Positions 1 to 45,963 of a stretch of DNA of 45,963 nucleotides are shown piece after piece; within the stretch, counting starts at the first letter, position 1; each line of letters starts with the position of its first letter. Position numbers and translations under genes: made by a program. The stretch is from an uncultured Granulicella sp. GTDB lineage: Bacteria > Acidobacteriota > Terriglobia > Terriglobales > Acidobacteriaceae. The DNA lies in assembly GCA_937871785.1 (NCBI GenBank), contig CALMON010000223.1:29987-75949 (forward strand). The letters run 5' to 3'. Under the pieces are notes generated by a model. The model ran no database searches. It was not told the DNA's origin and saw nothing but the letters and a program-made list of their open reading frames with translations.

Positions 1-233
1 GCGGACCGCAAGCCACCGCCAACCTGCACCGGAAGCCGCTTGCAAATCATTTCGATCAGCGCGCGATTGTCCCCCTGCCGCATGGCGGCGTCGAGATCGA
101 TGAGCTGGACCAGAGGATACTTCGAGAACCTCTCGATCCAATAATCAAAGTCGTCAAAGCTCAATTTAAGTGTTTCGCCCTGGACAAGCTGGACGATTTT
201 GCCACCCAGAAGATCGATGGAAGGTATCAACAT
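1..233 (-). CDS. hisA: HisA, 1-(5-phosphoribosyl)-5-[(5-phosphoribosylamino)methylideneamino]imidazole-4-carboxamide isomerase (partial, runs off left edge)
   Basis: Manual minus-strand translation from ATG at 233: MLIPSIDLLGGKIVQLVQGETLKLSFDDFDYWIERFSKYPLVQLIDLDAAMRQGDNRALIEMICKRLPVQVGGGLRS; HisA-type half-barrel N-terminus. Absent from the ORF track because it is truncated. Confidence 0.88.
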   Translation of the reverse strand, partial: MLIPSIDLLGGKIVQLVQGETLKLSFDDFDYWIERFSKYPLVQLIDLDAAMRQGDNRALIEMICKRLPVQVGGGLRS

Positions 234-290
234 GCCGCTATGCCTCGTTCCTGTGCCAGATGTGCTTCTTTGCGGCGAGCCATCCTGCAT

Positions 291-1061
291 TCAGCAAGGC
301 AGCCTCATCGGCACGCCGCTCCGTGCCACCTCAGCCTTCAGGGCGCGCGAGTCGGTCACCCCAAAATGAAAGATGCTGGCGGCCAGCGCCGCATCCGCCT
401 TGCCTGCCGTGAACACCTCGGCGAAGTCCGCCGCGGAACCGGCGCCGCCGCTGGCGATGACGGGAATCTGCACGGCCTCGCTTACGGCGCGCGTTAGTTC
501 ACAGTCGAAGCCGTGCCGCATGCCGTCCGTGTCCATCGAGGTCAGCAGGATTTCACCGGCACCGCGCTGCTCGGCTTCCCGAGCCCAGTCGACCACGCGT
601 ATACCGGTCGCTTTGCGGCCGCCACTGACGTAGACTTCCGCATCGGCGACACCGGCGGGCCCGCGCCGGGCGTCGATGGCCACAATCACCGCTTGAGCGC
701 CGAAGCTGCCGCCGATTTCGCCAATCAGCTTCGGCCGCGCGATCGCCGAGGAGTTGATCGACACCTTGTCCGCTCCGGCATCGAAGACCGCCGCCGCATC
801 GTCCGCCGAGCGGATGCCTCCGCCGACGGTGAAAGGAACGAAAAGTGCCTCAGCCGTACGTTTCACAGTGTCGAGCAGCATTCCGCGGCCCTCGTGCGTT
901 GCGGTAATGTCGAGCAGCACAATTTCATCGGCGCCACCTCGCGCGTGACGATGGGCCAACTCGGCGGGGTCACCAGCGTCGATGATGCCGACGAACTGAA
1001 TGCCCTTCACGACACGGCCTCCGCGCACGTCCAGGCAGGCGATCACGCGTTTGGTCAGCAA
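291..1061 (-). CDS. hisF: HisF, imidazole glycerol phosphate synthase cyclase subunit
   Basis: [35 protein letters not shown]...; likely TTG start at 1061 overlapping the upstream stop (TTGCTGA). Confidence 0.95.
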
Positions 1062-1582
1062 GCGATGACACCGGCATTTTTCGCGTAGGCGCGGAACTTG
1101 TCCCACAGCGGTTCCTGCATGGCCCGCTTCGGAATCGTGTGAAAGGTAGCTTCTTTGACGAACACGACAAACACTTTCTCGTTATCGACGTAGTTGCTGA
1201 AGGCCGACCAGGGATAGGTGACCTGCGGTCCGTCCGGTACCGAAAAATGGACATTGCTGTCGTCAAATTCGCAATGCATGACTTTATCTTTTGAAAAGAG
1301 GGCACGGCTTTCAAACGCCTGGCGCACTTGCTCCTGATAGCGCACGGGCATGCCAATGGCCAGAGCGGCGGCGAGTATCGCAAAAAAAATCTTCCAAAAA
1401 TCCAGCGTTGTGTCTATCTTGACGAGCTCATAGCACAGCTTGGCCGCGATGCCCGCGCACACGATCGGCACAATCCAAACGTAGATCGCGTACCCTCGGC
1501 CTGCATTCTTGTGAACGCGACGGTTCGCCACGACCGCCGCGACGAAGTCCGGGTACGTAAAGGTGTAGTCGCAGCGAATCAT
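1055..1582 (-). CDS. YcxB-like membrane protein
   Basis: 175 aa, two hydrophobic segments followed by a YcxB-like C-terminal pattern ([35 protein letters not shown]). Confidence 0.6.
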
Positions 1583-2074
1583 TCAGGCGCCCAGACCGCC
1601 GCCCATCACGGGGCAACCGGCTCCAGTTTTTATGGCCGGCTCTGCGCCCGCCGGGGCAAAGCCGAGATCGTCGCCGCCGCCAAAGGTGATGGTGTGGATG
1701 CGCTTCATACCGGAAAGCTGCTTATGGACCGCGATAAAGGCGGCCTGCAGCGCCCCAACGGCGTCGAAGCCGCGCACGGGAGCGACGTGCACCCGGCCCA
1801 TCGCGTCCAGCTTGTACACGCAAGCCCAGCCAAGATGGCCCAGGTCGACCGGCTTTGCAAAACTGACGGTCAGCTTGCCGTGTTGCCCCTCAGCTTCCAT
1901 TTCAAGCACGCGCTCGGCCATCACCTCAAACGGGATCTCGGTCAAGCCTGTCCAGTTCGTCAGCCCATTGATTTGCACCGTCGGAACGTCGCTCTGCACC
2001 GTCGGAATGTCGCTCTGCACCGTCGAAACGTCGCTTTGCACCGTCGCTGCTTCGCTCTCCATTGTCTGGACCAT
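1583..2074 (-). CDS. Hypothetical protein with N-terminal heptapeptide repeats (C-terminal domain possibly DUF6968-like)
   Basis: Open frame in the operon direction, N-terminus (TVQSDVP)n, then AERVLEMEAEGQHGKLTVSFAKPVDLG... Confidence 0.55.
   Translation of the reverse strand: MVQTMESEAATVQSDVSTVQSDIPTVQSDVPTVQINGLTNWTGLTEIPFEVMAERVLEMEAEGQHGKLTVSFAKPVDLGHLGWACVYKLDAMGRVHVAPVRGFDAVGALQAAFIAVHKQLSGMKRIHTITFGGGDDLGFAPAGAEPAIKTGAGCPVMGGGLGA
1975..2058. repeat. 4 x 21-bp tandem repeat (gcaccgtcggaacgtcgctct)
   Basis: Read directly: units at 1975, 1996, 2017 and 2038, with few mismatches except in the last unit. Confidence 0.9.
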
Positions 2075-2137
2075 GTCGTCTCCCTCAGGCCATCTTCGGC
2101 CAACACCTTCACGTCTCGCTACCGCTTTGTTGAGATG

Positions 2138-2749
2138 CTAAAAATCCAGGAAGTTCTTCAGCACTTGCCGGCCGGTTTCAGCACTTTTTTCCGGGTGGAA
2201 CTGCACGCCCATCACGTTTCCGCGTTCGACGGCCCCTGTAAAGGCTCCGCCATACAACGTCACCGCTGCGGTGTCCGGCGAAACGGGCGCGCGCCACGAG
2301 TGCGTGTAATACACAAAGCTGCCCGGAGCGACCCCGCGCAACAGCCGCGAATCGCCGCGAATCTGTTCGAGCGAGTTCCAGCCGACATGCGGCGACTTCA
2401 GATCCTGCCCGTCGTAGATCGGGGGAAAGTGCTCGCACTCGCCCGTAAAGTGCCCGAGGCCCGGCACTTCGGGCGCCTCGGTTGACCCGGCATACAGCCA
2501 TTGCAGGCCGACACAGATGCCGAGCAGCGGCGTGCCGGCAGCAACGGCTTCGCGCGTCGCCTGCGTCAGGCCGAGGTCCTCGAGCAACTGCGTCGCGCGA
2601 AAGTGGCCGACACCTGGAAGGACGACCTTGTCGGCCCGCAGCACCTCATCGGGCGACTGCGTGACGCCAACATCGACCGCGCCCTGAAAGCGCAGCGCTT
2701 TGACGACGCTGGTCAGATTGCCTGCTTTGTAGTCGATGACGGCGATCAT
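2138..2749 (-). CDS. hisH: HisH, imidazole glycerol phosphate synthase glutaminase subunit
   Basis: MIAVIDYKAGNLTSVVKAL, PGVGHF, LLGICVGLQ, HPEKS motifs. Confidence 0.95.
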   Translation of the reverse strand: MIAVIDYKAGNLTSVVKALRFQGAVDVGVTQSPDEVLRADKVVLPGVGHFRATQLLEDLGLTQATREAVAAGTPLLGICVGLQWLYAGSTEAPEVPGLGHFTGECEHFPPIYDGQDLKSPHVGWNSLEQIRGDSRLLRGVAPGSFVYYTHSWRAPVSPDTAAVTLYGGAFTGAVERGNVMGVQFHPEKSAETGRQVLKNFLDF

Positions 2750-3156
2750 GCGTGTTCTGGCTCCTTTGTCCAGTCTTCGACTCGTAAGTCTTTGATCCGA
2801 CGAAAGACTGCATCATCAGTCGTTACGGTATGGTGGTGAGCCAACGCATGTGCCGCGATCATCGTGTCGAGATTGCTGGGCGGCGCGCCATCCTTCTCCT
2901 GCGTTGCCGTCAGACCAGCATACGCACGGGCGCAACGCGAGTTCCACGCCTTGACGGTGCTTCCATCGAGAAACTTTTCAACCAGCTCGTTCAGTCCCGT
3001 ATGCTGCGGCCTACGGGCGGCTTCATACCGCAGTTCCGGCTTTGTGATGGTGGAGAGTCGTAGGCTGTCCATCGGCGTATTCCGCACACGACTTTTCAGA
3101 GCGGGACTGGATCGTCTCAGCAGATAACTCACGATATTGGTGCTAAGCAGAAACAT
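2746..3156 (-). CDS. vapC: PIN-domain VapC-family protein, probable catalytic mutant
   Basis: MFLLSTNIVSYLL (canonical L-D-T-N-I-x-S-Y), TITKPELRYEA, NLDTMIAAHAL, RVEDW; 4-nt ATGA overlap with hisH. Confidence 0.85.
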   Translation of the reverse strand: MFLLSTNIVSYLLRRSSPALKSRVRNTPMDSLRLSTITKPELRYEAARRPQHTGLNELVEKFLDGSTVKAWNSRCARAYAGLTATQEKDGAPPSNLDTMIAAHALAHHHTVTTDDAVFRRIKDLRVEDWTKEPEHA

Positions 3157-3419
3157 TTTCCTGAGGGTGGATCTCTTCGGGGCGGAGGCGAACAGTCACG
3201 CTCGGACAGGAAGTCCTGGTCGGCAGGGCCAAGCTCAACAAGCAGCCTAAAAAATGCTCCAGGGCCTTCGGCTTCTGCGAAAGGGCCACATCGCCCATTG
3301 CTTCATCGCAGCGGATGTACACTTCGCTTTGCCCGAAGCGAAACTCGCTTGGCAGTCGCACCGCCTTGCTGCACCCGTTCATAAAACCTCGCTGTGCGCT
3401 TCGTGTCGACCTCCTGCAC
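3143..3419 (-). pseudogene. vapB: VapB-type antitoxin disrupted by two opposite frameshifts
   Basis: Pieces in two frames: (V)QEVDTKRTARF / MNGCSKAVRLPSEFRFGQSEVYIRCDEAMGDVALSQKPKALEH / FFRLLVELGPADQDFLSERDCSPPPRRDP; breaks fall at T-runs 3383-3386 and 3249-3254. Confidence 0.7.
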
Positions 3420-3443
3420 AGGTGATCTGTTCTGCAGTGTATC

Positions 3444-3713
3444 TCAGGTGTTTCCCCGCTTCTTTCCGCTCTTCGCCCAATATTGAAACTCGTCCGCGAA
3501 CAACTCGCCATGGAGGTCGCCCGCGTGCTGCACCATGCGGCCCTGCGCGTCGGCGATAGCTTTGTTGTAGATGACGCCGCCAACTTCCTGCACAAAGAAA
3601 TCCAGCAACTGACCGGCGGGCAGCGTGCCGAGCGGCTCCGGCATGTTCCGGTCGAAGTAGCGTTGCAGGGAGGCGATCGCCCCGTCACGCGCTTGTTTGG
3701 AGATTTCCACCAT
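3444..3713 (-). CDS. DUF2164 family protein
   Basis: MVEISKQARDGAIASLQRYFDRNMPEPLGTLPAGQLLDFFVQEVGGVIYNKAIADAQGRM...GELFADEFQYW; ATG at 3713 inside a longer ORF. Confidence 0.85.
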   Translation of the reverse strand: MVEISKQARDGAIASLQRYFDRNMPEPLGTLPAGQLLDFFVQEVGGVIYNKAIADAQGRMVQHAGDLHGELFADEFQYWAKSGKKRGNT

Positions 3714-4003
3714 CAATGAGACCCACTCCAGAGCACTTCCATGAACAACCAGTACCACAAGAGCAGCGAAGCTGCCGGTACCGTGACGATCCGCCAGACA
3801 CCTCGCCCTGCGAAGCACAGCCCGAGCGCCGCCGCGTCGGTTGCCAAACCCCAGTTCAGCAGGATGTGCGCCTCCCGGCGTTCTACCAGGTAGTCGCCCA
3901 TCACCGCGGGCTCCTGGTAGCCCTGCCACAGGGTGGCCAGGGAAGCGAGCAGCAGGAGAACGCCGCACCCGAATACCCACGTTCGCAGCTCGTTTCGCTT
4001 CAC
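3713..4003 (-). CDS. Small membrane protein, hypothetical
   Basis: 96 aa with several hydrophobic stretches; stop overlaps the DUF2164 start. Confidence 0.6.
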   Translation of the reverse strand: MKRNELRTWVFGCGVLLLLASLATLWQGYQEPAVMGDYLVERREAHILLNWGLATDAAALGLCFAGRGVWRIVTVPAASLLLWYWLFMEVLWSGSH

Positions 4004-4139
4004 CCTACAATCCTTTACGACGCCTTCTTACAGCTGCGCGGAATGCGTTCACGGCTTGCCTTGTCGTTCTCTCCGTACACACTTCTATTGTCCAGGGCAA
4101 GATTCGCCAGCTTTTTATCACGCGGAGTTTTCAACTTGC

Positions 4140-4769
4140 TCACAAGAGCCCTTTCGTGCTCGGCAGCAACTCCCGCATCCGCTCGTCGCGGCTGCAAGCC
4201 CCGCGCATGGCGCGCGCGAAGGCTTTGAAGATAGCCTCGATCTTGTGGTGGTTGTTGCGGCCGTACATCGTTTTTACGTGGACATTCGCCTTGGCGCCGC
4301 GGGCGAAGCCGTCGAAGAAGTCCGGCACCAGTTCCGTCACCAGGTCGCCCACGACATGCGTGTTGAGCTGGTCGTCGACCACGCAGGCCACGCGGCCCGA
4401 AAGATCGACCGCCGCGACGGCCAGCGTTTCATCCATCGTCATTACGAAGTAGCCCGCGCGCAGGATGCCGCGCTTATCGCCGAGAGCCTCCGCGAACGCC
4501 TCGCCCAGCGCAATGCCGACGTCTTCGACCGTGTGGTGCTGGTCGACGTCGAGGTCGCCGACGCACTTCAGGCGCAGGTCGAACCCGCCATGCTTGGTGA
4601 AGCTTTCGAGCATGTGATCGAAGAAGCGGATGCCGGTCGACACGTCATAGGTTCCCTGGCCGTCGACATTCAGGCGCAGGGAAATCTTCGTTTCGAGGGT
4701 GTTCCGCTCAACGATGCCGATGCGTGCCGCGTCTCCCGCCGCGCTGGCGGCTTCCATATCGACGGTCAT
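4140..4769 (-). CDS. hisB: HisB, imidazoleglycerol-phosphate dehydratase
   Basis: [40 protein letters not shown]. Confidence 0.95.
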
Positions 4770-5002
4770 CGCGCCGCTCTCCCGTAGCGCGCGGTTTGGC
4801 GGCGCATCTGCATCAGCTTGACGAGGTTCATCATCACGTACGCCAGCAAAGCAGCCATGACGAGCGACCAGACAATCACGACTGCCGGCAAGGCGCGGCT
4901 TCCGTGAAAATGGTCTATCGCCAGAATGGCCGGCAACTGAAAACAGGCCACTGACGAAGCCAGAATTACAGTCTTTCGTTTCTGGGTCATCACACTACTC
5001 AT
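4766..5002 (-). CDS. Small membrane protein, hypothetical
   Basis: [64 protein letters not shown]...; 4-nt overlap with hisB. Confidence 0.55.
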
Positions 5003-6149
5003 ATTCGCGCTCCCCATCGCCGCGGCCCTGTGCCGGAACCGACTCCGCCGGGGTCCAGCCCACTTCAGTAAGCGACCCGCGCAAGGCCGCAAGACCGCGC
5101 GACACATGTTCTTCAGGCCCAATGGTAATACGCACGTAGCCGTCGCAGCCGGGGTCGGACGAGCGGTCGCGCAGCAGCACGCCGCGCTCGCGCATTGCGG
5201 CCACCAGGGCTGCGTGCTTTCGGCCGATGTCCATCAGCACGAAGTTTGCCGTGCTCGGCCAGTAGCGCACGCCCAGTTCGGCAAGCGCCGCGTACACGCG
5301 CTCGCGCCCGGTGTGGACCTGTGCCACATACCAGTCGAGGTAGGCCTGGTCGGCAAGAGCTTCGGGCAGCACAGCCAGCGCGATGCCGTTGACGTTGTAC
5401 GGCGAGCTCACCTTGCGCACATATTGCATCAGGCCGGAGTTGCCTGCGAGCATGCCGCAGCGCAGATTCGCGAGGCCGTACGCTTTTGAGAACGTGCGGC
5501 CGACAATCAGGTTCGGGATCGCCGGAACGTCGTCCATCGAGCTTTCACCGTGGAAATGGAAGTAGGCCTCGTCCGCGAAGACCACGGCGTGCGGCGCGGC
5601 GGCGCAAAGGGCTCGAATGTCTTCGCGGCTGACGCTCTGGCCGGTGGGGTTGTTCGGCGTGGCCACCATAATGAGCTTGGTGCGCGGCGTAACGGCAGCC
5701 AGAAAGCGCTCGCGCGGGAACAGGAAGCTGTCGTCGGCCTGCACGCGGATCAGGTTGCGCGTCATCATGCTGCAGCTAACGTCATACATAAAGAAGCTGG
5801 GCGTGCAGAGCAGCACTTCGTCGTCGGCGTCAAGAAACGCGCAGGCAAGCAGGTGGATGGCCTCGTCGACGCCGTTGGTCAGCAGCACTTCGTCGGGCTT
5901 CAGGCCGTAGTGCGCGGCCACCTGGATTTCCATCGGCTCGCGCTCCGGGTAAACGGTCAGGCCTTCGGCGGTGAGTTGCTGCAGCTTCGCAAAGACACGC
6001 GGGCTGGGCGCGAGGGTGTTTTCGTTGAAGTCCAGCCGCAGCATGGCGCGGCTGGCCAGTGGCGGGTGGTATTCCGGCATCGCCAGTACGGCCGCTCGCG
6101 GCTTGGGTTGTACGCCGACCACGTCTTCCATCGCTACAGGACTCATCAC
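4995..6149 (-). CDS. hisC: HisC, histidinol-phosphate aminotransferase
   Basis: LDFNENTLAPSP, TPNNPTG, DEAYFHF, GRTFSKAYGLANLRCG (PLP lysine) motifs. Confidence 0.93.
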   Translation of the reverse strand: MMSPVAMEDVVGVQPKPRAAVLAMPEYHPPLASRAMLRLDFNENTLAPSPRVFAKLQQLTAEGLTVYPEREPMEIQVAAHYGLKPDEVLLTNGVDEAIHLLACAFLDADDEVLLCTPSFFMYDVSCSMMTRNLIRVQADDSFLFPRERFLAAVTPRTKLIMVATPNNPTGQSVSREDIRALCAAAPHAVVFADEAYFHFHGESSMDDVPAIPNLIVGRTFSKAYGLANLRCGMLAGNSGLMQYVRKVSSPYNVNGIALAVLPEALADQAYLDWYVAQVHTGRERVYAALAELGVRYWPSTANFVLMDIGRKHAALVAAMRERGVLLRDRSSDPGCDGYVRITIGPEEHVSRGLAALRGSLTEVGWTPAESVPAQGRGDGEREYE

Positions 6150-6159
6150 TTACCCTCAC

Positions 6160-6187
6160 AACTCACAACTCGAAACTCAGAACTGAC
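6160..6187. repeat. Heptamer tandem repeat, site A: AACTCAC AACTCGA AACTCAG AACTGAC
   Basis: Read directly; immediately upstream of hisC. Confidence 0.8.
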
Positions 6188-6222
6188 TTGACCCCGGTTG
6201 CTCCGGATTACCGAGCCCCGGA

Positions 6223-7497
6223 CTATCTCATCCGTACGCGGACACTTTCAGCATGACCGACGAGACCTTCCGCTTCAGCCAGCGCTATCGTATGCGGCCC
6301 CACTTCGCGCAACGCCTCGCGCGTGTACTGCTGCACGGTAATCACCTTTACGAAGTCCATAACGCTCAGGCCGCCGCGCACCCGGCCGTTGCGTCCGGTC
6401 GGCAGCACATGGTTGGGCCCGGAAATGTAGTCGCCCATGGACTGCGGCGTGTGGTGCCCGATAAAGACCGACCCGGCGTTTTGCACCCAGCGCACGTCTG
6501 CGCCGGAGTCGACGGTGAGGTGCTCCGGGGCCAGCCGATTGGTGAGCTCCTGCGCGTCCGCAACGGTTTCCGTGACAAAGCAGAAACCCTGCGCGGCCAG
6601 CGACTGCTCGGCCAGCGCATTGCCTTTCGCCTGCCGCGCGACCTCGCTGGCCACCTGCTCGGCGAGCTCTCGGCGGCTCGTAATCAGCACGGCGAGAGCT
6701 TCGGGGTCATGCTCGGCCTGTGCGACCAGGTCGGCAGCGATGCCGACGGGGTCGCCGTGCTCGCTGGTCACGACAATCTCGGTCGGGCCGGCGGGCATGT
6801 CGATACCGCACTCGTGAGACACGGCGATCTTGGCGGCGGTGACATACAGGTTGCCGGGTCCGACAATCTTGTCGACCGCCGCCACCGTTTCCGTGCCGAA
6901 CGCCATAGCCGCGACGGCCTGTGCGCCGCCGATGCGGTACATTTCAAAGCTGCCTGCGGACTCCTGCGAAACCAGCCAGGCCGCCGCCATGGTTTCGCGT
7001 GCCGGCTTCGGCGAGCACACCACAATGCGCGGAACGCCGGCCACCTGCGCCGGGGTCACGGTCATCAACAGGGTCGAGGGCAGAGGATAGCGACCCCCCG
7101 GAACGTAGCAGCCAACCGAGCCGAGCGGCCGCACAATCTGCCCGACCTCCATGCCGGCCACCGGGCGGAAGCTGAACGCGCGCGGCAACTGCTTTTCCGC
7201 AAAGGCATGGATATTGGCCTGCGCCAGACGCATGGCCGCGCGCAGCTCGTCGCCGGTCGCGTCCCAGGCGGCCTGCATTTCCTCGGCTGTCACCCGGAGC
7301 GGCTGCTCGACCCCGAGCCCGTCGAAGCGCACGGCGTACTCGCGCACGCCCTCGTCGCCGCCCTGCCGAACCTCTGCGAGGATGGTGCGGACCGTCGCGT
7401 CGACGCGAGCCGTGTTGACCGAGCCGCGCAGCTCAAGCGAGCGAATGGCCGCTTCGGCGCTTTTGGCCTGCTCGCTATAAGTGTGGAGAATCTTCAT
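6223..7497 (-). CDS. hisD: HisD, histidinol dehydrogenase
   Basis: PGGRYPLPSTLLMTVTPAQVAGV, KIVGPGNLYVTAAK, DMPAGPTEIVV, QAEHDPEA motifs. Confidence 0.96.
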   Translation of the reverse strand: MKILHTYSEQAKSAEAAIRSLELRGSVNTARVDATVRTILAEVRQGGDEGVREYAVRFDGLGVEQPLRVTAEEMQAAWDATGDELRAAMRLAQANIHAFAEKQLPRAFSFRPVAGMEVGQIVRPLGSVGCYVPGGRYPLPSTLLMTVTPAQVAGVPRIVVCSPKPARETMAAAWLVSQESAGSFEMYRIGGAQAVAAMAFGTETVAAVDKIVGPGNLYVTAAKIAVSHECGIDMPAGPTEIVVTSEHGDPVGIAADLVAQAEHDPEALAVLITSRRELAEQVASEVARQAKGNALAEQSLAAQGFCFVTETVADAQELTNRLAPEHLTVDSGADVRWVQNAGSVFIGHHTPQSMGDYISGPNHVLPTGRNGRVRGGLSVMDFVKVITVQQYTREALREVGPHTIALAEAEGLVGHAESVRVRMR

Positions 7498-7500
7498 CCG

Positions 7501-7902
7501 CTACATGCCCTTCTTCTGCATAAACCGCCGCTCGGCACGCGAACCCGTCAACTGCATCCGCTTCATCGCTTCGGGGCCGGCAGGGTAGACGCGGCGTTTG
7601 TCCCGCGGGTCTACTACCACGCCAAGCTTCATGCCCGGGGTAAACCGTTGGCCGGGCTGCACGCGACTGCGTAGCGTAATTTCGCGCTTGGCCTCGCCCG
7701 GCTCCTGCAGCCACATCTTGATGGCCATAATGCCGGAGTCGCGGCCCAGGGCCTTCACCGGCTCGGCCGAAAGCACGGTGGCGTACACGGCCACGCCATC
7801 TTTTTCGGCCTTTTGCGCCCGCTGCTTTTGCAAAAAGTAGAGGACCGCCGCAGCAGCGGCCAGCAGCAGCACAATTCCAAGTATCCAAAGCGTAATCTTC
7901 AT
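7501..7902 (-). CDS. Membrane-anchored hypothetical protein
   Basis: N-terminal TM helix then GVAVYATVLSAEPV...PGMKLGVVVDPRDKRRVYPAG. Confidence 0.6.
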   Translation of the reverse strand: MKITLWILGIVLLLAAAAAVLYFLQKQRAQKAEKDGVAVYATVLSAEPVKALGRDSGIMAIKMWLQEPGEAKREITLRSRVQPGQRFTPGMKLGVVVDPRDKRRVYPAGPEAMKRMQLTGSRAERRFMQKKGM

Positions 7903-7944
7903 AGCGTTTCGGCTCGCTGTCCTTTGTTTCTGGATCGGGTGTTT

Positions 7945-8820
7945 CTACAGCACAACCTTGCTCAAGGGATACTCGACGATGCCGGTTCCGCCGGCAGCCT
8001 TCAGCTTGGGGATCACATCGCGCACCAGCGAATGGTCGAGGATGGTGTTCAGGGCCACCCAGTCCGGGTTTTGCAGGTGCGAGATCGTCGGGCTGTTCAG
8101 CGCGGGCAGCACGGCGACAATCTTGTCCAGATCGGCTTTGCGCGCGTTCAGCATCAACCCCACCTGCACCTGCGCGGCCATGGCGCCGTTCAGCATCAGG
8201 CTTAGCGTTTCAATTTTCGAGCGCTTCCAATTGTCGGCCCAGGCAGTCTTGTTTGCGATCAACTGAGTTTCGCTTTCCATCAGCGTTTCAATGATGCGCA
8301 GCCGGTTGGCGCGCAGGCTGCTTCCGGTTTCGGTCACCTCGACGATCGCATCGGCCAGCGTCGGCGGCTTCACTTCGGTCGCGCCCCAGCTAAACTCCAC
8401 CTTCACGGGGATGTTCTTGCTGGCAAAATAACGCTTCGAAAACTCGACCAACTCGGTCGCGATCGTCTTGCCGGCCAGGTCTTCCGGCTTTTGAAAAGGC
8501 GAGTCTTCCGGAACCGCCAGCACCCACTTCACGCGCGTGCGGCTGGCCTTGGAGTAGGTAAGCGACGTCACCCGCTCCACATCGCTCTGGTTTTCGAGCA
8601 CCCAGTCGTTGCCGGTCAGCCCGGCGTCGAGCGCGCCGTGCTCCACGTAGCGCGCCATTTCCTGCGCGCGCACCAGCATGCACTCGATTTCCGGGTCGTC
8701 GATGGTGGGGAAGTAGCTGCGCCCACTCGCGCCTATGCGCCAACCGGCGCGTTCAAACAGGGCGATCGTGGCGTCCTGCAGACTGCCCTTCGGGATTCCC
8801 AGCTTCAGTACCTGACTCAT
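7945..8820 (-). CDS. hisG: HisG, ATP phosphoribosyltransferase (long form)
   Basis: [21 protein letters not shown]..., [26 protein letters not shown]. Confidence 0.94.
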
Positions 8821-8867
8821 GTTCTCGGTCGCGCCCCTTTGCGCTCGTTCGTGCGTTTGCTGCCTTT

Positions 8868-9230
8868 TTATACCGCGATGCCTTTGTAGAAGCAGCTCAC
8901 CTTACCTTCGTGGCAGGTCAACCCGTCGCCTTCGACCACGACTTTGAACAACAGCGCGTCGCTGTCGCAGTCGGTCGCCATTTCGACGATGCGCAAGCGA
9001 TTGCCGCTGCTTTCGCCCTTCATCCATAGCTTCTTGCGGGTTCTGGACCAGAAGGTTACAAAGCCGCTTTCCTGGGTCTTCGCCCAGCTTTCCTCGTTTA
9101 GGAAGCCAAGCATCAGGACTTCGCCGCTCCCGGCATCCTGCACAATGCCGGCCACCATGCCGCCGTCCTTGGCGAAGTCGAGCTTTATGGCTTCCGTGTT
9201 GCTTGCCGTAGCTGTACCCGCGTTCGTCAT
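8868..9230 (-). CDS. hisI: HisI, phosphoribosyl-AMP cyclohydrolase
   Basis: [63 protein letters not shown] upstream. Confidence 0.95.
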
Positions 9231-9280
9231 GATCTTCCTCCGCGCTGCCCGTTTCCGCTTTGCCCCGTCCGTCGCGCAGC

Positions 9281-9320
9281 AAAACGCCCGCTCGCGGCTC
9301 TGGGCGCGTCAGCGGGCTTG
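9281..9320 (-). terminator. Attenuator terminator of the his leader
   Basis: Minus strand: GCCCGCT GA CGCG CCCAGAGC CGCG AGCGGGC then GTTTTG. Confidence 0.75.
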
Positions 9321-9345
9321 TTGTCGAATCCTGTTGTGCGTCTTG

Positions 9346-9429
9346 CTACTTCGCCAAACCGGACACAGCCGCCGCTACGCTTCGCGCATGGTGGTTATGG
9401 TGTCCGTGGTGATGCCGCAGCCTGCTCAT
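9346..9429 (-). CDS. hisL: Putative his operon leader peptide: MSRLRHHHGHHNHHARSVAAAVSGLAK
   Basis: Manual codon-by-codon translation; 7 His codons within 9 consecutive codons, stop TAG at 9346-9348, upstream of terminator and hisI. Confidence 0.85.
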   Translation of the reverse strand: MSRLRHHHGHHNHHARSVAAAVSGLAK

Positions 9430-9437
9430 TGAGTTCT

Positions 9438-9466
9438 ACGCTACCGTCCTCCGGCGCGGCTGTCAA
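9438..9466 (-). promoter_or_regulatory. Putative sigma70-type promoter of the his operon
   Basis: TTGACA (9461-9466) - 17 bp - TAGCGT (9438-9443) on the minus strand, directly upstream of hisL. Confidence 0.55.
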
Positions 9467-9598
9467 CGTGGGTAGCCGGACGGTAACGAAATTGGAAAAA
9501 CTTTCGTCTCGCGCAAACTTTCTTTCGTCCTCTGGCGCACATGACTGGCGCGCTTTGCATCTCCCTATGAACGGCTACAAGCCGAGGAGATTGCACAA

Positions 9599-9859
9599 AT
9601 GCCAGATATGCGCGTACAAGCCGGAGAAGCTCAGGAAGATCAAGTCACAGCGTCCATCGAGAAGTACACGTCGCAGGTTCCGTCCAGCGTTTACCTGGCC
9701 CTTGCGGGTGCCTCGATTCTTGGTTCAGTTGCTTTCAAAATTGCCAAGAAGGGCGAAGAAGCTCTGTTCGTCGGCCAATGGGTAGCCCCGTTCCTTTTGC
9801 TCGGTATCTATAACAAGATGGTGAAGCAGCATGGCTCCGACGCCGCGACCCGCAGCTAG
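9599..9859 (+). CDS. Small membrane protein, hypothetical
   Basis: 86 aa; SD-like gaggag upstream; central hydrophobic segments. Confidence 0.6.
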   Translation: MPDMRVQAGEAQEDQVTASIEKYTSQVPSSVYLALAGASILGSVAFKIAKKGEEALFVGQWVAPFLLLGIYNKMVKQHGSDAATRS

Positions 9860-9879
9860 GTTTTCTGTTCTGTTGCTCA

Positions 9880-9913
9880 AGCCCACTCGCATCACTTCTG
9901 CGGGTGGGTTTGT
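9880..9913 (+). terminator. Rho-independent terminator
   Basis: CCCACTCGCA...TGCGGGTGGG stem (1 mismatch) followed by TTTGT. Confidence 0.6.
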
Positions 9914-9956
9914 CGTCGGTAACGCCCACGAACCTTGCCGGGCTTGCAAATCATTT

Positions 9957-10628
9957 TTACCGCAGTGCGGGTTCAATCGGCAGGAAAGTGCGCTGACCGT
10001 CCTCCGCCACCGACACCGTGCCTTTCCCGATGTCGTAAATCCAGCCCGAAACCGAAAGCTCCCCCATAGCCATCGCACCTGCGACCGAGGGATGGGTTTT
10101 TAGGTGCTGCAGTTGTAGCAGGACGTTTTCTTCGGTAAGCACCTGTAGCAGGTCGCGCTGCCATTCGCGTTTTTGGTGCAGCGTTTCGGCAACTGTTAGA
10201 GCAGCCTTGGCGTTTGTCAGCCAACTCGTGACGGTGGGCATGGCCTTCACGCTTTCCGGGTGCAGCAGCGCCTTCATCGCGCCGCAATCCGAGTGCCCGC
10301 ACACCACGACGTGCTGCACCTTCAGGCTCTGCACAGCGAACTCAATGACGGCGCTGACACCGCCCAGCATTTCGCCGTAGGCCGGCACCATGTTGCCGAT
10401 GTTGCGGGTTACGAACACCTCTCCCGGTCCGGTCTGCGTGATTTCAATCGGATTGACCCGCGAATCCGCGCAGGCGATAAACAGCGTATGCGGACGCTGC
10501 GCTTCGGCAGCCGCCCGCTGGTACATGGCCTCCTGCGCGGGGTACACCTCGGCGCGAAAACGACGCACGCCTGCCTTCAACTGATCTAAAACCTGTGATC
10601 CGGGACCCGTTTGCATCACGCCCGCCAC
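9957..10628 (-). CDS. Beta-class carbonic anhydrase
   Basis: ACADSRV and CGHSDCGAMKA zinc motifs. Confidence 0.93.
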   Translation of the reverse strand: MAGVMQTGPGSQVLDQLKAGVRRFRAEVYPAQEAMYQRAAAEAQRPHTLFIACADSRVNPIEITQTGPGEVFVTRNIGNMVPAYGEMLGGVSAVIEFAVQSLKVQHVVVCGHSDCGAMKALLHPESVKAMPTVTSWLTNAKAALTVAETLHQKREWQRDLLQVLTEENVLLQLQHLKTHPSVAGAMAMGELSVSGWIYDIGKGTVSVAEDGQRTFLPIEPALR

Positions 10629-11266
10629 TTAATGTTGCAGCCAACGCTGGAGGTCTGGTTGGGCTCCGGGCGGCGGCCTGCGATCACGTCGTCCAGGGCG
10701 CGGCGCAGGTCGACCCCGGTGACCGGGTCGCCGTTGCCGAAATCTCCGCGGCGCGGCCGGCTGCCGTCCAACTGACCGCGATACACCAGCTTCATCTCTG
10801 CGTTGTAAAGAAAGAAGTCGGGCGTGCAGGCGGCGCCATAGCTGCGGGCGACCTCCTGCGTTTCGTCGAGCAGATAGGGAAAGCTCCAGCCGTTGCGCTC
10901 GGCTTGGTCGCGCATGGCGTCGGGGCCGTCCTGTGGGTAGTCGACAAGGTCGTTCGACATCATTGCGGCAATGGCGACCGGCCCGCGGCCGCCGTCAAAG
11001 TAGTCGCGGCCCAGCTGGCCGAGTTCGGCTTCCACATGCTTCACATACGGGCAGTGCGGGCAGACAAACATCACCAGCAGTCCATGCCGGCCTTTGCGCG
11101 AGGTTCCGCCGCCCGGCATCAGGTTCACCTGGTCAGTGGCGTCCTCGTCCCAGGCGAGCTCCGCAATGTCGTCGCGTCCCATCGCTTTGCCGGAAAGCAC
11201 ATCCACCAGCTCAAAAGCCGGCGCTATCGTTCCCAGCCCGACCATCATCGATTCTACGCGCGACAT
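10616..11266 (-). CDS. Thioredoxin-fold (redoxin/AhpC-TSA-like) protein
   Basis: MSRVESMMVGLGTIAPAFELVDVLSGK..., VMFVCPHCPYVKHVEAELGQL, YGAACTPDFFLYN. Confidence 0.85.
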   Translation of the reverse strand: MSRVESMMVGLGTIAPAFELVDVLSGKAMGRDDIAELAWDEDATDQVNLMPGGGTSRKGRHGLLVMFVCPHCPYVKHVEAELGQLGRDYFDGGRGPVAIAAMMSNDLVDYPQDGPDAMRDQAERNGWSFPYLLDETQEVARSYGAACTPDFFLYNAEMKLVYRGQLDGSRPRRGDFGNGDPVTGVDLRRALDDVIAGRRPEPNQTSSVGCNIKWRA

Positions 11267-11458
11267 ATTCCACCTCACCCACTTTTCTGCTCTTCCTATC
11301 ATAGCCATTCACCGCCCTGGCCGCGGCACAGGGGCTATGTCGGCCAGGGGCTTTCCAGCCGCATCGCTTTTGCCGTACAGTGGTGGACAGCCATACTCTC
11401 CGCGGTCCGTCCTCCTGCCTCCGGCCTGTTCGAGATGGTGAAGTGCCCGAGGACCCCC

Positions 11459-14400
11459 ATGCGTTCCACACTCCGCAGCTTCTACGCCATCGCTTCCTCC
11501 CTTTTTCTTCTCATTTTGTTCGCCGCGGGGCCGGTCAGCGGGCAAACCGCTGCTGCCGTGGCGGCCAGCGCCCGGGTTTCCGCGGCTGTGGAACCGGCTC
11601 GGGCCACCCCGCTCAAGGGCCACATTCCCCCGTGGGCGAACGCCGGCAACGATGCTGGGGCCCTTGCCCCCGATACCCACCTCGACAACCTGCATCTGGT
11701 TCTGCAGCGCGCCCCCGCCGTTGAAGCGGCCTTCGACCAGCTGCTGCTCGACCAGCAGAATCCGAACTCGGCGCGATACCACCAGTGGCTCACGCCGCAG
11801 CAGAATGCCGCGCAATACGGCATCGCGCCAGCCGACCTAGCCGCCGTGACCGGGTGGCTGCAAGGGCAAGGGCTTACCGGGGATGATGTCGCCGCCGGAG
11901 GGGTCTTCATCACCTTTTCGGGGCCGGTCTCGGCCGTTCAGAACGCGTTTGGAACGGCGCTGCACAACTTTTCGCACGCGGGTCTTTCCCTGCGGGCACC
12001 CACGCAGGAGCCCTCGGTGCCTTCGGCCATTGCATCGGTTATCGGCGGCATCGTCGGCCTGGACGACAACCGGATGAAGCCGCACAACGTGCACCGCATG
12101 GCGGACGCCAGCGAAGTAGCCGCATACAGCGCGGGAGCTCACCCCGAAGCCAATCTTTCCACCGGAGTGCACGTACTGGCTCCCGGCGACTGGAACCTGA
12201 TCTACGACAGCGCCGCGGCCATCTCCGGAGGGATCACAGGAGCGTCCATCGGCAGCACGAGCCAGCGTGTGCTGATTCTGGATTACGGCGATGTGGCCAC
12301 GGCCGATATCACCTCATTTGAAACGTTTTTCTCGCTCAATGTGAGCACGCAGCCGAACACCATTGTGCTCCCCGGGTCTACCGACCCTGGCCAGGACGGG
12401 ATCAACGGCTGGCAGGGGGAAGGCACTCTCGATATTGAGCGCGTCATCGGTACCGCCCCAGGCGCGGCGATCGACTACTTCGTCGCCGCCAGTTCCAACT
12501 ACACCAACACCTTCGGCCAGCTCCAGTACAACATCTCCACGCTCAACGATCCGATCGTCAGCATGAGCTTCGGTTCGTGTGAGTCAAACTCCAGCTCGTC
12601 GACCGTGACGTCGTTCGACTCGCTTTTTAAAACCGGGGCGGCACAAGGAATTGGCAACTACGTTTCTTCAGGGGATACGGGAGCAGCCGGCTGCGACGCC
12701 AACGGCTCCGCCTCTCCGGCGACGCAGGTGCTTTCGCCAAATGTCGTTTGCTCCAGCAGCTACGCCACCTGCGTGGGAGGAACCGAGTTTTCAGAGGGCA
12801 CGGGCACCGGAACCTACTGGTCGGCGAACAACGGGACGGGTTTCGTATCTGCCCTTAGCTACATCCCGGAAGGCGGCTGGAATGAAGCCGCCTGCACCAC
12901 CACGAACAATGTGACCTCCTGCTCTCCAGCCGCTTCCGGAGGCGGTGTGAGCTCGTCAATCACCAAGCCGACGTACCAGACGGGGACGGGGGTTCCCGCC
13001 GACGGGTACCGCGATACCCCTGACGTATCCTTCTCGGCCGCCGCAGGTCACGACGGCTATATCGTCTGCATTCTGACCGGCAACTGCACCAACGGCCACC
13101 TGTACGTCTTTGGCGGCACCTCCGCCGCGGCGCCTTCGATGGCGGGCGTCGCCGCGCTGGTGAACCAGAAGCTGGGCACCCGGCAGGGAAACCTGAATCC
13201 ACTGCTGTACGGCCTCGCCAACCGGACGACCAGCGTGTTCCACGACGTGACGATCGCCACAAGCGCGGTAAGCAGCTGCGCGGTGGGTGTCCCGTCCTTG
13301 TGCAACAACAGCACGCCCGCGCCAACCAACCTGCTCGGTGGACTTTCCGGGTACCTCCTGACCACCGGGTATGACCAGGTGACCGGGTTGGGCTCGATCG
13401 ACATCGGCAATCTCCTTACGTCTGCCGCGATCAGTCCCACCTCGCTTGTGGTCACGGCGACGCCCAACCCTGGCAGCACGAACTCTCCCATCGCGCTTAC
13501 GGCGACTCTTTCGATCTCTTCGTCGACGATTACGCCAACAGGAACGGTGCAGTTCTATTCGAATAACGTGGCGATCGGCGCCGCCGTAACGATCGCTTCA
13601 AGCAAAGCGACCTTGTCGAACACCTTTACCGCGGCCGGCACCTACAGCATCACGGCGGTGTATTCCGGCGACACGAACTTCGCTACGTCGACGGCGACGG
13701 CCTATTCCCTGGTCATCAATCCCGGCGCGTCCTTCACCCTGACGCCGAGCACGACGACGCTGGCGCTCGTTTCCGGACAGACGACGGGGAACACCTTCGG
13801 GGTCGCGCTGGTCTCAGTCAACAGCTTTGCGGGGACGGTGGCGCTCGGCTGCAGCGTCGCCAATGTGAGCGGCACGGCGGCCGGCACCTGCTCGGTGACG
13901 CCTGCGAGCTCCACACTCGCCGCCGGCGGAAGCAGTCAGCTTGCGGTCGCGGTCAATAGCACCGCCGGAACCGCCGGCGTGCTGAACGTTACAGTGACCG
14001 GCACCAGCGGCGGCACCACGGTGACCTCGGGTGCCGTCAGTGTCACTCTTACAGCACCCGGCTTCACAATCTCGACGACAACTCTGTCGCTCAAGGTTGC
14101 GTCGGGAGCGACCACCGGCAACACCGTTCCGTACACGATCGCTTCGACCAACGGCTTTTCCGGCACCGTCGCCCTTACCTGCAAGCCGGATACGCTGGCC
14201 ACGCCCCAATCCAGCGCCAATACGAGCTGCAGCTTCAGTCCGGCCAGCGTCACCGTGTCTGCAGGCTCGCCGGTAACGTCTACACTCATCCTGACGACGA
14301 CTCTCGGCGCGGGCGGCAGCTTCAACGCTCTTTCGAGCGGCACCGGAACCAGTACAGGGTCAGTGATTGCGGCGACCTCGGCGGCAACGCTTCCGGTGAT

Positions 14401-14950
14401 CGTGACGGCTCCAGGATTCACGCTGGCAGCCTCTCCCGCCACGCTTTCCTTCACGTCGGGGGCCGCGTCCGGCAACAGCGACACCATTACAGTAACGTCC
14501 ACGAACGGCTATGTCGGTGCGGTCGCTCTTACCTGCGCTCTCACTTCCAGCAGCGCGGCTAACCAGCCCACCTGCTCGGTCGCGCCGGCGAGTGTCACGT
14601 TAGCGTCGGGAGGAACGGGAACAGCGGTCGTGACGATCACATCAACCGCCGCGCACAGCGCTGCGCTGCACAATCCGTTCGGAGGCACACTCGGCGCGGG
14701 TAGCGCGGTCTTCGCCGTGCTGCTATGCTTCGCTCCGCTTCGCCGCCGCCGGGTTCTGCGTCCTTTGCTGGCCTGCGTGGCTTTGTTGGGGAGCTTGACT
14801 GCGCTTTCCGGTTGCGGGGGAAGCAAGACACCTGTGACGGTGAGCAGTGCGGGAACCTACACCGTCACTGTCACCGCGAGCGGAACCGCGACCGGAAGCA
14901 CCGTGGCCGCGGCCGGCACCGCGACCACCTTCACCGTCACGATCAACTAA
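11459..14950 (+). CDS. Secreted S53 (sedolisin/kumamolisin) peptidase with Ig-like repeats and hydrophobic/Arg/LSGCGG C-terminal tail
   Basis: Pro-domain (QNPNSARYHQWLTPQQ), GEGTLDIE, GGTSAAAPSMAG; Ig-like GTVQFYSNNVAIG...YSGDTNFATS. Start set at the ATG after GAGGA; the longer ORF start at 10595 is unlikely. Confidence 0.9.
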   Translation: MRSTLRSFYAIASSLFLLILFAAGPVSGQTAAAVAASARVSAAVEPARATPLKGHIPPWANAGNDAGALAPDTHLDNLHLVLQRAPAVEAAFDQLLLDQQNPNSARYHQWLTPQQNAAQYGIAPADLAAVTGWLQGQGLTGDDVAAGGVFITFSGPVSAVQNAFGTALHNFSHAGLSLRAPTQEPSVPSAIASVIGGIVGLDDNRMKPHNVHRMADASEVAAYSAGAHPEANLSTGVHVLAPGDWNLIYDSAAAISGGITGASIGSTSQRVLILDYGDVATADITSFETFFSLNVSTQPNTIVLPGSTDPGQDGINGWQGEGTLDIERVIGTAPGAAIDYFVAASSNYTNTFGQLQYNISTLNDPIVSMSFGSCESNSSSSTVTSFDSLFKTGAAQGIGNYVSSGDTGAAGCDANGSASPATQVLSPNVVCSSSYATCVGGTEFSEGTGTGTYWSANNGTGFVSALSYIPEGGWNEAACTTTNNVTSCSPAASGGGVSSSITKPTYQTGTGVPADGYRDTPDVSFSAAAGHDGYIVCILTGNCTNGHLYVFGGTSAAAPSMAGVAALVNQKLGTRQGNLNPLLYGLANRTTSVFHDVTIATSAVSSCAVGVPSLCNNSTPAPTNLLGGLSGYLLTTGYDQVTGLGSIDIGNLLTSAAISPTSLVVTATPNPGSTNSPIALTATLSISSSTITPTGTVQFYSNNVAIGAAVTIASSKATLSNTFTAAGTYSITAVYSGDTNFATSTATAYSLVINPGASFTLTPSTTTLALVSGQTTGNTFGVALVSVNSFAGTVALGCSVANVSGTAAGTCSVTPASSTLAAGGSSQLAVAVNSTAGTAGVLNVTVTGTSGGTTVTSGAVSVTLTAPGFTISTTTLSLKVASGATTGNTVPYTIASTNGFSGTVALTCKPDTLATPQSSANTSCSFSPASVTVSAGSPVTSTLILTTTLGAGGSFNALSSGTGTSTGSVIAATSAATLPVIVTAPGFTLAASPATLSFTSGAASGNSDTITVTSTNGYVGAVALTCALTSSSAANQPTCSVAPASVTLASGGTGTAVVTITSTAAHSAALHNPFGGTLGAGSAVFAVLLCFAPLRRRRVLRPLLACVALLGSLTALSGCGGSKTPVTVSSAGTYTVTVTASGTATGSTVAAAGTATTFTVTIN

Positions 14951-14962
14951 GGAAGCGGCCAC

Positions 14963-15586
14963 TTGAGGACGAAATCGCCGTCGCCGGACAAAGCCGGACG
15001 TGCCCCGAAGGGGCAGGCTTTGCCGGTGACTGCGGTGCAGGGACTTACCCCGGGCCGGAGGTCTCCCCGGACGCTTGAGGATGCGGGACGGCTGTCGCGC
15101 AGTGCGCTTCCGCTTGGGCCGAACGGGCAGCCGCAATGCCGCTGGTGCACGCTCGAGATCCTCGCGAAGCGTCGCCGCACGTTCTGCTCCGACTACTGCG
15201 TCCATCAGTTTCGCCTGCGCTCCGACCCCGGGTACCTCCGCGACCAGGTGTTCGCGCGCGACAAAGGCATTTGCGCGCTTTGCCAGACCGATACCATGGC
15301 CGCCTACGCCGCGCTCAAGCGGACGCGGGGCTCGAAGCGGACGACGGAGCTCGAGATGTGGGGCCTGCGCTTCATAGGCAGTCGTCGCAGTTTGTGGGAC
15401 GCCGACCACATCCTCCCGGTCGTCGAAGGCGGAGGACAATGTGCTTTGGACAACCTGCGCACCCTTTGCCTGCTGTGCCATCGCGAGGTGACGGCGGAAT
15501 TACGGCTTCGCTTGCGGCTGCGAAGGCTCGCTGGCGGAGGTCCCGCCATTATTCCCGATTCGGTTCTCGTTCCAACTCGAAACTAG
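14963..15586 (+). CDS. HNH endonuclease with N-terminal Zn-ribbon
   Basis: CRWCTLEILAKRRRTFCSDYC; GICALC...LWDADHILPVVEGGGQCALDNLRTLCLLCHREVT. Confidence 0.85.
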   Translation: MRTKSPSPDKAGRAPKGQALPVTAVQGLTPGRRSPRTLEDAGRLSRSALPLGPNGQPQCRWCTLEILAKRRRTFCSDYCVHQFRLRSDPGYLRDQVFARDKGICALCQTDTMAAYAALKRTRGSKRTTELEMWGLRFIGSRRSLWDADHILPVVEGGGQCALDNLRTLCLLCHREVTAELRLRLRLRRLAGGGPAIIPDSVLVPTRN

Positions 15587-15706
15587 AACCGGCCGCGACT
15601 GAGTCTGGCTGCACGGACGACAACTTTCTGCGTGGAACCCTTGTGTATCGCTGTATACTCGAGGTAGAAGACCGGCACAACCAAAATTCTTTCGAAGGCT
15701 TTCCTT

Positions 15707-15871
15707 ATGAAGATGACCACGCGCATCGCGTTTCTCGGCTCCTTGTTTCTTCTTCCCGTCATCGCCCATGCCCAGAACGGCTGCGTGAACTCGCCGGAAT
15801 GCCCTACGGCCGTGCTGGGTCTGGTCGGAGCGGCGGGAGCAGCCTTGTACGCTCGCTTGCGCTCCAGGTAA
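15707..15871 (+). CDS. 54-aa secreted protein with PEP-CTERM-like (PExxPT) sorting signal
   Basis: Manual translation MKMTTRIAFLGSLFLLPVIAHAQNGCVNSPECPTAVLGLVGAAGAALYARLRSR; too short for the ORF track. Confidence 0.75.
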   Translation: MKMTTRIAFLGSLFLLPVIAHAQNGCVNSPECPTAVLGLVGAAGAALYARLRSR

Positions 15872-15889
15872 GGAAAGGCTTCGCTCGGG

Positions 15890-15923
15890 GACTGGCCTGC
15901 CGCTGGCAGGCCAGTCTTTCGTG
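15890..15923 (+). terminator. Strong rho-independent terminator
   Basis: GACTGGCCTGCC-GCT-GGCAGGCCAGTC (perfect 12-bp stem) followed by TTTCGTGTTT. Confidence 0.9.
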
Positions 15924-16055
15924 TTTAGGCGAAGGCGGCATGGCTGCGATACCGGCTTGTCAGAATGCCCATCCACTGTAGACTGATAGTAGTTCCAGAC
16001 GTATAAGAGATGCGCCGCGCGCAGCGCGACAGCAGACGATTTCAGGCGGAAACCG

Positions 16056-18518
16056 GTGCAGAAGAGTTCGTTGATCAGGGCGTTCGAAGTGGGCGCTACC
16101 CCCTACACAATCCTTGCACTTTTCCTGCTGTCGGCGTTAGCGCTCCCGTCCGGGAGCCGACTGCGCGCACAAGCAGCCGGAGGCGGCGGTGGAGCGGCCG
16201 TCGCCGCACCCGCCGGCACCACAGCGGCTCCCGGCCAGTCGACCGGCAACGGTCAGGCGAACACGACGAACGGTAACCGCTCGGCGAACCAGGGGGAAGG
16301 CCGCAATCAGGCGAGAGTCGATCGCGAAGCGGACGCCACTCGTCGTGAAGAAGCGACGGCTGGCGTACAGGATACGCTGACCGAGTTTCAGCAGATGGTG
16401 CAGGATACGACCGGCCGCAGCCTGCCGATTCGCGGCTCTTCGCTATTTGGCGCGCCGCCCTCGACCTTCGCTCCCGTGGAAGATGTTCCAGTGGGCCCCG
16501 GCTACATCATCGGACCGGGCGATGAGCTGCGCATTCAAATGTCGGGCCAGGTGAACCAGGAAAACTCGGTCACCGTCGATCGTACAGGGGCGATCACGCT
16601 GCCCGATCTCGGACAGGTCCACGTCGCCGGGCTGGCGTACGGGCAGTTGCAACCCTTTCTGACGCAGCAGGCTAATCGCCTGTTCCGCAACTTCCAACTG
16701 AGCGTCAATCTTGGTTCGCTGCGCTCCATTCAGGTCTTTGTTCTGGGCGAAGCACGCCGTCCGGGGAGCTACACGATCAGCTCTCTGAGCACCTTGTTGA
16801 ACGCCCTGTTTGCTTCCGGCGGACCTTCAACGCAGGGCAGCGTGCGCGACATCCAGGTCAAGCGTGGCGGCAAAGTTATCGCCCATTTTGACCTGTACGA
16901 TCTCCTGTTGAAGGGGGACAAGACTGGCGACGTGAACCTTGCGACCGGCGACGTCATCTTCATTCCTCCGGTTGGGCCGCAGGTGGCCGTGGTCGGCAGC
17001 GTCAACAGCCCTGCCATTTATGAGTTGAAAGGACCTGCGACCATTAGTCAGGTTCTCACCCTTGCCGGCGGGGAAACCAACGTCGCCGTGCAGGCGGCGG
17101 TGCGGTTGGAACGTATTTACATGCATGCCGAGCGCAGCATCGAAGACGTGCCAGAAGCCGGCGAGGCGACCTACACCGTCCAGAATGGCGACATTCTTTC
17201 GGTTACCTCTATCATCAACCGCTTTCGGGATGCGGTCACGTTGCGTGGCAACGTCGCTAACCCAGGTCGATATGTGTGGCACTCCGGCATGCATATTCTG
17301 GATCTCATTCCGAATCGCGAAGCGTTGATCACCCGAAATTACTGGCGCAAGCGCAACCAGCTCGGCCAGTTAGTGATCGATTACACCGAAGAGGTCACCC
17401 CCGACGCGGAAGGCGCGCTGAAGGCTCATGGCAACACGACGTCGAGTTCCGGTGATGCTCCCAATCTTGGGAGGACGACGACGACCCCAGATGCCGGCGG
17501 CGCTTCCGTAGGCAACGCGCTTACCTCGGACAACAATATTTTCAGCGCCAAGACCGATGTCATCCTTTCGGCTCCAGATATCGACCTCAGCTACGCGGTC
17601 GTGGAGCGCCAAAGTACAGTCGATCTTTCCACCTCGCTGGTGTCCTTCAATCTTGGTAAATTGATTCTGGATGGGGATGCTTCCCAAAACTTGGAGCTGT
17701 TTTCCGGCGATGTGATCACCATCTTCTCGAAGGCGGATCTTCGCGTTCCCACCAACCAGCAGACGCGCTATGTCCGCCTGGAAGGAGAATTCGTCTCCCC
17801 CGGCGTGTATAGCGTAAAAACTGGCGAAACCCTACGCGGGCTGCTCCGGCGCGCTGGTGGATTTACACCCGACGCGTACTTGTATGCCTCGGAATTCACG
17901 CGGGAGTCGACCCGCCGCGTGGAACAACAGCGGCAGCGCGAATACGCCGACCAGCTCGAGGCGCAGATTTCCGCGCAGGTATCGTCAAGCCAGGCACGCG
18001 CCGTCACCCAGACTGACCAACTGGCCTCGCAGGCCTCCGCGGCCGATGCGCAGACAGCCGTGGCGCGGTTGCGGGCGGTCGTTCCCATCGGGCGTATCGT
18101 GCTCAATCTGCGGCCGGACAGCAGTGGACCGGACGCCCTGCCGGACCTCGCCCTCGAAGATGGCGATCGATTCATCGTTCCGCGTATCCCGTCGAACGTA
18201 AATGTGGAAGGCCAGGTGTATAGCGCGAACGCGTTTGTGTTCAATCCCGGCCGAAGGGTGCTTGACTACCTGCGGGAAGCCGGCGGACCAGACCGCAACG
18301 CCGATCGGCGCCGAGCTTATGTTCTGCGCGCCGACGGCTCGGTTATCAGCCGTCAATATAACAACGTGGACCGCGCCTTTATCTATCCAGGCGACACGAT
18401 CGTCATTCCTCCGGTTCTCGATAAACGCGCCGTTCTCCAACGCATCGTCGACATTGCGACGATCGTGGGGCAGCTTGGCTTGGGTATCGGCGCGGTAGCC
18501 ATCGCGGCTCGATACTGA
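16056..18518 (+). CDS. Polysaccharide export outer membrane protein, Wza-like with SLBB domains
   Basis: GPGYIIGPGDELRIQMSGQVNQENSVTVDRTGAITLPDLGQVHVAGL, FVLGEARRPGSYTI and further SLBB repeats; GTG start. Confidence 0.9.
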   Translation: MQKSSLIRAFEVGATPYTILALFLLSALALPSGSRLRAQAAGGGGGAAVAAPAGTTAAPGQSTGNGQANTTNGNRSANQGEGRNQARVDREADATRREEATAGVQDTLTEFQQMVQDTTGRSLPIRGSSLFGAPPSTFAPVEDVPVGPGYIIGPGDELRIQMSGQVNQENSVTVDRTGAITLPDLGQVHVAGLAYGQLQPFLTQQANRLFRNFQLSVNLGSLRSIQVFVLGEARRPGSYTISSLSTLLNALFASGGPSTQGSVRDIQVKRGGKVIAHFDLYDLLLKGDKTGDVNLATGDVIFIPPVGPQVAVVGSVNSPAIYELKGPATISQVLTLAGGETNVAVQAAVRLERIYMHAERSIEDVPEAGEATYTVQNGDILSVTSIINRFRDAVTLRGNVANPGRYVWHSGMHILDLIPNREALITRNYWRKRNQLGQLVIDYTEEVTPDAEGALKAHGNTTSSSGDAPNLGRTTTTPDAGGASVGNALTSDNNIFSAKTDVILSAPDIDLSYAVVERQSTVDLSTSLVSFNLGKLILDGDASQNLELFSGDVITIFSKADLRVPTNQQTRYVRLEGEFVSPGVYSVKTGETLRGLLRRAGGFTPDAYLYASEFTRESTRRVEQQRQREYADQLEAQISAQVSSSQARAVTQTDQLASQASAADAQTAVARLRAVVPIGRIVLNLRPDSSGPDALPDLALEDGDRFIVPRIPSNVNVEGQVYSANAFVFNPGRRVLDYLREAGGPDRNADRRRAYVLRADGSVISRQYNNVDRAFIYPGDTIVIPPVLDKRAVLQRIVDIATIVGQLGLGIGAVAIAARY

Positions 18519-18647
18519 CGCGTTCATGCAGATATAGAGAAGAAATCCTGGCTGGCGCACTTTCCAAAAGCGGCCTGTAAAGATGGGCTCCAACGCGTGT
18601 TTTGCGCTGTGCGCCCACGTGAGCGGAGCAAGAGGTTTCCCGAATCC

Positions 18648-19826
18648 ATGTCGACTCCCCAGACACCAGCGCAGCTTTTACCCGACGCCGGAGCTCCTCC
18701 CCCCGAGCAGGGCATCGACCTGCTCCGGGTGGTCATCGCCATCCTTTCCGAGTGGCGCATCGCGGTGGTCACCTCCCTGCTGGCGGCGATTGCCTGCTTT
18801 CTCTATATTTCGTCGCTCAAGCCGCAGTATGTGGCCAAATGCTCGTTCCTGCCGCAGGAAGGCCGGTCGGAAGGCGGCAGCCTGGCGTCGCTGTTTTCAA
18901 ACCGCGGCCCGGGCGCGCTATACATTGGCCTGCTGCAAAGCCAGACGGTGGAAAACGAAGTCATTGAGCACGTTCACCTGATGCAGCTGTTTCATGCGAA
19001 CAGCATGGAAACGGCGCGGGACACACTCGCCGGTATAAGCACCTTTGCCGAAGGTGCGGACGGCATCGTGACCGTTTCTGTTCGCAATGGGAGCGCTCAG
19101 AATGCAGCTCAAGTTGCGAACGCCTATCTGGACGCTCTGCACACGTTGAATGAAACAATGGGCTTGCAGCAAAGCAGCCAGACAACCGCCTTTTTCCAGA
19201 AGCAGCTGGATGCCGAACGCGACCAGTTGGCCAACGCCGAAGCGGCTCTGGCGAACACACAAAAGAGCACTCACATTCTGTCCGAGGCGCAAACGTCCAT
19301 CGGTCTAGGGGCGATCCAAGCCACCCGGGAGCAGATTACGGGCCTGCAGGTGAGGCGAGCGCAGCTTCTGCAAAGTGAGACCGAGCAGAATCCTGAAGTG
19401 CAGCGCGTTACGGCGCAGATTGCCGAGTTGAGCGGTGCCGAGGCTCGCCTTGAAGGCAGTGGTTCGACGCCGCTCGGTGCCGCCACGCCGGCGGGACAGG
19501 TTCCCGAAGCCAATCTCGAGATTGTGCGGGCGCAGCGTGCGGTGAAATATCACGAGGTTCTTGTAAACTCGCTGGCCACTCAGTTTGAAGCGGCTCGCCT
19601 GAACGAAGCGTTTGCACGCTCCGCGTTTCAGGTCGTCGATAACGCGGTCGCGCCCGAGCACAAGGCCTGGCCGCCGCGCAAACCCTACTTCATCATCGCC
19701 CTGGTGTTTTCGGCGCTTCTGGGAGCGATCGCCGTAGCCGCCAAGCTGACCGTGAGACGGCTGTTGAACGACCCTGAGCATCGGGCCGATCTCGTCCGGT
19801 TGCGGCAGGCGTTCGGGCGGCGGTAG
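18648..19826 (+). CDS. Chain-length determinant / Wzz-GumC family protein
   Basis: Two terminal TM segments flanking a coiled-coil region; position in EPS cluster. Confidence 0.85.
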   Translation: MSTPQTPAQLLPDAGAPPPEQGIDLLRVVIAILSEWRIAVVTSLLAAIACFLYISSLKPQYVAKCSFLPQEGRSEGGSLASLFSNRGPGALYIGLLQSQTVENEVIEHVHLMQLFHANSMETARDTLAGISTFAEGADGIVTVSVRNGSAQNAAQVANAYLDALHTLNETMGLQQSSQTTAFFQKQLDAERDQLANAEAALANTQKSTHILSEAQTSIGLGAIQATREQITGLQVRRAQLLQSETEQNPEVQRVTAQIAELSGAEARLEGSGSTPLGAATPAGQVPEANLEIVRAQRAVKYHEVLVNSLATQFEAARLNEAFARSAFQVVDNAVAPEHKAWPPRKPYFIIALVFSALLGAIAVAAKLTVRRLLNDPEHRADLVRLRQAFGRR

Positions 19827-19828
19827 GC

Positions 19829-21124
19829 ATGTCGACGGTTGCGAGAAGGCACCCGATGGCGATGTTTATCGCCTGGTTCCTGATGGTGTTTCTCGTCCTT
19901 TTCCCCAAAGGCGGCTTCAAGATCGGTCCATTGCCGCTGACGTGGGGCTATCTTTTTCTCGCAGGCAGCACGCCGTTTCTGCTGCTGATTCGCTTGCTGG
20001 TTCTTCCTCTCCGCATACCGATGCGTGCGTTTGTGGCCCTTTGCCTGACGCTTCCTATGCAGATTCTGCTGCTATATGCGGTGGTGTTTTACGGGATCTC
20101 AAGCTTTGGCTTTTTTATCAGCACCGTAACGGGGTTCGTCGTTTTCCCAATCCTTTTCCTGGCGATTTACCCGCCTTTCTTCCAGTATGTCGACGGCGTC
20201 CGCCTTTCCCACTATTTTCGCTGGTGTATTTTGCTGGCGGCTGTCTGGGGCATCTTTCTCTTCATCTTGCATCCGATCACCGGCAAGTTTGTCGAGATCC
20301 CCTTTCTTACTGTCAACGCAGGCGATTACGGTGAGTTGGAAAACACCAAGCACATCAATCGCGGACTCTTTTTCAAGCTGATTTCGACCTATAACAACGG
20401 CAACCTGTATGGCGTTTGCACGCTGATGCTCATGCCAATGTACGATCTGTGGGAAGACAAGCGCTGGCGCCGGTTGATCGTCAAGCTGGCTCTCCTGATG
20501 ACGTTGTCGCGAACTGTGTGGGCGGGGCTGATCTTATCTGAAGCGCTTTCGGTCGTAGTGCTTTTGGCCGGTCAGTTGGAAACCTTTCCTCGCCTGTATC
20601 TTGGGAAAGCGACGCAGCGTGCCGTTGTGCTCCTGGTGACTATCGGTTTCGTTCTTGCGAGCCTCTTGTTCAATTCCAGCAGTATCGCGTTCTTGCTGGA
20701 CCCAACCTTTGGCAACCGAACTGGCGAGATCAGCATAGCCGCGCAAGCGACCTTTCTTCCGAGCACTGCCGTCGACGGTCTCCAGGAAGTGGCCTATACG
20801 TCGGCGGCGCAGAAGTTCGGCTTCACGGGCGGAGCCGCATTCTTTCTGCTGATGTTCAGCCCTATCCTTCTGCTGCTCGTGGACACAAGCGCCTGGCGCT
20901 CCCCGATGCGCCGGGCCGCGCTCAAGGGACTGGTGCTCTACATGTTTCTCGCCGCTGTCGACGCAGCGTTCAACTTTATCCCGACGATGGCGTTTTACTG
21001 GTTTGTGTATATGATCTACGTGTTTGGCTGGCCGGCGGCGCATCGTCTGATCGGTAGCCGCATGGAGGGGCCAGTCCCGGAAGAGCTTTCCCCGGCGCTG
21101 ACCGGAGCGACCGTGACTGCCTGA
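19829..21124 (+). CDS. Polytopic membrane protein, candidate O-antigen/EPS polymerase (Wzy-like)
   Basis: Many TM segments and cluster context; no strict signature. Confidence 0.65.
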
Positions 21125-21222
21125 ATGCTCCACTGTTCGCATCCGTAGCCTTTGGCATACACTTGAGCCGAAAGACCCTATTTTTCTGTCTGACTAGTTC
21201 GGATGCTCAAGGATACCTCCGC

Positions 21223-22428
21223 ATGAACGAAGAACTGTTGCCTGAGACGTCCGGAGCCTTTGCCGCGCCACCTATCCTGGTCACCGGGGGAGCCGGTTTC
21301 ATCGGGTCCAACTTTGTTCTCGACTGGCTCGAGAACGAAGCCGCTCCGGTCGTCAATCTCGACCTTCTGACGTACTCCGGCAATCTCGAAAACCTAGCCT
21401 CGCTGGCGCAGGCGTCCACACCTCCCGAGCGCTACACGTTCGTTCACGGCGATATCGCGGACACGGCATTATTGACGCAGCTGTTCGCGGAGCATCGCCC
21501 TCGGGCCGTCGTCCACTTCGCCGCGGAGTCGCATGTGGACCGGTCGATCCTCGGTCCGGAAGCCTTCCTGCGCACGAACATCGACGGCACCTTTCGGCTT
21601 CTGGAGGCGGCTCGCGCGCATTATGCCACGCTGGCAGGCACCGAGCGCGACGCGTTCCGATTTCTGCATGTTTCCACCGACGAGGTGTACGGCACGCTGG
21701 CGCCCACCGACCCGCCGTTTGCGGAAACCACGCCCTACGCTCCCAACAGCCCCTACGCCGCCTCCAAGGCGTCGAGCGACTTCCTCGTGCGGGCCTGGCA
21801 CCATACCTACGGGCTACCTACCCTGATTACGAACTGTTCCAATAACTATGGCCCGTTTCAATTTCCGGAGAAGCTCATCCCTTTGGTGCTGTTGAACGCG
21901 CTTGCGGGCAAATCGCTTCCGGTCTACGGCGACGGCCAGCAGGTGCGCGACTGGCTCTTCGTACGTGACCATTGCAGCGCGATCCGCGCGGTGTTGGTGG
22001 GCGGACGGCTCGGCCAAACCTACAACATCGGCGGCAACAATCAGCGCGCCAATCTCGACGTGGTGAAGACACTGTGCGCTCTGCTGGACGAGTTGCGGCC
22101 CGCCGCCCAGCCCTACGCGCAGCAGATTCGTTACGTGCAGGACCGGCCCGGGCACGATCGCCGCTACGCCATCGACGCGCGCAAGATTCAGGCGGAGCTT
22201 GGCTGGTACCCCGTCGACACCTTTGAAACGGGGCTGCGCCGCACCGTGGAATGGTACCTGGCGAACGGCGACTGGCTGGCGAACATCACCAGCGGCGCCT
22301 ACAAGCGCTGGATCGAGGACAACTACTCCGCGCGGGCTCCGCAATCCCCTTCTTCGGACCTCCGTTCTTCGGACCAAGAAGAAAGCCCCACGTTTCAGCC
22401 GGTCGGCACCGCGAAGGGGCTTGCATGA
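21223..22428 (+). CDS. rfbB: dTDP-glucose 4,6-dehydratase
   Basis: [49 protein letters not shown]. Confidence 0.95.
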
Positions 22429-23300
22429 AAGGAATCATCCTCGCCGGGGGCACTGGCACGCGGCTTTATCCGGTCACCCTGGCAGTGTCGAAGCAGTTGC
22501 TGCCTATCTACGACAAGCCGATGATTTATTACCCCCTGTCGACCCTCATGCTGGCAGGGATTCGCGACATCCTGATCATCTCAACGCCGCAGGACACGCC
22601 GCGCTTTGACGCGCTGCTTGGCGACGGCGCCCGATGGGGGCTGCGGCTGCAATATGCCGTGCAGCCTTCCCCTGACGGGCTGGCGCAGGCGTTTCTGATC
22701 GGCAAGGAGTTTCTCGCGGGCGACGGCTGCTGCCTGGTGCTGGGCGATAACCTGTTCTACGGCCACGACTTTGCGCTCGCGCTGCGATCGGCGGCCGCGC
22801 AACCGGCGGGAGCGACCGTGTTTGCCTACGCCGTCAACGATCCCGAGCGCTACGGCGTGGTGGAGTTCGACGGGAACCGGAAGGCCATTTCGCTCGAAGA
22901 AAAACCCTTGAAGCCGAAGTCTCGCTACGCGGTGACGGGAATCTATTTTTATGACCAGCAGATCGTGTCTGTGGCGGAAAGCATTCGGCCATCGCCGCGC
23001 GGCGAGCTTGAAATCACCGACGTAAACCTTTGGTATCTGCGCCAGGGTCAGCTTCGGACGGAGCTTCTGGGCCGCGGCATGGCCTGGCTCGACACCGGCA
23101 CGCACGACTCCCTGCTGGATGCTTCAAACTTCATCCAGACCATCGAACAGCGCCAGGGTTTGAAGGTTGCCTGTCCGGAGGAAATCGCCTATCGGCTGGG
23201 ATATATCGACGCCGCGCAACTGGAGGCTCTGGCCTTGAAGCTGGGCAAGAGCACCTATGCGAACTACCTGCGCCGTTTGGTCGGGGAAACGGTGTATTAG
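22425..23300 (+). CDS. rfbA: Glucose-1-phosphate thymidylyltransferase
   Basis: [50 protein letters not shown] overlap with rfbB. Confidence 0.96.
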
Positions 23301-23351
23301 CGTGATCGGCTTGGGCGGTCCTGCAAGTTTGGCGTTTCGGGGAGCGGTCGT

Positions 23352-24002
23352 ATGAGTCGCCTGGTCGGCATGGTGGCCGACGACGGCATGTTTCTCACCC
23401 TGCAGCGGTTGCCCGTGCTCCTGTTTCGACGGCTCCGCAACTGTGCGGTGGGGGGCCGGCTGGGGTCGGCAAATTTTTACTGCGGACACGCGCCTCGCCT
23501 GCTTGGTGTGCGGCACATGCGCGTGGGAAGGAACTTCCATGCCGGGGATCATGTCTGGCTGCACGCCATACAGACGTCATCGGCGGCTCCGCTTCTCCGA
23601 ATCGGCGATGACGTGACGTTTTCTGAAAACGTCCACGTCGGCTGCGTGAGCCGCGTCGAAATCGGCTCCGGATGTTTGTTTGGCAGCCGTGTTCTGGTGA
23701 TCGACCACGCTCACGGCGCTTATCGAGGGGACGCGCAGTCCGACCCGGCTGTGCCGCCCAGCCTTCGCCCGCTGGTTTCGAATGGGGCCATCGTCATCGG
23801 GCAAAATGTCTGGCTGGGCGACGATGTTGCAGTGCTGCCCGGCGCTGTGATCGGCGACGGCGCTGTGATCGGAACGCACTCCGTGGTGACCGGCACGATC
23901 GCTGCCGGCACCATGGCGCTCGGAGCCCCGGCGCGCCCGGTGCGCCGCTGGGACAGTGCCGCCAGGCAGTGGCTTCCGATCAGTAGAGAGGACCGCGACT
24001 GA
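23352..24002 (+). CDS. Hexapeptide-repeat acyltransferase
   Basis: Left-handed beta-helix repeats: IGDDVTFSENVHVGCVSRVEIGSGCLFGSRVLVIDHAHG...VIGQNVWLGDDVAVLPGAVIGDGAVIGTHSVVTG. Confidence 0.88.
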   Translation: MSRLVGMVADDGMFLTLQRLPVLLFRRLRNCAVGGRLGSANFYCGHAPRLLGVRHMRVGRNFHAGDHVWLHAIQTSSAAPLLRIGDDVTFSENVHVGCVSRVEIGSGCLFGSRVLVIDHAHGAYRGDAQSDPAVPPSLRPLVSNGAIVIGQNVWLGDDVAVLPGAVIGDGAVIGTHSVVTGTIAAGTMALGAPARPVRRWDSAARQWLPISREDRD

Positions 24003-24053
24003 AACGCGTGGGCGTAACCGCATCCCGGGTGTAGAAATGCTCTAATAAATAAG

Positions 24054-24941
24054 ATGCCTTCGCAGCCCCGAGTCACCGTGGTAGTTCTCAACTACAACGG
24101 CTGGCAAGACACCATAGCCTGCCTCCACTCGTTGTTGCTGCAGGAGTACCCGCCTCTCCAGATTCTGGTTGTCGACAACGCGTCGACAGACGATTCGGTA
24201 GTCCGCCTCCGGGCGGAGTTTCCACAGGTCGATCTGGTGCAAGCGGCGGCAAACAAGGGGTTTTCCGCAGGCAACAATTTCGCCATCGAGCACCCGCTCG
24301 CCGCGGCGTCCGACTTCGTCTGGCTCCTGAACAACGACACCGTCGCTCCCCCCGACACCTGCGCAAAGCTCGTCGCGGCAGCCATAGCGGACCCAAGGAT
24401 CGGCCTCGTTGGCTCCGTGCTGCGCTACCTGTACGATCCCGTCAAAGTGCAGGCCTGGGGAGGCGGACGCGTGAGCCGCACGACCGGTTTTGGCCGGCAC
24501 TTCACCGCACCCACGCCTCTCGGCCCGGACAGCTTTTTCACCTTCGCAAGCGTGTTGCTGCGTCGCGACATGCTGAACGATGTCGGTCTGCTCGACGACG
24601 GGTACTTCATGTACTTTGAAGATTCCGATCTGTGTTTCCGCGCCCGCGCTCGGGGCTGGCAGCTTGCGGTAGCGTCGGGAACGGCCGTGCTTCACAAAGA
24701 AGGTGGCAGCGCTGCCCCGTCCGAGCCCGTCCGCCGCAACCGCACGGTGCGCATCGTGACGGCCTCGGGTATGCGGTTTCTGAGTCGCTACGGCCGCCCC
24801 CGCTCCCTGGCTCCGTTCGTCTACCTCGCGAGCCGCCTGGCCAAGCGCGCGCTCTGCGGCGACATCGCCGGTGTGCGTGCAGTCCTGCTGGGCATGCGAG
24901 ACTGGAAGAGCAATCAGCCAAGGGCCTTTCAGGAGTCCTGA
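24054..24941 (+). CDS. Glycosyltransferase family 2
   Basis: VTVVVLNYNGWQDTIACLHSLL...ILVVDNASTDDS; YFMYFEDSDLCFRARARGW. Confidence 0.92.
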   Translation: MPSQPRVTVVVLNYNGWQDTIACLHSLLLQEYPPLQILVVDNASTDDSVVRLRAEFPQVDLVQAAANKGFSAGNNFAIEHPLAAASDFVWLLNNDTVAPPDTCAKLVAAAIADPRIGLVGSVLRYLYDPVKVQAWGGGRVSRTTGFGRHFTAPTPLGPDSFFTFASVLLRRDMLNDVGLLDDGYFMYFEDSDLCFRARARGWQLAVASGTAVLHKEGGSAAPSEPVRRNRTVRIVTASGMRFLSRYGRPRSLAPFVYLASRLAKRALCGDIAGVRAVLLGMRDWKSNQPRAFQES

Positions 24942-24991
24942 AGCTTTGGCGTGTTCGGCGACAAGGCGCGCAAGCCCCGTATCTCACCTCT

Positions 24992-26143
24992 ATGACACCG
25001 GCACCCCTCCCTACAAAACGCCTGCTGATCGTGAAGTTCGGCGCCATCGGTGACTGCATCATGGCGGTGCCGGGGGCGTTTGCGATGCACCAGGCAGGGT
25101 ATGCCGTGGACTGGGTGTGTGGGCGCGCCGTGGCTCCGGTGCTGGCGTTGTACCCTTGGCTGCGGCTGCATGTGGTGGACGAACGCACGCTCCTGCAGGG
25201 TGGCAAGGCGGCTCGCCTGCGCGCGATCGCCGGGCTCTGGTCGCGGCTGCGGCGGCAGCGCTACGAAACGATTGCCACCTTGTACTTTGACCGCCGCTAT
25301 CGGCTGCTGACGCTTCCGTTGCGCGCGCCGCGCAAGTTTCTACTGTCGAAAACGGACCGTGCCACGGCGCTGCTGCCGGGTCGGCACCATACCGACGAGT
25401 ATGCCCGCATCCTGCTGGGCCGCGCGGACGACGCGACGCCTCGCCAGCTTGCGCCCGTACCGGTGGCGCTGCCGCAGGCTCCTGCGGCGCTCTCCGACCC
25501 GCCGGCAGGCAGGCAGCGGGTGGTGCTCGTGCCTGGAGGCGCCCGCAACCTGCTGCGCGACGACGCGCTTCGCCGCTGGCCGCTCGCGAGCTACGTGGCG
25601 GTGGCGGAAAATCTGCTTACACGCGGGTACGAGGTCGTGCTGGCGGGCGGCCCCGACGATACCTGGACCAGCCCCGCCTTCGCTCCGCTGGTCGCCGTCC
25701 ATGCGCTCTGCCGCGACACGATCGGGACTTTGACCCTGCCGGAAACGCTTGCGCTGTTCGACTCCGCCGCCCTGACCGTGACGCACGACACCGGTCCGCT
25801 GCACCTGGCCGGCATCACGCGGGCGTCGGTTCTCGCGATCTTCGGCCCTACCGACCCGCGCGGCCGCCTGCCGCAGCGGTCGAACTGCGTTGCCCTTTGG
25901 GGGGGCGAAGGCTTTGCTTGCCGGCCCTGCTATGACGGCCGCGACTACGCTCCCTGCAGCCGTAACTTGTGCGTCGAGCAGGTGACGCCCGCGATGGTGG
26001 TGACCGAAGCGGAAGCGTTGCTCGACGCCGTGCGTCAGGCGAGGGAGCTGCTTCCGCGAGTGCGCACGCCGAAGCACACACCGCTGGAGCCTGCTGTGCT
26101 CACGCTCCTGCACGTCTCAAAAACCCCCGAGGACCCAGTATGA
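24992..26143 (+). CDS. Glycosyltransferase family 9 (heptosyltransferase-like)
   Basis: RLLIVKFGAIGDCIMAVPGAFAMHQAGYAVDWVCG; VTHDTGPLHLAGITRASVLAIFGPTDP. Confidence 0.88.
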   Translation: MTPAPLPTKRLLIVKFGAIGDCIMAVPGAFAMHQAGYAVDWVCGRAVAPVLALYPWLRLHVVDERTLLQGGKAARLRAIAGLWSRLRRQRYETIATLYFDRRYRLLTLPLRAPRKFLLSKTDRATALLPGRHHTDEYARILLGRADDATPRQLAPVPVALPQAPAALSDPPAGRQRVVLVPGGARNLLRDDALRRWPLASYVAVAENLLTRGYEVVLAGGPDDTWTSPAFAPLVAVHALCRDTIGTLTLPETLALFDSAALTVTHDTGPLHLAGITRASVLAIFGPTDPRGRLPQRSNCVALWGGEGFACRPCYDGRDYAPCSRNLCVEQVTPAMVVTEAEALLDAVRQARELLPRVRTPKHTPLEPAVLTLLHVSKTPEDPV

Positions 26144-26694
26144 AAGCTCTTTTTCTCGACCGCGACGGCGTCATCAACCAGGAGGTCCACTACCTGTGGC
26201 GCATCGAGGACGTGCTCTGGATGCCGGGGATCGTTTCGCTTTGCCGCACGGCGCAGGCTCTCGGCTACAAGCTCGTCGTGGTGACAAATCAAGCCGGCAT
26301 CGGACGCGGTCTATACACGCTGGGGGAGTTCGAAACGTTGATGGACTGGATGCGCTCGGAACTGGCGCGCGATGGCGTGCGGCTCGACGCGGTGTATCAC
26401 TGCGCGCATCATCCCGAGCACGGGCTGGGCGAGTTCAAGCGCGAGCACGAAGACCGGAAGCCGTCACCCGGCATGTTGCTGCGAGCGGCGCGCGACCTCG
26501 GGCTCGACCTCGAGGAGTCGGTCATGATCGGCGACCGTTGCTCGGACATTGGCGCGGCCAACGCCGCGGGGTTGCGGCAGGCCTTCTTGATTGCGGGCAC
26601 AGAAGAAGAGCCGTGCCCGGGGCAGTACCGTGCGGTGGAAACGTTGGCGGAGGTGCAGCGATGGATCGAGGACAACGACGTCGCGTCGGGCTGA
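26140..26694 (+). CDS. gmhB: D-glycero-manno-heptose 1,7-bisphosphate 7-phosphatase-like HAD phosphatase
   Basis: MKALFLDRDGVINQEVHYLWRIEDVLWMPGI, VVTNQAGIGRG, CHHPE-like Cys/His, MIGDRCSDIGAA; ATGA overlap with GT9. Confidence 0.87.
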   Translation: MKALFLDRDGVINQEVHYLWRIEDVLWMPGIVSLCRTAQALGYKLVVVTNQAGIGRGLYTLGEFETLMDWMRSELARDGVRLDAVYHCAHHPEHGLGEFKREHEDRKPSPGMLLRAARDLGLDLEESVMIGDRCSDIGAANAAGLRQAFLIAGTEEEPCPGQYRAVETLAEVQRWIEDNDVASG

Positions 26695-26725
26695 AGCAGT
26701 TTCCACGTCACAGATCGCATGGCGA

Positions 26726-26998
26726 GGGCCAAAGGCCCGGCTCTACCAGCTTTGGGCGAAGCCCCACGGGTTTGAAATACGGAATGCAGAGCGCTGAAGT
26801 CGCGGCTCATAGCGCACTACGGTATCCGAAGGATCAAGGCGCAGGCACCCCGCGTAGGTCTGTGGACTGCGATTATGTGTCGCGCCTTCAGCGCTCAATC
26901 CATACTCGCACCGGGTACCTAGGCCTTCGGCCCAGGCCGGTGTCTGGTCGGGCCTTTGGCCCAGATAGTGGAACGCGGTGATCGTCGGGCTGTAGCCC
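26726..26998. repeat. Cluster of short GC palindromes (REP-like intergenic region)
   Basis: GGGCC-AAA-GGCCC (26726), GGGC-GAA-GCCC (26754), GGCC-TTC-GGCC (26922), GGGCC-TTT-GGCCC (26950), GGGC-TGTA-GCCC (26987). Confidence 0.6.
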
Positions 26999-27068
26999 CG
27001 TAGAGGCCGGATCTATCGATACGCCAAGACCAACGCAACTGCACATCTTCGTGAAAACGGCTCCAAAG

Positions 27069-27989
27069 TCAGCGGCCGTGGGACGGGTCCGGACTCGTGG
27101 CGACGTCGTTGTCCAAGAAAATTTTCGGGAAACCGGGAGCGTAGCAGTTGCCGTCGGCGGCGTACGTTGTTGCGCATGCGGCCGTGAGCGAGGGTCGGCG
27201 CGGCGACTGGGAATACTGCCAGGCGATCACGTCCGGCTCACCGGCTGTGGCGATCGGCGGCGTTGTCACGGTGCAGCCGTTTGAAGGCGGGCAGGTGTCC
27301 TGCGCGTCGAAAAACTCCACCGGGTGCAGGTGTCCTTTGCCGACGCTCTCGCGGATTTCGCGAATGGTGTCGATGACGGTGCCGGGGTCGTCGGGCGTGA
27401 GTTGGCCGCTGGCGTAAACGCCCGCTTTATAGGTCGACGCGGCGACGGCTTCGGTCCACGCCAGCAAATAGGCGGCCTGCGGAGCGGTCAGGCGGCCGCC
27501 TTCTTCCTGGTCCAGAAACAGGAGGGTGTGGGCGGGGAAGCCTTCCGCCGTAGCCGCCGCGACAGCCGCGAGGGCGTCTCGCTGACCGAGCGCCGCCGCG
27601 GGAACGCCGGCAGCCTGCGCGGCGAGTATTTCTTTTTCCAGCTTGCCATTGGCGAGCACCAGGAACCCCCAGCCCTGTTTGCGAAGGAGGTCGCGCTTGC
27701 CGCTCCACTGGTTGAACTGCGCCCCCGGCGGCACGGTGAGCCAGTAGCCGGTAAAGGCAAAGGTGGCGTGCATCTGCGCCATGGTGTCGTCGCCGGGATA
27801 CTCGTTGCGGTCGAAGCCGGGGAAATCTTTTCCGGCCGACGGCGCACTCTGCCGGGCGAGCGGCTGGGCGGGCGTGGGCGTAGTTGGCGCGGACGCGGCG
27901 GCAGCGGACGTGGCTTGTGTTGTAGCGCGATGGCAGCTGCCAAGCGACAGGGACGTGAGGACAGCGGCGAACGCTATAGATGGCTTCAT
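27069..27989 (-). CDS. Lipoprotein with DUF1906/Rv2525c-like glycoside-hydrolase-like domain
   Basis: Lipobox LSLGSC; GFDRNEYPGDDTMAQMHATFAFTGYWLT...; LLFLDQEEGGRL; VIAWQYSQ. Confidence 0.75.
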   Translation of the reverse strand: MKPSIAFAAVLTSLSLGSCHRATTQATSAAAASAPTTPTPAQPLARQSAPSAGKDFPGFDRNEYPGDDTMAQMHATFAFTGYWLTVPPGAQFNQWSGKRDLLRKQGWGFLVLANGKLEKEILAAQAAGVPAAALGQRDALAAVAAATAEGFPAHTLLFLDQEEGGRLTAPQAAYLLAWTEAVAASTYKAGVYASGQLTPDDPGTVIDTIREIRESVGKGHLHPVEFFDAQDTCPPSNGCTVTTPPIATAGEPDVIAWQYSQSPRRPSLTAACATTYAADGNCYAPGFPKIFLDNDVATSPDPSHGR

Positions 27990-28092
27990 GGGACAAACCT
28001 CCCCCTTAGCTTACAAGGCAAGCAAAAAGCGGAGCGCGACCGGAGCGGACGTTCTGTGGCCGGGCGTCAAGGCAAACGCTACAATCGGAGGT

Positions 28093-28638
28093 ATGTCGAC
28101 ACCTTCTTCCGTGACCGCGTACGACCCTCGTTACCCCATCGGCAAATTTGCTCCCCCTGCGGACATCACCGCGGAAGACCTGCGGTTCGCGATCCAGACG
28201 CTGGCGGAAGAGCCCGAGCAATTGCGCGACGCGGTGCGCGATCTTTCGGACGAGCAGTTGGACACGCCTTATCGTGATGGTGGCTGGACGGTGCGGCAGT
28301 TGGTGCATCACATCGCCGACTCGCACGCGACCGCGCTGCATCGCTTCAAGCGGGCGTTGACCGAGGACTGGCCCGAGGTGCATGGCTACAACGAAGGCGC
28401 GTTCGCCACGCTGCACGATGTGACCGCGCCGGTCGAGTGGTCGCTCGAGGAAGTGGAAGCGGTCCACGCCCGCTGGGGCATGTTGCTGACGCACATGACG
28501 GACGAGCAGTGGGACCGCGGCGTGCGGCACAGCCAGCGCGGCAAGATGGGGCTCGAGCTGCTGACGATGCTGTACGCATGGCACTCGCAACACCATGTGG
28601 CGCATGTGACGCATCTACGGGTGAAGATGGGTTGGTAG
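28093..28638 (+). CDS. DinB/YfiT-family putative metal-dependent hydrolase
   Basis: DPRYPIGKF, DGGWTVRQLVHHIADSH, AWHSQHHVAHV (conserved His triad). Confidence 0.9.
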   Translation: MSTPSSVTAYDPRYPIGKFAPPADITAEDLRFAIQTLAEEPEQLRDAVRDLSDEQLDTPYRDGGWTVRQLVHHIADSHATALHRFKRALTEDWPEVHGYNEGAFATLHDVTAPVEWSLEEVEAVHARWGMLLTHMTDEQWDRGVRHSQRGKMGLELLTMLYAWHSQHHVAHVTHLRVKMGW

Positions 28639-28675
28639 AAGGGCAGTGGATCGGCGATTGAGGGATGTGCGATGC

Positions 28676-28710
28676 GACTCACGACTGACAACCGATGACT
28701 CAGGACTAAT
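28676..28710. repeat. Heptamer tandem repeat, site E: GACTCAC GACTGAC AACCGAT GACTCAG GACTAAT
   Basis: Read directly; upstream of the 28720 CDS. Confidence 0.7.
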
Positions 28711-28719
28711 CGAAAACCT

Positions 28720-30471
28720 ATGCCGCCACGAGCTTCTTCCGCGGAAACAGCCACTGAACAATCCGCTGCACAGATCGCGTCCGCTATCGAAAAGTTCCTG
28801 GCCGCGCATCCGACGGCGTGCGTGCTCGAAGACGGCAAGGTAGAGTTCGACCTGGGCGCGGGGTCGGCGAGCTACACGCTTTCCACCGAGCACGACCGCT
28901 GCACGCTGCATTTGTGGAGCGACGAGCGCAACACGGTGCGGCGAGTGGTGACGGCGACCGAACGGGCGGGGTCGCTGCGGTTGGCCACTGTGCGCTTCGG
29001 GCAGGCGCAGCCCAAACTGCTGGAGCTGGTGGCGAACCGTGAGCGGCGAACGTCGACGACCCGGGACGGTGCGCGGAAGAAGTATCTGCGGGTCTTGGAA
29101 CGGGTGCTGCTGCGGCGCTGGCCGGAGTGGAAGGCCGACGGCTTCCGCACGGCGATGGATTTAGAGCGGAGCTTTGGCCCGGCCTATGCGCGCGGCTCGT
29201 TAGTGCAGGGGCAGCGGGCCTGGGCCGTGATTGCGGTCGGTGCGGCGGAGTCGGCGCCGGTGGTTGACGGTATTCTTACACTGGGCGTGCTGTGGCTGGA
29301 ACGCTGCCGCGAACTGGCGGCGGGACGGCGCTTGTATGCCGGGCTGCGCGTGGTGGTGCCCCGCGGCCTGGCCATGCTAACCCTTGCCCGCATAGCATGG
29401 CTGAACCAGGACGCGGCGCAATGGGAGATCTACGAGCTTGACGAAACAGACGAAACGCTGACGCCGCGCGACTCCGCCGATCAGGGCAATCTGCGCACGC
29501 GGCTGCTGCCGCACCCGGATGAGGCGGCGGCTCGCGAGCGGTTTGCGGGAGCCGTCGAGGCTGTGATGGGGATCGTGCCGACACGCGAAGCGGCGCGGAT
29601 CGAGCAGCGGCTGGTAAACGCGGGGGAGCTTGAGTTTGCGTTGCACGGGCTTCCGTTTGCGCGGGCTCGGCTCGGCTATGCAGAGCGTAGTTTTCGGCAG
29701 ACTGTCGAGGTCACTATCGGCGTAGGCGCGAGCGAAACGCTGCTGATCGAGGAGACGGCGATGGAGCTGGGCGAGGCCGTCGCGGAGCTTTGCCGCCGAC
29801 GCCGCGCCGATGCCGAAGGCAAGACGAAAGACCCTCTGTTCCGGGCGTCTCCCGAGCGCTGGCTGGAGTCGGTGCTGCGGCTGGATCTGGCGCCGCTGAC
29901 GCGGCACCTGGGCCCGGTGCCGCTGGGTGCGGATGAGAGGCGGACGCCGGTCAGTCGACAGGTCGCGCTCGATCCCGACACGCTCGGCAACCGTGCAGAC
30001 CCATCGGCTGCAGCGCTGGCCGGCGAGGCTTCTCGAGTCATTCCCAGGCTCGATCCGCGACATGTGTATGCGCAGGTGGGCGCAGTGGCGGGAGCAGGGG
30101 ACCGGGGAATGCTTGACTTGCTGGGCGTGACCGCCGATGGGCGGCTGGCGGTCATCGAGCTAAAGGCGGACGACGATCTCCACCTCGCGCTGCAGGGGCT
30201 CGATTACTGGATTCGGGTGCGAGCGCATCACCTTGCTTCCGCAGAAGCCGGAGAAAGCGAATTTCAGCGCCATGGCTATTTTCGCGGCGTGACGCTCGCG
30301 GCGGAGGCTCCCCGGCTCTACCTGGTAGCTCCGGCGCTGCACATCCATCCCGCGACGGAGACGATTCTGCGCTACCTGTCGCCGCGCGTGGAATGGCACC
30401 TGCTTGCGCTCGATGAACGCTGGCGGACGCAGATTCGTGTGGTGTGGAGGAAGTCGTCGTCGCGCGGATGA
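28720..30471 (+). CDS. Large protein with C-terminal PD-(D/E)XK nuclease-like domain (NucS/DUF91-like pattern)
   Basis: C-terminus GMLDLLGVTADGRLAVIELKADDDLHLALQGLDYWIR: D-(x)n-ELK plus downstream Q. Confidence 0.7.
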   Translation: MPPRASSAETATEQSAAQIASAIEKFLAAHPTACVLEDGKVEFDLGAGSASYTLSTEHDRCTLHLWSDERNTVRRVVTATERAGSLRLATVRFGQAQPKLLELVANRERRTSTTRDGARKKYLRVLERVLLRRWPEWKADGFRTAMDLERSFGPAYARGSLVQGQRAWAVIAVGAAESAPVVDGILTLGVLWLERCRELAAGRRLYAGLRVVVPRGLAMLTLARIAWLNQDAAQWEIYELDETDETLTPRDSADQGNLRTRLLPHPDEAAARERFAGAVEAVMGIVPTREAARIEQRLVNAGELEFALHGLPFARARLGYAERSFRQTVEVTIGVGASETLLIEETAMELGEAVAELCRRRRADAEGKTKDPLFRASPERWLESVLRLDLAPLTRHLGPVPLGADERRTPVSRQVALDPDTLGNRADPSAAALAGEASRVIPRLDPRHVYAQVGAVAGAGDRGMLDLLGVTADGRLAVIELKADDDLHLALQGLDYWIRVRAHHLASAEAGESEFQRHGYFRGVTLAAEAPRLYLVAPALHIHPATETILRYLSPRVEWHLLALDERWRTQIRVVWRKSSSRG

Positions 30472-30517
30472 ACCTCCCGCCGCCTTTCGCCATCCAAGTG
30501 TTGTAGCGAGGGATACC

Positions 30518-31366
30518 ATGGCAGTGGCGAAAACATTTATGCTCGGCGGCGAGCAGGAGATTCAGCGGCTCGGATACGGCGCGATGCGGCTTACAGGCAA
30601 GGGCGTGTGGGGGCCTCCGCCAGACGAGGAAAGCGCAAAAGCCGTACTGCGCCGCGCGGTAGATCTGGGCATCGACTTCATCGACACGGCCGACAGCTAT
30701 GGACCGGCAGTCAGCGAGCCGATGATCGGCGACGCGTTGGCCCCCTACACACAAGGCACGCTGGTGGCGACCAAGGGTGGGCTGACGCGGCAGGGACCGG
30801 ACAAGTGGCTGCCCGTGGGCCGGCCCGAGTACCTGAACCAGCAGGTTGAGATGAGTCTGCGCTTTTTGAAAAAGGAGCGCCTGGATCTGTGGCAGTTGCA
30901 CCGTATCGACCCGAAGGTCCCTGTGGCGGAGTCGCTGGGGCCGATTGCCCGGCTGCAGCGTGGCGGCAAAATCCGTTTCGTGGGCTTGAGCGAGGTGACC
31001 GTCGACCAGATCAAGGAAGCGGGTAAAACGGTCAAGATCGCAAGCGTGCAGAACGAATATAACCTGGGCAATCGCAAGAGCGAAGCCGTGCTGGAGTATT
31101 GCGAAGCCGAAGGGATTGCATTTATTCCGTGGTTCCCGGTGGCGGCCGGCAAGCTGGCGCAGCCTGGCGGAAAACTCGATGAGATGGCTAAGAAGCACGG
31201 CGCGACGGTGTCGCAGTTGTCGCTGGCGTGGCTGCTGCACCGCTCGCCGGTGATGTTGCCCATCCCGGGAACGTCGTCCATCGAGCATCTTGAAGAGAAC
31301 GTGAAGGCGGCGGACGTGGCATTGTCCGACGGCGAGTGGACCGAGCTCGAAGCGGCCGCAAAGTAG
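30518..31366 (+). CDS. Aldo/keto reductase
   Basis: IDFIDTADSYGP, VATKGG, LWQLHRID (D/Y/K/H tetrad), GTSSIEHLEEN. Confidence 0.93.
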   Translation: MAVAKTFMLGGEQEIQRLGYGAMRLTGKGVWGPPPDEESAKAVLRRAVDLGIDFIDTADSYGPAVSEPMIGDALAPYTQGTLVATKGGLTRQGPDKWLPVGRPEYLNQQVEMSLRFLKKERLDLWQLHRIDPKVPVAESLGPIARLQRGGKIRFVGLSEVTVDQIKEAGKTVKIASVQNEYNLGNRKSEAVLEYCEAEGIAFIPWFPVAAGKLAQPGGKLDEMAKKHGATVSQLSLAWLLHRSPVMLPIPGTSSIEHLEENVKAADVALSDGEWTELEAAAK

Positions 31367-31434
31367 GCGAGCTTTCCGCAGTACCGTCGCTGGAATACTG
31401 TTGGATAGCTGAAAGCAAGTCAGGGAGGAGAACG

Positions 31435-32025
31435 ATGTTTGGATTGGGAAATAATTTGAAGTTGACGGCGAAGCAAACCGCTCTGGTGTTGATCGACTTG
31501 GAAAACGGCATCGTCGGTCGAGATCTCGCACCGATGAGTGGACCGGATGTGGTCGAAGCCTGCGCCGATCTGGCACAAGCGATGCGTTCCGCGGGGGGTA
31601 CCGTGGTGTATGTGCACGTCCTGCTGCATGAGATGGTTGAGGTGCCGGCGGACAAGCCGATGATGAAGCCGGGAACGCCACCGCCACCGGCGGTTGCGTC
31701 GGAACTTGTCGCCAACTCAGGGTACGTTGCGGGAAGAGACTTGCTCGTCGCTAAACGGCAGTGGGACGCGTTTTACGGAACCGGGCTCAAAGAAAAGCTT
31801 GACGCCGAGGGCGTAACGACAATCGTGCTTGCGGGCATCGCGACGAACTTCGGTGTGGAATCGACGGCGCGGTCAGCGATTTCGCAAGGCATCGCCGTGG
31901 TGTTTGCCGAGGACGCGATGAGCACCATGAGCAAGGCCATGCACGAGTTTGCGATCGAGAACACCTTTCCGGTGATGGGCAAGGTGAGCAGCGTCAAAGA
32001 GATCACCTCGGCGCTCGAGGCCTAG
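31435..32025 (+). CDS. Isochorismatase-family hydrolase (YecD-like)
   Basis: TALVLIDLENGIVG..., VLAGIATNFGVESTARSA; SD agggagga upstream. Confidence 0.88.
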   Translation: MFGLGNNLKLTAKQTALVLIDLENGIVGRDLAPMSGPDVVEACADLAQAMRSAGGTVVYVHVLLHEMVEVPADKPMMKPGTPPPPAVASELVANSGYVAGRDLLVAKRQWDAFYGTGLKEKLDAEGVTTIVLAGIATNFGVESTARSAISQGIAVVFAEDAMSTMSKAMHEFAIENTFPVMGKVSSVKEITSALEA

Positions 32026-32044
32026 GTAGCGTCTTCGCTGTGCG

Positions 32045-32078
32045 AGGCACTCTTTCGCTTACCCAGGAGAGAGTGCCT
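32045..32078. terminator. Bidirectional terminator-like hairpin between convergent genes
   Basis: AGGCACTCT (32045-32053) / AGAGTGCCT (32070-32078). Confidence 0.5.
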
Positions 32079-33000
32079 TGCAGGAGAACTGGAACACATC
32101 CGGGCGTGCGTAGTGTCCGGTGACGTCGAGAGACATTGTTTCGCGGTCGATCATGTTCAGGTCAAGGTCCGCTACGATCAGCTCTTCGCGGTCGTACATG
32201 GGTTCGACGACGTAGCTGCCGTCAGGCGCGATGATGGCGCTGCCTCCCCGCTCGACCCACTCATCGGTGACGGTGTGGGGAAGCTCGCTGGGCAGGTCGG
32301 CGGTCCTCATCATCAGCCCAGCGGCCAGCACGAAGCAGCGGCCTTCACGCGCATAGTGGCGGCTGGCAAGCTGCGCCTTGTCGTTCGCGGTCGGCCAGAC
32401 GGCTACGTGAAGTGCCTCGCCGGCCTGGTGCATGGCCATGCGGGCGAGCGGCATCCAGTGCTCCCAGCAGATGAGGCCGCCGACCCGCGGCGACTCGGCT
32501 CCTGCATCGAGTCGCACAGACTCAAGCCCGCTGCCGTCACCCTGGCCCCAGACGATGCGCTCGGTGTAGGTCGGCATCAGCTTGCGATGGTGATTGACGA
32601 GCTCGCCCGCGGCAGAGAAGGTGAGCAGCGAGTTGAACAGGGTGCCGTTGCCGGGGCCACGGTCGACGCGCTCGTTGCAGCCCAGCATCATGCCAAGCTT
32701 GTGCTGTCGGCAGGCGTCGGCGAGGGCCTGGGTTTCCGCGCCGCCAACCACGAGGCTGTTGCGGCGAAGCTCCGCGAACACGCGCTTGGTGGGTTCGTGG
32801 TTCCACAAACCGGCGGTGGGGCAAACGTCCAGCCACACCGGGTAGCCGGGGAACCATGTTTCTCCGAACACAACGAGCTGCGCGCCGCGAGCGGCGGCCT
32901 GCGCGATGATTTCGAGCGCCAGTGTCAGCGAGGCGGCTTTGTTGTGGTAAACCGGGGCGATCTGGGCGATGGCGACGCGATAGGTTTCCAGGTTCGGCAT
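32059..33000 (-). CDS. Nitrilase / carbon-nitrogen hydrolase
   Basis: FGETWFPGYPVW (Glu), HRKLMPTYTERIVWGQGDG (Lys), LICWEHWMPLAR (Cys). Confidence 0.92.
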   Translation of the reverse strand: MPNLETYRVAIAQIAPVYHNKAASLTLALEIIAQAAARGAQLVVFGETWFPGYPVWLDVCPTAGLWNHEPTKRVFAELRRNSLVVGGAETQALADACRQHKLGMMLGCNERVDRGPGNGTLFNSLLTFSAAGELVNHHRKLMPTYTERIVWGQGDGSGLESVRLDAGAESPRVGGLICWEHWMPLARMAMHQAGEALHVAVWPTANDKAQLASRHYAREGRCFVLAAGLMMRTADLPSELPHTVTDEWVERGGSAIIAPDGSYVVEPMYDREELIVADLDLNMIDRETMSLDVTGHYARPDVFQFSCKALSPG

Positions 33001-33026
33001 GGATCAAGCGTACAGGGTGGGGTCTG

Positions 33027-33054
33027 GTCAGTTCTGAGTGTTCAGTTGTCAGTT
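33027..33054. repeat. Heptamer tandem repeat, site B (minus: AACTGAC AACTGAA CACTCAG AACTGAC)
   Basis: Read directly. Confidence 0.75.
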
Positions 33055-33064
33055 TTGCGTGGTC

Positions 33065-34453
33065 CTACACAACCACTAGCCGCTGCGGATTCTTGCGGTC
33101 GATACGGACGTTCAGCGTCTGGCCCACCAGGCCACCCGGAGCCAGACGGCTGACCACCATGCGCACATGCGCCGGATACGGCGAACCGCCCTGTGGCGTA
33201 ACGCTGAGTTCCAGCCGCACCTGCGGGTCGTTGTTGATCGTCAAGCCGGTATCCGAGATACCGGTGACGACCGCCGTGCCAGGCATGCCCGTCACACGCA
33301 ATCGGCGTTTGCGCAGCCAGCCAGCCGCCACCAGCAGCAGCACCGCAAACGGAATGGTTTGGAGCCCCAGCACGTTCCAGAGGCCCGAAAGTAAACGGTT
33401 CAAGGCATAGCCGGCCGCGCGCGGCTGCGGCGGCGTGGCGAGCGGGATCGCCGGGTCGGGCGGAAGGTTCGCCCCCGCCGCCTTCAAGGCGATGCTTTCA
33501 AGCCGGCCCGCGTAGGAGGGAATCGCCGTAGCTTCCGGTTGCGCGTCCTTGATCGTCAGGTGCGCCAGAAACGCGCCGTGAACGGCTTCGGCTTCAGGGT
33601 CGTTGTGGCGATGGCTGAAGGCCTTGTCGGTGGGGTCGGTGCTGCGGGGAATGGGCGTGATGTTCTGGTGAGACGGTGCGTCCTGCTTGAGCTGCTTGAG
33701 CGCGAGTTCCGCTGAGGGGAATTGCTGGACGGTGATCTTGATGGTCGCCGGCCGTTTGCTCTCGTCCGAGACGACTTTCCAGGCGCAGGTATTGGTGTTT
33801 TCCGCGAAACTACTGCCGGTCGATTGGCCCGTCGAGGGTCCCAGCGAGATGAGCGTTTGCAGCGCAGCCACGGGGAAGCGCGCGCAAAGGTCAATGCGCT
33901 CCGCCGCCGTCAGGTGCGCACCGGCCAGCGTAAGAACGGTGCTTTGCAGCAGCGCATCGCCGTTAGATGGCTCGTTGACGCCGTCATTCATGCCGATGAT
34001 GACGACATTGCCGCCATGGCGGGCGGTGGCGCCGCGCAGTACGAGGTACTCATTTGACTCAGGGTCGCCTTCCTGCCGTTCAAGATCGCCGAGCTCGTCG
34101 GCGACCGGGTCCTCGGTGAAAAGGCTGGTGGTGGTGTCGGCGGGGTCGCCGCGAGCGAGCAGAAGCGCGTGTGCTTCGGCGTCGGTGGGGAAGCGCCGAT
34201 GCTCGAGCGTAAGGGTTGGCGCGGGCCGCGGGCGTCCGTTGTCGTCGGTCTGCGCGGGCGCACCCGGAAAGGTGTACACGCAGGTAGTTGGGCCTTTGGG
34301 CGTTGCGGTGAAGTGGCCGCTGCCGATGCCGGTGAGCTGGCGGACTGTGCCTTCGATCAGCAGGTTGCACGTGCTACCGGGGCTCGCGTGCGCGTTGACC
34401 GCGAAGGGGAGTGCGCCGGAAAGCAGAATAGCGGTTAGCCGTAGGGACGTCAT
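33065..34453 (-). CDS. Secreted/membrane hypothetical protein with internal duplication
   Basis: Signal peptide, two similar Cys-containing halves, TM (FAVLLLVAAGWLRKRR), C-terminal beta-rich domain. Confidence 0.6.
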   Translation of the reverse strand: MTSLRLTAILLSGALPFAVNAHASPGSTCNLLIEGTVRQLTGIGSGHFTATPKGPTTCVYTFPGAPAQTDDNGRPRPAPTLTLEHRRFPTDAEAHALLLARGDPADTTTSLFTEDPVADELGDLERQEGDPESNEYLVLRGATARHGGNVVIIGMNDGVNEPSNGDALLQSTVLTLAGAHLTAAERIDLCARFPVAALQTLISLGPSTGQSTGSSFAENTNTCAWKVVSDESKRPATIKITVQQFPSAELALKQLKQDAPSHQNITPIPRSTDPTDKAFSHRHNDPEAEAVHGAFLAHLTIKDAQPEATAIPSYAGRLESIALKAAGANLPPDPAIPLATPPQPRAAGYALNRLLSGLWNVLGLQTIPFAVLLLVAAGWLRKRRLRVTGMPGTAVVTGISDTGLTINNDPQVRLELSVTPQGGSPYPAHVRMVVSRLAPGGLVGQTLNVRIDRKNPQRLVVV

Positions 34454-34496
34454 CGGGGGTACAACGATTATGCCTTGCGTGGCGCTGCCGTGCCTT

Positions 34497-35858
34497 TCAG
34501 CCCCAGGCGGACGAAACCGCTTCGAGTTCTTCGGTATGCTCAGGCATCGTGTCGCAAGCGGGAAGTTCGGCGCGAGTGGTGAAGAAGGCCTCGACCTTGT
34601 CCATCACCTCGGCCCCGCGCTTCGCGTCGAAAATGTCGCGGCGCAGCACGGCGCCTCCGGGAACACCGTGGGTAAACCAGCTTGCGAATTGCTTCATGCG
34701 GCCGATTGCGTCGCGCTGGGCGGATTCGTGGTCGCGTTTGAGCCGCTTTTCGGCATCCGTTTCCGCGGGCCCAGGCACCTCCGGGTGCTCGGCGACTTCG
34801 TGCATCAGGCGCTCGAAGTAATCGCGGATCATCCGGTAACGGTCCATGTCCGTTGGCTTGTCATAGGTGCCTGTGCCGGTGACCTGCTTGGTGGCCGTGT
34901 ACTGGGCGATCTGCCGGAAAATCCACGGGTTGGCGGGTGCGGCGCGGCCGATCATGACGGCGTCGCAGCGTGTGGCCTCCACCATGGCGGCGGCGTCTTC
35001 GGGCGAGCGGATGTCGCCGTTGCCGATGACAGGAAGGCGCACGGCGTCCTTGACCGCGGCAATGTACTCCCAGCGAGCGTTGCCGGAGTAGCCGTTTTCG
35101 CGCGTGCGGGCATGGAGCGCTACGGCGTTCAGGCCGCAGTCTTCGGCCAGGCGCGCCAGCTCTACGCAAACGATGTTGGCGTCGTTCCACCCCATCCGGA
35201 ACTTCACCGTGAAAGGGATCGACACCGCCGCGCGTACGCGCTTGAAGATGGTTTCAATCAGCGGCAGATCGCGCAGCAGGCCGGAGCCGCCGTTGCAGGC
35301 CACGACCCGCTTGGCCGGGCAGCCGAGGTTCAGGTCGACGAGGTCGAAGCCGGCGTCCTGGCAGATGCGCGCGCTGTCGGCGAGCGTTTCGGGGTTGGAG
35401 CCGAAGAGCTGCGCGGAGATCGGGTGCTCATCCTCGTAATAGGTAAGGTAGCGCTTGCGCTTGGTTTCGCGCATGCGCGAAAGGCCGTCGGCGGAGGTGA
35501 ACTCCGTCATGATGAGGCCGCAGCCGGAAGTTTCGTTCGTGGTTTCGAGATCGACGTCCTGTGCGCCTTCGTTCCGTTCTGAGTTTTCGGTTTTCAGTTT
35601 CGAGTCGGGCGTCGTGAAGAGGCTTGCGTTTTTGATAAAGCGGCGGAAGACCGTGTCCGTGACGCCGGCCATCGGGGCGAGCACCGTCGCGGGCGCGATG
35701 CGGACGCCGCCAATGTGCATCTCCGCTGGAACGCGCGCGATGTGCGGCATTTGCCGGGCCTGTTCGATAAAGGTGGGGTCGTCGAAAGTCTTTTTCATGT
35801 ACGTGTCGCGCATGTACGTGTCGCGCATGTTGCGGTCGCGCAGGTCTGGGTCGCGCAC
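34497..35858 (-). CDS. tRNA-dihydrouridine synthase (Dus) with in-frame repeat-derived insertion
   Basis: VLAPMAGVTDTVFRRF, QLFGSNPETLADSARICQDAGFDLVDLNLGCPAKRV, HARTRENGYSGNARWEYI, VIGNGDI. The true start may be M at 35798. Confidence 0.92.
   Translation of the reverse strand: MRDPDLRDRNMRDTYMRDTYMKKTFDDPTFIEQARQMPHIARVPAEMHIGGVRIAPATVLAPMAGVTDTVFRRFIKNASLFTTPDSKLKTENSERNEGAQDVDLETTNETSGCGLIMTEFTSADGLSRMRETKRKRYLTYYEDEHPISAQLFGSNPETLADSARICQDAGFDLVDLNLGCPAKRVVACNGGSGLLRDLPLIETIFKRVRAAVSIPFTVKFRMGWNDANIVCVELARLAEDCGLNAVALHARTRENGYSGNARWEYIAAVKDAVRLPVIGNGDIRSPEDAAAMVEATRCDAVMIGRAAPANPWIFRQIAQYTATKQVTGTGTYDKPTDMDRYRMIRDYFERLMHEVAEHPEVPGPAETDAEKRLKRDHESAQRDAIGRMKQFASWFTHGVPGGAVLRRDIFDAKRGAEVMDKVEAFFTTRAELPACDTMPEHTEELEAVSSAWG
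35572..35606. repeat. Heptamer tandem repeat, site C, inside dus (minus: GACTCGA AACTGAA AACCGAA AACTCAG AACGGAA)
   Basis: Read directly; encodes DSKLKTENSERN. Confidence 0.8.
35796..35855. repeat. 4 x 15-bp tandem repeat (catgtacgtgtcgcg) at the 5' end of dus
   Basis: Units at 35796, 35811, 35826 and 35841; encodes MRDTY-type pentapeptides. Confidence 0.85.
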
Positions 35859-35865
35859 AGAGTCC

Positions 35866-35900
35866 TAAGAAGAAAGGCCCCCGCACAGCGGAGGCCTTTC
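35866..35900 (-). terminator. Rho-independent terminator of rpmE
   Basis: GAAAGGCCTCCGC...GCGGGGGCCTTTC (1 mismatch) then TTCTT on the minus strand. Confidence 0.75.
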
Positions 35901-35923
35901 GCGTTGCGTTGGTAAGCAGCAGG

Positions 35924-36160
35924 TTACTTGGCGGCTTCGGCCTTCTTGCCTTCGTCCGACTTGGCGAACTTGCGACGGAAGCGCTCGATACGGCCGGCCG
36001 TATCAACAAGCTTCTGCTTGCCGGTGAAGAAAGGGTGGCAGGCGTTGCAGATTTCGACGACGATATCGCCACGGTGCGTGGAGCGCGTGGTGAACTGGTT
36101 GCCGCAAGCACACTTGACGTTGGTGTCCTGATAGTTGGGGTGAATCGAGGCCTTTGGCAT
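35924..36160 (-). CDS. rpmE: 50S ribosomal protein L31
   Basis: [65 protein letters not shown]. Confidence 0.97.
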
Positions 36161-36342
36161 GGTGGATCTTTCTAGCATTCCCGCCGCAGAACGGTTCGCT
36201 TGCCGGTGGCCCAGGGTCGGAACTCCAAAGAATCCGACCGCCTGCCGACATCGAAATTCCTGTCGCGCTGCGAGCTTGGGCCCCGTCTCCCGGGGCTTCA
36301 GGCGCTTGTGTAAGTCTATCACCGTCAGCGCCGGTCTGCTTG

Positions 36343-36897
36343 TCAGGGCAACTCCGCCTCGGCCAGCGAGCTGCCCACGGCGTCTTTTGCGGAAACCGCC
36401 GGCGTGATGCCTTCCAGCGGCCAGCGGATTGCCAGCGCAGGGTCGTCCCAGCGGATGCAGCGCTCACCCTGCGGATAATAGCCGCGAGTGGTTTTGTACA
36501 ACACGTCGGCGGTCTCGGAAAGCACCACGAAGCCGTGCGCGAACCCTTCTGGAATCCAGAGCATTTCCAGCTCGCCGTCGGAGTTCCTGGGGCGGAGGTC
36601 GAAACCAGCCCACATGCCAAAGTGCGGCGACGTTTTCCGTAAGTCCACGGCGACATCCCAGATGTGGCCGCTCAACACGCGCACCAGCTTTCCCTGTGGC
36701 TCGCCAAGCTGGTAGTGCAAACCGCGCAACACTCCGCGGGCAGAAAACGACTGGTTGTCCTGGGCGAAGCTGTCCGGCAGTCCCGCGGCGCGGAAGCTGA
36801 TCGCGTTGAAGGTTTCGGCAAACCAGCCGCGAGCGTCGCCATGTCTCGTGGGATACACAAGTTTCACATCAGGCAGTTCTGTATCAGACACTTGCAT
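36343..36897 (-). CDS. rfbC: dTDP-4-dehydrorhamnose 3,5-epimerase
   Basis: [57 protein letters not shown]. Confidence 0.95.
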
Positions 36898-37182
36898 CGA
36901 AGTAGAATAAGACAAACGCCTGAACCAACCCAGCTTAGTTTTCATTCCGGGAAGGCGAGGTATACATTTGTGCACGCAAGATTCTGCCGCAACTTTCAGT
37001 AAGGTTCTGGGTTAGCCTTTCTATAAAGCACGTACACTACTTGAAACTCATCAGCGGTACACGGGCCCTTACCTGAAACGACCGAAGCGCCTCCTTGCGG
37101 CGAGCAAACGTTTCAGCCACATCGCACGATCGCCATCTTTGCGCGCTGGAACATTTCGGCGGATGAAGACAGCAGGAGCTGC

Positions 37183-37932
37183 ATGAACACTGAGCACCCA
37201 AGTTCCGAGTCGCCGATGACGTCCACGGCCCCTCTCGGATATGACTATGCGGATGGCGCGGCGTCAGCTTCTACAAATCCCGTAACGGACGACTTTCGCG
37301 ACGGTCCGCAACGCTTGTTCCGGTACAACGTCGTCAAGCGCGCTTTGGATGTGCTCGCGGTCTGCGTCGCCCTTCCTATTCTGCTGCCGCTACTGCTGGC
37401 GATCGCAACTGCCGTTCGCCTGAGCAGCCCGGGCTCTGTGTTCTTCTCGCACAGGCGCATTCTGCGGCGCGGCGCTTTCTTTTCCATGTGGAAATTTCGC
37501 ACCATGTGCGAAAACTCGACTGAGGTGCTTGACACCTACCTCAAACAGCACCCCGAAGCTCGTGCCGAGTGGCTCAAAACGCATAAGTTGCGGGAAGACC
37601 CGAGAATCACGCGAGTCGGGCAGTTCCTCCGCCGCACCTCGCTTGATGAGCTGCCGCAGCTCTGGAATGTGCTGCGCGGCGATATGAGCCTGGTTGGCCC
37701 GCGGCCTATCGTGGCCGCGGAAGTGGAACGCTACGGGAAATACTTCGCCTGCTATTGCAAGGTAAAACCCGGGCTTACGGGTTTGTGGCAGGTTTCCGGC
37801 CGCAGCGAAGTGAGCTACGAAGAACGGGTGCAGCTGGACTGCCGGTATGTCCGCGAATGGTCGCTCCGCGGAGACAGCCGCATCCTGCTGCGCACGCTGT
37901 CTTCGGTCGCCAACCAGGATGGTGCCTACTGA
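37183..37932 (+). CDS. Undecaprenyl-phosphate sugar phosphotransferase (bacterial sugar transferase, priming enzyme)
   Basis: VKRALDVL..., [54 protein letters not shown]. Confidence 0.93.
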
Positions 37933-37993
37933 GGCCGGCGAATATCTCCTGCCCCGACATTTCCCGACGCGGCAAATAACGCATACTGTCTGT

Positions 37994-39157
37994 GTGCGCA
38001 TCGCGGTCCTTCATCACTGGTTTGTCAGCCGCGGCGGAGGGGAACGAGTCGCTGAATGTATCGCGGCGCTTTTCCCGGCGGCCGACATCCTGACTCTGGT
38101 CGCCGGCCCGGCCGGTATCCCGGAAAGCCTCGCCGGACGCACCCTGCACACGTCTTTTCTGCAACGGGTGCCGATGGCTGACAAGCTGCACCGGCACTTT
38201 TTACCCCTGTATCCGGCGGCTACCGAAAGCCTCGATCTGCGCGGCTTCGATCTGGTTCTTTCTTCCGACAGCGGCCCGGTCAAGGGGGTCCGGCTCGACC
38301 GGGGCGCTACCCACATCTGCTATTGCCACTCGCCCATGCGCTACCTGTGGGATGGCTTTGAAAATTACCGGGCGGCCATGGGAGTCGTGACGCGTGCGGC
38401 GTTCTCGCTGGCGGCGCCACGGGTGCGGCGCTGGGACGCGTCGGCAGCGCAGCGCGTCACCCATTTTGTAGCCAACAGCCATTACGTCGCCGACCGCATT
38501 CGTCGCTGCTACGGCCGCGATGCGGAGGTCATCCACCCACCGATCGATCTTCACCGCGCGACTTCGCTGCCGGGCGAGCCCTCCGGCGACCATTACCTTT
38601 GCGCTGGCCGTTTGGTTTCTTACAAGAAAACGGAAATCCTGATTGAAGCCTGCCGTTTGGCCGGACGGACCTTGCGCATCGCGGGCACCGGGCCGGAGCT
38701 GGGCCGCTTGCAGCGGCTGGCCGGGCCGCACGTCACCTTTCTCGGCGAGCTCGCGACCGCCGATCTTTGGGCTGAGTATCGCCGCTGCCGCGCCTTACTT
38801 TTTGCGGCTGACGAGGACTTCGGCATGGTGCCCCTTGAAGCCGAGGCCTGCGGTCGACCCGTAATTGCGTTCGGCGTGGGTGGTTCGCTTGAGACCGTTC
38901 GAGGTGGCGACGGCCCAGGTTGCCGTACCGGCGCCTACTTCTACGAGCAGACCGCCGCCGCCGCCGCCGCCGCCATCCTGCAATGGGAGCAGACCGGGGA
39001 ACCGCATTTTTGCCCGCAGGATGCCCGCGACTGGGCCGAAACCTTTGGCACTGCCGTGTTTCTGGAACGGTACCGCAGCTTCGTGCTCGAGCGTGTTCCC
39101 GCGGCCGCCGCGGCCGCCCTGACCGCCGAAGCCGCCCTGCGCGCGGTGACCCGCTGA
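37994..39157 (+). CDS. Glycosyltransferase family 4-like
   Basis: RIAVLHHWFVSRGGGERV, HICYCHSPMRYLWD, YLCAGRLVSYKKTEILIEAC, FGMVPLEAEACGRPVIAFG; GTG start assigned. Confidence 0.88.
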   Translation: MRIAVLHHWFVSRGGGERVAECIAALFPAADILTLVAGPAGIPESLAGRTLHTSFLQRVPMADKLHRHFLPLYPAATESLDLRGFDLVLSSDSGPVKGVRLDRGATHICYCHSPMRYLWDGFENYRAAMGVVTRAAFSLAAPRVRRWDASAAQRVTHFVANSHYVADRIRRCYGRDAEVIHPPIDLHRATSLPGEPSGDHYLCAGRLVSYKKTEILIEACRLAGRTLRIAGTGPELGRLQRLAGPHVTFLGELATADLWAEYRRCRALLFAADEDFGMVPLEAEACGRPVIAFGVGGSLETVRGGDGPGCRTGAYFYEQTAAAAAAAILQWEQTGEPHFCPQDARDWAETFGTAVFLERYRSFVLERVPAAAAAALTAEAALRAVTR

Positions 39158-39459
39158 TGCAAACCATGCGCGACATGCTTCGCCGTGAGCTTGGCCGCAG
39201 CCTCGCCGCTTTGCCTGAGCTGGACCGTTTAGCGGCTGCCTGGAGCGTAGCCTGCGGCTCAGCTCTCGCCGGGCGGGGCGACATCGTCGGCTATGAACAG
39301 GGAACTGTCCGCGTGCGGGTTTCCGGCGCGGAATGGCTCGATACCTTTGGCCAAATGCGCGGAATCCTCACGTCCGACCTCCATCGCATCGCAAGAGTCC
39401 CGGTCACCGCGATACACTTCGAATTGCCACCAAGCCAGGCCAGACAGGAAAACGCATGA
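39157..39459 (+). CDS. DUF721 (DciA-like) protein
   Basis: LDRLAAAWSVACGSALAGRGDIVGYEQGTVRVRVSGAEWLDTFGQMRGILTSDLHRI; TGATG overlap with the GT4 stop. Confidence 0.75.
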   Translation: MQTMRDMLRRELGRSLAALPELDRLAAAWSVACGSALAGRGDIVGYEQGTVRVRVSGAEWLDTFGQMRGILTSDLHRIARVPVTAIHFELPPSQARQENA

Positions 39460-39776
39460 GCGAAGCCGTTACTCTCGACCAGGTCCGCCACGTCGCCGAC
39501 CTTGCCAATCTGGAACTCACCGCCGAAGAAATGCCGCGCATGGCCCGTGACCTGAACGCGATCCTGGGCCACATCGCACAGCTTTCGGAGCTCGACGCCA
39601 CGGGAGTCCCGGCCATGGCGCAGGTTTCGGAAATGCTGGGCAGCGCGACCGCCACGCATGGCGAAGCGCTTCGCCGCGACACCGTTCTGCCGTCGATCGA
39701 CCGCGCCGCCGTGATGACCGAAGCTCCTGAAACGGATGGCCGCTTCTTTAAGGTCCCCAAAGTGATCGAGCGCTAA
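39456..39776 (+). CDS. gatC: Asp-tRNA(Asn)/Glu-tRNA(Gln) amidotransferase subunit C
   Basis: VTLDQVRHVADLANLELTAEEMPRMARDLNAILGHIAQLSELD. Confidence 0.94.
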   Translation: MSEAVTLDQVRHVADLANLELTAEEMPRMARDLNAILGHIAQLSELDATGVPAMAQVSEMLGSATATHGEALRRDTVLPSIDRAAVMTEAPETDGRFFKVPKVIER

Positions 39777-39780
39777 ACCC

Positions 39781-39815
39781 AACTCAGAACTTGCCACTCA
39801 AGACCCAAAACTGAG
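39781..39815. repeat. Heptamer tandem repeat, site D: AACTCAG AACTTGC CACTCAA GACCCAA AACTGAG
   Basis: Read directly; between gatC and gatA. Confidence 0.7.
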
Positions 39816-39854
39816 CAAGCCCACGCCGCACCACGAACCAGGACCCGCACCACC

Positions 39855-41279
39855 ATGCCCCAAGCGATCAACCTCGAAACCCTTTCCATCCCCGCCGCGC
39901 GCACCGCCATCACCTCCGGCGCCACCACCGCAACCGCGTTGACCGCGGCCCATTACGACCGCATCGCGGCGGTCGACCCGGAAATTCACAGCTATCTCGC
40001 GCTCAGCCGCGAGCGGGCCTTTGCGCAGGCAGCCAGGGTCGACTCCGGTGAACTCACCGGATCGTTGGCAGGCGTGCCCATCGGGGTCAAGGACGTGCTG
40101 GCCATGCGCGGCACCCCGGCGACCGCCGGCTCGAAAATCCTCGCCGGCTACCACCCGCCATACGACGCAACTGTCGTCGCAAAGCTCGAAGCTGCGGGAG
40201 CCGTCCTGCTCGGCAAGCTGAACTGCGACGAGTTCGCCATGGGCTCTTCAAACGAGAACTCCGCGTACGGCCCGGTGCGCAATCCGCGCTCTCTGGACCG
40301 AGTTCCCGGCGGCAGCTCTGGCGGTTCAGCCGCGGCGGTGGCCGCTGGCCTGTGCGTCGCGTCGCTGGGCACCGATACCGGCGGCTCCATTCGCCAGCCC
40401 GCGGCGTTTTGCGGCGTTGTCGGCGTGCTGCCTACCTATGGCCGCGTCAGCCGCTTCGGCTTGATCGCGTTCGCCAGCTCGCTCGACCGCGTCGGTCCCT
40501 TTACCCGCACGGTCGCCGATGCCGCCACGATGCTCGACGTCCTCGCCGGCCCCGACCCTCTCGACGCCACCTCCTCCCCCACGGCTCCTGCCGCCTACGC
40601 AGCCGAGATGGACAACCCGGTCGCCGGCCTGCGCATCGGCGTTCCGGAGGAGTATTTCGGCGAAGGTCTCAATCCCGAGATTCGTGCCAGTATCGAGCAG
40701 GCCCTCACCCGTCTCGAAGCCTCCGGTTGCACCCTCCACAAGGTCTCGCTGCCGCACACGCGCTACGCCGTGCCGACGTACTATGTCATTGCCACCGCCG
40801 AAGCCAGTTCCAACCTGTCGCGCTTCGACGGCGTGCGCTTCGGGCTACGTGCCGATGAGGCCAACACGCTCGCGAAGATGTATCGCGAGTCGCGCGACGA
40901 GGGCTTTGGCGCGGAAGTCAAGCGCCGCATCCTGCTCGGCACCTATGTGCTTTCGGCGGGATATTACGACGCGCAGCAGGTCCGCGCGCTGCTTACGCGC
41001 GACTTCCTCGCAGCTTTCGAGCAGGTTGACGCGCTCGTCTGCCCGGTCACGCCGACGCCCGCCTTCAAGCTCGGCGAGAAAACCGACGACCCGGTGCAGA
41101 TGTATCTCGAGGACATCTACTCGGTGGCCGCGTCACTCGCCGGCATCTGCGGTATGAGCGTCCCGTGCGGGACGACGACGGCGGGCCTGCCCATCGGCGT
41201 GCAGGTGCTCGCGAAGCACTACGAAGAGGCGACCATGCAGCGGGTGGGCAAGGCTATCCAGGCTCGACAGACGGCGTAA
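39855..41279 (+). CDS. gatA: Asp-tRNA(Asn)/Glu-tRNA(Gln) amidotransferase subunit A
   Basis: GVPIGVKDVLAMRGTPATAGSKIL, PGGSSGGSAAAVAAGL, DTGGSIRQPAAFCG. Confidence 0.95.
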   Translation: MPQAINLETLSIPAARTAITSGATTATALTAAHYDRIAAVDPEIHSYLALSRERAFAQAARVDSGELTGSLAGVPIGVKDVLAMRGTPATAGSKILAGYHPPYDATVVAKLEAAGAVLLGKLNCDEFAMGSSNENSAYGPVRNPRSLDRVPGGSSGGSAAAVAAGLCVASLGTDTGGSIRQPAAFCGVVGVLPTYGRVSRFGLIAFASSLDRVGPFTRTVADAATMLDVLAGPDPLDATSSPTAPAAYAAEMDNPVAGLRIGVPEEYFGEGLNPEIRASIEQALTRLEASGCTLHKVSLPHTRYAVPTYYVIATAEASSNLSRFDGVRFGLRADEANTLAKMYRESRDEGFGAEVKRRILLGTYVLSAGYYDAQQVRALLTRDFLAAFEQVDALVCPVTPTPAFKLGEKTDDPVQMYLEDIYSVAASLAGICGMSVPCGTTTAGLPIGVQVLAKHYEEATMQRVGKAIQARQTA

Positions 41280-41342
41280 ACGATTTCGATTGCCGCGGAA
41301 AGCCTGCTATGCTCGCATGAAACTCTCCTTCAAGGCAGGTGC

Positions 41343-42998
41343 ATGAGCAAGCTGACACGCCGCAGCTTCAACGGTCTCGCAGTTTCCGCGCTGCTGGCCG
41401 AAACCGTCATTCCCCTTTGGCCGGCTGCGTCGCGCGCGGCTGCACCGGACACGTCGGAAGACCTCACAACCCTCAGCGTCACCGAGGTTTCCGCGCGCAT
41501 CCATGCGCGCACGGTCACTTCCACCGAGCTGGTGCAAGCGCTGCTGACGCGCATCAACGTGCTCAACCCCAAGGTGAACTGCTACATCACCGTGATGGGG
41601 CAGCAGGCGCTCGCGCAGGCTGCGGTACTCGACGCCGAAGCCAAGGCGGGCAGGTTTCGCGGCCCGCTGCACGGCGTCCCCCTCGGTCTTAAAGACAACA
41701 TCGACACGGCCGGCACCCGTACTACCGCCGCCAGCCCCATGTTCAAGGACCGCGTGCCCACTGAGGACGCGGAGATCGTTATACGTTTGAAGCGTGCGGG
41801 TGCCGTCATCCTCGGCAAGCTCAACCTGCATGAGTTCGCGCTCGGCTGCACGGGCGACATCTCCTACTTCGGTCCGTCGCGCAATCCGTGGTCGCTCGAT
41901 ACGGTCACCGGTGGCTCCTCGGCCGGTTCCGCCGCGGCGCTTGCCGCCGACCTCGTGTTCGGTGCGCTCGGTACCGACACCGGCGGCTCCATACGCTGCC
42001 CGTCGGCCTGGTGCGGCACCGTGGGCTTGAAGCCGACGGTCGGCCTCGTCAGCATACGCGGCATTATTCCGTGCAGCGCGTCGCTCGACCACTGCGGCCC
42101 CATGGCGCGCACGGTCGAAGACTGCGCCCTGATGCTCGGCCAGATGGCCGGCTACGACCAGCTCGACATTTTCAGCGTTCCCTCGCAGCCGGTCGACTAT
42201 GTCAAGGAAATGCACCAGCCCGTCAAAGGCTTTCGGCTTGGCACGCCGGCCAGCTTCTACGACCATGTTGAGCCGGAAATCGAGGCCGCGGTCAAGCAGG
42301 CGCTGGTCGTGCTCACCTCGCTCACCGCCGGCGTTACGTCAAGCGCGCCGCTCTGGGATGGCCTGCCCGGCGGCGGCACCGGCGACGCCGAGTTTTACCA
42401 CCATGAGCTGATCGAAAAGTACGGCCTGAATTACATGCCGCCCACGCGTCCACGCTACGAGCGCATGGAAAACCCGCCACCCGGCGCGCACGTTGCGACG
42501 GCCGCCGACAGCGCCAAGTCGCACCAGAAGCTCGCCGAAACGCGCCGCAGGATCGACGCACAGTTCAACGGCTTCGATCTCGTCGTCGTGCCGACCACGC
42601 GCCTGCAGGCGCCCAAGATCAACGACTCGCTTGCGAACGAAATGAAGTCGGCCTCGAGCACGTCCAGCGGTTCCTCGTCTGGCAAGATTTACGACTGGTT
42701 CACCTCGGGCGGCGGCTGCTTCAACACGCAGCCCTTCGACGCGTACGGCATCCCGGCTATTTCGCTGCCGTGCGGCTTTACCAAGGCGGGCATGCCCATC
42801 GGCCTGATGATCGCCGCGCCGCACTTTCAAGAAGGCAAGGTACTGGCGCTCGCCTACGCCTACCAGCAGGCGACCGACTGGCACAAGCGCCGCCCCACGC
42901 TCACCGCGGACACCCCGGTCCCGCCGATCATCGAGGGCAAGCCGGAATCGAAGCCGGCGGAAGTCCGCAAGGAAGAGGAGACCAAGGCCGCCGGGTAG
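41343..42998 (+). CDS. Tat-exported amidase-signature family protein
   Basis: N-terminal TRRSFNGLAVSALLAE Tat-like signal; GVPLGLKDNIDTAGTRTTA, GGSSAGSAAALAADL, DTGGSIRCPSAWCG. Confidence 0.9.
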   Translation: MSKLTRRSFNGLAVSALLAETVIPLWPAASRAAAPDTSEDLTTLSVTEVSARIHARTVTSTELVQALLTRINVLNPKVNCYITVMGQQALAQAAVLDAEAKAGRFRGPLHGVPLGLKDNIDTAGTRTTAASPMFKDRVPTEDAEIVIRLKRAGAVILGKLNLHEFALGCTGDISYFGPSRNPWSLDTVTGGSSAGSAAALAADLVFGALGTDTGGSIRCPSAWCGTVGLKPTVGLVSIRGIIPCSASLDHCGPMARTVEDCALMLGQMAGYDQLDIFSVPSQPVDYVKEMHQPVKGFRLGTPASFYDHVEPEIEAAVKQALVVLTSLTAGVTSSAPLWDGLPGGGTGDAEFYHHELIEKYGLNYMPPTRPRYERMENPPPGAHVATAADSAKSHQKLAETRRRIDAQFNGFDLVVVPTTRLQAPKINDSLANEMKSASSTSSGSSSGKIYDWFTSGGGCFNTQPFDAYGIPAISLPCGFTKAGMPIGLMIAAPHFQEGKVLALAYAYQQATDWHKRRPTLTADTPVPPIIEGKPESKPAEVRKEEETKAAG

Positions 42999-43269
42999 CT
43001 GAATCGTCGCTGGAGCTTCTCGCAGGGAATGCAAACACCAGGGAGTGTGAGAACGGCGTCTAGCGGTAGCGATTCCGCCATAAAGCTGGCAATCATGCCA
43101 GTAGGGATCAATTCGTAGTACACCGTAGGCTCGGAAAACCGACCCATTCAGGAGTGAACAGGTGCGTCAGAGGACGCTTTGCACCGGACCTTGGGTCATC
43201 CTTGCCGGCCACGCCAGGATGACTGAACAGGACGAATCATACGTCGCCGCGCATGCTACTCTTTCTCGC

Positions 43270-43839
43270 ATGGCTCTGGATGGCCGTCAAATTCCGTTTG
43301 CCTTGCTCCTGGCTGTTTTCGCTGGTGCGACCGCCTGTCGCTCCGGTTCTGCCCCTGTCGCCCAGCCAGCGTCCAGATCGGAGCCGGTTGCAGACGAACG
43401 GTTCGAGGTTGAGCAACCGCCACTGTCCGTTCACGCTAATCCGCTACCTCTGCGCCGTGGCACGCGAGTGTCAGGGCAGGGTTTCACCATTATTTACACT
43501 GACGTGCGAAAAAGGCTTCGGTATCTCGAGCTCGCAGGGATACTCATGAACACGGGTACTGCTGATATGCCCGTCGGATCGTTGCAGCTGTACCTGGACA
43601 ACACGCCCGAGGTGGAAAAACGCAGGATGGACGCCTATATCGCAGAGAATGGCCACTCGGCAGACATTACCGCTGGATCGAAGTACGAAGCGTTAGTGCA
43701 TACACACGTCCTCAAGCCTGGACAGAGTCAGCCGTTCCGGGTGAAGTGGCCGGTGTACGAGCACGACCTTCCTTCCTCTCCGCTCAAGGAATTATTTATG
43801 TATCCACAATTCACGAAGACAAATCAAGAATCCCGCTAA
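43270..43839 (+). CDS. Hypothetical lipoprotein
   Basis: MALDGRQIPFALLLAVFAGATACRSG lipobox-like N-terminus. Confidence 0.6.
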   Translation: MALDGRQIPFALLLAVFAGATACRSGSAPVAQPASRSEPVADERFEVEQPPLSVHANPLPLRRGTRVSGQGFTIIYTDVRKRLRYLELAGILMNTGTADMPVGSLQLYLDNTPEVEKRRMDAYIAENGHSADITAGSKYEALVHTHVLKPGQSQPFRVKWPVYEHDLPSSPLKELFMYPQFTKTNQESR

Positions 43840-44216
43840 GGCTGCAATCGTATCGAGCTTCTTCATGTGAGATATCGGACGATATTAAATCGACTGAAGA
43901 ACTCGCATGAGCTGACGGGATGACCTCTTACTTACACTGAATGAGAGGATGACACGCAAAGTTGTTCTGAATCTTCTTAGACTGTCACTTCGCTTGAGGA
44001 CACTTTTCGGCCTTTTGTTCTTTTCGACGTGTTGATGGCTTCCTAGCCGTGTCTCAAAGAATCTCAGCCGGATTAGTCCTGATAAGTCGCCTTGTCGGAA
44101 GTATGCAAGGATACGAAGGAAGACGACAAGTTGCGTGAGGGCCGCCGAAACCTTCTCGTGTGAACAGGATGCAGGAGCGACCGTGTGCTTTTGCAACTCT
44201 CACGTGGAAGAAGAGT

Positions 44217-44630
44217 TTAGCCGCGCACCGGGTCTAAACCATGCAGCAGGTCGGCAGGGCGATCCGCTTTTGCGGCCTTCGCGGCGTCTTTCACGACTTG
44301 CTCCAACGTCGCAAGGTATTCAAGGTAGCGCTTGCGCCCGGCTGGCGTGATGCGGCAGAGCGTTTGTGGCCGATTCTGCTCATGGCCCTTGATGATCGAC
44401 ACGACGCCCTCCGCTTCCAGCACGCTCAGGTGGCGGCTCAGGTTGCCGTCGGTTAAGGAGCACATCTGCTTGAGGTCGTTGAACGTGAGGCCCTTGGGGT
44501 TGGTGATGAGTGAGGTCAACACGCTCAGGCGGGCGCGCTCGTGGATCACGCGGTCGAGACCCTCGTAGGCGAACCGTCCGCCCTTTTCGCCCGCTTCTGT
44601 GTCTGTCGTTTCAGCCTTCTTCAATGTCAT
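44217..44630 (-). CDS. Winged-helix transcriptional regulator
   Basis: ARLSVLTSLITNPKGLTFNDLKQMCSLTDGNLSRHLSVLEAEGVVSIIKG...RITPAGRKRYLEYLATLE. Confidence 0.85.
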   Translation of the reverse strand: MTLKKAETTDTEAGEKGGRFAYEGLDRVIHERARLSVLTSLITNPKGLTFNDLKQMCSLTDGNLSRHLSVLEAEGVVSIIKGHEQNRPQTLCRITPAGRKRYLEYLATLEQVVKDAAKAAKADRPADLLHGLDPVRG

Positions 44631-45234
44631 CGTCAACCTCCGGCGCGAACGCCCACAACACCCCTGCCGCCAGGCCTTGTCCCACGCCGAACGGCACGCC
44701 CATCCACCACGCGCCGAGCGCCCGGGCGTCGGCCAGCGCCACGCAGGCAAGGCCCGTCAGCCCATACCAGGCGCCGACGGCCATCATCGGCCGTGGGAGA
44801 AAGCGGCACGACGAAAACACGCCCAACCCATAGATCACCTGCCACAAGCCCGGCAGCAGCCAAGCCTCGGCGGGCGCGAATCGCAGCAGCACCGCCGTCA
44901 GTAGGACGCCGGCCACCACGGCCGGCAGGAACTGCTCCACCGCCAGCCGCAGCATCTGGTTCGACAGGCCGGAATGCAGCCGGCGCGAGCGCGTTACCAT
45001 GCCGGTGCCTGTGACCGCCGCCGAAACGGCGGCGCAGCCGACCCAGATGGCGACGAACGCGTCGACGTGCCGGGCCGCGTCACCCAGCCAGACCGCCTGC
45101 ACGACCGCCGCAGCGAGGGCGATGCCTCCGGTGACGGCCAGCGTCGCCGGGCCGTAGCCGCGAAACTCCGTAGTCCGCGCCATCTGCCGGCGAATGCGGC
45201 TGATGTCTCCGAGCGCGCTGTGAAGTTCACCCAT
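44611..45234 (-). CDS. Integral membrane protein, operon partner of the wHTH regulator
   Basis: Four or more TM segments; 3' end overlaps the start of the regulator. Confidence 0.75.
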   Translation of the reverse strand: MGELHSALGDISRIRRQMARTTEFRGYGPATLAVTGGIALAAAVVQAVWLGDAARHVDAFVAIWVGCAAVSAAVTGTGMVTRSRRLHSGLSNQMLRLAVEQFLPAVVAGVLLTAVLLRFAPAEAWLLPGLWQVIYGLGVFSSCRFLPRPMMAVGAWYGLTGLACVALADARALGAWWMGVPFGVGQGLAAGVLWAFAPEVDDDIEEG

Positions 45235-45241
45235 GTATTTA

Positions 45242-45256
45242 CTTTACACTGCAAAG
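45242..45256 (-). promoter_or_regulatory. Candidate operator, imperfect palindrome CTTTGCAGTGTAAAG
   Basis: 6 of 7 symmetric pairs match; lies 7 nt upstream of the 45234 start codon. Confidence 0.45.
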
Positions 45257-45472
45257 AACTTGTTTGCGCAAATGAAGCCTTTCTAGAAGAGGCAGATCTG
45301 TGAACAATTGTCGCCCTTCGCGAAGCGGAAGATCTGTTTCCGTAGGGTGCGTGGGCTGCGCCGAGGAAGCAGAACCTCTGCCCGCGGCGAAGCAGGACAA
45401 CCCGGGAAGGGGCGGTTCTCGGCGGCAGTGCCGGTGGTGCCGAGCGCCCACCTTGTGCCATGCTTAAGCCTG

Positions 45473-45963
45473 ATGCAGCGTCGTACCCTACTTCCGCTTC
45501 TTGCCGCGCTTCCGCTCGCTGCGCAGCAGAAAGCTCCCGTTCCGCCTGCGCCCGTTCCATTCGCGCCCCTGCTTACGACGCAGCAAAGCGTCACAGTGAC
45601 CGCCGAACGCGGTCTCGCCGGTCTGGTCGACCTGTCTACCAGCACGGCGACGCTCGACCCACAACAGCTCGGGCAGGCTCCCGGCCTGGCGCTCGACGAC
45701 CGCCTGCACCAGGTTGCTGGCTTTACGCTGTTTCGCCGCACAAGCTCCTGGACGGCTAACCCGACGACGCAGGGCATTAGTCTGCGCGGGCTGGGGTCGA
45801 CGGCGGCCAGCCGCACGCTCGTGGTCAGCGACCAGGTGCCGCAAAACGACCCGTTCGGCGGCTGGATTCATTGGAACGAAATCCCCGCGCTCGCCATCGG
45901 CGGCGTCAGCCTGGTACGGGGCGGCGGGGGGGGCGCCCGACGCGCGCGGCCCCCCGCGGGGGG
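45473..45963 (+). CDS. TonB-dependent receptor, N-terminal plug domain (partial, off right edge)
   Basis: Manual translation: QQSVTVTAERGLAGLVDLSTSTATLDPQQLGQAPGLALDDRLHQVAGFTLFRRTSSWTANPTTQGISLRGLGSTAASRTLVVSDQVPQNDPFGGWIHWNEIPALAIGGVSLVRGGGG. Confidence 0.82.
   Translation, partial: MQRRTLLPLLAALPLAAQQKAPVPPAPVPFAPLLTTQQSVTVTAERGLAGLVDLSTSTATLDPQQLGQAPGLALDDRLHQVAGFTLFRRTSSWTANPTTQGISLRGLGSTAASRTLVVSDQVPQNDPFGGWIHWNEIPALAIGGVSLVRGGGGGARRARPPAG

Follow-up and report, generated by a model that had tools for sequence, protein, structure and literature searches.

In the enterobacterial his attenuator (hisL; RF00514), a short ORF with a run of His codons, mutually exclusive hairpins, and a terminator precede the first his gene. 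Attenuators of his genes have been described in Proteobacteria and predicted in several Firmicutes (PMC9413887, PMC2965389). The Firmicutes predictions include leaders in the Bacillus cereus group, Peptostreptococcaceae, and Erysipelotrichales (PMC9413887) as well as hisS/hisZ leaders (PMC2965389). Leader peptides whose AUG lies at the 5′ end of the mRNA, and in which an amino-acid run senses tRNA charging, are known as trpL of Sinorhizobium meliloti (PMC7298713), as leuL, trpL, and ilvL of Streptomyces (PMC8079986), and as leaderless polycysteine ORFs of mycobacteria (cited in PMC9031893). For Acidobacteria, leaderless genes were predicted at 9.7–19.4% in three genomes (PMC3160421), and the predicted attenuators of the phylum have almost no assigned function according to PMC2965389. 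No his attenuator of Acidobacteria was found in the open-access papers searched, although an earlier mention is possible, e.g. in the surveys of the Seliverstov/Lyubetsky group.

The locus described here lies in a stretch of 45,963 nt (the window). As judged by comparison with its relatives, it carries, with a probability of about 93%, a ribosome-mediated attenuator that controls transcription of the his operon. The leader has the features listed above for hisL and is predicted to work like the hisL attenuators without being a member of Rfam RF00514. That family gave no gathering-score match in the window or in 20 relatives, and it was absent among the matches to E = 10. In contrast to hisL, the acidobacterial operon starts with hisI rather than hisG, its leader lacks a Shine-Dalgarno sequence, with the start codon predicted at or close to the mRNA 5′ end, and the 5′ arm of the antiterminator (strand 2) lies inside the ORF. 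The Firmicutes leaders are similar in that a predicted His leader peptide, terminator, and antiterminator stand before his genes outside the Proteobacteria. They differ in phylum and in having 3–5 consecutive His codons, and no leaderless start is mentioned in the excerpts of PMC9413887 and PMC2965389; the resemblance of their RNAs to the acidobacterial leader is one of design. The leaders of Sinorhizobium, Streptomyces, and mycobacteria, in turn, sense Trp, Leu, Ile/Val, or Cys and belong to Proteobacteria and Actinobacteria. Attenuation of his genes is classic elsewhere; here, its design is conserved across an acidobacterial class, for which no published description was found.

The leader ORF, its operon, and its promoter

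The leader ORF (MSRLRHHHGHHNHHARSVAAAVSGLAK, followed by a stop codon; 9346..9429, minus strand) was delineated by its translation, class-wide conservation, a shuffle test, and codon-position variation. The translation given in the earlier note, from the ATG at 9429 to 9346, was matched exactly. The regulatory run, HHHGHHNHH, occupies codons 6–14 (9388..9414, minus strand) and features seven His codons in nine, with varying third positions. Dinucleotide shuffling of the 300-nt region ahead of hisI, repeated 2000 times, produced no frame with five or more His residues in nine codons. This density was reached at 46 of 50 loci, compared to 0.02 expected from shuffles.

A His-rich leader ORF precedes hisI at 60 of the 62 examined loci of the class (48/50, plus 12/12 further family members); the locus L003 (G017) is among those carrying it. 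The two class members with no His leader before hisI are L047 (G053) and L050 (G058); the first gene in G058 is one other than hisI. In other classes of the phylum, a His-rich ORF was located before hisI or hisG in 3 of 20 genomes (L175, L178, and L179). The conservation of the His run and hairpins had been set beforehand as decisive, and both the run and the two alternative pairings described below are kept throughout the class. Among the relatives retrieved with the HisI sequence are Granulicella paludicola, Bryocella elongata, and Acidobacteriaceae MAGs; the source organism, previously called a probable acidobacterium, is therefore one. Another locus, L051 (CAJCIP010000077.1), is titled Verrucomicrobia bacterium Tous-C9LFEB, and its HisI is 82% identical to that of the window; this record is probably a mislabeled acidobacterial MAG.

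As had been noted, hisI lies downstream of the leader and terminator on the same strand, starting at 9230. It is the first gene of the operon (8868..9230), followed on the minus strand by hisG (7945..8820), hisD (6223..7497), hisC (4995..6149), hisB (4140..4769), hisH (2138..2749), and hisF (291..1106). The hisA gene is found just outside the window, with matches at and immediately left of the window start (G000:C223:29546-30216). Its match there is split into two pieces that lie in different frames, owing to either a frameshift or an error in the assembly. A gene for a PIN-domain (VapC-like) protein (2746–3156, minus strand) lies between hisB and hisH inside the his cluster.

Upstream of the ORF, a −35 element (TTGACA, 9461..9466, minus strand) and a −10 element (TAGCGT, 9438..9443, minus strand) are separated by a 17-nt spacer, and the latter ends 8 nt before the ATG. 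Most leaders share this geometry: a −35/−10 pair ending 2–14 nt (mode 8–9) before the leader start was present in 53 of 63 leaders, while 2.0 were expected in shuffles. When the leaders were compared, no enrichment of a Shine-Dalgarno sequence before the leader ATG over shuffles was detected; in the window, a GGAGGA resembling a ribosome-binding site, some 17 nt ahead of the ATG, falls inside the promoter spacer. With a transcription start 6–8 nt past the −10 element, the 5′ UTR would be 0–3 nt. The leader mRNA thus appears to be leaderless or nearly so, with a predicted start within about 0–3 nt of the ATG. Single-sequence scanning found no promoter in this region, as 4/6 matches per hexamer were required and TAGCGT has three. 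The same scan flagged no terminator on the minus strand, because the loop exceeds the allowed length. Comparative scans across the leaders were used in place of both.

Competing pairings in the leader RNA

The terminator hairpin (9286..9317, minus strand; called from the consensus fold) is formed by GCCCGCT (9317–9311; within strand 3) and AGCGGGC (9292–9286; strand 4) with an inner CGCG/CGCG pairing, and it is followed by a U-rich tail, GTTTTG (9280..9285, minus strand). This hairpin before hisI had been pointed out earlier and is present in the window sequence as described. The window's own U-tract is short; most relatives have TTTTT. A hairpin with a T-rich tail follows the leader in 48 of 48 leaders tested, which argues against translation attenuation, wherein the downstream hairpin would hide the ribosome-binding site of hisI and transcription would not be ended. 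Such a replacement of the terminator is found in some known attenuators (PMC9413887). However, the spacing between the hairpin and the hisI match ranges from about 7 to 151 nt, so the hairpin cannot generally cover the hisI start site, and this form of control is very unlikely here.

Strand 2 (GCGTAGCGGCGGCTGTGT; 9363..9380, minus strand) is the 5′ arm of the antiterminator and is located inside the ORF; strand 3 (9304..9321, minus strand) is the 3′ arm and includes the terminator 5′ strand. Both were delimited by duplex prediction, swap tests, and RNAalifold. The pairing of 9380–9367 with 9318–9306 that had been proposed does exist, and the best duplex is longer (9380–9363 with 9321–9304; 15 pairs, −20.4 kcal/mol). 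When untranslated, the His-codon region (strand 1; 9389..9422, minus strand; identified by the swap test) can pair with strand 2. The core of this 1:2 helix is GGACAC with GTGTCC (9405–9400 with 9366–9361, minus strand).

Swap tests were carried out with 24 divergent leaders. For 2:3, the leaders' own pairings scored −562.4 compared to −496.1 ± 15.6 for permuted ones, with 0 of 20000 permutations as good; with slightly different strand ends, 2 of 100000 were. For 1:2, the corresponding scores were −592.6 and −507.6 ± 16.5 (0 of 20000 as good). Reversed-strand composition controls yielded no signal (z = +0.97 and +0.03), nor did the unexpected 1:3 pairing (z = +0.68), and the result was unchanged in a 19-leader subset. 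These permutations used no tree model, and they are conservative because swaps between near relatives were included. By this measure, the segment after the His run coevolves with both the terminator 5′ strand (2:3) and the His-codon region (1:2). An example is L034, in which the ORF segment GTCAGCGG has two possible partners: CCGCTGAC ahead of the His codons and CCGCTGAC within the terminator.

Codon-position variation was examined in 18 gap-free leaders of the genus. In the His run it was 0.04/0.15/0.44 at positions 1/2/3, whereas in the seven codons after the run it was nearly equal at all positions (0.18/0.24/0.26). A free third base with positions 1 and 2 kept is the pattern expected if the amino acid matters, and constraint at all three positions is that expected if the RNA matters. 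The contrast is indicative of selection on the His codons, as expected of a translated leader ORF. Constraint on third positions after the run also speaks against a functional His-rich small protein (e.g. one that binds metal) that the terminator merely separates from hisI. The C-terminal AAVSGxAK is well conserved in the family, and Sinorhizobium offers a precedent for leader peptides with activity in trans (PMC7298713), both of which would suit such a protein; yet the sequence of strand 2 differs completely between families while its pairing to strands 1 and 3 is kept, and the ORF sits before his genes in the loci examined. A small protein is very unlikely.

A T-box or riboswitch, or a terminator belonging to an upstream gene, may be considered because T-box control of his operons is known in Firmicutes and Actinobacteria (PMC9413887). 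It is hardly credible: no Rfam family reached its gathering score in the window or in any of 20 relatives. In addition, the first candidate gene upstream (ORF 9599–9859) is encoded on the other strand, and the hairpin sits between the promoter and hisI.

RNAalifold returned only the terminator, and not the antiterminator, when the whole alignment was supplied; once the 3′ strand was omitted, a 13-bp antiterminator was obtained. In the genus, the antiterminator was 89.9% paired, compared to 29–50% for slid versions. Column-wise covariation of the antiterminator within the genus was weak and short of significance, since the columns vary little; the between-family swap tests were therefore used. 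Folded on its own, the leader in the window did not outperform shuffled sequence (z ≈ 0, 0.6, and −0.9), and significance comes from the comparison with relatives. Those folds, and the presence of CAYCAYCAYNNNCAYCAY three times in the genome, would suit a chance origin, in which a genome of high GC content happens to contain a His-rich frame together with GC-rich inverted repeats; given the conservation across the class and the coevolving strands, this is very unlikely.

Proposed mechanism

On this comparative evidence, the leader is predicted to have a complete 1:2 / 2:3 / 3:4 design that is conserved in one class and present in others of the phylum. Very probably, the his genes would be switched on only when histidine is short, by way of the leader ORF and three competing hairpins. 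We infer a scheme that runs from transcription start through translation, stalling, and termination to the histidine response. RNA polymerase would start at, or a few bases from, the leader AUG, so that ribosome loading at the 5′ end would not require a Shine-Dalgarno sequence. When charged His-tRNA is scarce, the ribosome would stall in the His run and cover strand 1. Strand 2 would then be free to pair with strand 3 once the latter is made; because strand 3 includes the terminator 5′ strand, this would keep the terminator from forming in time, and hisI onward would be transcribed. When His-tRNA is plentiful, the ribosome would cross strand 2 to the stop codon during synthesis of strands 3 and 4, and 3:4 would end transcription. 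In an untranslated leader, 1:2 would form and leave strand 3 for strand 4.

Folding was consistent with the early steps of this scheme. With a ribosome on the His codons and strand 4 absent, the mean pairing probability of 2:3 exceeded 0.5 in 46 of 48 leaders. For the window, again without strand 4, this probability was 0.73 with the ribosome on the His codons and 0.05 without a ribosome, the latter because 1:2 forms. In a control in which the order of the post-His codons was shuffled, the 2:3 mean was 0.59 compared to 0.73 observed and was lower at 43 of 48 loci; the antiterminator probability of 0 in the “stop” state is so by construction. Equilibrium folding of whole leaders with the ribosome at different codons gave no switching, with the terminator winning in nearly all states, and pairing was therefore examined at the stage before strand 4 is made. 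Since the terminator wins at equilibrium, the switch would have to be kinetic.

The rear edge of a ribosome lies 15 nt upstream of its P site. With this value, a ribosome at the leader stop reaches upstream to about 9366. The stop codon follows strand 2 by a median of 18 nt in the genus and 5 nt in other families. The earlier claim that a ribosome at the stop covers 9380–9367 therefore stands for other families and most of the class, but in the genus the ribosome only abuts strand 2 and coverage is marginal. In the genus, masking would come mainly from the ribosome in transit. Downstream of the leader stop (9346) and ahead of the terminator (9317) lies an AGGAT(T) or GAGAT(T) motif that much of the family has kept; it may base-pair with the GTCC that ends strand 2 or serve some other function.

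The translation-coupled his attenuation proposed in the earlier note was largely right, supported as it is by the conserved His run and both pairings. Two points are corrected: the coverage at the stop codon, and the omission of the third helix (1:2, in which strand 1 comes from the His-codon region) and of the probable leaderless start.

Cysteine leaders and the wider pattern

Two genomes were searched for the same promoter-to-AUG geometry. The His leader was recovered in both, along with Cys-rich leaders. A Cys-rich, putatively leaderless ORF (MTSPFRIAACCPAAGAGVCVAAR and relatives), followed by a terminator, precedes a gene for a NirA-like sulfite/nitrite reductase (L211, L224–L250; G000:C246:10542 and its homologues in the genus). 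Of 28 loci in the genus, at least 17 keep this Cys leader ahead of the NirA-like gene, together with a GTGCCCACGA...TCGTGGGC-TTTT hairpin. It is a probable cysteine attenuator, parallel to the mycobacterial polycysteine leaders. Further Cys-rich, putatively leaderless ORFs, L207 (G000:C181:6442-6482, minus strand; MTQTRTAAANCCMCCCTCPRALRCCVCLCCR) and L216 (G002:C1:1259332-1259372, minus strand; MKQIHTAALCCMCCRMPRCCAGVCLL), are situated about 360–400 nt before a YeiH-like membrane protein, and L216 shows a hairpin with a TTTT tail. The names NirA-like and YeiH-like were assigned by sequence inspection, not by family search.

The balance leans modestly toward a broader arrangement in which Acidobacteriota control several amino-acid pathways via leaderless leaders sensitive to tRNA charging (in the genus, His for the his operon; Cys for the NirA-like gene and perhaps the YeiH-like one). 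If this is true, leaderless attenuation would be ancient in the class and form a general layer of its regulation. The his attenuator itself would assign a role to a conserved leader of a large and poorly studied phylum and would imply tight coupling of transcription and translation in Acidobacteriota. It would also provide a natural system in which ribosome loading at a leaderless AUG is early enough for control of a terminator. Sequence-unrelated attenuation of his genes in Proteobacteria, Firmicutes, and now, very probably, Acidobacteriota is relevant to the question of repeated origins of the mechanism.
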